A stretch of DNA of 64,000 nt from Ornithinimicrobium sp. F0845 (lineage in GTDB: Bacteria; Actinomycetota; Actinomycetes; Actinomycetales; Dermatophilaceae), in NCBI RefSeq assembly GCF_023015765.1, contig NZ_JALKAL010000002.1, positions 159,778 to 223,777 on the forward strand, read 5' to 3'. Below the pieces are notes generated by a model, which saw only the letters and a program-made list of their open reading frames with translations, ran no database searches and was not told the origin of the DNA. Below, piece by piece: positions 1 to 64,000 of the stretch. How positions within the stretch are numbered: position 1 is the first letter of the stretch; the number at the start of each line of letters is the position of its first letter. Made by a program: the position numbers and the translations under genes.

Positions 1-1
1 C

Positions 2-330
2 GACGTGCTCGTCGTGCCCAGCACCGCCGTCGGCGAGCGACGCATCGAGGGAGGCCCGTGCTGGCCGTCGAGGTCCTCTCCCCCAGCACCCGACACATCG
101 ACCTCGGGCTCAAACTCTCCCGCTACGAGGCCGCCAGCACCCCGGCCTACTGGGTCATCGACCCCGACGAACCCTCACTGCGCGCCTGGGAGCTGCGCGA
201 GGGTCGCTATGAGCAGGTCGCCCGTGTCAGCGGTGAGACGGCAGCCACGCTGTCGTTCTCGTGGCCGTTGCGGATCGTGCCGGATCATCTGATCCGTCCT
301 GACGACCGCCCCTCTGTGGACAGCTCCTGA
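2..330 (+). pseudogene. Uma2-family nuclease gene, 5'-truncated by the window edge and frameshifted
   Basis: This is the second half of a Uma2 (DUF820, PD-(D/E)XK-fold) gene. Bases 2 to about 210 nearly repeat bases 674 to about 881 of the intact neighbour. The clearest difference is three C's at 55-57 where the neighbour has four at 726-729; this deletion moves the DVLVVPS part out of frame with the LAVEVLSPSTR part. Downstream of the lesion the frame stays open to the stop at 328-330, and a GTG at 58 could only give a 90-residue fragment lacking the first catalytic segment. Either this is a decaying duplicate or the C-run is a sequencing error. The tail after about position 215 differs from the neighbour, so the copies are not purely a local assembly artefact. 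Confidence 0.75.
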
Positions 331-417
331 GCGCCACACCCACGTTGTGGTTGCCCGTAGTGCCTCAAATGCAAGTGCCCGCGAACTGCCTGGACCGCAT
401 GATCGAGAGGGGGCACC

Positions 418-981
418 ATGGGACCCATGCCGACCATGCCACGGAGCCGGGCACTGACCCTCGAGGATTTCGAGGCGATCCGTGAGGTCGATGACGGGCA
501 CCGCTACGAACTCATCGACGGGTCCCTCGTCGTGACGCCGTCGCCGGTCCCGCGGCACCAGACAGCGGTGGGTGAGCTGGCATTCCTCTTGCGCCGGACC
601 ATCCCGCGCGGCCTCCGGGTCTTCGTGGCCCCGTTGGACATCCGCTTCGGGAAGGACACCGTGCTCCAACCCGACGTGCTCGTCGTGCCCAGCACCGCCG
701 TCGGCGAGCGACGCATCGAGGGAGGCCCCGTGCTGGCCGTCGAGGTCCTCTCCCCCAGCACCCGACACATCGACCTCGGGCTCAAACTCTCCCGCTACGA
801 GGCCGCCAGCACCCCGGCCTACTGGGTCATCGACCCCGACGAACCCTCGCTGCGCGCCTGGGAGCTGCGCGAGGGTCGCTACGAACAGACCGCTCACGTC
901 GTCGGCGATCAGATAGCCAGGCTCAACCTGCCGTGGGCGGTCGAGATCGTGCCGAGCCACCTGGTCGACGACCTGCGCTGA
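418..981 (+). CDS. Uma2 family endonuclease-like protein (187 aa)
   Basis: Full-length Uma2/DUF820 protein of usual size. The family has a restriction-endonuclease fold, but its biological role is not settled. Visible landmarks are the N-terminal RYELIDGSLVVTPSP motif (residues about 28-42), PDVLVVPS (about 86-93), the LAVEVLSPSTR segment carrying the conserved Glu (about 107-117), and YWVIDPDEPSLRAWEL near residue 140. The ATG at 418 follows a purine-rich stretch (gagaggggg), and an alternative ATG lies at 427. It sits directly after a frameshifted near-copy and is followed by a repeat cluster. A third, more divergent paralogue lies at 33568-34125. Family assignment is firm; nuclease activity is inferred from the family only. 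Confidence 0.9.
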   Translation: MGPMPTMPRSRALTLEDFEAIREVDDGHRYELIDGSLVVTPSPVPRHQTAVGELAFLLRRTIPRGLRVFVAPLDIRFGKDTVLQPDVLVVPSTAVGERRIEGGPVLAVEVLSPSTRHIDLGLKLSRYEAASTPAYWVIDPDEPSLRAWELREGRYEQTAHVVGDQIARLNLPWAVEIVPSHLVDDLR

Positions 982-982
982 G

Positions 983-1095
983 ATCGGTGCGAGCAACTCG
1001 CCGTCGGTGTGAGCCACTCGCGCCGTCGGTGCGAGCAACTCGCCGTCGGTGTGAGCCATATGACCGCGCATCGAGGCCAAACTGCTCGCACCGAT
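983..1095. repeat. 21-bp degenerate tandem repeats with a distal inverted copy
   Basis: A 33-base segment (984-1016) is repeated exactly at 1026-1058. Each copy consists of two related units of about 21 bases sharing the core TCGGTGYGAGC, giving four units in alternating order. A reverse-complement copy of the unit start (TGCTCGCACCGAT) lies at 1083-1095, so the first unit can fold back on it. The cluster fills the gap between the convergent Uma2 and ffh genes and could act as a bidirectional terminator, but there is no T-run. Confidence 0.7.
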
Positions 1096-1136
1096 TCCTG
1101 CGACGCGGCGGTCGCGGTGAGTGATGAGGGACAGCG

Positions 1137-2765
1137 CTACTGGTCCTTGAGGAACTTGTCGAAGCCCGCGGGCAGCTTGAGGTTGGACAGGTCCTTCTCC
1201 GAGGGCTCCTCTGCACCGCTCGGCAGGCCGAAGACACTGCCCATCGCATTGCCCCGGGACTCCTCGGCCTTCTGCGCGGCGAGTCGCTCCTGCTCGGCCC
1301 GCTTGGCGGGGTTGCCGCTCTTGCCCTTCTTGCGCTGCTGCTTCCCTCTGCCCTTGGCTGACCCGGCGCCACCGCCCATGCCGGGCATCCCCGGCATCCC
1401 GGGCATGCCGCCACCACGCTTCATCTGGCGCATCATCTTCTGCGCCTGACCGAACCGCTCGAGCAGCTGGTTGACCTCGGACGTCGAGACACCCGATCCC
1501 TTGGCGATGCGGGCCCGGCGGGAGCCGTTGATCTGCTTGGGGTGGGAGCGCTCGAACGGGGTCATCGAGCGGACCATCGCCTCGACGCGGTCGAACTCCT
1601 TGTCGTCCAGGGCGTCGAGCTGGGCCCGCATCTGCTGCATCCCGGGCATCATGCCGAGCATCTGCTTCAGGGAACCCATCTTCTTGATGGCCTGCATCTG
1701 CTCGAGGAAGTCGGTGAAGGTGAAGTCCTCCTCCGAGAGGAACTTGCGCGCCATCTCGCGCTGCTGAGCCTGGTCGAAGGCCTTCTCGGCCTGCTCGATC
1801 AGGGTCAGCACGTCACCCATGTCCAGGATGCGGCTGGCCATCCGGTCCGGGTGGAAGGTCTCGAAGTCGGTGACCTTCTCACCGGTGGAGGCGAACAGGA
1901 TCGGCTCGCCGGTGACCGTCGCGACGGACAGCGCGGCACCACCGCGGGCGTCACCGTCGAGCTTGGTCAGCACGGTGCCGGTGATGCCCACGCCGTCGGC
2001 GAACGCCTTGGCAGTCTCCACCGCGGCCTGACCGATCATCGCGTCGATGACGAACAGCACCTCGTCGGCGTTGGTCTCCATCCGGATGTCGTGCGCCTGG
2101 CGCATCAGGTCGACGTCGACGGCGAGCCGGCCGGCGGTGTCGATGATGACGACGTCATGTCCCTTGTTCCGGGCGTGGGCGACACCGTCCACCGCCACGT
2201 CGATCGGGTCGCCGAAGGACCTGGTGCCCTCACCGGACTCCAGCGCCGCGTCGTGTCCGAACACGTTGCCCCGCTCGGGCGCGAACACCGGCACCCCCGC
2301 CCGATCGCCGACCACCTCGAGCTGGGTGACGGCGTTGGGTCGCTGGAGGTCGGCCGCGACCAGCACCGGGGTGTGACCCTGGTCCTTGAGCCAGTGGCCG
2401 AGCTTGCCGGCCAGCGTGGTCTTACCCGAGCCCTGCAGACCCGCCAGCATGATCACGGTCGGCGGGTTCTTGGCCAGGTTGAGTCGCCTGGTCTGCCCGC
2501 CGAGGATGCTGACGAGCTCCTCGTTGACGATCTTGACGACCTGCTGGCCGGGGTTGAGGGCCTTGGACACCTCGGCCCCGAGCGCACGCTCGCGGATGCT
2601 GCTGGTGAACTGCTTCACGACCGGCAGCGCGACATCGGCATCGAGCAGGGCCATCCGGATGTCGCGGACGGTCTTGTTGACGTCGGTCTCGGACAGGGAC
2701 CCCTTGCGCTTGAGGTTGCGGAAGGTGTCTGTCAGGCGGTCGGAAAGGCTGTTGAACACCCCCAC
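1137..2765 (-). CDS. ffh: Signal recognition particle protein Ffh (SRP54), 542 aa
   Basis: GTPase of the signal recognition particle. With 4.5S RNA it binds signal sequences emerging from the ribosome and delivers membrane proteins to FtsY. An N-terminal helical bundle (residues 1-90) precedes the G domain with P-loop GLQGSGKTT (about 109-117), DLQRPNAV, DTAGRL and TKLDG. The methionine-rich M domain follows, including KKMGSLKQMLGMMPGM, and there is a GGGMPGMPGMPGM low-complexity stretch near the C terminus, followed by a basic tail. Start is GTG at 2765, matching the canonical MGVFNSLSDRL N terminus. ftsY lies 1 kb away on the same strand, separated by an opposite-strand gene. Confidence 0.97.
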   Translation of the reverse strand: MGVFNSLSDRLTDTFRNLKRKGSLSETDVNKTVRDIRMALLDADVALPVVKQFTSSIRERALGAEVSKALNPGQQVVKIVNEELVSILGGQTRRLNLAKNPPTVIMLAGLQGSGKTTLAGKLGHWLKDQGHTPVLVAADLQRPNAVTQLEVVGDRAGVPVFAPERGNVFGHDAALESGEGTRSFGDPIDVAVDGVAHARNKGHDVVIIDTAGRLAVDVDLMRQAHDIRMETNADEVLFVIDAMIGQAAVETAKAFADGVGITGTVLTKLDGDARGGAALSVATVTGEPILFASTGEKVTDFETFHPDRMASRILDMGDVLTLIEQAEKAFDQAQQREMARKFLSEEDFTFTDFLEQMQAIKKMGSLKQMLGMMPGMQQMRAQLDALDDKEFDRVEAMVRSMTPFERSHPKQINGSRRARIAKGSGVSTSEVNQLLERFGQAQKMMRQMKRGGGMPGMPGMPGMGGGAGSAKGRGKQQRKKGKSGNPAKRAEQERLAAQKAEESRGNAMGSVFGLPSGAEEPSEKDLSNLKLPAGFDKFLKDQ

Positions 2766-2845
2766 AGGTTAACCGCTGGCCAGCGCCCGACCGTCCCCGA
2801 CGGGAAAGCGGCGCAACAACCCTGCCTAGGCTGCATGATGGTCGT

Positions 2846-3736
2846 ATGCCGATCCGTCGCCGACTGTCGTCTGCCCTCCGTGCGCGGGTGGCCGGGCCGG
2901 ACGCCGACGAGCGTGCGGCCCGGATCTGGCTCGCGCCGGGCGAGCGTCGGTTCGCCCCGACCGACCCGATCTGCCGGGTGCACAACCACGCCGGGATGTA
3001 TGCCGGAGGGTTGCGTGCCCTGCTCCTCCAGTCACTGCACCCGCTGGCCATGGCGGGGGTCGGCGAGCACTCCGGCTACCGCGGCGACCCGTGGGGCCGC
3101 CTGCAGCGCACCAGCGAGTTCATAGCGATGACCACGTTCGGTCCGGTCGAGGACGCCCAGCGGATGGTCGACCACATCAACCGGGTGCACGGGACCGTCT
3201 CCGGGACCGCTCCGGACGGGCGGGCGTACGACGCGCGGGACCCCCACCTGCTGACCTGGGTCCACGTCGGTGAGATCGACTCCTTCCTCACCGCCTACCA
3301 GCGCTACGCCAGGACCCCGCTGACGCCGGCCGAGGCCGACACCTACGTCGCCCAGACCGGCTGGGCGGCTGAGGAGCTCGGCGTGCCCGACCCGCCGCGG
3401 ACGGTGACAGACCTGCAGAGCCGCCTGGCGGCATACTGGCCCGAGCTGGAGGTGACCGACGGTGCCCGGGACGCGGCCAGCTTCCTGCTGCGCGAACCTC
3501 CGCTGCCGTGGGCCGCCCGCCCGGGGTACTGGATGCTCGCCGCCGGGGCGGTCTCCATGCTGCCGGACCGTGCGCGGGACCTGCTGGGGCTGCGTCTGCC
3601 CGGCGTCATGGGCCCGGCCGCGGACCGGCTGGTGCTGGGGCCGCTGGGCAGGCTCGGCACGACCGCCGTCGCCTGGGCGCTCTCGGAGCCGACAGATCCG
3701 CGCAACTCCCTCGAGAGCTCGGCCGTCGACGCGTAG
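2846..3736 (+). CDS. MpaB-like (DUF2236) oxygenase family protein (296 aa)
   Basis: Belongs to the DUF2236 / ER-bound oxygenase MpaB family. These are all-helical haem-binding proteins related to latex-clearing protein; the substrate here cannot be told. Seen in the sequence are RVHNHAGMYAGGLRALLLQSLHPLAMAGV near residues 45-75, containing the conserved arginine and histidine, and GDPWGRLQRTSEFIAMTTFG. There is no signal peptide. It is the only plus-strand gene between ffh and ftsY and abuts the ftsY stop (2 bases apart), so the two transcripts converge with no room for a separate terminator. Confidence 0.85.
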   Translation: MPIRRRLSSALRARVAGPDADERAARIWLAPGERRFAPTDPICRVHNHAGMYAGGLRALLLQSLHPLAMAGVGEHSGYRGDPWGRLQRTSEFIAMTTFGPVEDAQRMVDHINRVHGTVSGTAPDGRAYDARDPHLLTWVHVGEIDSFLTAYQRYARTPLTPAEADTYVAQTGWAAEELGVPDPPRTVTDLQSRLAAYWPELEVTDGARDAASFLLREPPLPWAARPGYWMLAAGAVSMLPDRARDLLGLRLPGVMGPAADRLVLGPLGRLGTTAVAWALSEPTDPRNSLESSAVDA

Positions 3737-3737
3737 G

Positions 3738-4928
3738 TCAGCCGATGATCGCGTCGACGAAGGCCCCGGGATCGAACGGCGCCAGGTCGTCCGGCCCCTC
3801 GCCGAGACCGACCAGCTTGACCGGCACGCCGAGGCGGCGCTGCACGTTGACGACGATCCCGCCCTTGGCCGTGCCGTCCAACTTGCTCAGCACGATGCCG
3901 GTGATCTTGACGGCTTCACCGAAGACTTCTGCCTGACGCATGCCGTTCTGACCGGTGGTCGCGTCCAGGACGAGCAGCACCTCGTCGATCGGGCTCTGCT
4001 TCTCGATGACCCGCTTGACCTTGGACAGCTCGTCCATCAGCCCGGCCTTGTTGTGCAGGCGACCGGCGGTGTCGACGATCACGACGTCCGCTTCGTACTC
4101 CGTGGCGGACTTCACGGCGTCGAAGGCGACGGCGGCCGGGTCGGCGCCCTCCCGCGGGGAGCGGACGGTGGGCACACCCACCCGCTCGCCCCAGGTCTGC
4201 AGCTGGTCCGCCGCCGCGGCCCGGAAGGTGTCTGCCGCGCCGAGCACGACGTCCTTGTCCTCGGCCACGAGCACGCGCGCCAGCTTGCCGACCGTCGTGG
4301 TCTTGCCCGTGCCGTTGACCCCGACGACCAGGATCACGGCGGGACGGTCCCCCACCCGACTGGCCGCCACGCGGCGGTCCATGCTCGGGTCGACGAGCGC
4401 GAGAAGCTCCTCCCGGAGCCACCCCTTGACGACCTCGGGATCAGTCGCGCCGTCGACCTTGACCCGGGTGCGCAGGTTGGTGACCAGCTCGTCGGTGGCC
4501 TCGACCCCGAGGTCGGCCTGCAGGAGCGTGTCCTCGACGTCCTCCCAGGACTGCTCGTCCAGGCCGCCGCTGGACAGGAGCGACAGCAGCGCGTTGCCGA
4601 TGGCGTTGTTGGAGCGTGCCAGGCGCGCGCGCAGCCGCGCCAGCCGGCCACGTGCCGAGGCAGGCTTCTCGATGGTCGGGGCGCTCGGCTCCGGCTCGAC
4701 CTCGACGGCGACGCCACCACCGGTGTCCTCGACACCCTCCCCGGTCGGCCGCTCAGCAGGGTCACGTTCCTCGTCGACCTCGATCGGCGGCGCCGTCGGC
4801 GGCCGCTCGATGGTCTTGGTGCCGCCCTTGCCGCCACCGCGCACGAGGCCGACGATGACGCCCAGGCCCACCAGGGCGACGACGGTCGCTACTGCCAGGA
4901 TCTCCCACAGACTGTCCACGCCGGACAT
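3738..4928 (-). CDS. ftsY: Signal recognition particle receptor FtsY (396 aa)
   Basis: SRP receptor GTPase that docks the Ffh-ribosome complex at the membrane. The N terminus has one membrane-spanning segment (residues about 8-32), as in many actinobacterial FtsY proteins, then an acidic Pro/Glu-rich linker. The NG domain contains GVNGTGKTTT, DTFRAAAADQL, DTAGRLHN and SKLDGTAKGG. I chose ATG at 4928; a GTG two codons upstream (4934) is in frame. The same-strand small membrane gene and smc lie upstream, as in the smc-ftsY neighbourhood common in actinobacteria. Confidence 0.95.
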   Translation of the reverse strand: MSGVDSLWEILAVATVVALVGLGVIVGLVRGGGKGGTKTIERPPTAPPIEVDEERDPAERPTGEGVEDTGGGVAVEVEPEPSAPTIEKPASARGRLARLRARLARSNNAIGNALLSLLSSGGLDEQSWEDVEDTLLQADLGVEATDELVTNLRTRVKVDGATDPEVVKGWLREELLALVDPSMDRRVAASRVGDRPAVILVVGVNGTGKTTTVGKLARVLVAEDKDVVLGAADTFRAAAADQLQTWGERVGVPTVRSPREGADPAAVAFDAVKSATEYEADVVIVDTAGRLHNKAGLMDELSKVKRVIEKQSPIDEVLLVLDATTGQNGMRQAEVFGEAVKITGIVLSKLDGTAKGGIVVNVQRRLGVPVKLVGLGEGPDDLAPFDPGAFVDAIIG

Positions 4929-4934
4929 TCTCAC

Positions 4935-5216
4935 AGACGCCGGATGGTCACCCGGTCACCGCCGGGCCCAGCAGGAGCCGTTGGCACTGAGACCCGTGAA
5001 CGATCAGCGGTTTTGGTCGCGTAGAAGACGTCGCATGCGACCAGATCTGCGCGACCATTTCCGCCCAGCGGACCCCCGCCTCGCCCCGACCGCCGCGTCG
5101 CCCCGACCGCCGCGTCGCCCCGACCGCCGCCCGGCTGACGCGTGGGTGCCGCCCTGCATGGTGCGCCCGGCGCGGTGGGCGCCCTGCGCGGGTGCGCCCG
5201 GCGCGGCAGACTCGCT
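4935..5216. other. Intergenic region with GC-rich tandem repeats
   Basis: No gene is seen between ftsY and the next small membrane gene. The region holds three tandem copies of a 17-base unit, TCGCCCCGACCGCCGCG (5081-5097, 5098-5114, 5115-5131, the last with one change). It also holds two copies of GGTGCGCCCGGCGCGG at 5160-5175 and 5191-5206, 31 bases apart. These GC-rich blocks could form strong secondary structure in the transcript between the two genes. Confidence 0.7.
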
Positions 5217-5426
5217 CTACCTGCGGACGGCCTGGACCGTCTTGCGCGCCACCTGCTCGCCACGGTCCACCAGCGCCTCCTGCCGTCGGCGGGCACTGGC
5301 CAGGAGCTCCTCGCCCTCCGGCGTGAGGATCTCGCGCCCGTCACGGCGCGCCTGGACGGCGACATAGCCCACGACGAGTCCCCCCAGCGCCACGCACACG
5401 AGCATGGTCAGCACAAGTGCAATCAT
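5217..5426 (-). CDS. Small single-pass membrane protein (69 aa), function unknown
   Basis: Starting at the ATG at 5426, the protein has one N-terminal hydrophobic segment (residues 1-25, rich in Leu, Val, Gly). A charged cytoplasmic-looking tail follows, with EILTPEGEELLASARRR and an Arg-rich end. I do not recognise a family. The tail looks helical and amphipathic. It lies between smc and ftsY on the same strand. Upstream, at 5481-5506, are three related TGTGAC/AGTGAC words that may belong to its promoter. Confidence 0.65.
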   Translation of the reverse strand: MIALVLTMLVCVALGGLVVGYVAVQARRDGREILTPEGEELLASARRRQEALVDRGEQVARKTVQAVRR

Positions 5427-5661
5427 GGTCACAATCGTGCAACGATATGGACTCCTCGCCAAATCACCGCGCCGTCCGCCGGTGTGACTACTGTGACGGA
5501 AGTGACGACTCTCACGCTGGGACAGGCTCACCGGTGCATGATGGAGGGCGGGCTGACCGGGCGCGACGATGTGAGTCGCAACAGACCACGCAGGCTCCGC
5601 AGAGGAGGTGCATCGCCTAGGCCTCCGGCAGCATCAGCTCGCGAGAGGTGACTCGACCAGG

Positions 5662-8600
5662 TCAGGCAGACTGCGGCTGCACGTCGCGCAACCGCTGCGA
5701 GACAACGGTCGTTACACCGTCGCCCTTCATGGACACGCCGTACAGCGCGTCGGCGACCTCCATGGTCCGTTTCTGGTGGGTGATGACGATGAGCTGGCTG
5801 GAGTCCCGCAGCTCCTCGAAGAGTGTGATCAGCCGCCCGAGGTTGGTGTCGTCCAGGGCCGCCTCGACCTCGTCCATGATGTAGAACGGGCTCGGCCTCG
5901 CCTTGAAGATGGAGACCAGCAGCGCCACGGCGGTCAGCGATCGCTCCCCGCCGGAGAGCAGCGAGAGCCGCTTGATCTTCTTGCCCGGCGGGCGGGCCTC
6001 GACCTCGATGCCGGTGGTCAGCATGTCCTCGGGGTTGGTCAGCGTCAGCCGTCCCTCGCCGCCGGGGAAGAGCCGGGAGAAGACGCCAGCGAACTGCTCG
6101 GCCGTGTCCTCGAAGGCCTCCGCGAAGACGCGCTCGACCCGTTCGTCGACCTCCTTGACGATGTCGAGCAGGTCCTGCTTGGAGCGACGCAGGTCCTCGA
6201 CCTGCTCGGTGAGGAACTTGTGCCGCTCCTCCAGCGCCGCGAACTCCTCGAGCGCCAGCGGGTTGACCTTGCCGAGCGCCGAGAGCTTGCGCTCGGCGCT
6301 GCGCAACCGCTTGTCCTGCGCCTCGCGCACGAACGGCGTGGGGTCGGGCAGGTCGTCCGGGTCGTCATCGGGTCCCGGGACGGCCGGGATGAGCTGGTGC
6401 GGGCCGAACTCCTCGACGAGGGCGTCGGGGTCGATGCCGAGCTCCTCGACGGCGCGCGTCTGCAGGGCCTCGATCCGCAGCCGCTGCTCCGCCCGGGCCA
6501 CCTCGTCACGGTGCACCGAGTCGGTGAGGTCACGCAGCTCGTCGCCCAGGGTGCTGACCCTCCCCCGTGCCTCGGCCAACCTAGTGTCCCGCTCCGCTGC
6601 CTGGGCACGGGCCTGGTCGCGCACGGTGGCTGCCTCACCCACGAGCGCCCGCACCTCCTCCAGCACGTATGCCGATCCCTCGGCGACGGCGGTCGCGACC
6701 CGGGCGGCGTGGGCTCGCCGTTCGCGACGGGCCGCGGCGCGCTCCCGTGCCGCGATCTCCGACCGCGCGGCGGCCTCCAGCGACTCCGCGCGCCCCTGCA
6801 GCGCGCGGGCCCGCTCCTCCTGGGTGCGCAGCTGCAGGCGGACCTCGGTCTCCTTGGTCCGCCCCGCAGCGGCCACGGCGGCCAGGCGGTCCCGCTCGTC
6901 GGTGTTGGGCTCCTCCTCGCCGGGCTCGGCCTCAGCTTCAGCCAGGCGCTGTTCCAGCGTCGCCAGCTCCAGGCGCCCCGCCTCCAGCGCCTCCTCGGCG
7001 GCGGCCACCGACGCGGTGGTGCGCTCGTGCTCGGCCCGGGCGCCACGCACCGCGGAGCCGAGCTGCCCGAGCTTCTCGGCGACGGCAGCCATCTTGGCGT
7101 CGGAGTCGTGGAGCTCATCCATCGCCTGCTCCGCCGCGGCACTGTGCCGGTCCAGCTCCTGACGGGCCGCAGCCAGCGCAAAGGTGGCCTGCTCCCCCCT
7201 GGCGGTCGTGTCCGCTAGACCGGCCTGCGCCTCGTCCAGAGCGCTCTGGATCTCCAGCAGGCTCGGCGCCGCCGAGCTGCCTCCGCGGACCCAGCCCGCG
7301 GCATACACATCGCCGTCCCTGGTCACTGCGATGAGCTGGTGGGCGGCGATCAGCTCGGCGGCCACCGCATCGTCCTCGACGACCGCGACGCGGTGCAGCA
7401 GGGCCTCGACGGCCGGCGCGGCGCTGTCGGCGACCGTGACGACGTCACTCGCCCAGACCGCACCGCCGGTGAGCGCCGGCCACCCCGTCGTGTCGGTGGC
7501 GGGAGCGGTCTGCGGGACCAGCAGCGCGGCCCGGCCCTCGTCGTCGGCCCGCAGCGCGGCCACGGCACCCCGGGCGTGGTCCAGAGACTCCAGGACCAGC
7601 CCGTCACCGGCCCACCCGAGCGCCGCGGCGATGGCGGCCTCGTAGCCGCTGGTCACGGTGACCAGGCTGGTCACCGTCCCGATCACCCCACGGCCTTCCG
7701 GCGCGGCGAGCAGCGCGGCGGCGCCGTCCTTGCGGCGCAGGCTCAGCTGGAGCGCCTCGCACCGGGCGGTCAGGCTGGCCCTCTGCGAGTCGGCGCCGCG
7801 GACCTCCTCGGTGAGCCGCTCGACCTCGGCGGCAGCAGCGACCCGGGCGGCCTCGGCGGCCTCGTAGGCCTGGTCCAGGCCCTCCTCGCCCTCCTCGACG
7901 TCCAGGACGCGGCCCTCGAGCGCGGCGAACTCCTGCTCGGCGGTGGTGGCGCGCCCGGCGATGGACTCCAACGCGGACCGGAGCCGGCCGATCTCGGCCT
8001 CCCGGGCCTCCTGACGACTGCGCGCGGCGGCAACCTTGCCGGAGAGCCGGGCCAGGCCCTCGCGCCGGTCGGCGGCGGCGCGTGCCAGGCGGGTGAGGCG
8101 CTGCTGCTCCTCGTGGTGGGCGGCCTCGGCCTGCCGCCGGGACTCCTCGGCGACCTTCAGTGCCTCGCCGATGCCCGCGATCTCCTGCTCCAGCTGCTGC
8201 TCCTGCTCGCGCAGCGTCGCGGCCTGGGAGCGGAGCTTGTCGGGGTCCCGTCCCTCGCCGGACCCGCCGGGACCCTCCTCCTCGCTCTCGCTCGCCAGCA
8301 GCCGCACCCGCTCCCGGGCGAGGTCGGCGGTGGCGGAGGTGCGCTCGACGAGGGAGGACAGGGAGTACCACTGGTCCTGCGCGGCGGTGAGCGCCGGCGC
8401 AGCCTCAGCGGCCTCGGCCTCCAGCGCGGCCACGCTGGACTGCGCCGCCGTGAGCGCCTGCTCCACGGCGGTGCGCCGGTTGATCATCGCGGTCTCGTCG
8501 GCCAGCTCCTGCTCCAGGGTGCTGGTCAGCTGCACCAGGTCATCAGCCAGGATCCGCAGCCGGGCGTCGCGCACCTCGGCCTGGATCGACGCGGCGCGGC

Positions 8601-9237
8601 GCGCGGTCTCGGCCTGGCGACCCAGTGGGCCGAGCTGGCGCCGGATCTCGGAGGTCAGGTCGCCGAGCCGGGTGAGGTTGCCCTCCATCGTCTCCAGCTT
8701 GCGCAGCGCCTTCTCCTTGCGCTTGCGGTGCTTGAGGACCCCGGCGGCCTCCTCGATGAAGCCGCGTCGCTCCTCGGGCGTGGCGCGCAGGACCGCGTCG
8801 AGCTGCCCCTGCCCGACGATCACGTGCATCTCCCGGCCGATGCCAGAGTCGGAGAGCAGCTCCTGGATGTCCAGCAGCCGGCAGGACGTGCCGTTGATGG
8901 CGTAGTCGGAACCACCGTTGCGGAACATGGTCCGCGAGATCGTCACCTCGGAGTAGTCGATCGGGAGCGCACCGTCGGTGTTGTCGATGGTCATGGTGAC
9001 CTCGGCCCGGCCCAGCGGAGCGCGCCCGGAGGTCCCGGCGAAGATGACGTCCTCCATCTTGCCGCCCCGCAGGCTCTTGGCGCCCTGCTCGCCCATCACC
9101 CACGCCAGGGCGTCGACCACGTTGGACTTGCCGGAACCGTTGGGGCCGACGATGCACGTGATGCCCGGCTCCAGCCGCAGCTTGGTCGCCGAGGCGAAAG
9201 ACTTGAACCCCTTGAGGGTCAGGCTCTTGACATACAC
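5662..9237 (-). CDS. smc: Chromosome segregation protein SMC (1191 aa)
   Basis: Core ATPase of the condensin-like SMC-ScpAB complex, which organises and segregates the chromosome. Head domain halves flank two long coiled coils. Walker A GPNGSGKS is at residues 31-38. A hinge domain is near residues 500-670 (GRGVIGTVTSLV onwards). The ABC signature LLSGGERSLTAVALL and Walker B FYIMDEVEAALDD lie near the C terminus. Coiled-coil arms are very rich in Ala, Glu, Arg. Start is GTG at 9237, giving the canonical MYVKSLTLKGFKSF. Length is normal. ScpA/B are not in this window. Confidence 0.97.
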   Translation of the reverse strand: MYVKSLTLKGFKSFASATKLRLEPGITCIVGPNGSGKSNVVDALAWVMGEQGAKSLRGGKMEDVIFAGTSGRAPLGRAEVTMTIDNTDGALPIDYSEVTISRTMFRNGGSDYAINGTSCRLLDIQELLSDSGIGREMHVIVGQGQLDAVLRATPEERRGFIEEAAGVLKHRKRKEKALRKLETMEGNLTRLGDLTSEIRRQLGPLGRQAETARRAASIQAEVRDARLRILADDLVQLTSTLEQELADETAMINRRTAVEQALTAAQSSVAALEAEAAEAAPALTAAQDQWYSLSSLVERTSATADLARERVRLLASESEEEGPGGSGEGRDPDKLRSQAATLREQEQQLEQEIAGIGEALKVAEESRRQAEAAHHEEQQRLTRLARAAADRREGLARLSGKVAAARSRQEAREAEIGRLRSALESIAGRATTAEQEFAALEGRVLDVEEGEEGLDQAYEAAEAARVAAAAEVERLTEEVRGADSQRASLTARCEALQLSLRRKDGAAALLAAPEGRGVIGTVTSLVTVTSGYEAAIAAALGWAGDGLVLESLDHARGAVAALRADDEGRAALLVPQTAPATDTTGWPALTGGAVWASDVVTVADSAAPAVEALLHRVAVVEDDAVAAELIAAHQLIAVTRDGDVYAAGWVRGGSSAAPSLLEIQSALDEAQAGLADTTARGEQATFALAAARQELDRHSAAAEQAMDELHDSDAKMAAVAEKLGQLGSAVRGARAEHERTTASVAAAEEALEAGRLELATLEQRLAEAEAEPGEEEPNTDERDRLAAVAAAGRTKETEVRLQLRTQEERARALQGRAESLEAAARSEIAARERAAARRERRAHAARVATAVAEGSAYVLEEVRALVGEAATVRDQARAQAAERDTRLAEARGRVSTLGDELRDLTDSVHRDEVARAEQRLRIEALQTRAVEELGIDPDALVEEFGPHQLIPAVPGPDDDPDDLPDPTPFVREAQDKRLRSAERKLSALGKVNPLALEEFAALEERHKFLTEQVEDLRRSKQDLLDIVKEVDERVERVFAEAFEDTAEQFAGVFSRLFPGGEGRLTLTNPEDMLTTGIEVEARPPGKKIKRLSLLSGGERSLTAVALLVSIFKARPSPFYIMDEVEAALDDTNLGRLITLFEELRDSSQLIVITHQKRTMEVADALYGVSMKGDGVTTVVSQRLRDVQPQSA

Positions 9238-9387
9238 GCGGTGGCGGCTCCTGGTGCGGCGGACTTCCGGTCACTGTACCGGCGGGGAGCACCGATCCCC
9301 CGCACCTCGGGGCAGTATGCCGAAAGCCGGCGCCGCTCCCGCGCCCGGGCCTGCGACGCGACAGACGTCGGGAGCCCTCGCGCCCGG

Positions 9388-9669
9388 TCAGCGCTCCCGG
9401 AACCCGCCCAGGTCCAGGGCTGGCTCATGCCACTGGACGGTGACACCGGAGACGTGCCCCGGACGGCTCCGGGTCGAGACGTCCTCGCCGAGCAGGTCGA
9501 TCAGGGCACGGACCGCATCCTCGGACCCCTGAGCGTTGACCTCCACCCGACCATCTGGCAGGTTGCGGGCGTGCCCCACGAGGCCGAGCTCGAGAGCGCG
9601 GGCCCGTGTCCACCACCGGAACCCGACCCCCTGCACCCGGCCTCGCACGAAGATCAGCGCCCGCACCAT
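9388..9669 (-). CDS. acyP: Acylphosphatase (93 aa)
   Basis: Small enzyme hydrolysing acyl phosphates. The signature GRVQGVGFRWW holds the catalytic Arg that binds phosphate, and HARNLPDGRVEV holds the catalytic Asn. Start is ATG at 9669; the frame is open further upstream, but the protein begins where the family does. It sits 150 bases upstream of smc on the same strand, the smc-acyP order known from mycobacteria. Confidence 0.93.
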   Translation of the reverse strand: MVRALIFVRGRVQGVGFRWWTRARALELGLVGHARNLPDGRVEVNAQGSEDAVRALIDLLGEDVSTRSRPGHVSGVTVQWHEPALDLGGFRER

Positions 9670-9834
9670 GACGTCAGTGTATTGAGGAAACCGACACCCG
9701 ACCGTCTCAGCCTGCGAGGTAGGCCACGGGGCAACCGATCCACGGGCACCCCGTCGCGGACCTCCTTGGGACCACCACCCGCCCACCGGCATAGATGGTT
9801 GTGCGCACGGCTTCAAGATGCTATTTCGGCGGGC

Positions 9835-10734
9835 TCAGCCGTGGCGCGGGATCCTCGGCCGTGGCTGACAGCGCGGGCAGTAGTGCGAGGACCTGTTCAT
9901 GAACGCCTCGCGCCGGATCGGCGTGCCGCAGCGGTCGCACGGCTCCCCCTCACGGCCGTAGGCGTGCAGCGACCGGTCGAAGTAGCCGCTCGCGCCGTTG
10001 ACGTTGACATAGAGCGCATCGAAGCTCGTGCCGCCCTGGGCCAGTGCCTCGGTCATCACCATGGCGGCGTGGTCAAGCACCCGCCCCAGCACCGGCTTGG
10101 TCAGGGCCGAGGTCTCCCGCAGCGGGTGCACCCGCGCCCGCCACAACGCCTCGTCGGCATAGATGTTGCCGATGCCGCTGACCTTCGCCTGGTCGAGCAG
10201 TGCCCGTTTGACGGCAGTATGCCGTTGCTTCAGGGTGCGGACCAGCGCCTGGTGGTCGTAGGCCGGCTCGAGCGGGTCGGGGGCGATGTGGGACACCGGG
10301 ACCGGCACCCCGTGCGCGTGGGCACCGCCCGGATGCGGGTCCGGCACGAGCGCGGTGAGCGCCAGGCCCCCGAAGGTGCGTTGGTCGACGAAGCGGAGTT
10401 GGGGCCCGTCGTCGACGAAGTCGAAGGAGGCGTGCAGGTGCTTCTCGCGAGGTGCGTCCGCCGGCTCCACGAGCAGCTGCCCGCTCATCCCGAGATGGAT
10501 GACCAGGGCGTGCGGGTCGTCGCCGGGAGTCTGGACGACCAGCCAGAGGTACTTGCCGCGCCGGTCGGCGGCGAGGACCTCACCCTCGGTGAGGCGGTGG
10601 GCCAGGTCCAGTGGTCCGGCGTCGTGGCGACGGGCAACCCTCGTGCCGGTGATGGTGGCGTGGGAGATGCGGCGGCCGACGACGTGCTCGGCGAGTCCCC
10701 GGCGGACGACCTCGACCTCAGGCAGCTCCGGCAC
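9835..10734 (-). CDS. mutM: Formamidopyrimidine-DNA glycosylase MutM/Fpg (299 aa)
   Basis: Bifunctional glycosylase/AP lyase that removes 8-oxoguanine and formamidopyrimidines. The N terminus MPELPEVE gives the catalytic Pro2 and Glu3 (after Met removal, Pro1 is the Schiff-base nucleophile). The C-terminal zinc finger has CDRCG and YCPRCQ, preceded by the H2TH region with [15 protein letters not shown] start at 10734. It follows rnc by 6 bases, so the two are probably co-transcribed and translationally linked. Confidence 0.97.
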
Positions 10735-10740
10735 GGCTGG

Positions 10741-11574
10741 TCAGGCGGGCCCGGACGGGTCGGCCTCGGCGTCCTCGACGGCGGTGGCCCGTTCGGTGAG
10801 CACCTTCCAGGCCGCCTCGGCAGCCTTCTGCTCGGCCGCCTTCTTGCTGCGTCCCACGCCGGTGCCGAGGACCTCGTCCTCGATGATTGCGCTGGCGGTG
10901 AAGACCTTGTCGTGGTCGGGGCCGTCCTCGCTGATCTGGTAGCTCGGGCTCACCGGCGCGTCGACCGAGGCCAGCTCCTGCAGGCTGGTCTTCCAGTCCA
11001 GGGCGGCGCCGAGGTTGGCGGTGTGCGCCATCAGCGGGTCGAGCAGGTGGTGGACGAAGGTGCCCGCGGCCTCGAGGCCGACCGAGACGTAGACGCAGCC
11101 GATGACGGCCTCGGTGGTGTCCGCCAGGATCGAGGCCTTGTCACGGCCCCCCGTCGCCTCCTCGCCGCGCCCGAGCAGGACGTAGTCCCCGAGCCCGATC
11201 GTGCGCGCGACCTCGGCCAGCGCCCGGGAGTTGACGACCGCGGCGCGCAGCTTGGCCAGCTGCCCCTCGGGCAGGTCCGGGTTCCTCCGGTAGAGCGTGT
11301 CGGTGATCACCAGCCCCAGCACCGAGTCCCCCAGGAACTCCAGGCGCTCGTTGTGCGGCACGTTGCCGTTCTCGTAGGCGTAGGAACGGTGCGTGACGGC
11401 ACGCCGGAGCAGCGCCTCGTCGCAGACCCCTCCGACCACCTCGGCGAGGTAGTCGGAGAGGTCCGAGAGGGGACGCTGCTCGGTGGTGGCGGAGCCAGCG
11501 CCGGCGGACCCTGGGTCAGCAGACCCAGCGGTCGCCGGACCGGTGCCGGCGCGGGAGCCGGAGCCCGACGTCAT
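10741..11574 (-). CDS. rnc: Ribonuclease III (277 aa)
   Basis: Double-strand-specific endoribonuclease for rRNA and mRNA processing. The catalytic signature [16 protein letters not shown] is near residues 66-81. A second acidic cluster [12 protein letters not shown] follows, and the C-terminal double-stranded-RNA-binding domain includes [18 protein letters not shown]. An N-terminal Gly/Ser/Ala-rich extension of about 35 residues and a short acidic C-terminal tail make it longer than the usual 230 or so residues. Start is ATG at 11574, 13 bases after the rpmF stop. Confidence 0.96.
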
Positions 11575-11587
11575 ACTGACGAGGAAC

Positions 11588-11782
11588 TCAGCCCTGGTGC
11601 TCGGTGCGCTCTGCGGCGTCGTAGTGACGACCCGCGTAGGTGCCGCAGGAGGGGCACGCCATGTGCGGCTGCTTGAGCGCCTTGCACTGCGGGCAGGTGC
11701 TCACGGCAACCGGCGAAGCCTTCCAGTTGGCGCGGCGGGAGCGGGTGTTGGAGCGGGACATCTTCCGCTTCGGGACAGCCAC
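11588..11782 (-). CDS. rpmF: 50S ribosomal protein L32 (64 aa)
   Basis: Ribosomal protein L32. The N terminus [20 protein letters not shown] is diagnostic. The zinc-binding form is kept: CPQC and CPSC pairs separated by nine residues. Start is GTG at 11782, behind a purine-rich Shine-Dalgarno (gaggaac). It begins one base after the DUF177 stop and precedes rnc, the usual bacterial order yceD-rpmF. Confidence 0.96.
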
Positions 11783-11783
11783 G

Positions 11784-12368
11784 TCAGTTCCTCTTCTTCT
11801 CGTCGTCGGTGCCCTGCTGGGCGAGGTCGGCGAGCGCCGACCACCGGGGGTCAATCACGTCATGGTGGTGGTCCGGATCGTCCGCCAGGCGCGCCCCGCA
11901 CTCGGAGCACAGTCCCGGACAGTCGTCCCGGCACACCGGTTGGAACGGCAGGGCGGTCACCACTGCGTCCCGGATCAGCTCCTCGAGGTCCATCTGGTCG
12001 TCCTCGAGGACATAACCCTCGTCCTGCTCGTCCTCGTCGGCCGCCACCTCGTGGTGGTGGGCCGCGCGGTCGGGATAGGCGAACAGCTCCTGGAAGCGCA
12101 CCTCGACCGGCAGGTCGAGGTCGTCCAGGCACCGCACGCACACCCCGGTCGCGGTGGCCCGGACCGATCCAGACGCCAGGACACCCTCCATCACGGACTC
12201 CATCCGCAGGTCGAGGTCGACGGTGTCGCCGGCCTTGACCGCGATGACGTCCGTGCCGATCTGGTCCGGAGCCGTCACGGTGCGCGAGGTCTCGGTCATG
12301 GCACCCGGCCGTCGGACGAGCTCCCGGGTGTCGAAGACCCAGGGGCTCGCGGCGTCCTGCGTTGCCAT
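11784..12368 (-). CDS. YceD/DUF177 family protein (194 aa)
   Basis: DUF177 (YceD) protein, a family linked by gene order and plant/bacterial homologues to 23S rRNA or L32 accumulation. The signature is VCVRCLDDLDLPVEV around residue 85, followed by an acidic stretch EDEQDEGYVLEDDQMDLEELIRDAV. A Cys-rich C terminus (CRDDCPGLCSECG) is likely metal-binding. ATG at 12368 chosen. It is the first gene of the DUF177-rpmF-rnc-mutM group; the 156 bases to divergent coaD hold both promoters. Confidence 0.9.
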   Translation of the reverse strand: MATQDAASPWVFDTRELVRRPGAMTETSRTVTAPDQIGTDVIAVKAGDTVDLDLRMESVMEGVLASGSVRATATGVCVRCLDDLDLPVEVRFQELFAYPDRAAHHHEVAADEDEQDEGYVLEDDQMDLEELIRDAVVTALPFQPVCRDDCPGLCSECGARLADDPDHHHDVIDPRWSALADLAQQGTDDEKKRN

Positions 12369-12524
12369 GTCGTCCCTCGCGTATCGTGTGGATCGGCCTG
12401 GACCCACAGGGACACAGACCGACACACTAGGTTAGCCGAGGGGTTGGCGGCCCAACAAATCAGCGGGACGTGCGCTCGGGCAAGCCGCCGGACGTCGTCA
12501 GGGCCGGGCCGGTAGGTTGGCCGC

Positions 12525-13001
12525 ATGAGTCGCTGCCTCTGTCCCGGATCCTACGACCCGGTCACCAACGGCCACCTGGACATCATCGTCCGCGCTGCCG
12601 CACTGTATGACGAGGTGGTCGTCGGGGTGCTGCACAACCCGGCCAAGCGTGGGCGGTTTCCCGTGGAGCAACGCCTCGAGTTCATCACCCGGTCGCTGCC
12701 GGCGGACCTGCCTGTCCGCGTCGAGGCGTTCGGCGGCCGGCTGCTGGTCGACATCGCCAAGGAGCTCGGGGCCACCGCGATCGTCAAGGGGTTGCGGGGC
12801 GGCACCGACTTCGCCTACGAGCTGCCGATGGCCCTGATGAACCGGCACCTGACCGGCGTGGAGACCGTCTTCCTCCCGGGCGACCCTGCCCTGGAGCACG
12901 TGTCCAGCTCGCTGGTCACCGAGGTCTCGCAGTATGGCGGGGACGTCACGGGCCTCGTCCCCGACGTCGTGCGGGACGCCCTCGTTGCCCGCCGTGACTG
13001 A
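12525..13001 (+). CDS. coaD: Pantetheine-phosphate adenylyltransferase CoaD (158 aa)
   Basis: Transfers AMP from ATP to 4'-phosphopantetheine, the penultimate step of coenzyme A synthesis. The nucleotidyltransferase motif is PGSYDPVTNGHLDII (residues 7-21). The Lys-containing KGLRGGTDFAYELPMALMN segment and the C-terminal SSSLVTEVSQYGGDVTGLVP are standard. ATG at 12525. Usual length. The downstream HAD gene may overlap its stop (GTGACTGA). Confidence 0.97.
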   Translation: MSRCLCPGSYDPVTNGHLDIIVRAAALYDEVVVGVLHNPAKRGRFPVEQRLEFITRSLPADLPVRVEAFGGRLLVDIAKELGATAIVKGLRGGTDFAYELPMALMNRHLTGVETVFLPGDPALEHVSSSLVTEVSQYGGDVTGLVPDVVRDALVARRD

Positions 13002-13725
13002 CGCTGCCAGCGTGCGTGAGGCTGCCCCCATGGCTGGGGCTGCTGTGGCGGCCGGGCCGGCACCGATCACCGCCGTCCTCTTCGACCTGCACCAGACCCT
13101 GGTCCACGGCGGGGACGCCGCGGCCTGGCTGGCTGCCGGCTGGAGCCGGACGGGCCGGGCCGGCACCCCCGTCACCGCCCTGGGCGAGGCCGGCGCGGCC
13201 GCCGTGACCGACTTCCTGGACCGGATCTGGGAGCACGCACGCCCGATCGACCCCGACAGCACCCGGGATGAGAGCCAGGCGCGGCACCGGGAGGTGTTCC
13301 GCGGCACCGTCAAGCTGTGCCCCGGCATCGACCCGCCGCTGGCCGAGGCGCTCTATGAGGTGATGCCCGACCGGTGGGAGGCCTTCGAGGACAGCGTGCC
13401 GGTCCTGACCGCGCTGCGTGAGCGCGGCGTGCGGACGGCCGTCATCTCCAACATCGGCTTCGACCCCCGCCCCCTCCTGCATCGCACCGGCATCGTCACG
13501 GACGCCGTGGTGCTGTCCTACGAGGTGGGCAGCGTCAAGCCGGCGGCCAGCATCTTCAACCAAGCTCTCGACCTGCTCGGAGCCGACCCAGAGGAGTCCC
13601 TGATGGTCGGGGACAGCTGGCTGGACGACGCCGGCGCCGCGGCCCTCGGGATCCGCACGCTGCTGCTACCCCGGACCGACGGTCCGGTCCACGGCCTGGA
13701 GCTCGTGCTGCGGCTGGTCGGCTGA
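12994..13725 (+). CDS. HAD-superfamily hydrolase with an altered motif I (243 aa)
   Basis: HAD-like phosphatase, probably of the small-molecule type; substrate unknown. Motif II SNIG, motif III Lys in GSVKPAASIF, and motif IV GDSWLDDAGAA are all intact. Motif I reads VLFDLHQTL: the nucleophile Asp is present, but the usual second Asp (general acid/base, DxD) is His. The cap region lies between motif I and II. GTG at 12994 overlaps the coaD stop and suggests coupling; ATG at 13030 is an alternative start closer to the domain boundary. Confidence 0.8.
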   Translation: MTDAASVREAAPMAGAAVAAGPAPITAVLFDLHQTLVHGGDAAAWLAAGWSRTGRAGTPVTALGEAGAAAVTDFLDRIWEHARPIDPDSTRDESQARHREVFRGTVKLCPGIDPPLAEALYEVMPDRWEAFEDSVPVLTALRERGVRTAVISNIGFDPRPLLHRTGIVTDAVVLSYEVGSVKPAASIFNQALDLLGADPEESLMVGDSWLDDAGAAALGIRTLLLPRTDGPVHGLELVLRLVG

Positions 13726-13756
13726 GCCAGCACGGCATGCTGACCCATCGCACAGC

Positions 13757-13801
13757 ACTGCGTGGGATTGAGTCCCCCTGGTGGAAGGATTCCCACGCAG
13801 T
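13757..13801. terminator. Inverted repeat between convergent genes
   Basis: An 11-base perfect inverted repeat, ACTGCGTGGGA at 13757-13767 and TCCCACGCAGT at 13791-13801, encloses a 23-base loop. It lies between the convergent HAD gene and rsmD and has no T-run on either side. A bidirectional intrinsic terminator is the simplest reading. Confidence 0.5.
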
Positions 13802-13843
13802 GACAGCGCAGCAGCCGAGCCAGGCGTGTCCTGCACCGTCGAC

Positions 13844-14440
13844 TCAGGGGTCGACACTCTCGTCCGGGGTCTCCCGTGCCACCACCTCGGCCAAGTGGAC
13901 GGCCGTCTCGCCGTAGGTCCGCGACCGCAGCGGCGCGAGCCCGGCCGGCCAGGTCGGCTCCGGCGACCGGGCGGAGCGCTCCACCACCACCAGCGCGTCG
14001 GGGCCGAGCCACCCGCCGGTCACCAGCAGACCGAGGCTGGCGGTCAGCTCCGCCTCGCCGAGGGGGTAGGGCGGGTCCAGCAGGACGAGGTCGAACGCCT
14101 CGCCACCCGGCCCGCGCTGGAGGACGCGGTCCACCTTCTCCGCCTGGACCTGAGCGCGGTTCCGCACCCCCAGCGTCGCCACATTGGCCTCGACCACCCG
14201 CGCGGTCCGGCGGTCTGCCTCGACGAGCGCGACGAACCCGGCTCCACGGCTCAGCGCCTCCAGCCCAAGGGCGCCGGACCCGGCATACAGGTCCAGCACC
14301 CGCGCGCCGGCCAGCTCCATCAGCGACTCGATCCGGGAGAAGACCGCCTCGCGAACGCGGTCCGTGGTCGGCCTCGTGTCGGCTCCGTTCGGTGTGGCCA
14401 GGGTGCGCCCGCCGAACTCCCCGGCGATGATCCGGGTCAT
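13844..14440 (-). CDS. rsmD: 16S rRNA (guanine966-N2)-methyltransferase RsmD (198 aa)
   Basis: SAM-dependent methyltransferase acting on G966 of 16S rRNA. N-terminal MTRIIAGEFGGRTL and PTTDRVREAVFSRI are family hallmarks. The SAM-binding motif VLDLYAGSGALGLEALSRGA is followed by the catalytic LLDPPYPLGE. The ATG start (14438-14440) shares one base with the recG stop (TGATG), so translation is coupled to recG. Confidence 0.95.
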   Translation of the reverse strand: MTRIIAGEFGGRTLATPNGADTRPTTDRVREAVFSRIESLMELAGARVLDLYAGSGALGLEALSRGAGFVALVEADRRTARVVEANVATLGVRNRAQVQAEKVDRVLQRGPGGEAFDLVLLDPPYPLGEAELTASLGLLVTGGWLGPDALVVVERSARSPEPTWPAGLAPLRSRTYGETAVHLAEVVARETPDESVDP

Positions 14441-16680
14441 CAGCCACGCTCCAGGAAGGCGGCCCGCTCGGCGTCCAGCCGGGTCAGCTCGGCCCGCAGC
14501 TCAGGGTGCTCGGTCAGGTCGGGGTCGTCGCCGACCACCTGCCACGCCGCGTCGTGCGCGGCGGTGATCAGGTCCTCGTCCCGGGTCAGCCGCAGCAGGC
14601 GCAGGCTGCTGCGCGCACCGGACTGGGTCGCCCCCAGGACATCGCCCTCGCGACGCTGCGCCAGGTCGAGGCGGGCGAGCTCGAACCCGTCGGTCGTGGA
14701 GGCCACCGCGTCGAGCCGCTCCAGGCTCTGGCTCTCAGCCTCCTGGCTCATCAGCAGGCACAGCCCGGGCTTGGTCCCGCGACCGATCCGGCCGCGCAGC
14801 TGGTGCAGCTGGGAGATCCCGAACCGGTCGGCGTCGATCACCACCATCTGCGTCGCGTTGGGGACGTCGACCCCGACCTCGATCACGGTCGTGGCGACCA
14901 GCACGTCGACCTCGCCGACCGCGAAGGCACGCATGACGGCGTCCTTCTCCTCGGTCGGTTGCCGACCATGGAGTATGCCGAGGCGCAGGCCCGCGGTCGC
15001 CGGCAGCTCGCGCAGGGCTCGCTCGACCTGGAGCACGCCGTGCATCTGCGCCCTGCTCGCCCCCTCGTCGTCGGCGTCCCGAGCCCCCGCCGCACGGTGC
15101 CCATCGGTCTCGGCCACGATCGGGCCGCCCGGGCCGGTGCTCGCCCCGTCCGGCAGGTCGGGGTCGTCCTCCTGCCCGATCCGGGGGCACACGACATACA
15201 CCTGGCCGCCCTGGGCGACCTCCTCGGCCACCCGCTCCCAGGTCCGCTTGACCCAGGTGGGCTGGTCTCCGCGGACCACGTGGGTGGTGATCGGTTGCCG
15301 GCCGCGGGGCACCTCGGTCATCGTCGATGTCTCCATGTCGCCGAAGACGGTCATGGCCACCGTGCGCGGGATCGGGGTCGCGGTCATCACCAGGGTGTGG
15401 GGCGAGGCACCGTCCACCTTGGCGCGCAGGGCGTCGCGCTGCTCCACACCGAAGCGGTGCTGCTCGTCCACCACGACGAGCCCGAGCTCGGCGAACTGCA
15501 CGTGCTCCTGGATCAGGGCGTGCGTGCCGACGACGATGCCGGCCTCGCCACTGGCGGCCAGCAGGAGATTCTTCTTGCGCTCGGCCGCCGACTGGCTGCC
15601 GGTCAGCAGGGCCACCCGGGTGCCGTCGGCCGAACCACCGAGCAGCCCGGCCTCGGCCAGCGGACCGAGCATGGCGCTGATCGAGCGGTGGTGCTGCACG
15701 GCGAGGACCTCGGTCGGGGCCAGCAGCGCCGCCTGCGCCCCCGCGTCGATGACCGTGAGCATCGCCAGCAGGGCAACGACCGTCTTGCCGGAGCCGACCT
15801 CGCCCTGGAGCAGACGGTGCATCGGCAGCGTGCGGTCCAGGTCTCCGGTGATCTCGGCGAGCACCTGCTGCTGGCCCTCGGTCAGGTCGAACGGCAGCCG
15901 CTCGCGGAACTGATCGGCGAGCCCGCCCGGGACGGAGGACCGCCGCACGGCAGGCACGGCGTCCGAGGAGCGCCGCATCACGGCCAGCGCCGCCTGCAGG
16001 ACGAAGGCCTCCTGGAACTTCATCCGCCACCGGGCTCTGCGCTGCTCCTGGGTGCTCCGTGGCTGGTGCATCATCGTGTAGGCGTTGCTCAGCGGGGGCA
16101 GCCCGTGCTTGGCCCGGACCTCCACCGGGATCGGGTCGGGGATCTCCTCCACCGCGTGGAGCACGAGGTCGACGGCCGCCGCGACCTTCATCGAGTTCAT
16201 CTTCGGCACCTGGCCGTAGACCGGGATGGGCCCCTCCCCGAAGGTGCTGCTGGCCTGGGCCCCGGCGCCGAGCAGCTCATACTCCGGGTGGGTCAGCTGT
16301 CGCCGATCGCCGTAGTAGCTGACCGTCCCGCTCACCAGGACGCGCCGACCGGGCACCAGGGCGCTCTCGTGGCCCCACGCCGAGAAGAAGGTGAGTTCCA
16401 GCTCGTTGCCGGCCCCGTCCTTGATGGTTGCGATGAGCATGCTGCCGCGACGCTGCCGCATCTTGCGGGTCACAGCCGTGTGCACCTCGGTGAGCACCAC
16501 GACATACTCCCCGTCGTGCAGCGTCGAGAAGTCGGTCGGACGGGTGGGGTCGAGGTAGGTGCGCGGCCAGAACTCCAGCAGGTCACGGGCCGTGACCAGC
16601 TCCTTCTTGGCCAGGTTGGTCGCCGCCTTGCCCACGAGCGTGCGCAGGTTGGTGTCCAGGCTCGGGCGTTCGCCGGCCAT
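14440..16680 (-). CDS. recG: ATP-dependent DNA helicase RecG (746 aa)
   Basis: Branch-migrating helicase that processes stalled replication forks and Holliday junctions. The N-terminal wedge/OB domain (residues about 60-150) includes YLDPTRPTDF and TFFSAWG. Helicase motifs follow: GEVGSGKTVVALLAM (Walker A), VVVDEQHRFGVEQRD (DEQH box), TATPIPRT and a C-terminal RGRIGRGTKPGLCLL (QxxGRxGR-like motif VI). ATG at 16680 overlaps the TGA of the upstream DAK2 gene; a GTG one codon earlier is also in frame. The window between motifs III and IV carries a poorly conserved Asp/Gly-rich insert. Confidence 0.95.
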   Translation of the reverse strand: MAGERPSLDTNLRTLVGKAATNLAKKELVTARDLLEFWPRTYLDPTRPTDFSTLHDGEYVVVLTEVHTAVTRKMRQRRGSMLIATIKDGAGNELELTFFSAWGHESALVPGRRVLVSGTVSYYGDRRQLTHPEYELLGAGAQASSTFGEGPIPVYGQVPKMNSMKVAAAVDLVLHAVEEIPDPIPVEVRAKHGLPPLSNAYTMMHQPRSTQEQRRARWRMKFQEAFVLQAALAVMRRSSDAVPAVRRSSVPGGLADQFRERLPFDLTEGQQQVLAEITGDLDRTLPMHRLLQGEVGSGKTVVALLAMLTVIDAGAQAALLAPTEVLAVQHHRSISAMLGPLAEAGLLGGSADGTRVALLTGSQSAAERKKNLLLAASGEAGIVVGTHALIQEHVQFAELGLVVVDEQHRFGVEQRDALRAKVDGASPHTLVMTATPIPRTVAMTVFGDMETSTMTEVPRGRQPITTHVVRGDQPTWVKRTWERVAEEVAQGGQVYVVCPRIGQEDDPDLPDGASTGPGGPIVAETDGHRAAGARDADDEGASRAQMHGVLQVERALRELPATAGLRLGILHGRQPTEEKDAVMRAFAVGEVDVLVATTVIEVGVDVPNATQMVVIDADRFGISQLHQLRGRIGRGTKPGLCLLMSQEAESQSLERLDAVASTTDGFELARLDLAQRREGDVLGATQSGARSSLRLLRLTRDEDLITAAHDAAWQVVGDDPDLTEHPELRAELTRLDAERAAFLERG

Positions 16681-18353
16681 CACTCAGCACCCAGCAGCCA
16701 GGGGTAGGCCGGCTGCCCGCCCTCGACCCGGACCACCTCGACGCCCGGGTGGGCCTGCTCGATCGCGGCCACCACCTGCTCCATCCCGGCCCGCTGCGCC
16801 GGGTCCACCCCGGCACCGCTCACCACGGTGAGCAGCTCGGTCTGGTCGGTGACCAGCCGTGCCAGCAGCCTGGTGGCCGCCCGGGTCGCGTCGTCGTCGA
16901 CCACCACGATCTGGCCGTCCAGCAGCCCGAGGGACTGCCCGGCGCGGCACGGACCGGCACTGGTCTGCGCGTCCCGGGAGGCGACGGTCAGTTCTGCGTG
17001 GACGGTCGCACCGGCCGCCTCCGCCATCGCTGGGACCGATTCCTCCAGAGGGGCCTGCGGGTCGAAGACGGCCAGCGCGGCCAGCCCCTGCACCGCGGCA
17101 CGGCTGGGCACCACCTCCACGACCAGGCCCTCCTCGCGGGCGGCTGCGGCCGCTGCCTCGGCCGCCATCAGCACGTCCCCGTCGTTGGGCAGCACGACGA
17201 CACTGCGGGCGGGCACCGCCCAGATCGCGTTGAGCAGCTGGCCGGTGGAGGCCCGTGCGCCGGCGGCGGAGCGCACCACCGTCGCGCCGGCCTGCTCGAA
17301 CAGCTCGAGCAGGCCGTCTCCCCCGGCGCAGGCGACGATGCCCACTGCAACTCGTGGCTGCTCGACGGCGGTCGGTGCCGGACCGCCCGATCGGACCAGC
17401 TCCTCGATCCGGACCTGGTCGACGTGGCCGGCCATCGCGCCGGCCTCGACCGCGACCTGGGGCTCGTCGAGGTGCACGTGGACCCGCCAGTCCTCGGGGC
17501 CACCCACCACGAGGACCGAGTGCCCGACCTGTTCCAGGTGTGCGCGCAGGTGGGCGATCCGGAAGTCATCGGAGTCGCTCAGCACGTACATCACCTCGTA
17601 GGCACCCTCGCCGTCGTCGGCGCACTCCACGGGCGGCAGCACCGCACCGCCGCGGAACCAGGGGCTGTCACCGGCCTCGGCCTCGACGCGCCCGTCGGTG
17701 AGCACGCGCTGGAGCGCCTCGAGGACGATCACCAGACCGGCCCCGCCCGCGTCCACGACCCCCGCTCGGCGCAGCGCGGGCAGCTGGGACGGGGTGTGCT
17801 CCAGGGCCGTCCTCGCTGCGGTCAGAGCGGCCCCGCTGACGGTCGCGGGCGTGGCCCCCTCGGTCGCGGCGGCCTCGCGGGCAGCGGCCGCAGCCGCCCG
17901 GGACACGGACAGGATGGTGCCCTCGACCGGGGAGGACACGCCGGCCCAGGCCAGGTGGTCGGCGCGGCTGAAGGCCTCGGCCAGGATCTGGGCGTCGAGC
18001 TCGACCAACGACGCGCCGGCCCCGGCCTCGGCGGCGGCCTCGTGGAGGCCACGCGCCAGCTGGCTGAGGATCACACCGGAGTTGCCGCGCGCCGACAGCA
18101 GCATGCCGCGTGCCAGCAGCGCCAGCCCCTGGACGAGGCTGATCGGGGCGCCGTCGACCGTGTGGTGACCGCGCAGCACGTCCAGGGCACCGTCGAAGGT
18201 CAGGAACATGTTCGTGCCGGTGTCGCCGTCCGGGACCGGGAAGACGTTGAGCGCGTCGATCTGACTCCGCGCCTCCGCCAGTCCCGCGCGGGCCGCGAGG
18301 GCCCAGCGTCGGGCAGCCGCCAGGTCCAGGGGGACCGCTGTCCAGGTCGTCAC
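16680..18353 (-). CDS. DAK2-domain protein, fatty-acid-kinase FakA-like (557 aa)
   Basis: The N-terminal DhaL/DAK2 domain has the nucleotide/Mg motif NVFPVPDGDTGTNMFLT (residues about 36-52) and GNSGVILSQLARGLHEA. A central part and the C-terminal EDD-like/FakA-type domain follow. In Firmicutes the homologue (FakA/YloV) phosphorylates fatty acids with a FakB partner; no FakB (DegV) gene is visible here, so substrate is inferred. GTG at 18353, behind a GGTGAG, was chosen; the frame is open to 18503 but the extension is not conserved-looking. Overlaps recG by TGATG. Confidence 0.85.
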   Translation of the reverse strand: MTTWTAVPLDLAAARRWALAARAGLAEARSQIDALNVFPVPDGDTGTNMFLTFDGALDVLRGHHTVDGAPISLVQGLALLARGMLLSARGNSGVILSQLARGLHEAAAEAGAGASLVELDAQILAEAFSRADHLAWAGVSSPVEGTILSVSRAAAAAAREAAATEGATPATVSGAALTAARTALEHTPSQLPALRRAGVVDAGGAGLVIVLEALQRVLTDGRVEAEAGDSPWFRGGAVLPPVECADDGEGAYEVMYVLSDSDDFRIAHLRAHLEQVGHSVLVVGGPEDWRVHVHLDEPQVAVEAGAMAGHVDQVRIEELVRSGGPAPTAVEQPRVAVGIVACAGGDGLLELFEQAGATVVRSAAGARASTGQLLNAIWAVPARSVVVLPNDGDVLMAAEAAAAAAREEGLVVEVVPSRAAVQGLAALAVFDPQAPLEESVPAMAEAAGATVHAELTVASRDAQTSAGPCRAGQSLGLLDGQIVVVDDDATRAATRLLARLVTDQTELLTVVSGAGVDPAQRAGMEQVVAAIEQAHPGVEVVRVEGGQPAYPWLLGAE

Positions 18354-18477
18354 CGGCTCACCTGCCTTGGTCTCGGGGTGCACCCGCACACTAGCGCCCG
18401 AGAAGGACACAGCCGGTGACCCGCTGTGGACAGTGCCTGCGGATGCGGGCGTCGAGCTCCGGTGACACGGTGAGGAG

Positions 18478-18678
18478 ATGAGCGAGCAGAGTCCCGATGA
18501 CACCGCCGGCCAGGAGCGCGACCCGGAGCCGAGGCAGGACTCCGAGCAGGCCTACGATCCCGAGCAGGATCCCGACGCCGACCCGCAGATGCTGACCTCC
18601 AAGCACCCGGCTCAGCAGGGTGAGAACGAGCGGGACCCGGCCGAGGGCCCGGACGACGAGTCAGCCACCGACGGCTGA
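18478..18678 (+). CDS. Small acidic disordered protein with YDPxxDPxxDP motif (66 aa)
   Basis: No recognised family. The sequence is almost entirely Asp, Glu, Gln, Pro and Ser, with no hydrophobic core, so it is likely intrinsically disordered. It contains AYDPEQDPDADPQM, which closely resembles PYDPRKDPGTDPDAM in the small protein at 40660-40857. ATG at 18478 follows the purine run GGTGAGGAG, although the spacing is short. Its position divergent from the DAK2 gene and upstream of rpmB gives no functional hint. Confidence 0.55.
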   Translation: MSEQSPDDTAGQERDPEPRQDSEQAYDPEQDPDADPQMLTSKHPAQQGENERDPAEGPDDESATDG

Positions 18679-18744
18679 GCACGGCGACTCCTCCCCCACA
18701 GCTGGCGGAGTGGGAGCGGCTTGCCCAGGCGTGAACGCGTGAGT

Positions 18745-18774
18745 TTGGCGCGGCACGGCGCGGTCGGCTACTCT
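18745..18774 (+). promoter_or_regulatory. Candidate promoter for rpmB
   Basis: TTGGCG (18745-18750) and TACTCT (18769-18774) are separated by 18 bases, a reasonable primary-sigma promoter about 100 bases before the rpmB start. The assignment is by eye. Confidence 0.4.
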
Positions 18775-18870
18775 TGACCGGTTCCCCGATGGAGTTTGTG
18801 GTCGCCCCCTGCGCTGCCACGGACGATCGGGGCCGCACCCAGATTCACCCATTCGACCTCAGGAGACACC

Positions 18871-19068
18871 GTGGCTGCCACTTGCGACGTCTGCGGCAAG
18901 GGACCGAGCTTCGGTCACAGCATCTCGCACTCCCACCGCCGCACCAAGCGCCGTTGGAACCCGAACATCCAGCGCGTGCGGGCCCTCGTCGGTCCCAAGG
19001 GCGTGACCCCCAAGCGCGTCAACGTGTGCACGTCGTGCCTCAAGGCCGGCAAGATCACCACTCGCTGA
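18871..19068 (+). CDS. rpmB: 50S ribosomal protein L28 (65 aa)
   Basis: Ribosomal protein L28, zinc-binding type. [20 protein letters not shown] and [10 protein letters not shown] are diagnostic, and the C-terminal CTSC pair completes the zinc site with the N-terminal CDVC. GTG start at 18871, with AGGAGA at 18861-18866 as ribosome-binding site. A strong terminator follows. The location near recG, the DAK2 gene and thiL matches other actinobacteria. Confidence 0.96.
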
Positions 19069-19093
19069 CGCGCGGTCACCGACCGCACCCGAC

Positions 19094-19125
19094 AGGCCGG
19101 ACTCCCACTGGGAGGCCGGCCTTTG
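19094..19125 (+). terminator. Intrinsic terminator after rpmB
   Basis: AGGCCGG (19094-19100) pairs with CCGGCCT (19116-19122) and CTCCC (19102-19106) with GGGAG (19110-19114), leaving an ACT loop and one mismatch. The stem is followed by TTTG. It lies 26 bases after the rpmB stop. Confidence 0.8.
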
Positions 19126-19320
19126 TCATGCCTGAGTTCGGTGAATTGACTCCATGACCCGGGCCACGAGGGCCTGGCGGCGTTCCTGACGTGCCTGGGG
19201 ATCTCATGGGGAAGGCCAGGGTTGCCATCGTGCCCCCGGTCGACCCACGAGACTGCGGGATAGACAAGAAGCCACGGTGCAGGAGGAGCGGGATTCGACC
19301 TCGCCATGGCGGACTGCGCG

Positions 19321-20331
19321 CTAGCCGCCGAAGTGGTCCCAGCCGCCACCGGTTGCGCGCTCACCGCGCCACCACACCCCGGGACCCGCGGTGCCCGCCG
19401 CCACGGTCCGCCCGACGACCGTCCACCCGTCGGGGACCGCACCCGCCGGGAAGGTGGCCAGCAGTGAGTGCTCCTCCCCGCCGGCGAGCACACACTCCAG
19501 CGCCATCCGACCGCCGAGCACGGGCTCGTACGCAGCGGCCAACCGGGCCACCACCTGCTCGTCCAGCTCGAGGCGCACCCCGCTGGCAGCGGCGATCCGA
19601 CCACCGTCGCGGACCAGCCCGTCGGAGACGTCGAGCATCGCGGTCGCTCCGCCCTCGGCCGCGCGCGGCCCCTGGGTCAGGTCCGGGTCGGGTCGGCAGT
19701 GGTAGGCCACCCAGCCCGCGGCCGTCCCGGCGTGCTCCGTGGAGGGCCACCATCCCACGTCACCCCGACGCAGGATCTCCAGCCCGGCGGCCGAGCGACC
19801 GAGCGAGCCGGAGACGGCCACCTCCTGTCCCGGCGCCGCACCGGACCGCAGCACCGGTGCACCGCCGGGCAGCGCACCGAGGGCCGTCACGGAGACGACC
19901 ACGGCGCCGTCGGAGGAGGACAGGTCGCCACCGATCACCGGCACCCCGGTCGCCGCCGACACCTCCGCGATGCCTGCGGTGAGCTCGCGCGCCCACTGCG
20001 CAGGCAGGGATCCGGGAGCGACGAGCGTCACGAGCAGGCCGGTCCCGACCCCGCCCATCGCGGCGAGGTCGGCCAGGTTCTGCACGACCACCTTGGCGCC
20101 AACGTCGTGCGCCGAGGACCACTCGTCCAGCCAGTCGCGGCCGCGCACCATCGTGTCCGTGGTCGCCAGCACCGGACCCGAGGTGGCCAGCAGTGCGGTG
20201 TCGTCCCCGGGCCCCACGAGGACCGCGTCCGTGGTGGTGAGCGTGGCGAAGATGTCGCCGAGGATCCCTGCCTCGCCCAGGTCTCCCAGGGTCTGCTGAC
20301 CCCCGGCACCGGTGTGTGCGGCACCCGACAT
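19321..20331 (-). CDS. thiL: Thiamine-phosphate kinase ThiL (336 aa)
   Basis: Phosphorylates thiamine monophosphate to the active cofactor thiamine diphosphate. VLVGPGDDTALL (substrate/Mg binding), TTDTMVRGRDW, the VQNLADLAAMGG segment, PVIGGDLSSSDG and LDVSDGLVRDGGRIA are all typical of the ThiL/PurM-like fold. ATG at 20331 chosen because the family starts there; the frame is open further upstream through Ser/Thr-rich sequence. Divergent from the RAM-domain gene, sharing a 91-base promoter region. Confidence 0.94.
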   Translation of the reverse strand: MSGAAHTGAGGQQTLGDLGEAGILGDIFATLTTTDAVLVGPGDDTALLATSGPVLATTDTMVRGRDWLDEWSSAHDVGAKVVVQNLADLAAMGGVGTGLLVTLVAPGSLPAQWARELTAGIAEVSAATGVPVIGGDLSSSDGAVVVSVTALGALPGGAPVLRSGAAPGQEVAVSGSLGRSAAGLEILRRGDVGWWPSTEHAGTAAGWVAYHCRPDPDLTQGPRAAEGGATAMLDVSDGLVRDGGRIAAASGVRLELDEQVVARLAAAYEPVLGGRMALECVLAGGEEHSLLATFPAGAVPDGWTVVGRTVAAGTAGPGVWWRGERATGGGWDHFGG

Positions 20332-20422
20332 GCCAGGCCTCCTCCCGCGTCGCGTTCCTGCACGGTAGCGTCTGGGCCAGGCGGTCCACACCACGGCCCG
20401 CACCAGAGCCACAGGAGGCGAC

Positions 20423-20656
20423 ATGGTCCAGGCGTACATCCTCATCCAGACCGAGGTCGGCAAGTCCGGTGTCGTCTCCCGGGCGGTGGGGGAGCTGGAG
20501 GGTGTGGTCACGTCCGAGGACGTCACCGGACCCTACGACGTCATCGCGCGGGTCGAGGCGCCCAGCGTGGACGACCTCGGGCGCCAGGTGATCTCGCAGA
20601 TCCAGGAGGTGCCGCACATCACCCGGACCACGACCTGCACGGTGGTCCACCTCTGA
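20423..20656 (+). CDS. Lrp/AsnC ligand-binding (RAM) domain protein without HTH (77 aa)
   Basis: Consists only of the C-terminal RAM domain of Lrp/AsnC regulators: MVQAYILIQTEVGKSGVV, then EDVTGPYDVIARVEAPSVDDL. There is no DNA-binding domain. Such stand-alone RAM proteins are common beside thiL and DUF3515 genes in actinobacteria; they probably bind amino acids, but the role is not known. ATG at 20423, with AGGAGGC just upstream. Confidence 0.88.
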   Translation: MVQAYILIQTEVGKSGVVSRAVGELEGVVTSEDVTGPYDVIARVEAPSVDDLGRQVISQIQEVPHITRTTTCTVVHL

Positions 20657-21165
20657 CCCGGCACGCCACGCTCTCCCGCCCCTCGCGGCCCGGCACCGGC
20701 CCACGGTCCCCGCGCGCCGGCATACTCGCCCTGCGCACGGCCATCCTCGCCCTGCTCGTGGGGCTCCTCGCGTCCTGCTCCTCCGCGGTGAAGGTGGCTC
20801 CGTTCGACGGCGCCGAGACCCCCGAGTGCCACGCCGTCGGCGCCCGCTGGCCGACGTCGGTGGGCTCGGCGCAGTGGCGCGAGACAGCCGTGGACTCCGT
20901 GACGGTGGCGGCGTGGGGCGACCCCGCGATCATCGCTCGTTGCGGCGCCGTCCCGCCGGGGCCGACCGAGGACGCCTGCCTGGACATCGGCGGCGTGGAC
21001 TGGATCATGCGCGAGCTCGACGACGGGGTCGCGTTCACCACCTACGGCCGCAGCCCGGCGATCGAGGTGCTGGTCCCGGACGCCTATGCCACGCCCCCGC
21101 TGCTGCTGCCAGCCTTCGGGCCGGCCGCCGAGGTGGTGGAGCAGGGGCCCAACCGCTGTTCGTGA
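20653..21165 (+). CDS. DUF3515 family lipoprotein with an apparent CTG start (170 aa)
   Basis: C-terminal part is a DUF3515 domain (CHAVGARWPTSV, VAAWGDPAIIARCGAVPPGP, WIMRELDDGVAFTTYGR). An Arg-rich n-region, a hydrophobic stretch and the lipobox LLASC make a convincing lipoprotein signal. No ATG, GTG or TTG lies in frame ahead of that signal; the first GTG (20758) falls inside the hydrophobic core, only seven codons before the lipobox Cys. CTG at 20653 overlaps the upstream stop as CTGA, the same geometry as ATGA coupling, and yields a complete signal peptide. I therefore chose it, with the start uncertain. Confidence 0.8.
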   Translation: MTRHATLSRPSRPGTGPRSPRAGILALRTAILALLVGLLASCSSAVKVAPFDGAETPECHAVGARWPTSVGSAQWRETAVDSVTVAAWGDPAIIARCGAVPPGPTEDACLDIGGVDWIMRELDDGVAFTTYGRSPAIEVLVPDAYATPPLLLPAFGPAAEVVEQGPNRCS

Positions 21166-21182
21166 GTATGCCGGGGGCCGGG

Positions 21183-22319
21183 TCAGCGCAGACCGGTGCG
21201 GCGCTCCAGGGCGAGGGAGATGAGCTCGTCGATCAGCTCGGGGTAGCTGATGCCGGTCGCGGCCCAGACCTGGGGATACATCGAGAACGGGGTGAAGCCG
21301 GGCATCGTGTTGATCTCGTTGATCAGCACGTCGCCGGACTCGGTGAGGAAGCAGTCGACCCGGGAGATGCCCTCGCACCCGGCCGCCTCGAAGGCGACCC
21401 CGGCGATCCGCTGGATCTCCTCGCGCACCGCGTCGGGCACGTCGGCCGGGCAGGACAGGGCGACGTTGGCCTCGTCGAGGTACTTGGCCTCGAAGTCGTA
21501 GAAGACGTGCTCTCCCCCGACCACGATCTCGCCGATCTCGCTGACCCGCGGGGCGTCGGTGCCGTGGCCGCCCAGCACGCCGCACTCGAGCTCCCGCCCG
21601 GTGATGCCGGCCTCGACGACCACCTTGGGGTCGTGCCGCCGGGCCTCCTCGATGGCGGCCTCCAGCTGCGCGGGGTCCTCGACCCGGCTGATGCCCACCG
21701 AGGAGCCCGCGCGGGCCGGCTTGACGAAGACCGGGAAGCTGAGGGCGTGGACGGCGTCCATCGCGGCTGCCCGGTCTCGCCGCCACTGCAGATCGGTGAT
21801 CACCGTGTAGGGCCCGACCGGCAGCCCGGCGTTGGCGAACAGCACTTTCATCACGTGCTTGTCCATCATCGCGGCCGAGGCCAGCACCCCGCAGCCCACG
21901 TAGCGGATGTTGGCCAGCTCCAGCAGTCCCTGGATGGTGCCGTCCTCCCCGAACGGGCCGTGGAGCAGGGGGAACACCACGTCCACCTCGGTGAGGGCGC
22001 GCGGCACCTGGCCGGGCTCGGTCACCGTGACCATGTTGCTGCCCGTGCCCAGCGGGAGCACGACGGTGCTCGTGCTCTCGGGCACCTCCGGCAGGCGTCC
22101 CTCGGTGATCTCCAACGGGGCCGGGTCGTCGGCCACCTGCACCCACCGACCGTCCCGGGTGATGCCGATCGGCACGACGTCGTAGCGGTCCCGGTCGATC
22201 GCCCGCAGCACGCTCGCCGCGGTGGCGCAGGAGATGGCGTGCTCCTCCGAGCGGCCACCGAAGACCAGGGCGACGGTCGTGCGCCGGGAGCTGGGCTGGG
22301 GTGCGTCGTGGGTGTCCAT
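21183..22319 (-). CDS. ddl: D-alanine--D-alanine ligase (378 aa)
   Basis: ATP-grasp ligase making the D-Ala-D-Ala dipeptide for peptidoglycan. Recognised by VALVFGGRSEEHAISCATAAS, HGPFGEDGTIQGLLE, KPARAGSSVGISRV, and the C-terminal GDVLINEINTMPGFTPFSMYP metal/nucleotide motif. ATG at 22319. Convergent with the DUF3515 gene (17 bases apart) and first-downstream of gpsA in a minus-strand set plsC-gpsA-ddl, an arrangement typical of actinobacteria. Confidence 0.96.
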   Translation of the reverse strand: MDTHDAPQPSSRRTTVALVFGGRSEEHAISCATAASVLRAIDRDRYDVVPIGITRDGRWVQVADDPAPLEITEGRLPEVPESTSTVVLPLGTGSNMVTVTEPGQVPRALTEVDVVFPLLHGPFGEDGTIQGLLELANIRYVGCGVLASAAMMDKHVMKVLFANAGLPVGPYTVITDLQWRRDRAAAMDAVHALSFPVFVKPARAGSSVGISRVEDPAQLEAAIEEARRHDPKVVVEAGITGRELECGVLGGHGTDAPRVSEIGEIVVGGEHVFYDFEAKYLDEANVALSCPADVPDAVREEIQRIAGVAFEAAGCEGISRVDCFLTESGDVLINEINTMPGFTPFSMYPQVWAATGISYPELIDELISLALERRTGLR

Positions 22320-22368
22320 CGCCGGTGAGCCTAATCGCTGCGGGCCGTGGTGCGGTGGAGCGGCACCG

Positions 22369-23370
22369 TCAGTGTCGCTCGTGCTTGTGCGGCCGGGACA
22401 TCAGCTGGTCACCCAGCTCACGCACGTCCATCGCGTGCTCGACCACGGCCGTCACGCCTGCACAGATCGGCATGTCGACCCCGTGCCGCGCCGCCAGGTC
22501 GACGATCGACCGGCAGGACTTCACCCCCTCGGCGGTCTGGCTGGTGATCGCCACCACCTCCTCGACCGACATCCCCCGGCCGAGGTTGAGACCGAAGGAG
22601 TGGTTGCGCGACAGCGGCGACATGCACGTGGCGATGAGGTCGCCGACGCCCGCCAGCCCCATCAGGGTGGCCGGGTCGGCCCCGAGTGCGGCGCCCAGCC
22701 GCGCTGTCTCGGCGAGCCCGCGGGTGATGACCGTCGCCTTGGTGTTGTCGCCGTAGCCGAGCCCCTCGGCCATGCCGACGGCCAGGGCGATGACGTTCTT
22801 GACCGCGCCACCCAGCTCGGCCCCGACCACGTCGGTCTGGGTATAGGGGCGGAAGTAGGCCGTCGCGCAGGCCCGGGCCACCTGCCCGGCGGTGGAGATG
22901 TCGCTGCTGGCCACGACCGCCGCCGCGGGCTGCTTCTCGGCGATCTCGCGCGAGAGGTTGGGCCCGGAGACGACCACCACCTGGTCGGTCGCGACGCCTC
23001 CGGCCTCGTGGATCACCTCGCTCATCCGCTGACCGGTGCCCAGCTCGATCCCCTTCATCAGGGACACGACCGGGACCCCGGCCGGAAGGTGCTGCCCCCA
23101 CTCCCCCAGGTTGGTGCGCAGGGTCTGGGAGGGGATCGCGAGGACGACGAGGTCGGCCCCGGCCGCGGCAACGGCGGGGTCGTGCGTGGCGCTCACCGAG
23201 TCGGGCAGGTGCAGATCGGGCAGGTAGCCGGCGTTGACGTGGTCGGCGTTGATCGCCTCGGCCACCTCCCGGCGCCGGGCGTGCAGGGTGACCTCGCCGC
23301 CCGCGTCCGCCAGGATCGACGCGAAGGCGGTGCCCCAGGACCCGCTGCCGAAGACCGCCGCCCGGGTCAC
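22369..23370 (-). CDS. gpsA: Glycerol-3-phosphate dehydrogenase [NAD(P)+] (333 aa)
   Basis: Reduces dihydroxyacetone phosphate to sn-glycerol-3-phosphate for phospholipid synthesis. N-terminal Rossmann motif VFGSGSWGTAFASILA (residues 6-21), substrate-site ELGGAVKNVIALAVGMAEGL, and NTKATVITRGLAE are family signatures. The ATG overlaps the plsC stop (ATGA), so the pair is translationally coupled. Confidence 0.96.
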   Translation of the reverse strand: MTRAAVFGSGSWGTAFASILADAGGEVTLHARRREVAEAINADHVNAGYLPDLHLPDSVSATHDPAVAAAGADLVVLAIPSQTLRTNLGEWGQHLPAGVPVVSLMKGIELGTGQRMSEVIHEAGGVATDQVVVVSGPNLSREIAEKQPAAAVVASSDISTAGQVARACATAYFRPYTQTDVVGAELGGAVKNVIALAVGMAEGLGYGDNTKATVITRGLAETARLGAALGADPATLMGLAGVGDLIATCMSPLSRNHSFGLNLGRGMSVEEVVAITSQTAEGVKSCRSIVDLAARHGVDMPICAGVTAVVEHAMDVRELGDQLMSRPHKHERH

Positions 23371-24116
23371 TTCCCCGACCTCTTCTTCTTGTCGCGCTTC
23401 CCGTCCCAGACGAAGGCCTCGGCCGGTGGCTCCTCCCCCCGGATCTCGGCGAGCAGCCCGGTCAGGTCCTTCATGATCCGGGCGGTGGCCTCGGCCGCGG
23501 CCGCCGAGTCCTCACGGCCGGCCAGGTCGGACAGATCGGTGGCGGGACCCGCCTTGACGTGCATGACGTGCCGCGAGAAGAGACCGGTGGGTCGACGGGC
23601 ATACGGCGCCAGCAGGTTCTGGACCCCCCACTGGGCGATCGGGATCACCGGCGCCCCGGTCATCAGCGCGAGCCGCCCCACCCCGCTCTTTGCCTTCATC
23701 GGCCACAGCCGCGGGTCACGGGTCAGGGTGCCCTCGGGCATGATCACGACGCAGTCGCCGTTCTCGACCGCGGCAGCCGCGTCCCGGAGCGAGTCGGAGG
23801 CCTGGCGGGTCCCGCGATAGACCGGCACCTGCCCCAGACTGTGCAGTGCCCTGCCCAGGACCGGGATGTCGAAGAGGCCGGACTTGGCCAGGAACCGGGG
23901 CGCCCACCCGTGGTTGACCAGGTAGTGAGCGACCATGAACGGGTCGATCTCGGAGATGTGGTTGCCCGCGACGATGAAGCCGCCCGAGGTGGGCAGGTGC
24001 TCGCCCCCGCTCCACTCCTGGCGGGTCAGCCGCGCCAGCGGCGGCCGGAGGGTGGCGATCACCCCGCGGTAGGCCAGGGGGGTCTTCGTGCGAAGCGGCT
24101 TCGGTTCCACGCCCAC
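23367..24116 (-). CDS. 1-acyl-glycerol-3-phosphate acyltransferase-like protein (249 aa)
   Basis: PlsC-type acyltransferase. The catalytic block is IVAGNHISEIDPFM (NHx4D variant NHISEID), and the acceptor-binding blocks are VPVYRGTRQASDSL and VIMPEGTLTRDPRLWPMK. GTG start at 24116. A Lys/Arg-rich C terminus (KRDKKKRSGK) suggests membrane association. Coupled with gpsA, which provides its glycerol-3-phosphate precursor, so lysophosphatidate or phosphatidate synthesis is likely. Confidence 0.9.
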   Translation of the reverse strand: MGVEPKPLRTKTPLAYRGVIATLRPPLARLTRQEWSGGEHLPTSGGFIVAGNHISEIDPFMVAHYLVNHGWAPRFLAKSGLFDIPVLGRALHSLGQVPVYRGTRQASDSLRDAAAAVENGDCVVIMPEGTLTRDPRLWPMKAKSGVGRLALMTGAPVIPIAQWGVQNLLAPYARRPTGLFSRHVMHVKAGPATDLSDLAGREDSAAAAEATARIMKDLTGLLAEIRGEEPPAEAFVWDGKRDKKKRSGK

Positions 24117-24176
24117 ATCTTGTCACCTGCGCGGCGTCCCGTGTGGCGGCCGCGGGCCGCCCGGCATACTGGAGCG

Positions 24177-24875
24177 GTGTCCGAGTCGTTCCGCTGGTCC
24201 CTGGTCGTCCCGGTCAAGCAGGCCCAGCAGGCCAAGACCCGACTGCGCGCACCGGCTCCCCTGTCCCGACCCGCCCTCGCCAGGGCGATCGCCCTGGACA
24301 CCCTGGAGGCAGTATGTCGGGCGCTCCCGCCGGGCGATGTCGTCACCGTCACCTCGGACGAGGTGGTGGGTCCCGCGGCCGCTGCGCTGGGCGCCCGGGT
24401 GATCCCGGACCCCGGCGCGGGGCTCAACGCCGCGATCACGGCGGGGATCCAGGAGGCGGTTACCGCATCGCCCAACTCGTGGCCGACGGCATCGCGTTCG
24501 CACGCGCCGACCGCGGGTCCGGAGGCCCGGGGGATCGCCGTCCTCCTGGGGGACCTGCCCGCCCTGCGACCCGAGGACCTGGTCGCGGCGCTGCAGGACT
24601 GCGCCGACCACCGCCGCGCCGTCGTCCCGGACCACAGCGGGAGCGGCACGGTCCTGCTGACGGCGGCGCCCGGCATACTGCCTGAGCCCGGTTTCGGACC
24701 CGGGTCCGCGGCGCGCCACGGGGAGTCGGCCACCGTGCTGACGCCGGACCTGCCCAGGCTCCGGCGGGACGTGGACGACCTGGCCGACCTGCAGGCCGTG
24801 ATCGAGCTGGGTGTCGGGCGGCACACTGCTGAGCTGCTCGCGATGGACGCCCGTCCCACGGCGACGGCGCACTAG
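24177..24875 (+). CDS. cofC: 2-phospho-L-lactate guanylyltransferase-like CofC (232 aa)
   Basis: Activates phospholactate (or phosphoenolpyruvate in mycobacteria) with GTP for coenzyme F420 synthesis. Nucleotidyltransferase motifs WSLVVPVKQAQQAKTRL, PDPGAGLNAAITAGI and VLLGDLPALRPEDL are visible. GTG at 24177 chosen. An Ala/Pro/Ser-rich stretch (residues about 98-118) looks like a lineage-specific insert. Divergent from plsC; the 60-base gap holds one copy of the CGGCATACT word. Confidence 0.88.
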   Translation: MSESFRWSLVVPVKQAQQAKTRLRAPAPLSRPALARAIALDTLEAVCRALPPGDVVTVTSDEVVGPAAAALGARVIPDPGAGLNAAITAGIQEAVTASPNSWPTASRSHAPTAGPEARGIAVLLGDLPALRPEDLVAALQDCADHRRAVVPDHSGSGTVLLTAAPGILPEPGFGPGSAARHGESATVLTPDLPRLRRDVDDLADLQAVIELGVGRHTAELLAMDARPTATAH

Positions 24876-24885
24876 GCTGATCGTC

Positions 24886-25116
24886 ATGCAGGCCAGCCTC
24901 CACACCTTCGACCCGGGGACGACCGCCGGAAGCGTCATCCTGGACACCGGCAAGGTGGTGCCCTTCGCTGCGGAGGCCTTCGACGCCAGCGGCCTGCGGC
25001 ACCTCCGGGTGGGACAGCGACTGAGCATCGAGCTCACCGGTGACCCGGAGGTCGAGGGCACCAGCGTTTCGCGGCTGTGGATCGTCGGCATCGGCGCCGA
25101 CCAGACGATCCGCTGA
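24886..25116 (+). CDS. Small conserved-looking beta-rich protein (76 aa)
   Basis: Starts at ATG 24886, ten bases after the cofC stop. Alternating hydrophobic pattern (GSVILDTGKVVPF, HLRVGQRLSIELTG, VSRLWIVGIG) is consistent with a small beta-barrel, perhaps OB or cold-shock-like, but there is no RNP motif. I cannot assign it to a named family with certainty. Confidence 0.7.
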   Translation: MQASLHTFDPGTTAGSVILDTGKVVPFAAEAFDASGLRHLRVGQRLSIELTGDPEVEGTSVSRLWIVGIGADQTIR

Positions 25117-25160
25117 CCGGGGCTGCTGCGGCGACCGGGTCGTGCCCCTGCTCGCCCGTG

Positions 25161-25188
25161 TTGCGCGAGTTCCCGTGTCCCGTAATGT
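25161..25188 (+). promoter_or_regulatory. Candidate hup promoter
   Basis: TTGCGC (25161-25166) and TAATGT (25183-25188) are separated by 16 bases and lie about 38 bases before the GTG of the HU gene. Assigned by eye. Confidence 0.45.
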
Positions 25189-25226
25189 GAATCTGGTCCT
25201 GACCGTAGCGACGGATCGGAGCACCG

Positions 25227-25583
25227 GTGAACAAGGCAGAGTTGATCGATCGACTAAGCACCCGGTTGGGAAGTCGCCGGGAAGCCACCCTCGCCATCGA
25301 GGCCCTGGTGGATGTCGTGATTCGCGAGGTGGCCGCTGGCGGCACCGTCGGGATCACCGGCTTCGGCACGTTTGAGCGTGCTGAGCGAGCCCCCCGCACG
25401 GGGCGCAATCCGCGGACCGGGCAGAGCGTCCCGATCGCGGGGACCCGAACCCCGCGGTTCCGGCCGGGCACCTACTTCAAGGCGGTGGTCTCGGACCCCG
25501 ACGAGTTGCCTCGTGAGGGGCTGGCCGGGGGCCGGGCGCCGGCCAGCGGCTCGACGCGCTCCCAGGAGCGCGGCGCCGGATAG
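25227..25583 (+). CDS. hup: HU family DNA-binding protein (118 aa)
   Basis: Histone-like nucleoid protein. MNKAELIDRLSTRLG, the GFGTFERAERAPRTGRNP beta-arm region with the conserved Pro, and IAGTRTPRFRPGTYFK are typical. GTG start at 25227. The C-terminal tail after the HU fold is short and Gly/Arg/Ser-rich, unlike the long Lys/Ala tail of mycobacterial HupB. Located downstream of cofC as in related genomes. Confidence 0.93.
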   Translation: MNKAELIDRLSTRLGSRREATLAIEALVDVVIREVAAGGTVGITGFGTFERAERAPRTGRNPRTGQSVPIAGTRTPRFRPGTYFKAVVSDPDELPREGLAGGRAPASGSTRSQERGAG

Positions 25584-25615
25584 GCGGCCGCACGGGCTGC
25601 CGCCCACGGATGCGA

Positions 25616-25650
25616 AACGGCCCCCACCTGCGATGCAGGTGGGGGCCGTT
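25616..25650 (+). terminator. Strong hairpin after the HU gene
   Basis: A perfect 16-base-pair stem (25616-25631 with 25635-25650) with a GAT loop. It starts 33 bases after the HU stop and ends 7 bases before the convergent tRNA-Glu gene. There is no T-run. It likely ends transcription from both sides. Confidence 0.8.
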
Positions 25651-25656
25651 CTCACG

Positions 25657-25729
25657 TAGCCCCGACGGGATTCGAACCCGCGCTACCGCCTTGAGAGGGC
25701 GGCGTGCTAGGCCGCTACACAACGGGGCC
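25657..25729 (-). tRNA. tRNA-Glu (CTC)
   Basis: On the minus strand a cloverleaf can be drawn: acceptor GGCCCCG with CGGGGCT (one G-U), T-loop GGTTCGAATCC, anticodon loop CTCTCAA with anticodon CUC, and anticodon stem CCGCC/GGCGG. The 3' CCA is not encoded. It lies downstream of gltX, which charges it. Confidence 0.95.
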
Positions 25730-25814
25730 GTGGGTGGTGGCTGCCAGGCAGCCGAGGAGAAACCTTACCAAAGGGCGGGGTTTCTGCCGAATCGTCCGAG
25801 AGGGACGAACAGCG

Positions 25815-25886
25815 CTGGGGTACCAGGACTCGAACCTAGACTAACTGAACCAGAATCAGTCGTGCTGCCAATTACACCATACCCCA
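25815..25886 (-). tRNA. tRNA-Gln (CTG)
   Basis: Minus-strand cloverleaf with acceptor TGGGGTA and TACCCCA, discriminator G, anticodon loop TTCTGGT (anticodon CUG), and T-loop GGTTCGAGTCC. CCA is not encoded. It sits between gltX and tRNA-Glu. In genomes without GlnRS, a non-discriminating GltX charges this tRNA for amidation by GatCAB, but that is only background here. Confidence 0.95.
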
Positions 25887-26006
25887 AGGGGGTACCACCT
25901 GAGGGCTCCGGGAAGGAGTTCCTGGGGGTGGACCGAGCGCCTACCTTACCGGTGTGACGAGGGACTTCCCAAATCGTCCGCCCACGCAACAGGCGCCGGC
26001 CCCGGA

Positions 26007-27626
26007 TCAGCCCGCACCAGCCGCCAGCTCGTCGCGGAGCCGGGTGAGGCGCGCCATGGTGGAGGCCTTGCCGAGCACCTCCATCGACTCGAACAGCGGC
26101 GGGGAGACGCGCTGCCCGGACACCGCGGTGCGCAGGGGCCCGAAGGCGAACCGGGGCTTGATCCCGAGCCCCTCGACCAGTGCCTCGCGGAGCGCCTGTT
26201 CGATCCGCTCGGTCCGCCACTCGGGCGTAGCGCCGAGGGTGTCGGGGATCGCGCCGTCGATCGGCTCCAGCGCTGCCAGCGCCGCCTCGAGCACGGCCCC
26301 GGCGTCGTCCTTGAGCTGGGCGCGGGCGTCGTCGGCGATCGGCAGATCCTCATCCGAGGTGTAGAACGGCGCGATCAGGGGTGCGGCGTCGGTGAGGGTG
26401 ACGATGCGGGTCTGCACAAGGTCGGCGAGGGACTGCAGCCGGCCCAGCTCGGGGAGCGTCGGCTGGTCCGACAGGACGCCCGCGCTCTGCAGGTAGGGCA
26501 GCAGCCGACTAGCCAGCTCCCCTACCTCGAGCTGACGGATGTAGTGCCCGTTGAGGGAGTTGAGCTTGTCCAGGTTGAAGATCGGACCGACGGTGTTGAC
26601 CTTGGTCCAGTCGAAGCCGGCGCTGAACTCGTCGAAGGTGAAGATCTCCCGCTCGGTGCCGTCCTCCTCGATGATCGGGGGGTAGCCGAGCAGCGCGAGG
26701 AAGTTGAGCAGTGCCTCGGGGACGTAGCCCTGCTCCTGAAACCAGGTGAGCCTGGCCCACGGGCTCTTCCGCTTGGAGATCTTGGCCTTCTTCTCGTCGC
26801 GCAGCAGCGGCATGTGGGCGAACTGCGGGACGGGCAGGTCCAGCCACTGGTAGAGCAGGACGTGCTTGGGGGTGCTGGAGATCCACTCCTCGCCGCGGAC
26901 GACGTGGGTGATCCCCATCTCGTGGTCGTCGACGACGACGGCCAGGTGGTAGGTCGGGAAGCCGTCGGCCTTGACGATCACCTGGTCGTCGGGTCGCGGG
27001 GCGGACACCTCTCCCCGCACCAGGTCGGTGAACGTGAGTGGGGCGTCCTCCGGGATGAGCATCCGCACGACCGGGGTCTCACTGAACCCGGGGAGCTCGG
27101 CCCGCTCCTCACGCGTCCTGCCGTAGCAGAGCCGGTCGTAGCCGGTGGGCTGCTTGAGCTTCTGCTGCTTCTCGCGCATCTGCGCGAGCCGCTCGCCCGA
27201 GCACCAGCAGAGGTAGGCGTTGCCCTGCTCGAGGAGGCGGTCGGCATACGGCCGGTAGGTGTCCAGCCGCTCGGACTGCCGGTAGGGCTCGCACGGCCCG
27301 CCCTTGTCCGGCCCCTCGTCCCAGGTCAGCCCGAGCCAGGAGAGCGTGTCGTAGATCTGCTGCTCGCTGTCGGCCTGGAAGCGGGCCCGGTCGGTGTCCT
27401 CGATGCGCAGCAGGAAGCGACCTCCCTGCTGCCGAGCGAAGGCCAGGTCGAACATCGACATGTAGGCCGTGCCGACGTGCGGGTCGCCCGTGGGTGACGG
27501 CGCGACGCGCAGCCGGACAGCGCCGGGGAGCCCGTCGGCCGGGTCGCTCGTCGGCGCCCCGGCGGGATCGGTCGGCGGCTTTGTGCTCAAGGGCTCGGTG
27601 CTGGGACTGGATGCCTGGTCACTCAC
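26007..27626 (-). CDS. gltX: Glutamate--tRNA ligase (539 aa)
   Basis: Class I aminoacyl-tRNA synthetase. The HIGH-like motif is RVAPSPTGDPHVGTAYM and the KMSKS-like motif is KISKRKS. FLLRIEDTDRARF and TRVVRGEEWI-like sequence THVVRGEEWISSTPKH are present. GTG start at 27626; the first 35 or so residues are a Ser/Thr/Pro/Asp-rich extension not needed by the fold, so a later start cannot be excluded. Followed on the same strand by tRNA-Gln and tRNA-Glu. Confidence 0.96.
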   Translation of the reverse strand: MSDQASSPSTEPLSTKPPTDPAGAPTSDPADGLPGAVRLRVAPSPTGDPHVGTAYMSMFDLAFARQQGGRFLLRIEDTDRARFQADSEQQIYDTLSWLGLTWDEGPDKGGPCEPYRQSERLDTYRPYADRLLEQGNAYLCWCSGERLAQMREKQQKLKQPTGYDRLCYGRTREERAELPGFSETPVVRMLIPEDAPLTFTDLVRGEVSAPRPDDQVIVKADGFPTYHLAVVVDDHEMGITHVVRGEEWISSTPKHVLLYQWLDLPVPQFAHMPLLRDEKKAKISKRKSPWARLTWFQEQGYVPEALLNFLALLGYPPIIEEDGTEREIFTFDEFSAGFDWTKVNTVGPIFNLDKLNSLNGHYIRQLEVGELASRLLPYLQSAGVLSDQPTLPELGRLQSLADLVQTRIVTLTDAAPLIAPFYTSDEDLPIADDARAQLKDDAGAVLEAALAALEPIDGAIPDTLGATPEWRTERIEQALREALVEGLGIKPRFAFGPLRTAVSGQRVSPPLFESMEVLGKASTMARLTRLRDELAAGAG

Positions 27627-27656
27627 GGTGCAGAGCCTAGCCGCACGTCAGTGTCA

Positions 27657-28106
27657 TCAGGTCGCAGGCGGAACCACCCGGTCGTCCGTTGCCGGCCCGC
27701 CTCGGTCGACCGGATGCAGCTGCAGCTCGGGTATCCACTCGAAGTCCCGTGGGTTGCAGGTGAACAGGGGCAGCCCGTGCGCGATGGCGGTCGCGGCGAT
27801 CAGTGCGTCATAGGCCCGCGCGGCGGGTTTGCGCCCGGCACTCCGGAGGGCCGAGGCCACGCGTCCGAACGCCCGTGCCGCCGCCGCGTCGAACGGGAGG
27901 GCGTCGAAGTCGGCCTCAGCCTGCTGCAGATGCGTCTGGCGGGCGGCTCGCACCTGCTCGCTCTGAGCCACATGGGGGCCGACGGACAGCTCGGCCAGGG
28001 TGATCGCGGTGATCAGGGGCTCGGCCGGCAGCTGTGCCGCGCTCAGGTCGCCCAGCTCCAAGAGTGTGGAGGTGTCCAGCACGCCCCGCTCGACCGGGTG
28101 GTTCAC
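27657..28106 (-). CDS. vapC: VapC-like PIN-domain toxin (149 aa)
   Basis: PIN-domain ribonuclease of a type II toxin-antitoxin module. Acidic active-site residues are visible as Asp11 (LDTSTL), Glu39 (TLAELSVG), Asp100 (YDALIAATA) and Asp121 in CNPRDF. The start overlaps the antitoxin stop as ATGA. The C-terminal 15 residues are Pro/Gly-rich. Inserted between gltX and the DUF2017-clpS pair. RNA target unknown. Confidence 0.9.
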   Translation of the reverse strand: MNHPVERGVLDTSTLLELGDLSAAQLPAEPLITAITLAELSVGPHVAQSEQVRAARQTHLQQAEADFDALPFDAAAARAFGRVASALRSAGRKPAARAYDALIAATAIAHGLPLFTCNPRDFEWIPELQLHPVDRGGPATDDRVVPPAT

Positions 28107-28339
28107 AGCGCGGGGTCCAGCACGGCGTCGAGATCGGCACGCAGCGCCGTCGCGTCGACGGGAGGCAGGTTCCGGCGACGGTCGATCAGCTGCTGCACGC
28201 CGACGGGGCGACGCGGGACAGGCCGGACCGTCGCGACCGGCTCACCATCTCTAGTCACGAGTAACGACTCGCCGAGCGCCACGCGCGCCAGGACGTCGGC
28301 ACTGCGGTTGCGCAGGTCTCTCACCGGGATCACGTCCAC
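28103..28339 (-). CDS. vapB: VapB-like antitoxin, Phd/YefM type (78 aa)
   Basis: MDVIPVRDLRNRSADVLARVALGESLLVTRDGEPVATV is the Phd/YefM DNA-binding fold. The C-terminal half (residues about 45-78) is the toxin-neutralising tail. GTG start at 28339, with a perfect palindrome just upstream that is the likely operator for autorepression. Confidence 0.9.
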   Translation of the reverse strand: MDVIPVRDLRNRSADVLARVALGESLLVTRDGEPVATVRPVPRRPVGVQQLIDRRRNLPPVDATALRADLDAVLDPAL

Positions 28340-28347
28340 GACGCTAG

Positions 28348-28365
28348 TGTATCACCGGTGATACA
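28348..28365. promoter_or_regulatory. Palindromic operator of the vapBC pair
   Basis: TGTATCACCGGTGATACA is a perfect 18-base palindrome starting 9 bases upstream of the vapB GTG. Phd/YefM antitoxins bind such sites as dimers, alone or with toxin, so autoregulation is likely. Confidence 0.75.
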
Positions 28366-28404
28366 TCCGGTGGTGGTTGTCCACATGCCTCCTGTCCCTG
28401 CGGC

Positions 28405-29016
28405 TCACCGCAGCATGGCTGAGGTGAGCGACTCCTGCACCCAGGTCAGGAAGTCGTAGTAGGCCATCTGCTGGGCGGTGGCCGGGTCCATCTCGCCCTC
28501 TCCCTCGAGCGCGCGGGCGAACTCCGCGTGCAGACGCTCGGAGTCCTCCTCCGTGCGCATCCCCAGCCGCTCCCCCAGGATCAGCCGGATGTCGGTGAGG
28601 GCCATGGTGAGCGCCCTGGCCTGGTCCGCGTCGAGGGACAGCTTCACCGGTTCGTCGGGCTCGTGGTCACCACCCTCCGGCAGCGCCTCGCCGAGCGCCG
28701 CGATCGCGGTCGCCAGATTGGCCGCCTTGCGGGAGCGCAGCGTGTGCTCGGTGAGCCGCCGGAACTCCGCCGCCTGCTCGGCGTCGGTGCGGTGGGCCGC
28801 GGGCAGCAGCCTGCGCAGCGCCGGGTCGCTCGGCTCCTGCGGGTCGGGCTGGTCCCCGAGACCCGCGACCAGGTCCAGGAATGGGTCACCGGTCTCGTCA
28901 CGCTCGGGCGCCACGAAGTCCCGGGTCAGGCGGAGCAGGTGGAGGACGACGGCGACCTCACCGGTGTCCCAGGTCGCGGTGAGGCGTCCCTTGCGGGAGC
29001 GGAAGGCGGTGGCCAC
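28405..29016 (-). CDS. DUF2017 family protein (203 aa)
   Basis: Member of DUF2017, an actinobacterial family almost always next to clpS. Helical content looks high, with LSLDADQARALTMALTDIRLILGERLGM and YYDFLTWVQESLTSAML at the C terminus. GTG start at 29016 directly abuts the clpS stop, so the two are translationally linked. Function unknown; a link to ClpS/N-end-rule proteolysis is inferred from context only. Confidence 0.88.
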   Translation of the reverse strand: MATAFRSRKGRLTATWDTGEVAVVLHLLRLTRDFVAPERDETGDPFLDLVAGLGDQPDPQEPSDPALRRLLPAAHRTDAEQAAEFRRLTEHTLRSRKAANLATAIAALGEALPEGGDHEPDEPVKLSLDADQARALTMALTDIRLILGERLGMRTEEDSERLHAEFARALEGEGEMDPATAQQMAYYDFLTWVQESLTSAMLR

Positions 29017-29343
29017 TCAGTCGTCCTGCTGGAAGGTCGCCCACAGCCCGTAGCCGTGCATTGCCTCGGTGTCGGCCTCCATCTTCTCCCGCGTCCCGGA
29101 GGAGACCACGGCCCGACCCTCCTCGTGCACCTGCATCATCAGACGGTTGGCCTTTTCCTTGGGGTAGCCGAAGTGGGTCTGGAAGACCCAGGAGACATAG
29201 GACATGAGGTTGACCGGGTCGTTCCACACGAGGGTGATCCACGGGCGGGCGGTCTCCGGACGGTCCAGGACAGCGACCTGCCCTGCCTCCTGCGGGCCGG
29301 GCGCAGCCGGTCCGGTCGGCGAGGCGGACGAGGAGATGGACAC
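29017..29343 (-). CDS. clpS: ATP-dependent Clp protease adaptor ClpS (108 aa)
   Basis: Delivers N-degron substrates to ClpAP/ClpCP. WITLVWNDPVNLMSYVSWVF contains the conserved NDP of the substrate pocket, and the core motif MMQVHEEGRAVVSSGTREK includes HEEGRA. An Ala/Pro/Ser-rich N-terminal extension of about 30 residues is disordered-looking. GTG start at 29343. Confidence 0.95.
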   Translation of the reverse strand: MSISSSASPTGPAAPGPQEAGQVAVLDRPETARPWITLVWNDPVNLMSYVSWVFQTHFGYPKEKANRLMMQVHEEGRAVVSSGTREKMEADTEAMHGYGLWATFQQDD

Positions 29344-29396
29344 GGCGCCACTCTACGGCGAGCGAGCTGGGCTCCGTGGAGAGACCCGGGGACGCC

Positions 29397-30128
29397 TCAC
29401 GCGACCAGACTGCGCACCAGCAGGGTCATCGCCGACGCGGCACACACGATGAGCATCGCGGACCGGACCCTGACCGCAGACACTCGTCGACCGACTCGCC
29501 GGGACAGCCAGAGCCCGGCCAGCAGGAAGGGCACGAACAGCCCCGCCAGCCAGACCTCGCGGGCCTGCAACTCACCGCTGACCCCCAGCCCGATCAGGCT
29601 GAACACGGCGCCGAGGACGAAGTAGACCGCCAGCGTGCTCCGGATCTGCACCGGGGACCGGTGCTGATAGAGGATCGCGATCGGCGGGCCCCCGATCGAG
29701 GTGGCCGTGGACGTGATGCCGGAGATCACCCCCGCCCCCACCAGCGTGCTGGGGTCGATCGGCACCGTCACGGTGTGCCAGGTGAGCAGGACGGCGGCGA
29801 GCACCATCACCCCGACGGCCACGGACAGCTGGCGCTCGGTGAAAGCCGCGACGAGCCACACGCCGATCACCGTCCCCGGGATGCGTGCCGGCAGCGCCCA
29901 GGCCAGACCACGCCAGTCGATCTCCTCCCGGTGGGTGGCGAGCTGCAGCAGGGGCAGCAGGACCGCCGTGCTCAGCAGCAGGCCGGGCATCAGCTCGGGA
30001 GGGACCAGGGTGGCGATCGGGGCACCCACCAGACCGAGCCCCAAACCGACCAGTCCCTGGACCATCGTCCCCACCAGGAGCGCGAGTGCGATCACCGCCA
30101 ACGCCCACAGCGGCACCCCGAGAATCAC
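29397..30128 (-). CDS. TSUP-family (TauE/SafE) membrane permease (243 aa)
   Basis: Multi-spanning membrane protein of the sulfite exporter TauE/SafE family, with about eight hydrophobic segments. The two TSUP half motifs are visible: GTMVQGLVGLGLGLVGAP near residue 20 and ISGITSTATSIGGPPIAI near residue 135. Proposed substrates of the family are sulfite, sulfonates or other anions; none can be picked here. GTG start at 30128. Divergent from pncB. Confidence 0.88.
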   Translation of the reverse strand: MILGVPLWALAVIALALLVGTMVQGLVGLGLGLVGAPIATLVPPELMPGLLLSTAVLLPLLQLATHREEIDWRGLAWALPARIPGTVIGVWLVAAFTERQLSVAVGVMVLAAVLLTWHTVTVPIDPSTLVGAGVISGITSTATSIGGPPIAILYQHRSPVQIRSTLAVYFVLGAVFSLIGLGVSGELQAREVWLAGLFVPFLLAGLWLSRRVGRRVSAVRVRSAMLIVCAASAMTLLVRSLVA

Positions 30129-30151
30129 CGCCTCACCCTAGAGTGCTGCGG

Positions 30152-31486
30152 GTGACCGCACTGAACCGCCCACGCACATCGCTGCTGACCGACCACTACG
30201 AGCTGACCATGGTGCAGGCCGCGCTGGCCGGCGGCCACGCCGAACGCCGGTGCGTCTTCGAGGCCTTCGCCCGGCGGCTGCCCGAGGGCCGGCGCTACGG
30301 CGTCGTCGCCGGCACGGGTCGCTTCCTGGAGTCGCTGGCCGACTTCACCTTCGAGGAGGAGGAGATCACCTTCCTGCGCGACACCGGCGTGGTCAACGAG
30401 CAGACCCTCGAGTGGCTCGCGAGCTACCGCTTCACCGGCGACATCTGGGGGTACGCCGAGGGCGAGTGCTACTTCCCCGGCTCACCGCTGCTGATCGTGG
30501 AGTCAACTTTCGCCGAGGGCGTGATCCTGGAGACGCTGGCGCTCTCGATCCTCAACTACGACTCCGCGGTGGCGGCCGCGGCGTCCCGGATGACCGCGAC
30601 CGCCGGTGAGCGGCCCTGCATCGAGATGGGCTCTCGGCGCACCCACGAGGGGTCAGCGGTGGCCGCCGCCCGCGCCGCCTACATCGCGGGCTTCGGCTCG
30701 ACCTCCAACCTCGAAGCGGGCCGCACCCACGGGATCCCCACCCTGGGGACGGCCGCGCACTCCTTCACGCTGCTGCACGACTCCGAGCGCGAGGCCTTCG
30801 CCGCGCAGCTGACCGGGCTGGGACTGAACACCACCCTGCTGGTCGACACCTACGACGTGACCGCCGCCGTGGAGCTCGCCGTGGAGCTCGCGGGCCCCGA
30901 GCTGGGCGGGGTGCGGCTCGACTCAGGTGACCTGGTCTCGCAGGCGCACGAGGTCCGCGCGCAACTGGACGCCCTGGGCGCGACGGACACCAAGATCGTG
31001 GTCACCTCCGACCTGGACGAGTTCGCGATCGCCGCGCTCCAGGCGGCCCCGGTCGATGCGTATGGCGTGGGGACCCGGGTCGTGACCGGGTCCGGTGCCC
31101 CGGCGGCCGGCCTGGTCTACAAGCTGGTCGCGCGCGAGGGGGCGGACGGTGAGCTGGTGGGTGTGGCCAAGGAGAGCCAGGACAAGGGCTCGGTCGGTGG
31201 CCGCAAGCACGCGCTGCGCCGCCGCAATATCACCGGGGTCGCCCACGAGGAGCGGATCGGGATCGGCGTGGCCCCGCAGGACGACGGCGACGACCGCGAC
31301 CTCCTCGTGCAGCTGGTCCGCGCCGGCGAGGTGATCGTGCCGACCGACGCGCGCACGGCCCGGGAGCACCACGTGCGGTCACGGACCGAGCTGCCGACCA
31401 AGGGCCTGCGACTGTCCCACGGCGACCCCGCGGTCCGCACCGTCTTCGAGGACGAGCAGAGCCGCACCGAGGTCGAGGAGGACTGA
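30152..31486 (+). CDS. pncB: Nicotinate phosphoribosyltransferase (444 aa)
   Basis: Converts nicotinate and PRPP to nicotinate mononucleotide in NAD salvage. N-terminal TSLLTDHYELTMVQAAL, FEAFARRLPEGRRYGVV, central MGSRRTHEGSAVAAARAAYIAG and GTAAHSF near the active site (phosphorylated His in the family), and VRLDSGDL are typical. GTG at 30152 chosen; GTG at 30143 is in frame. The nicotinamidase gene pncA follows 26 bases later, giving the two-step route from nicotinamide to NaMN. Confidence 0.94.
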   Translation: MTALNRPRTSLLTDHYELTMVQAALAGGHAERRCVFEAFARRLPEGRRYGVVAGTGRFLESLADFTFEEEEITFLRDTGVVNEQTLEWLASYRFTGDIWGYAEGECYFPGSPLLIVESTFAEGVILETLALSILNYDSAVAAAASRMTATAGERPCIEMGSRRTHEGSAVAAARAAYIAGFGSTSNLEAGRTHGIPTLGTAAHSFTLLHDSEREAFAAQLTGLGLNTTLLVDTYDVTAAVELAVELAGPELGGVRLDSGDLVSQAHEVRAQLDALGATDTKIVVTSDLDEFAIAALQAAPVDAYGVGTRVVTGSGAPAAGLVYKLVAREGADGELVGVAKESQDKGSVGGRKHALRRRNITGVAHEERIGIGVAPQDDGDDRDLLVQLVRAGEVIVPTDARTAREHHVRSRTELPTKGLRLSHGDPAVRTVFEDEQSRTEVEED

Positions 31487-31512
31487 GGACCGGGCCGCAG
31501 TACCGTGGAGAC

Positions 31513-32094
31513 ATGGCCCGGGCACTTATCATCGTGGACGTCCAGCTCGACTTCTGTGAGGGCGGCTCGCTGGCCGTCGAGGGTGGCTCAGCCGTGGCCG
31601 CCGGGATCAGTGAACTCGTGGCGAGGCAGGGTCAGCAATATGCCGCGATCGTCGCCACCGCGGACTGGCACGTCGACCCGGGCGACCACTGGTCGGAGGA
31701 GCCGGACTTCGTGAACAGCTGGCCGGTCCACTGCGAGGCCGGGACCGCAGGGGCCGAGTTCCGGCCCGAGCTGGCCGGCGCCCTGGACCACGTGCAGGCC
31801 GTCTTCCGCAAGGGGCAGTATGCCGCGGCATACTCCGGCTTCGAGGGCAGCACCGAGCTGCACGGCGAGCAGGTCACGCTGGCCGACTGGCTGCGGGAGC
31901 GCGACGTCACCGAGGTCGACGTCGTCGGCATCGCCACCGACCACTGCGTGCGCGCGACCGCCCTCGATGCCCAGGCGCACGACCTGGACACCACCGTGCT
32001 GCTGGAGCTGACCGCCGGTGTCGCTCATGGATCGACCGAGTCGGCCATCGAGGAGATGCGAGCCGCCGGCGTCACGGTGCGAGAGACAGTCTGA
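31513..32094 (+). CDS. pncA: Nicotinamidase PncA (193 aa)
   Basis: Hydrolyses nicotinamide to nicotinate. The catalytic triad is Asp9 (IVDVQLDFC), Lys100 (VFRKGQY) and Cys145 (TDHCVRA). The metal site is Asp51, His53 and His59 in DWHVDPGDH. ATG at 31513. Probably an operon with pncB. An 18-base perfect palindrome inside the gene is built from two copies of the AGTATGCCG word (31817-31834). Confidence 0.96.
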   Translation: MARALIIVDVQLDFCEGGSLAVEGGSAVAAGISELVARQGQQYAAIVATADWHVDPGDHWSEEPDFVNSWPVHCEAGTAGAEFRPELAGALDHVQAVFRKGQYAAAYSGFEGSTELHGEQVTLADWLRERDVTEVDVVGIATDHCVRATALDAQAHDLDTTVLLELTAGVAHGSTESAIEEMRAAGVTVRETV

Positions 32095-32251
32095 GGTCCG
32101 TCGCAGCACCACTCAGCTGGGCTGCGGAGCGTCGCGCCTCATCGGCTCGAGGTCCACGAGGGACCCGCAGAGCTGCTGACCATGCTCGATCACAGCGGGG
32201 AGCAGGCCCATCTCCCGGGCCGCCGACAGGACGCGGACCGGGTCGCTCCGG

Positions 32252-32344
32252 TCAGCTCTCGCGCTTGAAGAGGGCGTAGAACGCGTAGAGGACCACCACC
32301 AGGATCACGATGAAGATGATGGAGTCGATCAGCGTGTTTCCCAT
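32252..32344 (-). CDS. Thirty-residue single-pass membrane peptide
   Basis: From ATG at 32344 the reading frame encodes a short N terminus MGNTLIDS, a continuous hydrophobic helix rich in Ile, Val, Leu (residues 9-25) and a positively charged end LFKRES, then TGA. This is the layout of a tiny inner-membrane protein. An AGGGACG stretch precedes the start. It lies in the otherwise empty 303-base gap between pncA and the RDD gene (32095-32397). The rest of that gap shows only a weak minus-strand open frame at 32110-32250. Confidence 0.6.
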   Translation of the reverse strand: MGNTLIDSIIFIVILVVVLYAFYALFKRES

Positions 32345-32397
32345 GGCGTCCCTGTTCTCTGCGTGCGGTCCGGACCGTCCCCGATCCTAACCGCTGG

Positions 32398-33348
32398 TCA
32401 GGGACGCTTCTTCACCACGTTGGTCTTGGCGATCTTGTCGTTCAGGGACTGCTTGTACTTGTCCCACAACGGCCAGAGACCGTTGAGGATCCCGAACAGA
32501 CCGGCGATAAAAGCCAGGGACTGGAAGCCGGACAGCAGGTTCGGGCCCTGCCAGACCACGGCCCGCACGGCGGCGGTCCCCCAGGAGAGGGGACCGTCCT
32601 GCTCCCGGAGGCGCACCCGCAGTCCCATGGCCAACTTGCCCAGGGTCGCGCTGAGCGTCTTGAGCAGCACTGTCTCGTAGACGAGGCCGAGCACGGCCAG
32701 CATCAGACCGAACTTCAGGAAGTCGCTGGCCAGCTCATCCGGCATGACGGTCGCGCGGCCCGCGGCGGCATCCTCGATGAAATGCATGTAGTTGGACATC
32801 AGGTCAGGCGTCACGAACTGGGCCAGGACCAGCCCGACCACGCCCACCAGGATGCCGTCGATGATCCGGGCCACGAAGCGTCGACCCCACCCGGCGAGCG
32901 GCTGACCGTCCGGCGTCGTCGGCCCGGCCATCGTCCCGGTGTAGCCGCCGCCCGGCATCGGCTGACCCCAGCCGCCCTGCTGCTGTCCGTACGGGTTGGT
33001 CTGCTGGCCCTGTGGCGCGCCGTACTGCCCAGGGGCGCCGTACTGACCCGGCTGCTGGCCCTGCTGGCCGTAGCCTGGCTGCCCCGGCGCGCCGTAGCCC
33101 TGCCCCGGCTGCCCATAGCCCTGGCCCTGCTGTCCGTAACCCTGCTGGCCGTAACCCTGCTGGCCCTGACCAGCATCCCCCGGCGCCCCGCCATACTGCC
33201 CCTGCTGTCCGGCACCGCCCGCCCCGGCCTGGTCCAGCCCCGGCTTCTGCTTCGGGCTGGTGTGCTCGGTCCAGGTCACGCCGTCCCAGTAACGCAGAAG
33301 GTTGGCGTCCTGCGGGTCGTCGTACCAGCCTGCCTCGCGAGTATTCAT
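32398..33348 (-). CDS. DUF2510-RDD membrane protein with a Q/G/Y-rich linker (316 aa)
   Basis: Three parts: an N-terminal DUF2510 motif (AGWYDDPQDANLLRYWDG, then WTEH; residues 6-30), a low-complexity linker (residues about 38-140) of GYGQQ, GQQGQ and QYGAPG repeats, and a C-terminal RDD domain with three to four membrane segments starting at GWGRRFVARIIDGILVGVVG. RDD proteins may be transporters or envelope proteins; substrate unknown. The linker resembles prion-like, phase-separating sequence. ATG at 33348. Confidence 0.88.
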   Translation of the reverse strand: MNTREAGWYDDPQDANLLRYWDGVTWTEHTSPKQKPGLDQAGAGGAGQQGQYGGAPGDAGQGQQGYGQQGYGQQGQGYGQPGQGYGAPGQPGYGQQGQQPGQYGAPGQYGAPQGQQTNPYGQQQGGWGQPMPGGGYTGTMAGPTTPDGQPLAGWGRRFVARIIDGILVGVVGLVLAQFVTPDLMSNYMHFIEDAAAGRATVMPDELASDFLKFGLMLAVLGLVYETVLLKTLSATLGKLAMGLRVRLREQDGPLSWGTAAVRAVVWQGPNLLSGFQSLAFIAGLFGILNGLWPLWDKYKQSLNDKIAKTNVVKKRP

Positions 33349-33397
33349 GCCCCTAGCCTGCCACGACCGAGGCTTGAGGAAGTCGCGCTGGCCGGAG

Positions 33398-33412
33398 TGT
33401 CCTTGGTGGACA
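33398..33412. promoter_or_regulatory. Inverted repeat in the RDD / Uma2 divergent region
   Basis: TGTCC and GGACA separated by five bases form a small dyad in the 219-base divergent region between the DUF2510-RDD gene and the Uma2 gene. No regulator can be named. Confidence 0.3.
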
Positions 33413-33567
33413 TTCAGCGACCGGCAGCGCAGTCAGCCCCGTGGCCCTGTGGACAACCCCGAGGGTCGGAGGCCGTGACGCGGCCTAGTAGCGGGCCACA
33501 CCCGAGGCGACGCTCAGTCGCACAACGCACGCGACACTGTTGGCGGCCTACGCCGAAAGGGGGCAGC

Positions 33568-34125
33568 ATGGAGGTCATGACCGACCTGATCCAGATGCCG
33601 CACGGCCGGGTGTTCACCGCTGCGGACCTGGAGGCGATGCCCGATGACGGCAACCGCTACGAGATCATCGACGGGGCACTCATCGTGACCCCATCTCCCG
33701 CCGTGCCGCACCAGCGCGTGGTCGGCAACATGTACCTGGCGCTGCGGTCTGCCGTACCGGACGACCTTGAGGTCATGCTCGCCCCGCTCGACGTGACGGT
33801 TAGCGACCTGACCGTCCTGCAGCCTGACCTGCTGGTGGCCACCCGCGAGGCACTCTCCGGCCGGACGATGGTGGGACTGCCCGTGCTCGCGATCGAGGTG
33901 CTCTCCCCCAGCACCCGGCTGATCGACCTCAACCTCAAGAAGGCTGCCTTCGCCGAGGCAGGGGTCGCCCACTACTGGGTCATCGACCCCGAGCACCCGT
34001 CATTGACTGCGTGGTGCCTGAGCGCCGCCGAGTTCACCGAAGTCGGCACGGCGACCGGGACACAGGAGTTCGCGGTCGACGAGCCGTTCCGGGTGCGGGT
34101 CTCCCCTGCCAGCCTGCTGCGGTAG
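33568..34125 (+). CDS. Uma2 family endonuclease-like protein (185 aa)
   Basis: Second intact Uma2 (DUF820) gene, clearly paralogous to the one at 418-981: RYEIIDGALIVTPSP, LQPDLLVATREAL, LAIEVLSPSTRLIDLNLKK and YWVIDPEHPSLTAW align throughout, but DNA identity is much lower than within the 5' tandem pair. ATG at 33568 after a GGGGGCAGC purine stretch. Its C-terminal end faces the helicase gene (convergent, 11 bases apart). Confidence 0.9.
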   Translation: MEVMTDLIQMPHGRVFTAADLEAMPDDGNRYEIIDGALIVTPSPAVPHQRVVGNMYLALRSAVPDDLEVMLAPLDVTVSDLTVLQPDLLVATREALSGRTMVGLPVLAIEVLSPSTRLIDLNLKKAAFAEAGVAHYWVIDPEHPSLTAWCLSAAEFTEVGTATGTQEFAVDEPFRVRVSPASLLR

Positions 34126-34136
34126 GTCTCCACTGG

Positions 34137-35885
34137 TCAGCGGCGGCCGACGAACCACCGCCGGATCGTCTCGATCCGCGTGGTGACCTGGTCGCTGCTG
34201 GCCGTGGCGAGCTCCGGGCCGCCACAGGTGCGGCGCAGCTCGGCGTGCACGATCGCGTGGGCCTGACCCGACTTCTGCGCGTAGGCGGAGACGAGCTTGT
34301 TGAGCTCCTTGCGGTGCTCGGCGAGTGCACGGTGGGCGGACACCTGCTCGGCGGCCTTGCGGCCACCGCCGTTGCTGACCTGCTTGCGCTGCCGGTCCCG
34401 CAGCACGTGGGCCACCTGGTCCGGCTCCAGCAGTCCGGGCAGCCCGAGGTACTCCTCTTCCTCCTGGCTGCCCGGCACCGCACCCAGGCCGAACTGCTCG
34501 GCGTCGAAGAGCACGTGGTCGAAGAGGGCGTCGGACTCCAGCGCCTCGAAGGAGCCCTCCGAGTCCAGCACCGGCTCCTCGGCGTTGGCCTGCGCGAGCA
34601 GGTCCTCCTCCGGGCTCCAGTCCAGGTCGTCCTCGTCGGACCGCTTCTTGTTCAGCGCGTGGTCGCGCTGCAGCTCCATGGAGCCGGCGTGCTCCAGGAT
34701 CAGCTGCACGCTCGGCAGGAACACGGAGGCGGTCTCTCCCCGACGACGCGCCCGGACGAAGCGCCCGATGGCCTGGGCGAAGTAGAGCGGGGTGGAGGTC
34801 GAGGTCGCGTAGACCCCGACGCAGAGGCGGGGCACGTCCACGCCCTCGGAGACCATCCGCACCGCCACCATCCAGCGCGAGTCCCCCTCGGCGAACTCCT
34901 CGATGCGCGCGGAGGCCCCGGTGTCGTCGGACAGGACGACGGTGGGCTTCTCGCCGGTGAGCTCGCCCAGCTGCTTGGCGTAGGCGCGCGCGGACCGCTG
35001 GTCGCTGGCGATCACCAGACCCCCGGCGTCGGGCACGCCACGGCGCACCTCGGTGAGCCGCTTGTCCGCGGCGGCCAGGACGGTGGGGATCCACTCCCCC
35101 GAGGGGTCCAGGGCAGTCCTCCAGGCCTGCTTGGTCAGGTCCTTGGTCAGCGCCTCCCCGAGCTGCGCGGAGATCTCGTCCCCTGCCCGGGTGCGCCACC
35201 GCATACTCCCGCCGTAGGCGAGGAAGAGAACCGGCCGGACGACACCGTCCCGCAGCGCCTCGGCGTAGCCGTAGGTGTAGTCGGCCTCCGAGCGCAGCAC
35301 CCCGTCGCCGTCCATGGCGTAGCGCACGAACGGGATCGCGGCCGTGTCCGACCGGAACGGCGTGCCGGTCAGCGACAACCGCCGGGTCGCCGGCTCGAAC
35401 GCGTCGCGGATCGCCTCGCCCCAGCTCAGGGCGTCGCCGCCGTGGTGGATCTCGTCGAGGATCACCAGCGTCGGGGCGGCCTCGGTCCGGGCGCGGTGCA
35501 GCAACGGCTTGCTCGCCACGCCGGCATAGGTGACCGCGACCCCGTCGAAGTCCCCGGCGTGCCGCCCGTGCGCGTTGGCGAAGCGCGGATCGATGTTGAT
35601 GCCGACGCGCGCCGCGGCCTCCGCCCACTGCGTCTTGAGGTGCTCGGTCGGCGCGACGATGGTGACCCGCCTGATCACGCCGGCGTCGAGCAGCTCCGTG
35701 GCCACCTTGAGCGCGAAGGTCGTCTTGCCCGCACCCGGGGTCGCCACCGCGAGGTAGTCACGGGGCTCCTCGGCGAGGTAGCGGTCGAGCGCGGCCTGCT
35801 GCCAGGCACGCAGTTTGCTGGCGGTCCCCCAGGCCGCGCGTTCGGGATAGGCGGGAGAGAGATGGGAGGCGGCTGAGGTGGACAT
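34137..35885 (-). CDS. DEAD/DEAH-box superfamily II helicase (582 aa)
   Basis: Type-III-restriction-like SF2 helicase. LRAWQQAALDRYL (Q-like motif), ATPGAGKTTFALKVA (Walker A, about residue 49), VILDEIHHGGDALSWG (DEIH box), LTGTPFRSD (motif III), VRMVSEGVDVPRLCVGVYA and QAIGRFVRARR (motif VI). The last 170 residues are charged and helical. The pairing with a DUF3039 gene recurs in actinobacteria; its cellular role is not established. No methyltransferase or specificity gene is nearby, so it is not an obvious restriction system. Confidence 0.88.
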   Translation of the reverse strand: MSTSAASHLSPAYPERAAWGTASKLRAWQQAALDRYLAEEPRDYLAVATPGAGKTTFALKVATELLDAGVIRRVTIVAPTEHLKTQWAEAAARVGINIDPRFANAHGRHAGDFDGVAVTYAGVASKPLLHRARTEAAPTLVILDEIHHGGDALSWGEAIRDAFEPATRRLSLTGTPFRSDTAAIPFVRYAMDGDGVLRSEADYTYGYAEALRDGVVRPVLFLAYGGSMRWRTRAGDEISAQLGEALTKDLTKQAWRTALDPSGEWIPTVLAAADKRLTEVRRGVPDAGGLVIASDQRSARAYAKQLGELTGEKPTVVLSDDTGASARIEEFAEGDSRWMVAVRMVSEGVDVPRLCVGVYATSTSTPLYFAQAIGRFVRARRRGETASVFLPSVQLILEHAGSMELQRDHALNKKRSDEDDLDWSPEEDLLAQANAEEPVLDSEGSFEALESDALFDHVLFDAEQFGLGAVPGSQEEEEYLGLPGLLEPDQVAHVLRDRQRKQVSNGGGRKAAEQVSAHRALAEHRKELNKLVSAYAQKSGQAHAIVHAELRRTCGGPELATASSDQVTTRIETIRRWFVGRR

Positions 35886-35961
35886 CGCGGATCAGGATAC
35901 GAGTTGCCGGGGACAGTTCCCGCCCGCCCGGCAAAGGCGCTGGTCGTCCGGCGCGGTTCGG

Positions 35962-36285
35962 CTACTCGCCGCCGTCCTGGGGTGCCTTGAGACCCTCGTA
36001 GATCTCCTTGCACGTGGGGCAGACCGGGAACCTGTTGGGGTCGCGACCGGGCACCCAGATCTTGCCGCAGAGCGCGACGACGGGCTCGCCCGACAGGGCG
36101 CTCTCCATGATCTTCTCCTTGCGCACATAGTGCGCGAAGCGCTCGTGGTCGCCCGGCTCGCTCAGCCGGGGGTCGGTGCTGGTGTCCTCGCGCTCCAGCA
36201 CGGCGGTCTGGGTGGAGGGCCCGCTGGGTGCCTCGGGGGCGTTCAGCGGCTCCTGCGACATGGTGAACGGGCGGCGCAACGACAT
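35962..36285 (-). CDS. DUF3039 family protein (107 aa)
   Basis: Small actinobacterial protein. The DUF3039 core is HERFAHYVRKEKIMESALSG, then VALCGKIWVPGRDPNRFPVCPTC, with CPTC and the preceding Cys likely binding zinc. It ends EIYEGLKAPQDGGE. The start could be ATG at 36285 or 36261; neither has a clear ribosome-binding site. It sits 76 bases upstream of the SF2 helicase, same strand. Confidence 0.85.
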   Translation of the reverse strand: MSLRRPFTMSQEPLNAPEAPSGPSTQTAVLEREDTSTDPRLSEPGDHERFAHYVRKEKIMESALSGEPVVALCGKIWVPGRDPNRFPVCPTCKEIYEGLKAPQDGGE

Positions 36286-36316
36286 GGCACGAAGTCTACT
36301 GCGCTGCCTGCCGCGC

Positions 36317-36892
36317 TCAGTTCTGTTCCGGGTGGGTGGTGTAGTTGGCCAGCATGGAGAGCGAGTTGCGCTGCCGCACCAGGACGTCGCGCCACAGGTC
36401 GGCAGACTCGTGGAACGGGTCCCTGGGCTCCCGCTCCACGACATACCAGGCACCCTCGATCAGCTCTGCCTCAAGCTGCCCGGCGCCCCACCCGGCATAC
36501 CCCACGAAGATGCGGAGGCCGGCCAGCTCGGGCACCACCACCGGGGGCGGCGCGTCCAGGTCGACCAGCGCCAGGCCGCCGAACAGCATCGCGATGCCCA
36601 GCGCCTCGGTCTGCACGGCCTCACCGCCGGGCACGCTCACCAGACCCATCGCGGAGTCCGTCTGCACGGGCCCGCCCTGGAAGAGCACCCCGGGCGCGGT
36701 CACGTGCGGCTGCCACTCGGGCAGGACCGCGGAGACCTGTGCGCTCATCGGCTTGTTGAGGGTGATGCCGGTCGCGCCGTCCTCGTCGTGGTGCAGGATC
36801 AGCACCACCGAGCGGTGGAAGAACTCCCCCGTCACAGGCGTCGCGACCAGCAGTTGTCCGGCGAGGGAACCCGGGCCCTCGGGGCCGTTCAC
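36317..36892 (-). CDS. YqgE/AlgH (DUF179) family protein (191 aa)
   Basis: GSLAGQLLVATPVTGEFFHRSVVLILHHDEDGATGITLNKPM is the family N terminus, and FVGYAGWGAGQLEAELIEGAWYV the C-terminal signature. Biochemical role is unknown; AlgH was named from an alginate phenotype in Pseudomonas. GTG at 36892 overlaps the VanZ-like stop (GTGA); GTG at 36898 is an alternative. Confidence 0.9.
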   Translation of the reverse strand: MNGPEGPGSLAGQLLVATPVTGEFFHRSVVLILHHDEDGATGITLNKPMSAQVSAVLPEWQPHVTAPGVLFQGGPVQTDSAMGLVSVPGGEAVQTEALGIAMLFGGLALVDLDAPPPVVVPELAGLRIFVGYAGWGAGQLEAELIEGAWYVVEREPRDPFHESADLWRDVLVRQRNSLSMLANYTTHPEQN

Positions 36893-37275
36893 CGCCACAC
36901 CCCGGCGTCGGCGGGCTCGCGCTCGGGCGACCGCTCCGGGACTCGACGGATCAGCGCGACGGCCAGCACCGCGAGCGCTATCCCGACCAGGTCGGCCACC
37001 GTGTCCCACACGTCCATCGAGCGGGTGGTGGTGAACACCTGCTGCAACGGCTCGCTGAGCAGGGCGTGCAGGAGTATGCCGAGCGCCACCCGTCGGGCGC
37101 GGAGCAGCAGGGCCAGCGCGAACGGGGCACCGAAGAGAAGGACGTGACCCACCTTGTCCTGGTGCGCGAAGTAGGGCTCCCCCTCCCCCGGCACCAGGAG
37201 GTAGAGCACCCACACCTGGGCGACCAGCATGACAACCAGCAGGAGCCAGCCCAGCCCCCGCCTCAGCTTCGGCAC
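36889..37275 (-). CDS. VanZ-like membrane protein (128 aa)
   Basis: Four hydrophobic segments with the VanZ-like signature DKVGHVLLFGAPFALALLL, followed by LHALLSEPLQQVFTTTRSMDVWDTVADLVGIALA. VanZ-like proteins are often of unknown role; some affect glycopeptide tolerance. GTG at 37275 lies four bases after the malic-enzyme stop; GTG at 37299 would overlap that gene. Coupled to the YqgE gene downstream. Confidence 0.85.
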   Translation of the reverse strand: MPKLRRGLGWLLLVVMLVAQVWVLYLLVPGEGEPYFAHQDKVGHVLLFGAPFALALLLRARRVALGILLHALLSEPLQQVFTTTRSMDVWDTVADLVGIALAVLAVALIRRVPERSPEREPADAGVWR

Positions 37276-37279
37276 ACCC

Positions 37280-38704
37280 TCAGGATCTTGCGTCAGCACG
37301 CTCTCGGGCGACCTTCTCGACGGCTTGCGCCACCGCCTTGCTGACCTTGGGGTTGAAGACGCTGGGGATGATGTAGGTGGGGTTTCGCTCCTCGGCACCG
37401 ACGACGTCCGACAGGGCGAGCGCGGCCGCCAGCAGCATCTCGTCGTTGATGTGGTCCGTCTGCGCGTCCATCAGGCCGCGGAAGACCCCAGGGAAGACCA
37501 GCACGTTGTTGATCTGGTTGGCGAAGTCGCTCCGTCCGGTCGCGACCACCGTGGCGTGCTCGGCCGCATCGGCCGGATCCACCTCCGGCTGCGGGTTCGC
37601 CATGGCGAAGACGATCGCGTCCTGCGCCATCGTCGCGATGTCCGCGCCCGTGAGGATGCCGCCGGCCGAGACGCCGATGAACACGTCTGCGCCGGCGAGG
37701 GCGTCCTGCACGGTCCCCCGCAGACCGCCTCGGTTGGTCTGCGAGGCGATCCAGGCCATGTTGGCGTTGTCGCCGCGGGCGATGTCCGTGCGCTCCGCGT
37801 GCAGTATGCCGTGCACGTCGGAGACGACGACGTCTGTCGCGCCCGCCATCAGGAGCAGGCGCAGGATCGCTGAGCCGGCCGCGCCGGCCCCGGACAGCAC
37901 GATCTTCACGGTGGCCAGTTCCTTGTCGACCACGCGCAGCGCGTTGTTGAGCGCGGCGAGCACGACGATGGCCGTGCCGTGCTGGTCATCGTGGAACACA
38001 GGAATGTCCAGCTCCTCGCGGAGCCGCCGCTCGATGTAGAAGCACCGGGGTGCGGAGATGTCCTCGAGGTTGATGCCGGCGAAGCCGGGTGAGATCGCCT
38101 TGACGATCCGCACGATCTCGTCGGCGTCCTTGGTGTCGAGCACGATCGGGAAGGCGTCGACATCGGCGAACCGCTTGAACAGGGCCGCCTTGCCCTCCAT
38201 CACCGGCATCGCGGCGAGCGGGCCGATGTCCCCCATCCCCAGGACCGCCGTGCCGTCGGTGACGACGGCGACCGTGTTGCGCTTGATCGTCAGCCGCCTG
38301 GCGTCCTCGGGGTTGTCCACGATCGCCTGGCACACCCGGGCCACACCAGGGGTGTAGACCATGGACAGGTCGTCCCGGTTGCGGATCGGGTTCTTCGGCT
38401 CAACACTCAGCTTGCCGCCCAGGTGCATCAGGAAGGTGCGGTCGCTGACCTTGCCGATCTCCACCCCGCGCACCTTGCGCATGGCGTCCACGATCTGCTC
38501 GGCGTGCGCCTCGCCCCAGGTGGCGATCGTCAGGTCGGTCCGCAGCCGCTCCGCCCCGGACTCGGCGATGTCGACCGCAGTCACCATCCCGCCCTCCTTC
38601 TCGACGGCGGTGGTCAGCTCACCCACGGCGGTCGCCCTGGCGGGCAGCTCGAGACGAACGGTGATCGAGTTGGAGACCGAGGGTGCATATGCCATGGCCG
38701 CCAT
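37280..38704 (-). CDS. NAD(P)-dependent malic enzyme with N-terminal ACT-like domain (474 aa)
   Basis: Oxidative decarboxylation of malate to pyruvate. An ACT-like regulatory domain (residues about 8-85; [29 protein letters not shown]) precedes the catalytic part: [66 protein letters not shown] and the Rossmann [16 protein letters not shown]. Start ATG at 38704, or 38695. The ACT domain suggests control by an amino acid or similar ligand. Confidence 0.93.
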
Positions 38705-38832
38705 TGTTCCGCATCCCGAGCCGGGCGTGTCCGCAGGTCTGGCCTCCCGTGTCGCCCGTCCGGTGTGTGTCCCGGATGATCCGCGGAAACGGCTACGGGA
38801 ATCAGTCCGACAGGTTCGACGTTGATCCCGGC

Positions 38833-39222
38833 ATGAGCACCACGGAACTGACTCGCGAGAACCTGGACCAGACGCTGTCCGACAACGAGATCGTGCTGAT
38901 CGACTGGTGGGCGGAGTGGTGCGGCCCGTGCCGCGCCTTCGCACCGGTCTATGAGCAGGTCTCCGAGAAGCACGACGACGTCGTCTTCGGCAAGGTCGAC
39001 ACCGACGCCCAGCAGGAGCTGGCCGCCGGGGCCCAGATCACCTCGATCCCGACGGTGATGGGTTTCCGCGACGGCATCCTGCTCTTCGCTCAGCCCGGCG
39101 TGCTGCCGGCCGCGGGCCTGGAGAGCCTGATCAGCCAGCTCAAGGGGCTGGACATGGACGACGTGCGAGCCAAGCTGGCGGCCGCCGAGTCGGAGATGGC
39201 CGGGGAGCCGGCACAGGGCTGA
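38833..39222 (+). CDS. Thioredoxin family protein (129 aa)
   Basis: Thioredoxin fold with active site WWAEWCGPCRAFAPVYEQV, the FGKVDTDAQQELAAGAQI strand and cis-Pro loop SIPTVMGFRDG. A C-terminal extension of about 20 acidic/Ala-rich residues follows the fold. ATG at 38833. Divergent from malic enzyme. A general disulfide reductase is likely; partner unknown. Confidence 0.93.
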   Translation: MSTTELTRENLDQTLSDNEIVLIDWWAEWCGPCRAFAPVYEQVSEKHDDVVFGKVDTDAQQELAAGAQITSIPTVMGFRDGILLFAQPGVLPAAGLESLISQLKGLDMDDVRAKLAAAESEMAGEPAQG

Positions 39223-39233
39223 CCCGGGGGACG

Positions 39234-39264
39234 CTCCGGCTGACAGTCATAGACTGAGCCGGAG
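39234..39264 (+). promoter_or_regulatory. Hairpin enclosing the ribosome-binding site of the RDD gene
   Basis: CTCCGGCT (39234-39241) pairs with AGCCGGAG (39257-39264), and CAGTC (39244-39248) with GACTG (39252-39256), leaving a GA bulge and an ATA loop. The 3' arm contains GGAG at 39261-39264, the best Shine-Dalgarno for the GTG at 39267. The structure could be the thioredoxin-gene terminator, a translational switch, or both. No T-run follows. Confidence 0.6.
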
Positions 39265-39266
39265 AC

Positions 39267-40310
39267 GTGAGCGAGGTGACCGTGGACGCGGACACGACCC
39301 GCATCAGCCCGGGCACCACAGGGAACTATCCCCCGCTGCTCACGCGCCGGCTCATCGCCCGCGCCATCGACTCCGCCATCGCCTTCGCGCTGGCCTGCGT
39401 CGTCGTGCTGCCCTTCACCGTGAACCAAGCGACCGACGCCCTCCTGGTCGGCGGCTTCGACTCCTTCAGCGAGTTCCTCACCGATTGGGACCCTGGCACC
39501 GTTCCCGGCGGCTCGGTCGGGGCCGCCCTGGAGCAGCTCCAACCGGTGGTCCTGAGCACCATCTACCTCCAGGCGCTCGTCATCTGGGCCTATGAGTGGG
39601 TCAGCCTCACGGTGACCAGCAGCAGCATCGGCAAGATGATCACCCGGGTGCGGGTGACCCGGCACCGCAACAGCTTCGAACCGACCGTCTCGCGCGAGCT
39701 TCGGTCCCGCGGGTCGTGGCTCGAGCGATTGCTGCGCATGGGTTTGCGCGCCGGTCTCGTCGTCGGGCCGCCGACCCTGGCGGCCGGGATGCTGCTCGCC
39801 GCGGCGTTCTCGGTGCCCGGCGCCGTCGACCTGGCGGAGCTGTTCATCGCGCTGACGATCGTCCTGCTCGTCGTGTGGCTGGCAGGCGGGGTGGGCCTTC
39901 ACGGACTGGCCACCGGCACCCGTGTCGTCGGGTTCGAGTGGCAGGAGCTCAAGCAGGGGGTCGAGCACCAGCTTGAGTACCACACCGGTCACGCCGACGA
40001 GTATCTCCACAGGTTGCAGGAGGCGGCCCGAGCCCCCGGCGTCCAGCGGGCGGCGCGCGCGGCCGAGCAAGACCCGCGCGTCCGCTCCGTCATGGCGCAG
40101 GGGCGGACCGTGGCCCAGCAGGCTGAGCAGGCCCAGGAGCGTGGCCGCCGTGACTGGGACTCGATGATCGAGGGCTTGCGCTCCCGGAAGGACGCCAAGG
40201 ACGCCACCACGGCGGCCGCCCGCCATCTCGGGGAGGTCTACCGCGAGGGCGGGCTGCGCGGCGTGCTGCAGTCGTTCACGCGGCGCTCTCAAGGCCCAGA
40301 CGGGCAGTGA
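39267..40310 (+). CDS. RDD family membrane protein (347 aa)
   Basis: RDD domain starting at LLTRRLIARAIDSAIAFALA (residues about 25-45), with further membrane segments near residues 95-115, 160-185 and 195-215. The C-terminal 130 residues are soluble, charged and helical, with a Gln/Arg/Ala-rich heptad-like pattern (VAQQAEQAQERGRRDWDSM). The first Arg-Asp pair typical of RDD is kept (RAID). GTG at 39267 behind the hairpin-borne GGAG. Role unknown. Confidence 0.85.
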   Translation: MSEVTVDADTTRISPGTTGNYPPLLTRRLIARAIDSAIAFALACVVVLPFTVNQATDALLVGGFDSFSEFLTDWDPGTVPGGSVGAALEQLQPVVLSTIYLQALVIWAYEWVSLTVTSSSIGKMITRVRVTRHRNSFEPTVSRELRSRGSWLERLLRMGLRAGLVVGPPTLAAGMLLAAAFSVPGAVDLAELFIALTIVLLVVWLAGGVGLHGLATGTRVVGFEWQELKQGVEHQLEYHTGHADEYLHRLQEAARAPGVQRAARAAEQDPRVRSVMAQGRTVAQQAEQAQERGRRDWDSMIEGLRSRKDAKDATTAAARHLGEVYREGGLRGVLQSFTRRSQGPDGQ

Positions 40311-40427
40311 CCGGGCTGGCAGACGTCGGCCTGGTCGGCCGCACGGCCCCCCTCCCGCGCGGTTGCGGCGTCACGCCCTGGGGCGCACGCTCGGGAGAGG
40401 CACAGAAGCGCTTGAGAGGAGGTCGCC

Positions 40428-40619
40428 ATGAATGCGACCAATGACCCAGACCCGCAACGCCGCGACGACGCGGACGACCCGGACCGCGAAGAGAGCACAC
40501 CCAAGAGTCCTGGGCCGCCACCCCATCACCCCGACCGTGACAACGAGTCGGCCGACTCCCCCGATGACCCGCCCAAGAGCCCTGGGCCACCTCCGGGCTC
40601 GGTGCCCGGGAACCGCTGA
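40428..40619 (+). CDS. Small Pro/Asp-rich disordered protein (63 aa)
   Basis: No named family. It contains the block KSPGPPP twice (residues about 26-32 and 49-55), surrounded by Asp/Arg-rich sequence, with no hydrophobic core. A strong ribosome-binding site (GAGAGGAGGT) precedes the ATG at 40428, which is the main reason for accepting it. Convergent with another disordered small gene at 40660-40857. Confidence 0.6.
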   Translation: MNATNDPDPQRRDDADDPDREESTPKSPGPPPHHPDRDNESADSPDDPPKSPGPPPGSVPGNR

Positions 40620-40659
40620 TCACCGCGACGGGGTCAACTACTCGTCGATCGCGGGGTCT

Positions 40660-40857
40660 TCATCGGGATCTTCGGCCTGGCGCCGGTCCGCTCCCCGTCG
40701 GCTGGCGCCTTCTCTGCATCGCGTCCGGGTCGGTGCCAGGATCCTTGCGCGGGTCATAAGGTTGCCCGGACGCTACGTCCTGATCGGACGCTGGGATGAG
40801 CCGGTCGTCGCTGCCGTTCGGTGCGGAGTCTGAATCCGGATCAGGGTGCTCGGTCAT
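40660..40857 (-). CDS. Small disordered protein with YDPxxDPxxDP motif (65 aa)
   Basis: Asp/Pro/Ser-rich at the N terminus and Arg/Gln/Pro-rich at the C terminus. Contains PYDPRKDPGTDPDAM, matching the motif in the 18478-18678 product. A good Shine-Dalgarno (GAAGGAGC) stands 5 bases before the ATG at 40857. The two motif-sharing genes argue for a small lineage-specific family of unknown role. Confidence 0.6.
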   Translation of the reverse strand: MTEHPDPDSDSAPNGSDDRLIPASDQDVASGQPYDPRKDPGTDPDAMQRRRQPTGSGPAPGRRSR

Positions 40858-41055
40858 AGCGCTCCTTCATCCACGATGGCGCCGACCCCCGCCGCCTGCG
40901 CGCTGACCGACGGGGTTGCTCAGGCGCTCACAAATTGGTGACCACCGGCGCTTCACCAGGAGGATCGTTTGTTCGTGCCGCCGACCCCCAACAACAACGG
41001 GCGAAGTCGTAACCTCACGACCACGGCATGTCTCGAGCCCGCCCAGACACACGAA

Positions 41056-41089
41056 ACCCCAGATCCCTGGCAGGGCAGGCGTCTGGGGT
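41056..41089 (-). terminator. Hairpin downstream of ssrA
   Basis: ACCCCAGA (41056-41063) pairs with TCTGGGGT (41082-41089), with an inner CCCT/AGGG pairing. It lies 45 bases beyond the tmRNA 3' end on the minus strand and is the likely ssrA terminator, although the T-run is weak. The rest of 40858-41133 shows nothing else. Confidence 0.5.
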
Positions 41090-41133
41090 GTCGTACGACA
41101 ATGTGCGCACACGTGTGACGTGCCCACCGCGAG

Positions 41134-41499
41134 TGGTGGAGGTGGCGGGAATCGAACCCGCGTCCGCTGCCGGAAGACCAGGACTTCTCCGGGTGCAGTG
41201 CGCTGTGGAGTTTCTCGGCCCCAGGGCTCGCGCGCACACGTTCCCTGACAGGCCCAGTTGAGTAGAAGTCCCACGTGATCCCCCAACATGATCACGCAGC
41301 AAGTTTCCTAGCTGATGCCAGGCACTGAGGCGGAAACTAACTCAGGCTGACAGACTTCGGGCTCGCTCAGGCGGCGAGGGCGAAGTCGGTGCGCTTGGAA
41401 TCGGCACCTATTGGTTTGCAAGGGACATTAACGAGTTGACCTTGCGTTCTCGACCCGCTTCTCCTGGAGTTGCGTACAACGTCGAAACCGATCACCCCC
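41134..41499 (-). ncRNA. ssrA: Transfer-messenger RNA (tmRNA)
   Basis: One-piece tmRNA for ribosome rescue. The tRNA-like ends pair as GGGGGTG (5', from 41499) with CACCTCC, followed by an encoded ACCA ending at 41134; the T-arm reads GGTTCGATTCC. The tag frame runs from GCC at 41405 to TGA at 41367-41369 and encodes ADSKRTDFALAA. The 5' side includes GGTTTCGACG, typical of tmRNA. smpB, its protein partner, lies 800 bases upstream on the same strand. Confidence 0.96.
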
Positions 41500-41706
41500 A
41501 TGATGCGGGGGCACGTCACACTGTGCAGTTGTCAATGCCGATCACTTGCCACTGTCGGCAACTGTCCGGCGCTCCGCTCGCGCGGAAGGTCTAGCGTACC
41601 TTCCAACACCACGCCGGGCCACGGGATTCCCGGACGCCGCGGCAGGAGCCGCGGGCCGGCCGGGCCTGCTCGGCGGAGCCTACCCCCACGGGTAGAGTCC
41701 ACGCCC

Positions 41707-42186
41707 GTGAAGCCCTCCAACGAACTTATGTCCATGCACATCCTCAGCGGTGCGTTCATCGGCGCAATCGCCATCATCGCCGTGGTCATGGTGCTCGTGG
41801 CGCCGGAGACCGTGGTGCCCGAACCGTGGGTCATCGCGGTGCTGCTGGGACTTGTGGCTACCAGCGCCCTGTTCTCGCTGATGCTCGTGCAGCAGATCCC
41901 GGCCGCGCAGCCGGGGAGCACGCTGTCGGACATGCTGGCTAAGGTCCGGGTGACCCACATGCTGCGGCTGGCGCTCGCCGAGGCACCGGTCATCCTCGCG
42001 ATCGTGCTCATGTTTCTGGCCAGCGAGCCGTCGTGGGTCACCGTGGCCATCGCAGCCGTCCCGACCGTCATCGTCATGCTGCTGCTGATCTTCCCCACCG
42101 AGGGGGTGCTGCGGCGCTATCAGAAGTCGCTGGATGCGGCCGGAGTCAACACCCGGTTCGCAGACCGCATGCTGGGCCGCGCCTGA
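41707..42186 (+). CDS. Four-helix membrane protein of unknown function (159 aa)
   Basis: Two pairs of hydrophobic segments are seen (residues about 12-35, 43-62, 88-105 and 110-130), with a short charged C-terminal end (RRYQKSLDAAGVNTRFADRM). I do not recognise a family. GTG at 41707 was chosen; ATG at 41728 is possible. It is divergent from ssrA and converges on smpB. Confidence 0.75.
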   Translation: MKPSNELMSMHILSGAFIGAIAIIAVVMVLVAPETVVPEPWVIAVLLGLVATSALFSLMLVQQIPAAQPGSTLSDMLAKVRVTHMLRLALAEAPVILAIVLMFLASEPSWVTVAIAAVPTVIVMLLLIFPTEGVLRRYQKSLDAAGVNTRFADRMLGRA

Positions 42187-42286
42187 CGCCCAGCACGCCC
42201 GGCCCGGCCATCAGTCCCGCCATAGGCCATCGTGACGACGTGGTGGATCTCGTCTGCACCGGCAGCGCACTGGACCCCGAGGCGCC

Positions 42287-42763
42287 TCAACTGTGCTGGC
42301 GCAGGTGCGCCGACAGCGCCTTCTGCACCTCGCGGGCGTCCTGCTTCTCCCGCAGGGCCTGCCGCTTGTCGTGCTCCTTCTTGCCCTTGGCCAGGGCGAT
42401 CTCGACCTTGACCCGGCCGTCCTTGAAGTAGAGCGACAGCGGCACGATCGTGTGACCCGACTGGTTGGCCTTGGCGACCAGCTTGTCCAGCTCGTGCCGG
42501 TGCAGCAGCAGCTTGCGGCGCCGCCGGGCGGCATGGTTGGTCCAGTTGCCCTGGAGGTACTCCGGGATGTGCACGCCCTCCAGCCACAGCTCACCGTTGT
42601 AGTCGGTGGCGTAGCCGTCGACCAGGGACGCCCGCCCCATCCGCAGCGACTTGACCTCGGTGCCGGTCAGGACGAGACCCGCCTCGACCGTGTCCTCGAT
42701 GAGGAAGTCGTGCCGGGCCTTCTTGTTGCTGGCGATGAGCTTGCGCCCGCTCTCCTTGGCCAT
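42287..42763 (-). CDS. smpB: SsrA-binding protein SmpB (158 aa)
   Basis: Binds tmRNA and brings it to stalled ribosomes. [34 protein letters not shown], the [15 protein letters not shown] loop and the basic C-terminal tail beginning [15 protein letters not shown] are typical. ATG at 42763. Same strand and close to ssrA. Confidence 0.97.
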
Positions 42764-42874
42764 GGCCGTGCCACCTCCTGCTGCGTGCTGTGAGTATGTC
42801 GTGCGGTCCGGTGCCGCACGACCTCCCAGGTTACCTGGTGGGCACCGCGGGACCGAGTGGTTAACCGGGCGCGC

Positions 42875-44410
42875 TCAGAGCCAGTTGCGTGGATTGACCG
42901 GGACGCCGTTCTCCCGGGTCTCGAAGTGCAGGTGGCAGCCCGTCGAGGTGCCTGTGGTGCCGACGTAGGCGATGACGTCACCTCGCGAGACCGACCCGCC
43001 GGTGCGCTCGAAGCCCGACAGGTGCAGGTAGCGCGTCGTCAGGTTGACGCCGTTCAGGACCCCGTGGTCGATGGTGATGATGTTGCCGCCGCCACGGCTG
43101 TAGCTCGTCCCGATGATGGTCCCTGCGGCGGGCGCCCGGACGGGCGTGCCGCAGGCGGCGCCGTAGTCCAGCCCGGCGTGGAGCCGGGCGTAGCCGAGCA
43201 CCGGGTGCATCCGATAGCCGAACTCGCTGGTTGTCGGGGCATTGACCGGGTGGCTCAGCACCCCGTTGGACGGAGGTGCCGGGGGCTCCGGGGCCGGGGG
43301 CGGCGGTTCGGGCGCTGGCGCAGGGGCTGGTGCCGGCTCGGGCGCGGGGCGGGTGCCCCCATCCCGGCTGCCCGCGTCACGCTCCCGCTCCTCGGCGGCC
43401 GCACGGCGGGCCCTCTCGGCCGCCTCCTCCTTGCGTTTCGCCTCGGCTGCGGCCTCCGCGCGCGCCCTCTCCTCGGCCAGCCGCTTCTGGCGAGCCAGCT
43501 CGGCGAGCCGGGCCTCCTCGGCCTTCTCATCCTGCTTCAGGCCGTACTTCTCCTGGGCCAGCGTGGCCAGCTCCTGCTCGAGCTCCTCCGCCTCGGCCTG
43601 CTCCTGCGCCAGGTGCTTCTCCAGCTTGGCGACCTCGACCTCGAGAGCCGCCTTGTCCTCGGCCTGCTGGGCCTCGAGCGCCTCCAGCTCCTTCTTCAGC
43701 TGTTCGGCAGCGTCGCGCGCCTCACCCTTGCGGATCGTGGTGGCCTCGGCCTCGGCCAGCAGCAGCGCGATGTCTCGTCGCACCCCGACGAGCCGGTCCT
43801 CCTCCGCGGTCTCCTCCGCGAGCTGTGTGCTGAGCCGCTCGATGGTGTTGTCCTGCACGCGCATCACGGTGCGTGCCATCGACATCTCCTGGACGGCACC
43901 GACCTCTCCGACGAGGACCTCGAGGGTGAGAGTGAGCGTCCCCAGCCCCCCGGACTTGTAGGACTCGCGCGCGATGGTGCCGACCGCGCTGCGGGTCTCC
44001 TCCTGGGCCGCGGCGTTCTCGGCCAGGCTCGCCTCGATCTTCGCCTCGTTGGCGTAGGCGACCTCCAGCTCTCCCGCGATCCGCTCCTCCTCGGCCTCCG
44101 CCGCCGCCAGCTCGTCCTCGGCGATGGTGAGGTCGATCCTGGCCTGCTCCACCTTGGCGGTGGTCTCGCGCAGCTTCTTCTCGGCGGCCTGCAGCTCGGC
44201 GCTGGTCTCGTCCAGGTCGTGAGCCAGCTCGGCGGCACGCTCCTGCGAGGCCTGCTGGTCGGCCTCCTTCTGCTCCTCCTGCCGCTCGACCTCACGGATC
44301 CGGTCCCGGATGTCATCCAGACCGGCGAAGGCCGGGGCCGCGACGAGCACGGCAGCGGTGGTCAGGGCGACCACCCCACCCCAACGGCGTCGATGGGTCG
44401 ATGTCGTCAT
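42875..44410 (-). CDS. Murein DD-endopeptidase, M23 family, EnvC-like (511 aa)
   Basis: Secreted cell-wall hydrolase, probably activated by FtsEX as EnvC/RipC-type partners are. A signal peptide (WGGVVALTTAAVLVAAPAFA) is followed by long coiled coils (residues about 25-340), a Pro/Ala-rich linker and a C-terminal LytM domain. Zinc ligands are visible as HAGLDYG and the HxH of HLHFE. ATG at 44410 follows a GAGAGGCAG site; an in-frame GTG at 44431 overlaps ftsX. It directly follows ftsX. Confidence 0.93.
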   Translation of the reverse strand: MTTSTHRRRWGGVVALTTAAVLVAAPAFAGLDDIRDRIREVERQEEQKEADQQASQERAAELAHDLDETSAELQAAEKKLRETTAKVEQARIDLTIAEDELAAAEAEEERIAGELEVAYANEAKIEASLAENAAAQEETRSAVGTIARESYKSGGLGTLTLTLEVLVGEVGAVQEMSMARTVMRVQDNTIERLSTQLAEETAEEDRLVGVRRDIALLLAEAEATTIRKGEARDAAEQLKKELEALEAQQAEDKAALEVEVAKLEKHLAQEQAEAEELEQELATLAQEKYGLKQDEKAEEARLAELARQKRLAEERARAEAAAEAKRKEEAAERARRAAAEERERDAGSRDGGTRPAPEPAPAPAPAPEPPPPAPEPPAPPSNGVLSHPVNAPTTSEFGYRMHPVLGYARLHAGLDYGAACGTPVRAPAAGTIIGTSYSRGGGNIITIDHGVLNGVNLTTRYLHLSGFERTGGSVSRGDVIAYVGTTGTSTGCHLHFETRENGVPVNPRNWL

Positions 44411-44423
44411 CTCGGACTGCCTC

Positions 44424-45347
44424 TCAGACACGGACGTGTCGTCGTAGTGCCAACCAGGACGTGATCACGGCGAGCAGGACCGCGCCGCCGAGCAGGATAG
44501 GGATGATGGCCCACAGGTCGCGAGTCCCGATCAGGCCGATCATGCCGGTCTGACCAGCCAGCAGGTCGGTGAGGAACCCGCTGATGCCGTACTCGACCAT
44601 GCCCCAGAGGAGGCCGATCGCCAGGGCGGCCCCCACGAGGGTGGCCAGCACGGTCTCCACCAGGAACGGGACGTGGATGGTGAACGCGGACGCCCCGACC
44701 AGCCGCATGATGTTGGTCTCCCGGCGCCGGCTCCAGGCGGTCAGCCGGATCGTCGTGCCGATCAGCAGCACGGCGCAGGCGACCATCGTCGCGGCCAGCC
44801 CCACCGCGGCGAGACTGACGGCGTTGAGGAAGGTGAACAGCTTGTCGACGACCTCGCGCTGGTCCTCCACGCTCTCCACCCCGGGCGCCCCCTCGAAGGC
44901 GCTCGCGACGACCTCGTACTTCGTCGGGTCGGCCAGCTGCACGCGGAAACTCTCCGGGATCGCCTCCTGCGGGATGGAGTCCAGCACCGGTGAGTTGCGG
45001 AACTGTTCCCGGAACCGTTCGTAGGCCTCCTCGTTCGACTCGAACCAGTACTCCTCCACCAGTCCGTCGAGCCGGTCGAGGTCACTGCGCAGCTGGTCGC
45101 GCTGCGCGTCGGTCACCCCGCCGCCGGCGCACGAGGCGACATCGGTGGCATCGGGCGTGCACAGGAAGATCGAGACCTGGACCTTGTCGTACCAGTACCC
45201 CTTGAGGGTGTCGACCTGGCGCTGGGCCAGCAGACCGCTGCCCAGGAAGAAGAGGGAGACCATCGTGACCAGCACGACGGCGACCACCATCGAGGTGTTG
45301 CGGCGCAGGCCGTTCCAGACCTCGCCGAGCAGGAAGCCCACCCTCAT
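44424..45347 (-). CDS. ftsX: Cell division protein FtsX (307 aa)
   Basis: Membrane subunit of the FtsEX complex, which couples ATP hydrolysis to cell-wall hydrolase activation at the septum. One N-terminal membrane segment (VVAVVLVTMVSLFFLGSGLL), an extracellular domain with a Cys pair (FLCTPDATDVASC), then three membrane segments with RRRETNIMRLVGASAFTIHVPF. The ATG overlaps the ftsE stop (ATGA). Confidence 0.96.
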   Translation of the reverse strand: MRVGFLLGEVWNGLRRNTSMVVAVVLVTMVSLFFLGSGLLAQRQVDTLKGYWYDKVQVSIFLCTPDATDVASCAGGGVTDAQRDQLRSDLDRLDGLVEEYWFESNEEAYERFREQFRNSPVLDSIPQEAIPESFRVQLADPTKYEVVASAFEGAPGVESVEDQREVVDKLFTFLNAVSLAAVGLAATMVACAVLLIGTTIRLTAWSRRRETNIMRLVGASAFTIHVPFLVETVLATLVGAALAIGLLWGMVEYGISGFLTDLLAGQTGMIGLIGTRDLWAIIPILLGGAVLLAVITSWLALRRHVRV

Positions 45348-46045
45348 GCGAGCCCCTCCTCGACGGCGTCGTACTCGCCCTCGTCCTGGTCGCGCACGAT
45401 CACGCCGTCGCGCAACTGGACCACGCGCTTGCGGAAGCGGTTGACGATGGTGGTGTCGTGCGTGGCCATCACCACGGTGGTCCCGGTCCGGTTGATCCGG
45501 TCCAGGATCGCCACGATCTCCTGGCTGGTGTCCGGGTCCAGGTTGCCCGTCGGCTCGTCGGCCAGCAGGATCGGAGGCTTGTTGACCATCGCGCGGGCGA
45601 TCGCCACGCGCTGCTGCTCCCCGCCGGACAGCTCGTGCGGCAGCCGCTTGCCCTTGTCCTCCAGCCCGACCAGCTCCAAGGTCTCCGGGACGAGTTGCCT
45701 GATGGTGTGCCGCTTGGCTCCCAGGACTTGCAGGACGTAGGCGATGTTCTGGTTGACGGTCTTGCCCGAGAGCAACCGGAAGTCCTGGAAGACCGTGCCC
45801 ACCTGGCGGCGGAGCGAGGGCACCTTGCGGCTCGGCAGCCGGGACAGGTCCTGCCCAGCCACCAGCACCCGGCCCTGGGTGGCGTGGTGCTCGAGGATGA
45901 TGAGGCGCATCATCGTCGACTTGCCCGAGCCCGAGGCCCCGACGACGAAGACGAAGTCGCCCCGACCGATCTCGACATCGACGTCCGACAGCGCGGGCGC
46001 GTCGCCCTTGGCATAGCGCATCGTGACGTTCTCGAACGTGATCAT
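45344..46045 (-). CDS. ftsE: Cell division ATP-binding protein FtsE (233 aa)
   Basis: ABC ATPase partner of FtsX. Walker A GASGSGKSTMMRL (residues about 36-48), signature ELSGGEQQRVAIARAM, Walker B ILLADEPTGNLDP and switch His in MATHDTTIV. ATG at 46045. Divergent from the L,D-transpeptidase gene with a 238-base shared upstream region. Confidence 0.97.
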   Translation of the reverse strand: MITFENVTMRYAKGDAPALSDVDVEIGRGDFVFVVGASGSGKSTMMRLIILEHHATQGRVLVAGQDLSRLPSRKVPSLRRQVGTVFQDFRLLSGKTVNQNIAYVLQVLGAKRHTIRQLVPETLELVGLEDKGKRLPHELSGGEQQRVAIARAMVNKPPILLADEPTGNLDPDTSQEIVAILDRINRTGTTVVMATHDTTIVNRFRKRVVQLRDGVIVRDQDEGEYDAVEEGLA

Positions 46046-46151
46046 GACGTGGGTACCGCGCCCTTCGCCGTGCGGGACCGACCGGCGATCTGGGCCACTG
46101 CCGGACGGCCTCCCGCGACACGGGGCTGTCGCGGGTACTTGCCACGTTACG

Positions 46152-46210
46152 GGTGTGACTGGTGTGATTGTGGTAACTCGCCCAGCCGGGCGTGGTGTGT
46201 CACGTCACAC
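46152..46210. promoter_or_regulatory. Repeat-rich region upstream of ftsE and the L,D-transpeptidase
   Basis: GGTGTGACT (46152-46160) is followed immediately by GGTGTGATT (46161-46169), then GTGGTAAC. Farther on, GTGTG (46195-46199) and CACAC (46206-46210) form a dyad. The whole 238-base gap has no open frame and must hold the promoters of both divergent envelope genes. Confidence 0.4.
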
Positions 46211-46283
46211 TCGTGCAACCTTGAGCGAGCCCTCACGCGTCAGGCTCACAAAGGGGAGCCGCTTCGGGGAAGGGAGTCGGGCC

Positions 46284-47027
46284 GTGAACCGACCGCACAG
46301 GAACTCAGGGAGCGCGCCGTCGCGCCCGCTCCGTCCGCCGTCGCGCCGCACCGTGGTGCGAGGTGCGGCCGCCACGCTCGCGGGCGGGGCCTTGACCCTG
46401 CTCGGAGCGCAGGGCAGTCAGGCCGCCTGGCCCACCTTCACGGTCGGGTCCTCAGGCGAGCACGTCACGGGGCTGCAACGCCTGCTCGCCGCGCGCGGGT
46501 ACTGGTGCGGCAGGGCCGACGGCTACTTCGGCGAGCTGACGCAACAGGCTGTCTACGCGATCCAGAAGGCGGGCGGCCTGACCCGTGACGCGGTCGTGGG
46601 TCGCAACACCCTCAAGGCGCTGGCGGCCTGGGTGCTGCCCCCCGTCGTGGCGGAGGGCAGCGGGACGCGCGTGGCGATCGACCTGGAGCGGCAGCTCCTG
46701 ACGGTCGCGCAGGACGGGGTGCTGCGACTCACGCTGAACACCTCGACCGGCAACGGCGAGCCCTATGACTGGTACGGCCGGACGCTCAACGCCCGCACCC
46801 CGCCCGGGGAGTTCGAGGTCTACTCCACCTACTCCACGGGCTGGCAGACCGGCCCCCTGGGCGAGCTCTACCGTCCGCAGTACTTCAACGGCGGCATCGC
46901 CGTGCACGGCTCGGAGTACATCCCGCCCTGGCCCGACTCGCACGGGTGCGCGCGGGTGTCGGTCGCCGCGATGGACATGCTGTGGGACGGCGTGATGTCA
47001 ACCGGCACCCCGGTGCTCGTCGTCTAA
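46284..47027 (+). CDS. Tat-exported L,D-transpeptidase with peptidoglycan-binding domain (247 aa)
   Basis: Cross-links peptidoglycan stems through 3-3 bonds, or attaches to the wall. The twin-arginine signal is SRRTVVRGAAATLAGGALTLL. A PG_binding_1 domain (residues about 55-105; VTGLQRLLAARGYWCG and DGYFGELTQQAVYAIQ) precedes the YkuD domain with IAVHGSEYIPPWPDSHGCARVS, where His and Cys of HxxS..SHGC are catalytic. GTG at 46284 after a GGGAAGGGAG site. Confidence 0.92.
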   Translation: MNRPHRNSGSAPSRPLRPPSRRTVVRGAAATLAGGALTLLGAQGSQAAWPTFTVGSSGEHVTGLQRLLAARGYWCGRADGYFGELTQQAVYAIQKAGGLTRDAVVGRNTLKALAAWVLPPVVAEGSGTRVAIDLERQLLTVAQDGVLRLTLNTSTGNGEPYDWYGRTLNARTPPGEFEVYSTYSTGWQTGPLGELYRPQYFNGGIAVHGSEYIPPWPDSHGCARVSVAAMDMLWDGVMSTGTPVLVV

Positions 47028-47033
47028 CCACTT

Positions 47034-47145
47034 CTTGGGGAAGTTTTGTGCGCCCCCCGCGCAACTTTGGGGAGGTTTTGTACGCCTCCGCGTGTCTCTG
47101 GGGGAGTTCGGTAAGCCCGGGCGCATCCGGGGAGGACGGCTACCC
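47034..47145. repeat. Four degenerate tandem repeats of about 31 bases
   Basis: Units begin at 47034, 47065, 47096 and 47126, each with a core close to TTGGGGAGGTTTTGTACGCC; the first two are most alike and the last is partial. They fill the gap between the convergent L,D-transpeptidase and prfB genes. Confidence 0.65.
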
Positions 47146-47150
47146 GCGCC

Positions 47151-48269
47151 TCAGGCGTTGGCCGCGTCCCGCTCCTGGCTGCGCTTCCAGCGGATCCCGG
47201 CCTCGATGAACGCGTCGAGGTCGCCGTCCAGGACCGCGGAGGTCGAGCCCACCTCGTGCTCGGTGCGCAGGTCCTTGACCATCTGGTAGGGGTGCAGGAC
47301 ATACGAGCGCATCTGGTCACCCCAGCTCGCCTTGATGTCCCCCGCCAGCTCCTTCTTGGCGGCGTCCTCCTCCTGCTTCTTCAGCAGGAGCAGCCGGGAC
47401 TGCAGCACCCGCAGGGCGGCCGCGCGGTTCTGGATCTGGCTCTTCTCGTTCTGCATCGAGACGACCGTGCCGGTCGGGAGGTGCGTCATGCGGACCGCGG
47501 AGTCGGTGGTGTTGACCGACTGACCCCCCGGTCCGGAGGAACGGAAGACGTCGACCTTGAGCTCTGACTCGGGGATCTCGATGGTGTCGGTGGACTCGAT
47601 CAGCGGGACGACCTCGACCGCCGCGAAGCTGGTCTGACGACGACCCTGGTTGTCGAACGGGCTGATTCGGACCAGGCGGTGGGTGCCCGCCTCGACGGCG
47701 AGCGTGCCGAAGGCGTAGGGCACCTTCACCTCGAAGGTGGCCGACTTCAGCCCGGCCTCCTCGGCGTAGGAGGTGTCCAGCACGGTGGTGGGATAGCCGT
47801 GCCGCTCGGCCCAGCGCAGGTACATCCGCATCAGCATCTCGGCGAAGTCCGCGGCGTCCACGCCCCCGGCGCCGGCGCGGATGGTCACGACCGCCTCGCG
47901 CTCGTCATACTCCCCGTTGAGCAGGGTGCGCACCTCGAGCTCCCCCACCGCCTTCTTCAAGGCGGTCAGCTCGGTCTCGGCCTCGGCCAGCGTGTCGGCG
48001 TCAGACTCCTCCTGCCCCAGCTCGACGAGAGCCTCGAGGTCGTCGATGCGTGCCTCCATGCCGGTGACCCGGTCGTGCTCGGCCTTCACCCGGGACAGCT
48101 GGCTGGTGACCTGCTGGGCATGCTCGACGTCGTCCCAGAGGTCGGGGGCGGAGGCCTGCGTCTCAAGGTCGGTGATCTGCGCCTCGAGCCTGTCGACGTC
48201 GCTCACCTCCCGGACCGACTTCACGGTCGTCCGGAGTGCCTTGATCTCGCTGTCGAAGTCCAGTGCCAC
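47151..48269 (-). CDS. prfB: Peptide chain release factor 2 (372 aa)
   Basis: Recognises UGA and UAA stop codons. The class-specific tripeptide is SPF ([11 protein letters not shown]), and the catalytic GGQ is in [18 protein letters not shown]. Domain 1 is coiled-coil (residues 1-110). GTG at 48269. No in-frame TGA occurs near the start, so the autoregulatory frameshift of enterobacterial prfB is absent. In mycobacteria prfB is adjacent to ftsE; here the L,D-transpeptidase gene is between. Confidence 0.96.
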
Positions 48270-48280
48270 AAAGAGACAGA

Positions 48281-48724
48281 CTACGCGAGGCGCCGACCCG
48301 GAACCTCCGCCCCGTCGATCAGGTCCTGCACGGCGGACCGGAAGTTGGGGCAGGTGGTGATGTCGTGAGCCTGACACTCCAGCGCGTGCCGGGTCATCGC
48401 CCGGGACTGCTCCATGTCGCGCATCCGTCGCTCCAGGTCTGCCAGGTGCTCTTCCAGGACGGTATGCCGACCGGCCGCCTCGGAGTCCAGCAGCACCCTG
48501 ATCTGGCCCAGGCTCATCCCGGCCGCCTTGTTGCGCACGATGATCGCGACCCGGGCGAGATCCTCGGACCCGTAGCGACGGCGCCCGCCACCGTCCCGGT
48601 CCGGCGTCAGCAGACCCTCGTCCTCCCAATAGCGCAGCACGTGGGTCGCCAGGCCGAAGCGCTCCGCCAGCTCCCCCACCGACCACACCGGGACCGCCGT
48701 CCCGTCCGCACGACTTGACTTCAT
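48281..48724 (-). CDS. MerR family transcriptional regulator (147 aa)
   Basis: N-terminal MerR winged helix: [61 protein letters not shown], then a dimerisation coiled coil (residues about 80-112). Two C-terminal cysteines in CQAHDITTC could sense thiol oxidation or metal; this is inference. ATG at 48724 lies inside a palindrome. Divergent from the flavin oxidoreductase gene, its probable target. Confidence 0.9.
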
Positions 48725-48745
48725 GTCTACATGAACTCACATGCT
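48715..48745 (+). promoter_or_regulatory. MerR-type operator/promoter for the flavin oxidoreductase gene
   Basis: TTGACT (48715-48720) and CATGCT (48740-48745) are 19 bases apart, the overlong spacer typical of MerR-activated promoters. Within it, TTCATGT (48720-48726) and ACATGAA (48729-48735) form a perfect dyad with a two-base centre, overlapping the merR start codon. Confidence 0.6.
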
Positions 48746-48793
48746 GGCGACATCAGCAACCAACACCGTTCCACCAGAGAAAGCGAGAGCACC

Positions 48794-49783
48794 ATGAGCA
48801 TCTCACCCGCACCCCGCACCACCACCGGTCACCGTCCGGCGCCGGTCGACGTCGTCATCATCGGAGGGGGTCCGGCGGGCCTGCAGGCGGCCCTGACCCT
48901 GGGCCGGATGCACCGCCAGGTGCTCCTGCTCGACTCCGGCGACTACCGCAACGCCGCAGCGGGGCACCTGCACAACTTCGTCACCCTCGACGGGGTCCCT
49001 CCCGCGGAGTTCCGAGCCCGCGCCCGAGCCGACCTCGCGGTCTACGAGACCGTCACGATCCGCTCGGGTCGGGTCACCCGGATCGAGGGGACTGTCGGAC
49101 AGTGGTCTGTTCGGACCGAGGACGAGTATGTCGTGCACGCGGCGGCCATCGTCCTGGCCACCGGGCTCCGCGACACCCTGCCGAGCACCCCCGGTCTGGC
49201 GTCGCTGTGGGGCGACGTCGTCGCCCACTGCCCCTACTGCCACGGTCACGAGTTCGCCGGCCAGCCGGTCGGGCTCCTCGGGGTCGGCCCCTCCACACTG
49301 CACCTGGTTGACCTCATGACGCCCATCGCCTCATCCCTGGTCGTCCTCGCCGATGGCGAGACCCCGGAGGAGGAGGTGCTCGAGCGGCTCCGGACGCGGG
49401 GCGTCGAGGTGCGCCGGGAGGCCGTCACCGGGGTCAGCCCCGGCAGGCTTGGCGCGGAGGTCTCGCTCGAGCAGGGCGGTTCCGTCGAGGTGGGTGGGCT
49501 GTTCGTCACCACGTCCCTGAGCCAGTCGGCGCCCTTCGCCGAGGATCTCGGTCTCACCGTGCTGCCCTCGGGTTGCATCGAGGTGGACGAGTTCGGTCGG
49601 ACCAGTCGCGTGGGCGTCTACGCCGCGGGCGACCTGGCACACCGGGCGAGCCTGCCGATGCCCATGGCCTCGGTCCTGGGGGCGGCCAGCGCCGGGCAAG
49701 TCACCGCGGCGGGTCTCAACGTCGACCTGGCCACCGGTGCACTGGCGACCATCACCCCCGCCACCGGGCGACGGGCCGGCTGA
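48794..49783 (+). CDS. Thioredoxin-reductase-like NAD(P)/FAD oxidoreductase (329 aa)
   Basis: Two Rossmann domains with FAD motif VIIGGGPAGLQAA (residues 21-33) and a redox-active CPYC (Cys146, Cys149), as in low-molecular-weight thioredoxin reductases. The C-terminal FAD site is VGVYAAGDLAHR. The NADPH-binding glycine motif is weak (GLLGVGPSTLHLVDL, lacking the usual GGG/GxGxxA pattern), so the electron donor is open. Start ATG 48794; probably MerR-controlled. Confidence 0.88.
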   Translation: MSISPAPRTTTGHRPAPVDVVIIGGGPAGLQAALTLGRMHRQVLLLDSGDYRNAAAGHLHNFVTLDGVPPAEFRARARADLAVYETVTIRSGRVTRIEGTVGQWSVRTEDEYVVHAAAIVLATGLRDTLPSTPGLASLWGDVVAHCPYCHGHEFAGQPVGLLGVGPSTLHLVDLMTPIASSLVVLADGETPEEEVLERLRTRGVEVRREAVTGVSPGRLGAEVSLEQGGSVEVGGLFVTTSLSQSAPFAEDLGLTVLPSGCIEVDEFGRTSRVGVYAAGDLAHRASLPMPMASVLGAASAGQVTAAGLNVDLATGALATITPATGRRAG

Positions 49784-49822
49784 GGCCAGTCGGCACGGAG
49801 GCCGACGACCCCGGAGACCGCT

Positions 49823-49912
49823 GGCACCCTCAGGCGACCTGGATCTGCAGACCCGCCGGCACCCTCAGGCGAACTGGATCTGCAGACCCGCCGGCACGCT
49901 CAGGCGAACTGG
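49823..49912. repeat. 35-base tandem repeat at the 3' end of the nitronate-monooxygenase-like gene
   Basis: Copies at 49823-49857 and 49858-49892 differ by one base, and a partial third (about 20 bases, 49893-49912) overlaps the last codons and stop of the gene. The repeat unit therefore looks like a tandem copy of the gene's own end plus spacer. Confidence 0.8.
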
Positions 49913-51357
49913 ACCCGGCGAATCCGCGCGGACGGAACCCGGGCGATGAGCCACTCGACGGCCTGTCGCGCAGACCACCCCTCGACATACTCGAGGATGA
50001 GCTCGCGGGCGCCCGCGAGGTCCTGGCCGAGGGTGACCAGCCGCGTCTCGGCATACCCGTCCTTGCGCTCCTGGCCGAGGCCGATGTTGGCCATCAGCCC
50101 GTTGCACAGGCACTTGCGCCCCTCCGTGGCCGCCTCCTCACCGCCCTTCTTGAGATACATGTGCACGGGCTCGGACGCGCACCGGTAGCCGATCTCGCCG
50201 TCCTCCCGCTCGTAGGGCTGGCGCAGGTAGGACAGGTCACAGAGGCGGGGGCGGGCCTGGTAGGTCTCCTCCTCGCTGGCCGTGTCGGTCAGCGAGGCGA
50301 CCTTGAACGGGAAACCGGTGGGGCTCGCTCGCGGGTCGTTGCGCACCTGCAGCGTGCCGTCGCGCAGCCGCTGGAGCAGGGAGCTGCGGGTGGCGGTGGT
50401 GATGCCGCTGTCGAGGGAGAGGGCGAAGAGGGTCCCGACCTGCACGCCCGCGGCACCGGCCGCCAGGGCCTCCTCGACCCGCTCGGGGCTGCCGTAGGCG
50501 CCGGCCAGCCAGAACGGGAGGCCGAGCTCGACCATCTTGGCCAGGTTGGCGTCGTCGCGCGGACCGTAGACGGGCTCACCGCTCTCGTCGAGCTGCATCT
50601 TGCCGCGGGGCGGGGCGCTGTGGCCGCCGGCGACCGGGCCCTCGACGACGAACCCGTCCGGGCGGATCTCGGGGTCGCGGTAGAGGTAGTTGGCCAGCGC
50701 GTCGACGGAGATAATGGCCAGGAAGTCGGGTCGGGTCATCGGCGGGAGGGAGTCGCCGAGCAGGTCCACCGGGTCGACCTCGATGTGCCGCGTGATGCGC
50801 CCCCCGAGCACGTCGGCGGTGATGCGACCGGGACGACCCGCCGAGATCTCGGTGAGCAGCCGCGGAATCTCGCGCGGGATGCCCGCGCCCATGAGGACGT
50901 AGTCGACGCCGGCGAGGACCGCTCCGAACAGGGCGGTCGGCGTGGCCATCTGGACCTTCTCGAGGCAGTTGATCCCGACGGCCCCGTCATGGCCCTCCTT
51001 GGCCAGCCACACCTCCGCGAAGTTGGCGACGACCGCCAGCTCCTGACCGGCTCGCGCCGTCTGGAGGGTCAGCTTGGGGATCGGCTTGTACGGGGTCCCG
51101 GGCCTGCGTCCGCCGGGCAGGAAGAACTTGTCCATGATGCGGGCCGCCATGTCGGCATCGGGGAAGGCCGCCATCGCACGGCGCATGTGGCCGCCCGGGT
51201 CCCCGTCCTGGAGGCGACGCGAGAGCACCGCGTCCATGGCGGTGCCGGACACCACGCCCATCTGGCCGGACATGGCCACCTCGCGGGCGAGCTGCCAGGA
51301 GGAGACGGCCACGCCCATGCCCCCCTGGATGACGACGGGCAGGGCAGTGGGAGCCAT
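49900..51357 (-). CDS. Nitronate monooxygenase-like (2-nitropropane dioxygenase/PfaD-like) flavoprotein (485 aa)
   Basis: FMN TIM-barrel family: VIQGGMGVAVSSWQLAREVAM at the N terminus, GAVLAGVDYVLMGAGIPREIP, VEGPVAGGHSAPP and YGSPERVEEALAAGAAGVQVGTLFAL. At 485 residues with a C-terminal Cys-containing extension (CDLSYLRQP, KCLCNGLM), it is longer than classic 2-nitropropane dioxygenase and more like PfaD-type enoyl reductases. ATG at 51357; two matching palindromes lie upstream. Substrate unknown. Confidence 0.85.
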   Translation of the reverse strand: MAPTALPVVIQGGMGVAVSSWQLAREVAMSGQMGVVSGTAMDAVLSRRLQDGDPGGHMRRAMAAFPDADMAARIMDKFFLPGGRRPGTPYKPIPKLTLQTARAGQELAVVANFAEVWLAKEGHDGAVGINCLEKVQMATPTALFGAVLAGVDYVLMGAGIPREIPRLLTEISAGRPGRITADVLGGRITRHIEVDPVDLLGDSLPPMTRPDFLAIISVDALANYLYRDPEIRPDGFVVEGPVAGGHSAPPRGKMQLDESGEPVYGPRDDANLAKMVELGLPFWLAGAYGSPERVEEALAAGAAGVQVGTLFALSLDSGITTATRSSLLQRLRDGTLQVRNDPRASPTGFPFKVASLTDTASEEETYQARPRLCDLSYLRQPYEREDGEIGYRCASEPVHMYLKKGGEEAATEGRKCLCNGLMANIGLGQERKDGYAETRLVTLGQDLAGARELILEYVEGWSARQAVEWLIARVPSARIRRVQFA

Positions 51358-51387
51358 GAACGGCCTCCTGACGTGTGTGCGTCGAGA

Positions 51388-51433
51388 CCTACGAGGACGT
51401 AGGTTTCGCTTGCGTAACCTACGGTAGCGTAGG
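51388..51433 (-). promoter_or_regulatory. Two identical operator-like palindromes
   Basis: CCTACG-N4-CGTAGG occurs at 51388-51403 and again at 51418-51433, centres 30 bases apart (about three helical turns), just upstream of the nitronate-monooxygenase-like gene. This is the pattern of a TetR-type repressor site; no such regulator gene is in the window. Confidence 0.7.
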
Positions 51434-51553
51434 AACGACCGGCGGCACCAGTCGAGCACCCGACACGGAGCGCACCGCGTTGAGACCGACGACCCCGCCG
51501 GAGCGCGTGGCGTGGCGACCCAACGCCCCACCCAGGCAGGTGGTGTCGCCGAC

Positions 51554-52537
51554 CTACCCGCTCCGTCGCTCCCGGCACACGGCCAGGACGGCCATCTCCA
51601 CGGCATACTCCGGGTCGCGGGCGACAGCCGTGCCGGTCCGCAACCCGCCCTTGACCTCCACGTCGGCCGCGGCCACCGCCTGGATCGCCCGTCCGAGTCG
51701 CACGCCGTCCCACCCCTGCGCGGTGCGGCGCGCCTGGTCGACCTGCCAGGGGGCCATCCCGAGATCCCTGGCCAGGGTTGCCGAACTCGCCCGACCGGCG
51801 CTGGCCACCTTGCCGACCTGACGCAGCTGCATGGCGAGGACGGCGACGATCGGCACGGGGTCGAGGCCGCCGGCGAGTGCGTGGCGCAGCAACCGGAGGG
51901 CCTCGGCCGTGTCCCCGCGCAGCGCCGCATCGGCCACCTTGAAGCCGGTGGTCTCGACCTTGTCGCCGTAGTAGGTCTCCACGTCGGTCGTGCTCACCCG
52001 TCCCGTGGTGTCGCGCACCAGCTGCGCGCACGCCGTCGCCAGCTCCGCGACGTCCCGCCCGACCGCCTGGACGAGCGCGGTGACTGCCGGCTCCTCGATC
52101 TGTCGTCTGGCGTCCCGGAACTCCTGCTGCACGAACGCGGCCTTGTCGCGGTCGGACTTCACCGCCGGGGCCGAGATCACCCGGCCGCTCTTCTTGAGGA
52201 CGTCGAGCACGCGCTTACCGCGGTTGCCGCTCTTGTGCCGGACGATCAGGGTCACGCCCTCCGGCCGGTCCTGGGCCAGCGCGTGAGCGTCCTCGACGAG
52301 CGCGTCGTCGGCCTCGTCGAAGTCCTCGACCACGATGGCCGTCCAGCCACCGAACAGCGACGGGCTGGCGTGCACCCCCAGGGCGCCAGGCTCGTAGTCC
52401 GCGGCGGACAGCCGGACCACGTCGAGCTCGGGGTCGTGGGTGCGCAGGGCCACGAGCACGCCGTCCACCGCACGCTGGGCCAGGATCTGCTCGGGGCCGG
52501 AGACGAGGACCAGGTCCGGGACGTCGGGATCGCTCAC
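51554..52537 (-). CDS. holA: DNA polymerase III subunit delta (327 aa)
   Basis: Clamp-loader wrench subunit. VLVSGPEQILAQRAVDGVL, VIVVEDF-like strand, VLDVLKKSGRVISAPAVK and the AAA+ lid/collar with GDTAEALRLLRHALAGG are typical. GTG at 52537 overlaps the stop of the DinG-type helicase gene (GTGA). Normal length. Confidence 0.93.
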   Translation of the reverse strand: MSDPDVPDLVLVSGPEQILAQRAVDGVLVALRTHDPELDVVRLSAADYEPGALGVHASPSLFGGWTAIVVEDFDEADDALVEDAHALAQDRPEGVTLIVRHKSGNRGKRVLDVLKKSGRVISAPAVKSDRDKAAFVQQEFRDARRQIEEPAVTALVQAVGRDVAELATACAQLVRDTTGRVSTTDVETYYGDKVETTGFKVADAALRGDTAEALRLLRHALAGGLDPVPIVAVLAMQLRQVGKVASAGRASSATLARDLGMAPWQVDQARRTAQGWDGVRLGRAIQAVAAADVEVKGGLRTGTAVARDPEYAVEMAVLAVCRERRSG

Positions 52538-54798
52538 AGGTCAAGCCTGCCATCGCCGACGAGCTGGAGGTCCAACTGGTTGAGTCGCGCGGTCACGGCA
52601 TCCGGCGGCAGCTGGAGGTGGTCGGCCAGTTCGGTCAGCTCGATGCCCGCGTCGACAGCATCGCGCAGCTCCTCGTCCTGCTCCTCGGTCCAGGCGTGGC
52701 CTCCGGTGACGGCGGTGCGGGCACTGCGCGCGACCGGTGGTGGGTCGGCGACCGGACCGCGAGCGGCGACGGAGCCAGGTCCGCCACCCCTGGCCGCGCC
52801 AGACCCGGCGGCAGCGCCACCCGTGCCCCGCAGCACCGGATCGGCCACCGGCAACGGTTCGGGAGCGGTCTGGTCGAGCCGGCGCAGGGCGTCCAGCACC
52901 ATCGCCCGGTTGGTCGTCGGCCAGAAGGGCGGCAGCGACTTCTGCAGGAAGCCGGCGTAGCGGGCCGAGACCATCCGGGAGTCCAGGAAGGCGACAACCC
53001 CTCGGTCCTGGCCGCGGCGGATGAGTCGGCCGGCGCCCTGCGCGAGCTTGAGCGCCGCGTGGGTGGCCGACACCTGCATGAAGCCGTTGCCGCCCATCCG
53101 GATGATCGCCTCCGAGCGCGCCGAGGCGAGCGGGTCGTCCGGCCGCGGGAACGGGATGCGGTCGATGATCACCAGCTGACAGGCCGAGCCAGGGACGTCG
53201 ACCCCTTGCCACAGGGACATCGTGCCGAACAGACAGGTCGGCGCGTCACCGGCGAACTGCCGCACCAGCGTCGGGGTCTGGTCATCGCCCTGACAGAGCA
53301 CCGTGATGTCGGTGTCAGCCAGCCTGGACCGCAGCTCCTCGGTGGCGGCCTCCGCCGCCCGGCGCGAGCTGAACAGCCCCAGCGTCCGCCCGCCGGCCGC
53401 GCGCACGAGGGCCTCGATCTCGTCGAAGATCTTGTCCGAGGTGCCGTCCCGTGCGGGAGGCGGCAGTGCCTTGGCGACATAGGCGATCGCCTGCTGCTTG
53501 TAGTCGAACGGGCTGCCGACGTCCAGCCCGTTCCAGGCCGGGCCGCCGCGCCCCGTCAGCCCGAGGGTCCCGGCCACGGAGTCGAAGGTGCCACCGAGCT
53601 CCAGCGTGGCGGACGTCAGCACGACGGTCCGCTCGGAGAAGAGCTTCTCCCGCAGCAGCATCGCCACACTCATCGGGGCCACCCGCAGGACAGCTCCGCG
53701 CATCCGGTCCTGGGTGATCCACGCGACGTCGAGCTCGCGCTCCTCCAGGACCCGCTCGGCGGTGTCGAAGATCTCCTCGACCGCGGCCCGCGCGACCTGG
53801 CGCGCCCCGTCGGCCTCCTCCTTGCCCGCGGGCTTGAGCTCGGTCTGCAGGGCACGTGCCGCGTCACGCACCGAGCCCAGCGCGAGCACGAGCCGGTCCG
53901 GCAACCCGGTCATCCGCCCCTCCGGCAGCGCGTCGAGGACCGCCTGCATCGCCGTCGCCGCCTCGGTGAGGTCACCGGTCTCCCCCATCCGTGCCGCTCG
54001 CTTAGCCGCCGCCGCGACCGTGCCCGAGGTCAGCTCGTCGGTGATCGTGGAGGTGACCCGGTCGGTCAGCTCGTGCGCCTCGTCGATGATCAGCAGGTCG
54101 TGGTCGGGCAGCATCTGCCGACCCTCGAACGCGTCGATCGCCATGAACGAGTGGTTGGTCACGATGACGTCGACCTGGTGCGCCGCGGCACGGGACAGCT
54201 CGACGAAGCACTCCCCCACCTGGGGGCAGCTCTGCCCCAGGCACTCCCGCGCCGAGACCGAGACCTGCCGCCAGGCCCGGTTGGTCACGCCGGGCACCAG
54301 CTCGTCGCGGTCGCCCGACTCGGTGATCTCGGCCCACTCGCGCAGCCGCAGCACCTCGTCCGCCAGCCGGGACCGCTCCCGGTCGACCTGCCCCATCGCC
54401 AGCAGCGCGTCCTCGTCGTCGTCGGGGAACCCGCCCTGCAGCTTGTGCTGGCACAGATAGTTGGACCGCCCCTTGACCAGGGCGAACGTCGGTCGCCGAC
54501 CCAGCAACGGCTGCAGCGCATCGGCGATCCGAGGCAGGTCCCGGTCGATGATCTGGGCCTGCAGCGCCAGGGTGGCCGTGGCGATCACGACCGGCTTGCC
54601 CGTTGCCATGGCATGGGCGATCGCCGGCACGAGATAGGCCAGGGACTTGCCGGTGCCGGTCCCCGCCTGCACGAGGAGGTGCTCCTCGTGCTCGACCGCG
54701 GAGCGCACGGCGTGCGCCATCTGCACCTGCCCGGGTCGCTCGGTCCCGCCCACTCCGGTAACCGCCGCCTGCAGGAGGGCATCGAGATCGGCAGGCAT
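52534..54798 (-). CDS. DinG/XPD-type ATP-dependent DNA helicase (754 aa)
   Basis: SF2 helicase with an iron-sulfur domain. Walker A AGTGTGKSLAYLVPAIAHA (residues about 39-57), the four-Cys Fe-S site (YLCQHK, CLGQSCPQVGEC), DEAH box LLIIDEAHELTD, and C-terminal LWQGVDVPGSACQLVIIDRIPFPRPDDPLA and QGAGRLIRRGQDRGVV. An extra C-terminal stretch of about 120 residues is Ala/Gly/Pro-rich and ends in a small HTH-like segment. ATG at 54798. Coupled with holA. Confidence 0.92.
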   Translation of the reverse strand: MPADLDALLQAAVTGVGGTERPGQVQMAHAVRSAVEHEEHLLVQAGTGTGKSLAYLVPAIAHAMATGKPVVIATATLALQAQIIDRDLPRIADALQPLLGRRPTFALVKGRSNYLCQHKLQGGFPDDDEDALLAMGQVDRERSRLADEVLRLREWAEITESGDRDELVPGVTNRAWRQVSVSARECLGQSCPQVGECFVELSRAAAHQVDVIVTNHSFMAIDAFEGRQMLPDHDLLIIDEAHELTDRVTSTITDELTSGTVAAAAKRAARMGETGDLTEAATAMQAVLDALPEGRMTGLPDRLVLALGSVRDAARALQTELKPAGKEEADGARQVARAAVEEIFDTAERVLEERELDVAWITQDRMRGAVLRVAPMSVAMLLREKLFSERTVVLTSATLELGGTFDSVAGTLGLTGRGGPAWNGLDVGSPFDYKQQAIAYVAKALPPPARDGTSDKIFDEIEALVRAAGGRTLGLFSSRRAAEAATEELRSRLADTDITVLCQGDDQTPTLVRQFAGDAPTCLFGTMSLWQGVDVPGSACQLVIIDRIPFPRPDDPLASARSEAIIRMGGNGFMQVSATHAALKLAQGAGRLIRRGQDRGVVAFLDSRMVSARYAGFLQKSLPPFWPTTNRAMVLDALRRLDQTAPEPLPVADPVLRGTGGAAAGSGAARGGGPGSVAARGPVADPPPVARSARTAVTGGHAWTEEQDEELRDAVDAGIELTELADHLQLPPDAVTARLNQLDLQLVGDGRLDL

Positions 54799-55171
54799 GG
54801 CCCCAGAGTATGCCGAGGTGCCGACACATCTGGTTGGCCGTCGGTCAGGCTGTGGACAGGACGGCAAGCGATGGCCCATGGGGCTCGCTGCTCCTCGGAC
54901 GTCGCGCCTCGGTCCGAGCGCAGGGAGGCGGCCAGGTCTGCGAGAAGCCAGCAGCACCACGCCGGGGGACTGCCTTGCGGGCCCACGGCCAGCGACCTGC
55001 TGGCCGATGGCCATGCCTTGGACCGGCACTCCGCCCAGCTTGACGCAGCAAACAGGCGTCCGGGCAGGCCCCACGGTCGTGACATACCGGATCTGCCGAT
55101 GAGCGTGCGCGGCTTCCGGTCTTATGAGACTCGCGCGGACGCCAGACGTCCCGTTCGGCCGCCCGATGCTG
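54799..55171. other. 373-base gap without a recognisable gene
   Basis: Only short shadow frames are found. One AGTATGCCG word (54807-54815) lies just upstream of the helicase start. This gap is the boundary between the conserved block and the accessory segment that follows. Confidence 0.5.
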
Positions 55172-56292
55172 TCAGCCAGCGATGTGGCCGACGACTTCGG
55201 GAATCTCGAAGAGGTTGCCGGTGTCGCCAGTGTGCAGGAAGGCGACGTTGCTGCCGGTTGGGATGCGGCCAGTGCAGGCGTGGTCCAGGAGGCCGGCTAG
55301 GCCTTTGCCGGTGTAGACGGGGCCGACGAAGACGCCCTCGGTGCGTGCGAGCTCGCGGATAGCGGCGGTGCTCTCGGGTGACGCGACGGCGTAGTCCTCG
55401 CCGATGAAGCGCTGGTCGATATCGAGTTCGGCACGGATGTCAGCCTCGTCGGGGACGGGTGCGCTGAGGCGTTTCAGGACGGCCTGGGTGCGTTCCACGA
55501 TCATGGTGGGGTTGGACCAACTGTCCTCGTCGTACTCGGTGATGGAGATCGAGCGAAACTTGACCGGATGGTCGAGGCTGAGCTTGGCGGCGAGCATCCC
55601 TGGGAGCGCGGTGCCCGCGCCAATGGTGTGGTAGATGAAGTCGAGCTCGATTCCTGCCTCTGCGGATTGGGTGAGCATCTCAAGGAAGGTCTGAGCGTGG
55701 GCGACGAATCCGGCGGGGTGCGCGCCGCCGGACTCCACGACCACGACGGTGTGCCCTTGCTCCTCGAGGGCGGCTTTGCGCTCGGCGATGATGTCCCCGA
55801 CACGGGTCGCGGCAGCCGCATCGGTCCAGATGTCGCCCTTCACGTCGATGACGCGGGTCTCCACACCCATCGTCTGGTTGAGCAGGTAGTTTCCGCGTGC
55901 CTCACCCATCCGGCCGTGCCGGGGCACGTTGCGGGTGAGAACAAGGATCGGGGTGATCCGGCGCTGAGGCAGGCCGCGGCGAACTGCAGCCCGGAGTTGG
56001 TCAGGTAGGCGCCCTTGGTGATCAGGTGGGGGGCGCCTTGTTCGAGTGCTCGGCCCAGGATGAACTCGGCCAGCCGGGTCTTGCTCCCGCTGACGGCGCT
56101 CGGGCCGGCGAGGTCCTCGCGCTTCATGAACAGGTTGATGCCGAGCTCGCGCGAGAGGTTCGGGAGCGCGTGGAATGGCGTCGGGTAGAAGCCCACCCGG
56201 TGCCGCGGCAGCCGGTCGAGGGCCACTCCCAGCGCCTCGGAAGTACTCAGGGGCGCCGGTGTGCTTGGTGCGGCAAGGTTGTCGGAGGTCAT
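55172..56292 (-). pseudogene. ACC deaminase / D-cysteine desulfhydrase family gene, frame-broken
   Basis: PLP-dependent fold type II enzyme split over two frames. The upstream frame (from ATG 56292) gives FYPTPFHALPNLSRELGINLFMKREDL and the PLP lysine in SGSKTRLAEFILGRAL, ending sensibly at GLQFAAAC. The downstream frame resumes at NVPRHGRMGEARGNYLLNQ and ends at 55172. One base is missing at about 55958-55959, where GCCGG-ATC should read GCC GGN ATC. Joined, the protein would be about 372 residues, the normal length. True inactivation or a sequencing error are both possible. The divergent LysR gene is its likely regulator. Confidence 0.85.
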
Positions 56293-56366
56293 GTAACCAG
56301 CGTGGCGCCAGGCTCGCATCAGTGCAAGCGATGGTTTCTTATCAAATGATTAGTTAGACTCATGTC

Positions 56367-57278
56367 GTGAAGTGGCCGTTCGATCCCCGCCATCTGCGCA
56401 CACTGGAGGCCGTCTCTCGGCTGCGGTCGTTCGCCGCGGCCGGCGAGGAGCTCGGGTTCACCCAGTCTGCGGTCTCCCAGCAGATCGCCGAGCTCGAGCG
56501 CCGTGTGGGCACCCCGGTCGTCACGCGTCGACCGGTCCGGCTGACCGAGGCCGGACAGGTGCTGCTCACCACGGAGACAGCCATAACTGTGTCCATGAGC
56601 GCGGCCGCGACTGAACTCGCCGCCCTGGCCGACGGGTCAGTCGGGCTGCTGCGACTCGGTGCCTTCATCTCAGCGGCGACCAGCCTCGTGCCACCTGCCC
56701 TGGCGCAGGTCCGGGCTGCCCACCCGGGTGTACGGCTGGTGCTGCGCGAGATGGAGCAGGGTGAGACGCACGCCGCATTGCTGCGCGGCGATCTCGACCT
56801 CGCCATCACCTTCGACTACACCCACGCCGTCCGCACCCCGCCCCGCGGGATTCGCGAGGATCACCTCATCGACGACCCGATCCTCATCGTCCTTCCCGAG
56901 GACCACCCACTCGCCACGCGCCACGAAGTCGGCCTTCACGACGTTCCGTCGCAGGAGTGGATCACCACCAACGTGAGCCTCGACCTCGGAGTGGCAGACC
57001 TTGACGTCCACGCCGAGCAGCCGGTCATCCCAGCAGCTCTCGACTTCGAGGGCCAGGACTTCCGCACCGCCCTCAGCCTGGTGGCCACCGGGCTCGGAGT
57101 CGCGCTGCTCCCGCGCTTGGCGCTGCACCACGCACCGCCCGGCGTCACTGCCCGCCCAGTCGCGCCGATCCCCATGGTTCGACGCATTCACACCGCACGA
57201 CTTGATACCCGCAGGACACCGCGAGCCGTGCAGCACCTGCGAACGGCGCTGCAACAGGCGGCCTCCGCACTCGGGTAG
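56367..57278 (+). CDS. LysR family transcriptional regulator (303 aa)
   Basis: N-terminal winged helix HLRTLEAVSRLRSFAAAGEELGFTQSAVSQQIAELERRVG, then a substrate-binding domain beginning LLRLGAFISAATSLVPPALAQV. GTG start at 56367. Divergent from the PLP enzyme gene across 74 bases that include ATCAAATGAT, a small dyad, and T/A-rich bases suitable for a T-N11-A LysR box. Effector unknown. Confidence 0.93.
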   Translation: MKWPFDPRHLRTLEAVSRLRSFAAAGEELGFTQSAVSQQIAELERRVGTPVVTRRPVRLTEAGQVLLTTETAITVSMSAAATELAALADGSVGLLRLGAFISAATSLVPPALAQVRAAHPGVRLVLREMEQGETHAALLRGDLDLAITFDYTHAVRTPPRGIREDHLIDDPILIVLPEDHPLATRHEVGLHDVPSQEWITTNVSLDLGVADLDVHAEQPVIPAALDFEGQDFRTALSLVATGLGVALLPRLALHHAPPGVTARPVAPIPMVRRIHTARLDTRRTPRAVQHLRTALQQAASALG

Positions 57279-57398
57279 AGATCCCACGACGCATCCAGAT
57301 CTGCCGCGAGTCGCTCGGTCGTTGACCGGCTGGCGATGCGTCATTCCGCCGCGATCGGGCCACGGTCTTCGCGATGTGCACGCGGCTAAGGTCTCCTC

Positions 57399-58226
57399 AT
57401 GGAGGCCATCCCGCTGACCTGTCTGCTGCCTGAGGGCTTCGATCCGACGCAGTACAAGGTTCACTTCGCCGTCTGGAACCGGATCAAGCATCCGATTGAC
57501 GTTCTAGCGGCCAACCACGAGGAGTGGCAGGAGTGGAACTCGTGGCGAAGCGTCAAGAACGACTTCAATCGCGAGTTCATCTTCTCGATGGCTCAGGACA
57601 AGCACGACTCGACCCTCTGGCTCTTCGGCGGGATCTGGGAGGTCCTGGAGCGCAGGCCTGAGCAGCAGGCGCATTCGTACACGGTGGCGCTCCGTGAGGA
57701 GCTGATGGGCCCGTTCATCCGCCGCCTCTGGGTCCGCCACAAGAGGTCCGGTCGGAACATTCGTCAGAAGATGGAGTCGGTCCTACCCGCGATGACGGTC
57801 TCGTCGATCCTCGAGGAACCGTTCGCGGGTGACCCCTTCCCGGGGCACGATCGGATCAATCACAGCCTCGCCGATCTTCAGGCGGTGGTCAGCCAGGCTC
57901 GGGCTGACTGGCGGATCGCGTTGGAGAGCATGAAGGGCGTGTACGTCATCCACGACAAGGAGACGGGGCAGCGGTATGTCGGCTCCGCGTACGGCGACAC
58001 AGGCATCTGGCAACGCTGGACGACCTATGCGACCACGCTGCACGGTGGCAACGCCGGGCTGAAGGCGCACCTCGAGGAGGTGGGCGATGAGTACTACCGG
58101 ACCAACATGCGGTTCGCACTCCTCGAGTCCTGGTCGATGCGTACCGATGACGACCACATCCTGCAACGCGAGTCGTACTGGAAGGACGTGCTCCATGCGC
58201 GATCGTTAGGACACAACAGAAACTGA
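57399..58226 (+). CDS. Protein with a C-terminal GIY-YIG nuclease domain (275 aa)
   Basis: Residues about 178-275 form a GIY-YIG fold: KGVYVIHDKETGQRYVGSA (GVY at 180-182 and YVG at 193-195), Arg206 in WQRWTTY, Glu258 in LQRESYWK and a terminal Asn at 274. The N-terminal 175 residues contain many aromatic and charged residues (EEWQEWNSW, WNRIKHP) and no family I know. ATG at 57399 without a clear ribosome-binding site. Codon use looks less GC-biased than neighbours. It could be a defence or mobile-element nuclease, but no partner gene is seen. Confidence 0.8.
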   Translation: MEAIPLTCLLPEGFDPTQYKVHFAVWNRIKHPIDVLAANHEEWQEWNSWRSVKNDFNREFIFSMAQDKHDSTLWLFGGIWEVLERRPEQQAHSYTVALREELMGPFIRRLWVRHKRSGRNIRQKMESVLPAMTVSSILEEPFAGDPFPGHDRINHSLADLQAVVSQARADWRIALESMKGVYVIHDKETGQRYVGSAYGDTGIWQRWTTYATTLHGGNAGLKAHLEEVGDEYYRTNMRFALLESWSMRTDDDHILQRESYWKDVLHARSLGHNRN

Positions 58227-58352
58227 CTGGCTGCTCACTCGGCACGACTCGAGTGACCTGACTCGGGTCTATGGACCAGTCAACCGAGCGACCCGCGTCA
58301 ATCCGCCGCGAGTCGGGCGTCGTGGGTGGGGTGGTCCACATAGACCCATTAG

Positions 58353-59585
58353 CTAGTTGCGACCCGGCAGCGCGGCCTCGATGATGCGGGCGGCGGCGGC
58401 CGCGCCGTCTTCGCGCTCGTACTGCTCGCGCACCCTGGTCGCCGCGTTGCGGTAGGCCGGGTCGTCGAGGATCCGCCGCACGGCGGTCAGGAATGCCGGC
58501 TTCGACACGTGCTTGGGTGAGAATACGATCGCGTTGCCCTGTCGCTGGCAAACGCGCACGTTCCATGTCTGTTCAGGTTGCAGGCCCATCCCGACGAACG
58601 GGATGCCCGTCGCGCACGCGGTCTGCACGGTTCCCTGCCCACCGTGAAGCACGGCCGCGTCGACCAGTCCGCCGAGCAGGTGCGCGGGCAGCAGGTCGGT
58701 CACGTGGATGTTGGGTGGCACCACGTCGCCGGGCTCCAGATAGTGCCGGATGGGCGCGAGGACATTGATCGGCAGAGCCCCCAACTGGGTCGCGGCGGCC
58801 AGCGCCACCTCGCGCCGGGCCGACGAGCCCAGACCCAGGTAGACCAGCGGCTCGGGGGCGGCTGCCAGCGCGCGCACGAGTCCGGGCACCTCACCGCCGA
58901 GGTGCGCGAAGATCGGCCCCACGCGCTGGTAGTTCTCGGGTAGCGCGAAGTCGTCGAGCTCCCACGGCATGACCGTGACGAGGTTGACGTCGGCCTCCAG
59001 CAGCGAGGCGACCGTCCGCAGCGGCGCGACACCGTTGGTGTGAGCCACCGCCGACAGCGCGCGCGGCGCGAGTGGGGCCCGGGTGTAGACCCACCGGAAC
59101 GCGGCGGTCGCGATGCGGTCAGCAGCGCCGGCGATCGGACCCTCACCAGCCACGAACCGGAATCGGCGCACCTGGCGGACCTGCGGGCCGGTCAGCGCGA
59201 ACGGCACGGGGTAGTACAGCGGCACACCCTCGGCACGCGCCGAGATCATGGAAGTGACGTTGCTGCCGATCACGACCGCCGCAGCCCGGTGCTGGCGGAT
59301 CATCCGTCTCTCGACCGCGACGCGCGCGGCGACCAGCTCGCGCGTGAAGGGACTGCGGATCGCCTTTCCCTGGTCGAAGTCAATCGCTCGCTGGCGCTCC
59401 TGTGCCGACCACGAGGGTGAGCACGGGTGGTACTCGAAGCCAGCGTCGCTGATCAAGTGCACGAAGTCGTCCTCGTAGCCCATGAACACCGCCCGATGGG
59501 CGGGGTCGAGTGCCCGGGCGACCTCGATCATGCGCGTGGTCTCCGCGAGGTTGAAGGTAACCGGGCAGAACAGCACACTGGCCAC
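58353..59585 (-). CDS. GT1-type (macrolide/UDP-sugar) glycosyltransferase (410 aa)
   Basis: GT-B fold transferase. N-terminal MASVLFCPVTFNLAETTRMIEVARAL and C-terminal donor-binding region VDAAVLHGGQGTVQTACATGIPFVGMGLQPEQTWN, with the HGGxGT motif of GT1 enzymes. GTG at 59585. No polyketide or sugar-synthesis genes are near, so the acceptor is unknown. Flanked by gaps of 126 and 348 bases. Confidence 0.85.
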   Translation of the reverse strand: MASVLFCPVTFNLAETTRMIEVARALDPAHRAVFMGYEDDFVHLISDAGFEYHPCSPSWSAQERQRAIDFDQGKAIRSPFTRELVAARVAVERRMIRQHRAAAVVIGSNVTSMISARAEGVPLYYPVPFALTGPQVRQVRRFRFVAGEGPIAGAADRIATAAFRWVYTRAPLAPRALSAVAHTNGVAPLRTVASLLEADVNLVTVMPWELDDFALPENYQRVGPIFAHLGGEVPGLVRALAAAPEPLVYLGLGSSARREVALAAATQLGALPINVLAPIRHYLEPGDVVPPNIHVTDLLPAHLLGGLVDAAVLHGGQGTVQTACATGIPFVGMGLQPEQTWNVRVCQRQGNAIVFSPKHVSKPAFLTAVRRILDDPAYRNAATRVREQYEREDGAAAAARIIEAALPGRN

Positions 59586-59933
59586 AGTTCCAGTCTATCA
59601 GGCTCCGGAAGCCGATGGACGCACCCCCGGGATGGGAGCAGCACGTGCTCGCCCAAGACCCCGGCGTGCGACGGCACGTGACGGGCAGCACGAAGCCGGG
59701 CCGGGGCCACCCGACAGGGGTCGACGGAAGCCTCTATACACCGCCCCAAGGACGAGGACCGGCTTTGCGTGCTTGACCCTGACCGGAGAACTGGCCCCGT
59801 GACCCCTTCCGCCGCGAGCGGACGCGGAGTCGGGCGGCGTAGCGTCGCTGGGGTCAGTGCCGCCTCGCGCTGGCGGCGGGCGTCGACAGTGGCCCTTCGA
59901 GGTCGCCGCCCCCCATGCTGAGAGGATCAGCGA
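59586..59933. other. 348-base gap without a recognisable gene
   Basis: No convincing frame, RNA or repeat was found here. It lies between the divergent glycosyltransferase and alkyltransferase-like genes, so both promoters should be inside. Confidence 0.4.
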
Positions 59934-60398
59934 ATGAGCAGACTCGACCCCGAAGACATCTTTGCGGCAGTTCGCGCCATCCCGGCGGGCACGGTAATCA
60001 CGTACGGCGACCTTGCCCAGCGTGTGGGCCTCACCCGTAATCACGCGCGCGCGGTCGGCAACGTGCTCGGGAACCGGCCCGACAATGACGCCTGGATGAC
60101 CACCCCTGCCGAGGACCATGACATTCCTTGGTGGCGAGTCGTGAAGGCTGATGGCACGATGCTGGCCGATCAGGCCGACAACAGTCACCGGTGGGTTGAG
60201 TGGGCCAGGGCCGTGCTGGTCAGCGAGGGCGTGGCCTTCACCGACGACGGGCGGGTGGCCAGCCTCGCGACTACTCGCCGCCACCCGGGGGGCAGTGGTA
60301 CGCGCAGTTCACAGTCGAAGCCGTACCGCGAGCCGGCGCCGTGCTGGAGGCACGAGACGATTCAGCACTCATGCCGTGATTGCGCGGCGAGCCGCTAA
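59934..60398 (+). CDS. Alkyltransferase-like (ATL / MGMT-related) protein (154 aa)
   Basis: MGMT C-terminal domain: IPAGTVITYGDLAQRVGL and HARAVGNVLGNRP. The alkyl-acceptor motif PCHRV is replaced by PWWRV (Trp66 and Trp67), so no methyl transfer is possible. ATL proteins bind O6-alkylguanine and recruit nucleotide excision repair. The fold should end near residue 112; the last 40 residues (Ser/Arg/Cys-rich, with CWRHETIQHSCRDC) are unusual. ATG at 59934. ung follows in the same direction 40 bases later. Confidence 0.88.
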   Translation: MSRLDPEDIFAAVRAIPAGTVITYGDLAQRVGLTRNHARAVGNVLGNRPDNDAWMTTPAEDHDIPWWRVVKADGTMLADQADNSHRWVEWARAVLVSEGVAFTDDGRVASLATTRRHPGGSGTRSSQSKPYREPAPCWRHETIQHSCRDCAASR

Positions 60399-60438
60399 CC
60401 CAGATTCGGGTAGGACACTCGGCCATACGCTTGGGCTC

Positions 60439-61176
60439 ATGCTGGAACCAGTGCGGATCTTGGACCGACCTGCCGGGGACAAGAGGGTTGCCCCCGGCTG
60501 GGTCGCTGGGCTTCGTGCGGTCGACCCTGGGATCGACTTCAAGGTCGACGACTGCCTTGAGAGGGTGACCGCTGCCGGCCCATATTTGCCGGTCGAGGAT
60601 GAGCCGAACTCGGTCCTCTGGCGCGCTTTCGAGTTGCCGCTCAGTCAGGTGCGCGTGCTGATCCTGGGACAGGATCCCTACCCAAGTGCAGCGCGCGCGA
60701 TGGGGTTGAGCTTCTCCACTGGCCCAGCCGGCGACGTCCCGGACTCCTTGGCCAACATGTACGAGGAACTCCCGGCCCACTACCCGACGCCGGGAGTGGG
60801 TGACCTTTCTGCATGGACCGCGCAGGGCGTCATGTTGCTGAACCGCGCTCTGACCCTTCCCCGCGACAGGCATGCGCGGCCCAAACGGCATATTCGGTGG
60901 TGGCCGCCACTCGCGGTGGCCGCGATGAAAGCAATCCGAGGAGAAGCGGAAGCTCGGCCGATTGCTGCGTTGCTTTGGGGAGTCCCCTCCCACGGCATGC
61001 GTAAGTATCTGGAGCCAGAGGTGGCGGTCTTCGCCTCCAGCCACCCATCGCCGAGGTCTGTTCAGCGGACAGCAGGCACCGAACGCCCATTCCGCGGCTC
61101 GAACCCCTTCGGCGAGGTCAACCGCTGGTTCGAGAGCCGTTCCGTCAAGCCCATCGACTGGACAATCGTCAACTGA
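60439..61176 (+). CDS. ung: Uracil-DNA glycosylase family 1 (245 aa)
   Basis: Removes uracil from DNA. The water-activating motif is GQDPYP (residues 77-82, Asp79) with AMGLSFS; LLNRALTLP and the leucine-loop motif SSHPSPRS near residue 205 are present. ATG at 60439. In mycobacteria ung lies near thiL and recG, but here it is in the accessory segment next to an ATL gene, forming a small DNA-repair pair. Confidence 0.93.
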   Translation: MLEPVRILDRPAGDKRVAPGWVAGLRAVDPGIDFKVDDCLERVTAAGPYLPVEDEPNSVLWRAFELPLSQVRVLILGQDPYPSAARAMGLSFSTGPAGDVPDSLANMYEELPAHYPTPGVGDLSAWTAQGVMLLNRALTLPRDRHARPKRHIRWWPPLAVAAMKAIRGEAEARPIAALLWGVPSHGMRKYLEPEVAVFASSHPSPRSVQRTAGTERPFRGSNPFGEVNRWFESRSVKPIDWTIVN

Positions 61177-61801
61177 CCTCATAACAACAACCCTGCCCCT
61201 ACTGAAGCCATGCTCGGCGCCTTCGCGGCGTCGCGTTACGGGCGCGTGCGTAACGCGCACCCTGGACACGGTCTTTGGACATCCTGGGCGGACTTCCGCG
61301 CGCACCTGGCTGCCGCGCTGCGGTCCTACGACAACATGGACGAGTCCACGTTCAAGGGCGTCGCCTGGTTGGCGATGACGTTGGTTGGGACTGCTGCACC
61401 GGTAGGTGACATCGGATCTGTTGAGCTGCACCCTGCGTCCTTCCACCGCAACTGGGTGTCAGGTCGACCCTTCAGTCATGCGCGTCGACGACCCCATCAT
61501 CGACGGGGGGCAGGCATCGATTGAGCCCGTGTCGAGGTCGCCACACGTGAGGACAGATTCATCACGACAAGCCCCCTTCGGTCTGCCACTGAGAACGTCT
61601 GCGTGGGTCACAGGTAGCAGTACCAGAGCGTCGTGTGGAACAACGATGCTGGCATCACCAGGGCCCACCACGACACGGTGTAGACCAGAGAGCCGCCCGC
61701 CTGACCACGACAGCGGGAGGTCGTGCCACGAAGGGCGCCGTCGCAGACCGAACTGCTCGGTACCTACCATGGATAATCGGATCAACCGACACGGGGTCAG
61801 G
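61177..61801. other. 625-base gap with only a doubtful open frame
   Basis: The best frame, 61210-61524 on the plus strand, could encode 104 residues (DFRAHLAAALRSYDNMDEST and KGVAWLAMTLVGTAAPVG look protein-like), but the end is low-complexity Arg/His. It may be a remnant. The rest shows nothing. Base composition is less GC-rich than the surrounding genes. Confidence 0.35.
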
Positions 61802-62653
61802 ATGACTGCGAGCTCTTTGGTCAGGCCACGGCTGGGCGTCACCGTGTGCATCGCGGCAGCCGCCCTCGGACTGGCCGGCTGCGTCCAGAGCGCGGCACCG
61901 GATGTCGAGGTGCCCTCGACCGTGGTCACCGCGACGCCCCAGCCCACCGGGTCCGAGGAGACCGCCACCGCCTCGACCGGGCCCGACCCGGGCGCGACAC
62001 CCGATCCGGGCGCGACAGCCGACCCGGCGTCGTCGCTGGCGGGCTCACTCGCGTTCGACCCGTGGCTGTCGCTCGGAGCACCCGGGGTCGGCTACATCTT
62101 CGGGCCCGAGTGGCTCATGGTCAGCTGGACGCTCAACAGCACGGCCGAGGAGCCCGTGCTGGTCGCCCGGGGCGTCCCGCGCCGCCCACAGTTCGAGGGC
62201 GTCGACCCCCACTCCATGGTGCTGCCGGATCAGCGTGACCAGGCGGTCTGGGCGTTCGGCACCCCGGAGGGCCGGGTTCGGCTCAGCCAGCAGACCTTCC
62301 CGGTGCTCGACGACGCGGACGGCGGCTCGTACGCAGTGGCCGCCACCGTCCTCGACCCGGGCCGCGGCCTGGGCGGCGGCGGTCAGGCGATCCTGCCGCT
62401 GGAGGCGGCCATCCCGGACCGCACGCTCTTCGCGGTCCCGGGCCCGGCTGACCTGCCGGAGCAGGCGACCGAGTGGGAGTTCTGCCTGCAGGTCGCGCCG
62501 CTCCCGGACGACTTCGACCCGGCGGCCCCCGTCATCACGCCAGACACTCCAGGCGCCGAGCTGCTCTGCTCCGAGCCCGCCAGTCTCCCCGCCGACTGGG
62601 CCACCCGGCCCGCGAACACTGCGCCGCCCACGGCACCCTCGTCGGGCAGCTGA
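61802..62653 (+). CDS. Putative lipoprotein of unknown function (283 aa)
   Basis: Signal sequence with lipobox LAGC (LGVTVCIAAAALGLAGC), followed by a Thr/Pro/Asp-rich linker containing DPGAT repeats, and a beta-rich domain (LVARGVPRRPQFEGVDP, VWAFGTPEGRVRLSQQTF). Two later cysteines (FCLQV, LLCSEP) may pair. ATG at 61802; ATG at 61769 is an upstream alternative. No family recognised. Confidence 0.8.
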   Translation: MTASSLVRPRLGVTVCIAAAALGLAGCVQSAAPDVEVPSTVVTATPQPTGSEETATASTGPDPGATPDPGATADPASSLAGSLAFDPWLSLGAPGVGYIFGPEWLMVSWTLNSTAEEPVLVARGVPRRPQFEGVDPHSMVLPDQRDQAVWAFGTPEGRVRLSQQTFPVLDDADGGSYAVAATVLDPGRGLGGGGQAILPLEAAIPDRTLFAVPGPADLPEQATEWEFCLQVAPLPDDFDPAAPVITPDTPGAELLCSEPASLPADWATRPANTAPPTAPSSGS

Positions 62654-62671
62654 TGACCCCGGGCCACACCC

Positions 62672-63999
62672 TCAGCGGTTGGTGATGCCCTCCGGTGCAC
62701 AGATGAAGTGCGCGACCATCGCGGTCCACCCGGTCTGGTGCGAGGCGCCGAGTCCGGTGCCGTCGTCGCCGTTGAAGTACTCGCTGAAGGTCGGGTGCTC
62801 GTCCCACAGCGGACCGCTCGGGTGGTGGATCGGGGTGCTCGGCCGCCGGCCGTCCGGACCGGGCCGGAACAACGAGACCAACCGCTGCTCCAGCTCGGTC
62901 GCGACCTGCGTCAGTGACCGCTCCTGACCCGACCCGGTCGGGAACTCCACCCGCAGGTCGACCCCGGCTCCCCGGCCGTAGATCCGCAGGGCATCGGTGA
63001 GCAGCGAGTTGACCGGGAACCAGATCGGCCCGCGCCAGTTGGAGTTGCCGCCGAACATCCCCGACCGGGACTCGGCCGGCTCATAGCTCAGTCCGAGCTC
63101 GTCCCCACCGACCCGCACCCTCAACCCGTCCCGGTGGGCCGCCGACAGCGACCGGATCCCGTGCGGCGCCAGGAACTCGTCCTCATCCACGAGATATCCC
63201 ACCAGCGACGCGAGCTGCTCCTGGCTGACCATCGACAGGGTGCGGACCGAGTAGCCGCGGAAGTTGGTGTGCAGCAACGCATCCTGCAGCTCCGGTCGCC
63301 GCTCGGTCCATCCCCGCAGGAAGTCGGTGAGGTCGGGCAGCTCCTGCGCCACCCAGTTCGGCAGGATGGAGACCCCGGTCAGGGGGAGGAGACCGACCAT
63401 CGAGCGGACCGGCATCCGGTGGGCCGTCCCATCGGCCTCCACCAGGACGTCCTGGAAGAAGCTCACCTCCGGGTCCCACAGCGAGGTGTCGTCGGTGCCG
63501 GTGTCCTCCATGACCTCGGCGATGGCCAGGAAGTGGACCAGGAACTTGGTGGCGACCTCGTCCCACGCGCGGTCCTCGCGGGCGAGCTCCACCGCCATCC
63601 GCAGCATCCGCAGGCAGAACATCCCCATCCAGGCCGTGGCGTCCGCCTGCTCCAGCCGGCCCCCACCGGGCAGCTCCTCGGAGCGATCGAAGAGCCCGAC
63701 GTTGTCCATCCCGAGGAAGCCGCCCTCGAAGACGTTGGACCCGTCGGCGTCCTTGCGGTTCACCCACCACGGGAAGTTGAGCAGCATCTTGAGCACGATC
63801 CGCTGCAGGAAGTCCCGGTCCCGGTTGCCGTCGATGCTGTAGACCTGCCACGCCGCCCACGGGTGCACCGGCGGGTTGACGTCGGAGAAGTTCCACTCGT
63901 AGGCCGGCAGCTGACCATTGGGGTGCATCGCCCACTCGCGGCACATCAGCAGCAGCTGGAACTTGGCGAACGCCGGGTCGACGTGGGCCAGCGGCACGC
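62672..63999 (-). CDS. Glycoside hydrolase (GH63/MGH-like), 3' part only
   Basis: C-terminal catalytic (alpha/alpha)6 barrel of a GH63-type glucosidase or mannosylglycerate-hydrolase-like protein. HPWAAWQVYSIDGNRDRDFLQ, GGFLGMDNVGLFDRSEELPGG, NSNWRGPIWFPVNSLL and C-terminal EYFNGDDGTGLGASHQTGWTAMV are visible. At least 440 residues lie in the window; the N terminus is beyond the right edge. Convergent with the lipoprotein gene (18 bases apart). Confidence 0.85.
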   Translation of the reverse strand, partial: VPLAHVDPAFAKFQLLLMCREWAMHPNGQLPAYEWNFSDVNPPVHPWAAWQVYSIDGNRDRDFLQRIVLKMLLNFPWWVNRKDADGSNVFEGGFLGMDNVGLFDRSEELPGGGRLEQADATAWMGMFCLRMLRMAVELAREDRAWDEVATKFLVHFLAIAEVMEDTGTDDTSLWDPEVSFFQDVLVEADGTAHRMPVRSMVGLLPLTGVSILPNWVAQELPDLTDFLRGWTERRPELQDALLHTNFRGYSVRTLSMVSQEQLASLVGYLVDEDEFLAPHGIRSLSAAHRDGLRVRVGGDELGLSYEPAESRSGMFGGNSNWRGPIWFPVNSLLTDALRIYGRGAGVDLRVEFPTGSGQERSLTQVATELEQRLVSLFRPGPDGRRPSTPIHHPSGPLWDEHPTFSEYFNGDDGTGLGASHQTGWTAMVAHFICAPEGITNR

Positions 64000-64000
64000 A

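Follow-up and report, generated by a model that had tools for sequence, protein, structure and literature searches.

A tiny open frame lies in the 303 bases that separate the stop codon of a pncA-like gene from that of a gene for an RDD-domain membrane protein in Ornithinimicrobium sp. F0845. Is this frame a gene, and what might its product do? We addressed these questions in a stretch of 64,000 nucleotides of that genome, here called the window. The genes concerned are as follows.

31513..32094, plus strand: pncA-like gene for an isochorismatase-family protein (nicotinamidase), convergent with smORF and its constant neighbour in all seven genomes that carry smORF

32252..32344, minus strand: smORF, encoding a predicted 30-residue single-pass membrane protein, MGNTLIDSIIFIVILVVVLYAFYALFKRES; distinguished by orthologues, purifying selection and conservation from the Shine–Dalgarno sequence to the stop codon

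32398..33348, minus strand: gene for a DUF2510 and RDD-domain membrane protein of 316 residues (PF06271, 1.3e-23; PF10708, 1.3e-12)

smORF reads from an ATG at 32344 to a TGA ending at 32252, a total of 30 codons. It starts 53 bases downstream of the RDD stop codon, on the same strand as the RDD gene, and is tail to tail with pncA, with 157 bases between the two stop codons in the window. A preliminary description of this locus had reported a tiny frame with a single hydrophobic helix in a 303-base gap, and we confirmed both the frame and the gap, the latter measured between the pncA and RDD stop codons. Its placement of the frame upstream of a neighbouring gene was transcriptionally wrong, as smORF lies downstream of the RDD gene and converges on pncA. 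The mean Kyte–Doolittle hydropathy over 19 residues is 2.88 for the window peptide, and no other of the 185 ORFs of 25–50 amino acids in the whole window reaches a mean of 2.0. AlphaFold2 modelled the peptide as one helix spanning residues 2–29 (mean pLDDT 90), a result that, for a hydrophobic peptide of 30 residues, tells little beyond ‘helix’.

A protein search of 58 relatives recovered smORF in seven genomes, namely the window's own and 6 of the 30 others of the genus (G006, G008, G010, G015, G019 and G023), in each case as a single stop-free copy. Protein identity among these orthologues is 69–90%, and an alignment of the seven peptides contains 15 invariant columns. An Asp and a Ser near the N terminus, together with F-Y-A-L-F and R-x-S at the C terminus, are conserved in all seven. 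The 19-residue hydropathy means of the seven peptides (2.39–2.88) are those of a membrane-spanning hydrophobic helix. Neither interruption of the frame in relatives nor loss of the helix, the two outcomes that the preliminary description had named as counting against it, was observed: all seven orthologues are uninterrupted and carry the same helix. With fewer than 50 codons and conservation of the coding type, smORF can be placed with the small single-pass membrane proteins (<50 amino acids) as a predicted member.

Differences among the orthologues were distributed unevenly over the codon, with pairwise counts of 105, 51 and 161 at positions 1, 2 and 3. The comparison of synonymous substitutions that had been proposed earlier revealed that changes are skewed towards synonymous ones. 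All 21 pairs gave a dN/dS ratio below 1 (range 0.14–0.73), and each had fewer amino acid changes than the average for matched random substitutions. This matched-substitution test reached P < 0.05 in 10 pairs, including all 6 that involve the window, and missed it in the other 11; the 21 pairs share history and hence are not independent. Mean pS was 0.32 for smORF and 0.39 for pncA in the same genomes, a similar synonymous divergence that is consistent with vertical inheritance of smORF beside pncA, and pN of smORF (0.136) was somewhat above that of pncA (0.100). We also found that conservation starts at the ribosome-binding site and stops at the stop codon: mean identity was 83% within the frame and 68% over the 16 bases that precede it, as against 27% over the 44 bases further upstream and 36% over the 60 that follow the stop codon.

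These patterns bear on whether smORF is a chance open frame or a non-coding conserved element. Frames of this length are common, as the 185 ORFs of 25–50 amino acids attest, smORF occurs in only seven genomes, and two of the five alternative frames across these bases are likewise open, the +3 frame in all seven genomes and a reverse frame in six. However, the remaining three frames contain stop codons in 6, 7 and 7 of the seven genomes, and the reported frame is favoured over the other open ones because its third positions vary most; its second positions vary least (161 versus 51). On the codon-position pattern, the dN/dS ratios and the bounding of conservation by the Shine–Dalgarno sequence and the stop codon, we rejected a chance ORF, and we consider either form of this explanation extremely unlikely. 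The comparative evidence indicates that smORF is a genuine small gene, under purifying selection, whose predicted product is a single hydrophobic helix.

To what extent is smORF distributed beyond these genomes? A profile of the seven peptides, run against 186 genomes of the family, returned the same seven carriers at E values of 6.5e-21 to 2.4e-19, and weaker matches in 26 further genomes (E 0.034–0.91) in frames of 140–988 amino acids and one of 24. By profile search, no relative was recognisable in the 24 other genomes of the genus (of 31), some of which are incomplete (G005, 84%; G009, 74%), or outside the seven carriers in the 186 family genomes and a 396-genome sample of the order. Six matches in the order sample (E 0.0068–0.044) all fell within open frames of 134–709 amino acids. 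Four weak matches were inspected, one in G476 (L120, in a 134-residue frame) and three in the family (L064, L065 and L076; E 0.034, 0.065 and 0.46), and none resembled an orthologue; that in L076 is a 24-residue frame without the conserved N terminus. When the DNA of the genus was searched with a consensus, the same seven carriers were again returned (E 2.3e-26 or better), with short matches up to E 10 in all 31 genomes. The next-best match (G016; 22 bases, E 1.7e-4) is on a contig other than that of pncA and was taken as chance. Scanning 84,980 species with two peptide patterns yielded 46 stretches and three confirmed loci, all in already known carriers, a scan of limited reach that missed the other four carriers. 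No smORF match was found in plasmids and phages. In 23 non-carrier genomes pncA was found; on its 3′ side we saw no small membrane ORF resembling smORF, and matches there in three genomes (G027, G022 and G009) look like the tails of longer genes, which by sequence are RDD genes in two.

In a tree of the 31 genomes based on PncA and RDD sequences and rooted by midpoint, the seven carriers fall on one side of one branch (support 100/98). The distribution fits a single event at the base of one Ornithinimicrobium clade, in which smORF was gained or became recognisable. Loss of similarity beyond recognition elsewhere in the genus would fit as an alternative to a single gain, and de novo birth and divergence are not separable on these sequences.

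Gene order around smORF is constant on one side. smORF is tail to tail with pncA in all seven carriers, with 3–21 bases between the stop codons in five and 156–157 in two; the pncA product in the window matches the NCBIfam nicotinamidase model at 3.1e-32, with 112.1 of the required 174 bits. Upstream, the RDD gene is directly adjacent in only three of the seven carriers (the window, G006 and G015, where its stop codon and the ATG are 53, 59 and 29 bases apart), and we therefore rejected a fixed operon with the RDD gene. The place is taken in G019, G023 and G010 by divergent genes of 304–343 amino acids that have no Pfam match and are alike by eye, and in G008 by a same-strand hmgA-like gene (Pfam HgmA_C, 27.6 bits against a cut-off of 21; NCBIfam hmgA, 47.6 of 510.75 bits) with a fumarylacetoacetase gene beyond it. 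The stretch between pncA/smORF and the RDD gene appears to be a site of gene turnover.

We made several further observations on these surroundings. The loci noted at the spot of turnover are L043:7391-8689 (minus strand), L043:9738-10961 (plus strand), L041:6143-7057, L040:483-1514 and L039:7186-8193, and G008 carries further genes too between pncA/smORF and the RDD gene. The RDD protein contains a repetitive linker rich in Gly, Gln and Tyr (YGQQGQ type; window positions 33000-33180), the length of which varies among relatives. A putative endonuclease of the Uma2 family (33556-34125, with a start codon of our choosing) is encoded in the window, flanked by the RDD gene and a ResIII/DEAD helicase gene; it was also matched in the G010 and G015 stretches and was not matched in the G006, G019 and G008 stretches. 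The window also contains a tmRNA gene (41134-41499, minus strand; Rfam) with the tag ADSKRTDFALAA.

The preliminary description had suggested that the frame is an independent unit, which turns on two elements that precede it.

32349..32353, minus strand: Shine–Dalgarno-like AGGGA, 4 bases before the ATG; relatives have CAGGA at the same place

32384..32389, minus strand: −10-like box TAGGAT of a putative smORF promoter, with no −35 consensus recognised

Five columns of the Shine–Dalgarno region, ACAGG, are invariant in all seven genomes. The sequence TAGNNT, which we take to be a plausible actinobacterial −10 element, occurs 36–52 bases before the ATG in five of the seven carriers. This was reached in none of 5,000 shuffles, for a pattern picked after the sequences had been viewed; the looser TANNNT gave P = 0.001. 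We saw no TAGNNT box in G006 and G015, both of which have the RDD gene directly upstream, and scanning the window with a strict sigma-70 consensus gave neither a promoter, on either strand, nor a terminator. smORF is thus likely to have its own promoter in five carriers, as judged from the putative −10 box. Co-transcription with the RDD gene is possible in G006 and G015, which lack a −10-like box and in which the ATG follows the RDD stop codon by 59 and 29 bases, and is also possible in the window (53 bases). Independence of the unit is therefore supported by the change of upstream gene between genomes and by a −10-like box in five of seven, and falls short of being shown. When the folding of the 5′ region was predicted, without a control, the Shine–Dalgarno sequence came out as mostly paired in five of the seven genomes (mean unpaired value <0.3; 0.17–0.52 over all seven).

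What could the product of such a gene do? Where the action of so small a membrane protein is understood, it is often to bind a larger membrane protein, and by analogy we lean towards an accessory subunit or regulator that would dock on a larger membrane protein and would have its own promoter in most genomes. smORF would be translated, in most genomes from a transcript that starts at its own promoter just upstream, and its product would insert in the cytoplasmic membrane with the N terminus outside and the C terminus, which bears Lys and Arg, inside, the latter following from the positive-inside rule. The helix and the conserved ends, M-x-T-L-x-D-S and F-Y-A-L-F-x-R-x-S, may then dock onto the larger protein in a manner that we liken to that of AcrZ or KdpF. 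Two conserved ends would fit demands of binding or topology at both membrane faces. A helix that docks might be conserved along a single face, and the test for such a face gave no significant result (P = 0.29–0.35). Neither flanking gene is a clear partner candidate, because the RDD gene is adjacent in only three of seven carriers and PncA matches only a soluble-enzyme family. Furthermore, smORF is restricted to 7 of the 31 members of the genus, a distribution that speaks against its product being a core accessory of some universal complex.

The same observations bear on other roles. If the product were an accessory to the RDD/DUF2510 protein, the same strand and the 53-base gap in the window would be expected, as would the adjacency in G006 and G015. 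However, the RDD gene is ~1–6 kb away in G019, G010 and G008 and on another contig in G023, and it is present in all 31 genomes of the genus as against seven for smORF, which makes this partnership quite improbable. The main rival to the accessory reading is a membrane-acting, toxin-like peptide of the type I toxin–antitoxin or TimP kind that is silenced by antisense RNA, with the convergent pncA transcript as the natural antisense. Mobile or multi-copy occurrence is common, though not universal, in type I toxin–antitoxin peptides, whereas smORF has one copy in each of its seven genomes, at a fixed locus beside pncA and under purifying selection, and without plasmid or phage matches. No antitoxin RNA was identified, nor did the consensus scan of the window give a promoter on either strand. 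In favour of a toxin are the size, the single hydrophobic helix and the positive C terminus; the mostly paired Shine–Dalgarno sequence in five of seven uncontrolled folds, which suits translational control; and the precedent of TimP, described in PMC7667032 as a small membrane protein that is toxic and that an sRNA represses. The pncA stop codon is also only 3–21 bases from that of smORF in five genomes, and an overlap of 3′ ends is plausible given this close convergence and the lack of any terminator-like site found between pncA and smORF in the window. Taking both sides together, we consider a toxin-like role unlikely.

We also considered a small respiratory oxidase subunit of the CoxIIa type and a FeoB-associated peptide. 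Six of the seven members matched FeoB_associated (PF12669), at E 0.0068 at best, and one matched CoxIIa (PF08113) at E 0.043. By contrast, the window peptide reaches no cut-off in Pfam and NCBIfam, its best matches being FeoB_associated (17.1 bits against a cut-off of 27) and SA1362 (14.8 bits against 42). Members of PF12669 are Cys-rich, and none of the seven peptides contains Cys; none of the 31 genomes of the genus passes the curated cut-off for CoxIIa; and COX1 is present in all 31, and hence follows no pattern of co-occurrence with smORF. Oxidase subunit IIa was rejected when the family and COX1 searches gave no support, and we regard either assignment as very unlikely. A further and highly speculative idea is that smORF encodes a recent, perhaps de novo, membrane microprotein under selection that would be silenced by nicotinamidase read-through overlapping it from the pncA 3′ end. 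If so, overlap with an NAD-salvage transcript would control a membrane regulator in one actinobacterial clade.

The interest of smORF lies in that a gene of 30 codons can be supported by comparison alone and yet falls below every curated cut-off in the family libraries searched. Its fixed position, single appearance on the tree and non-carrier relatives make it a tractable case for studying the origin of tiny membrane proteins and the way in which they acquire partners. In other respects it is unremarkable among small membrane proteins.

Searches of PADLOC, and of the PDB by profile up to E 10, gave no match to the peptide, and no paper in the library of open papers searched joins ‘Ornithinimicrobium’ with ‘small protein’. 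In PHROGs the best match was PHROG 12079, a phage family of unknown function (E 0.0036 for the window peptide; five of seven members match). The likeness is over the hydrophobic helix, with only residues 8–29 aligning, to the end of a 79-position profile, and a hydrophobic-helix match of such strength is no evidence of kinship.

Among known systems, smORF shares a single helix with CoxIIa, to which one of seven members is weakly matched, and differs in that no genome of the genus is above the CoxIIa cut-off and in having no pattern of co-occurrence with an oxidase. TimP and the type I toxins are likewise small, hydrophobic and probably located in the membrane, and the transcript of the convergent neighbour of smORF could be antisense; smORF departs from them in its single copy and fixed locus and in having no identified antitoxin RNA, a comparison that for TimP was made by description. 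AcrZ, MgtS and KdpF are small single-pass regulators or subunits of transporters. The binding of AcrZ to AcrB is described in PMC7267776. In contrast to all three, smORF is not beside a recognised transporter gene and is limited to one clade of one genus among the genomes searched. It resembles them in size range, in its one helix and in its predicted membrane location, and the accessory role is drawn by analogy with them. smORF represents a new family, restricted to its lineage, of a well-known kind, the predicted small membrane proteins.
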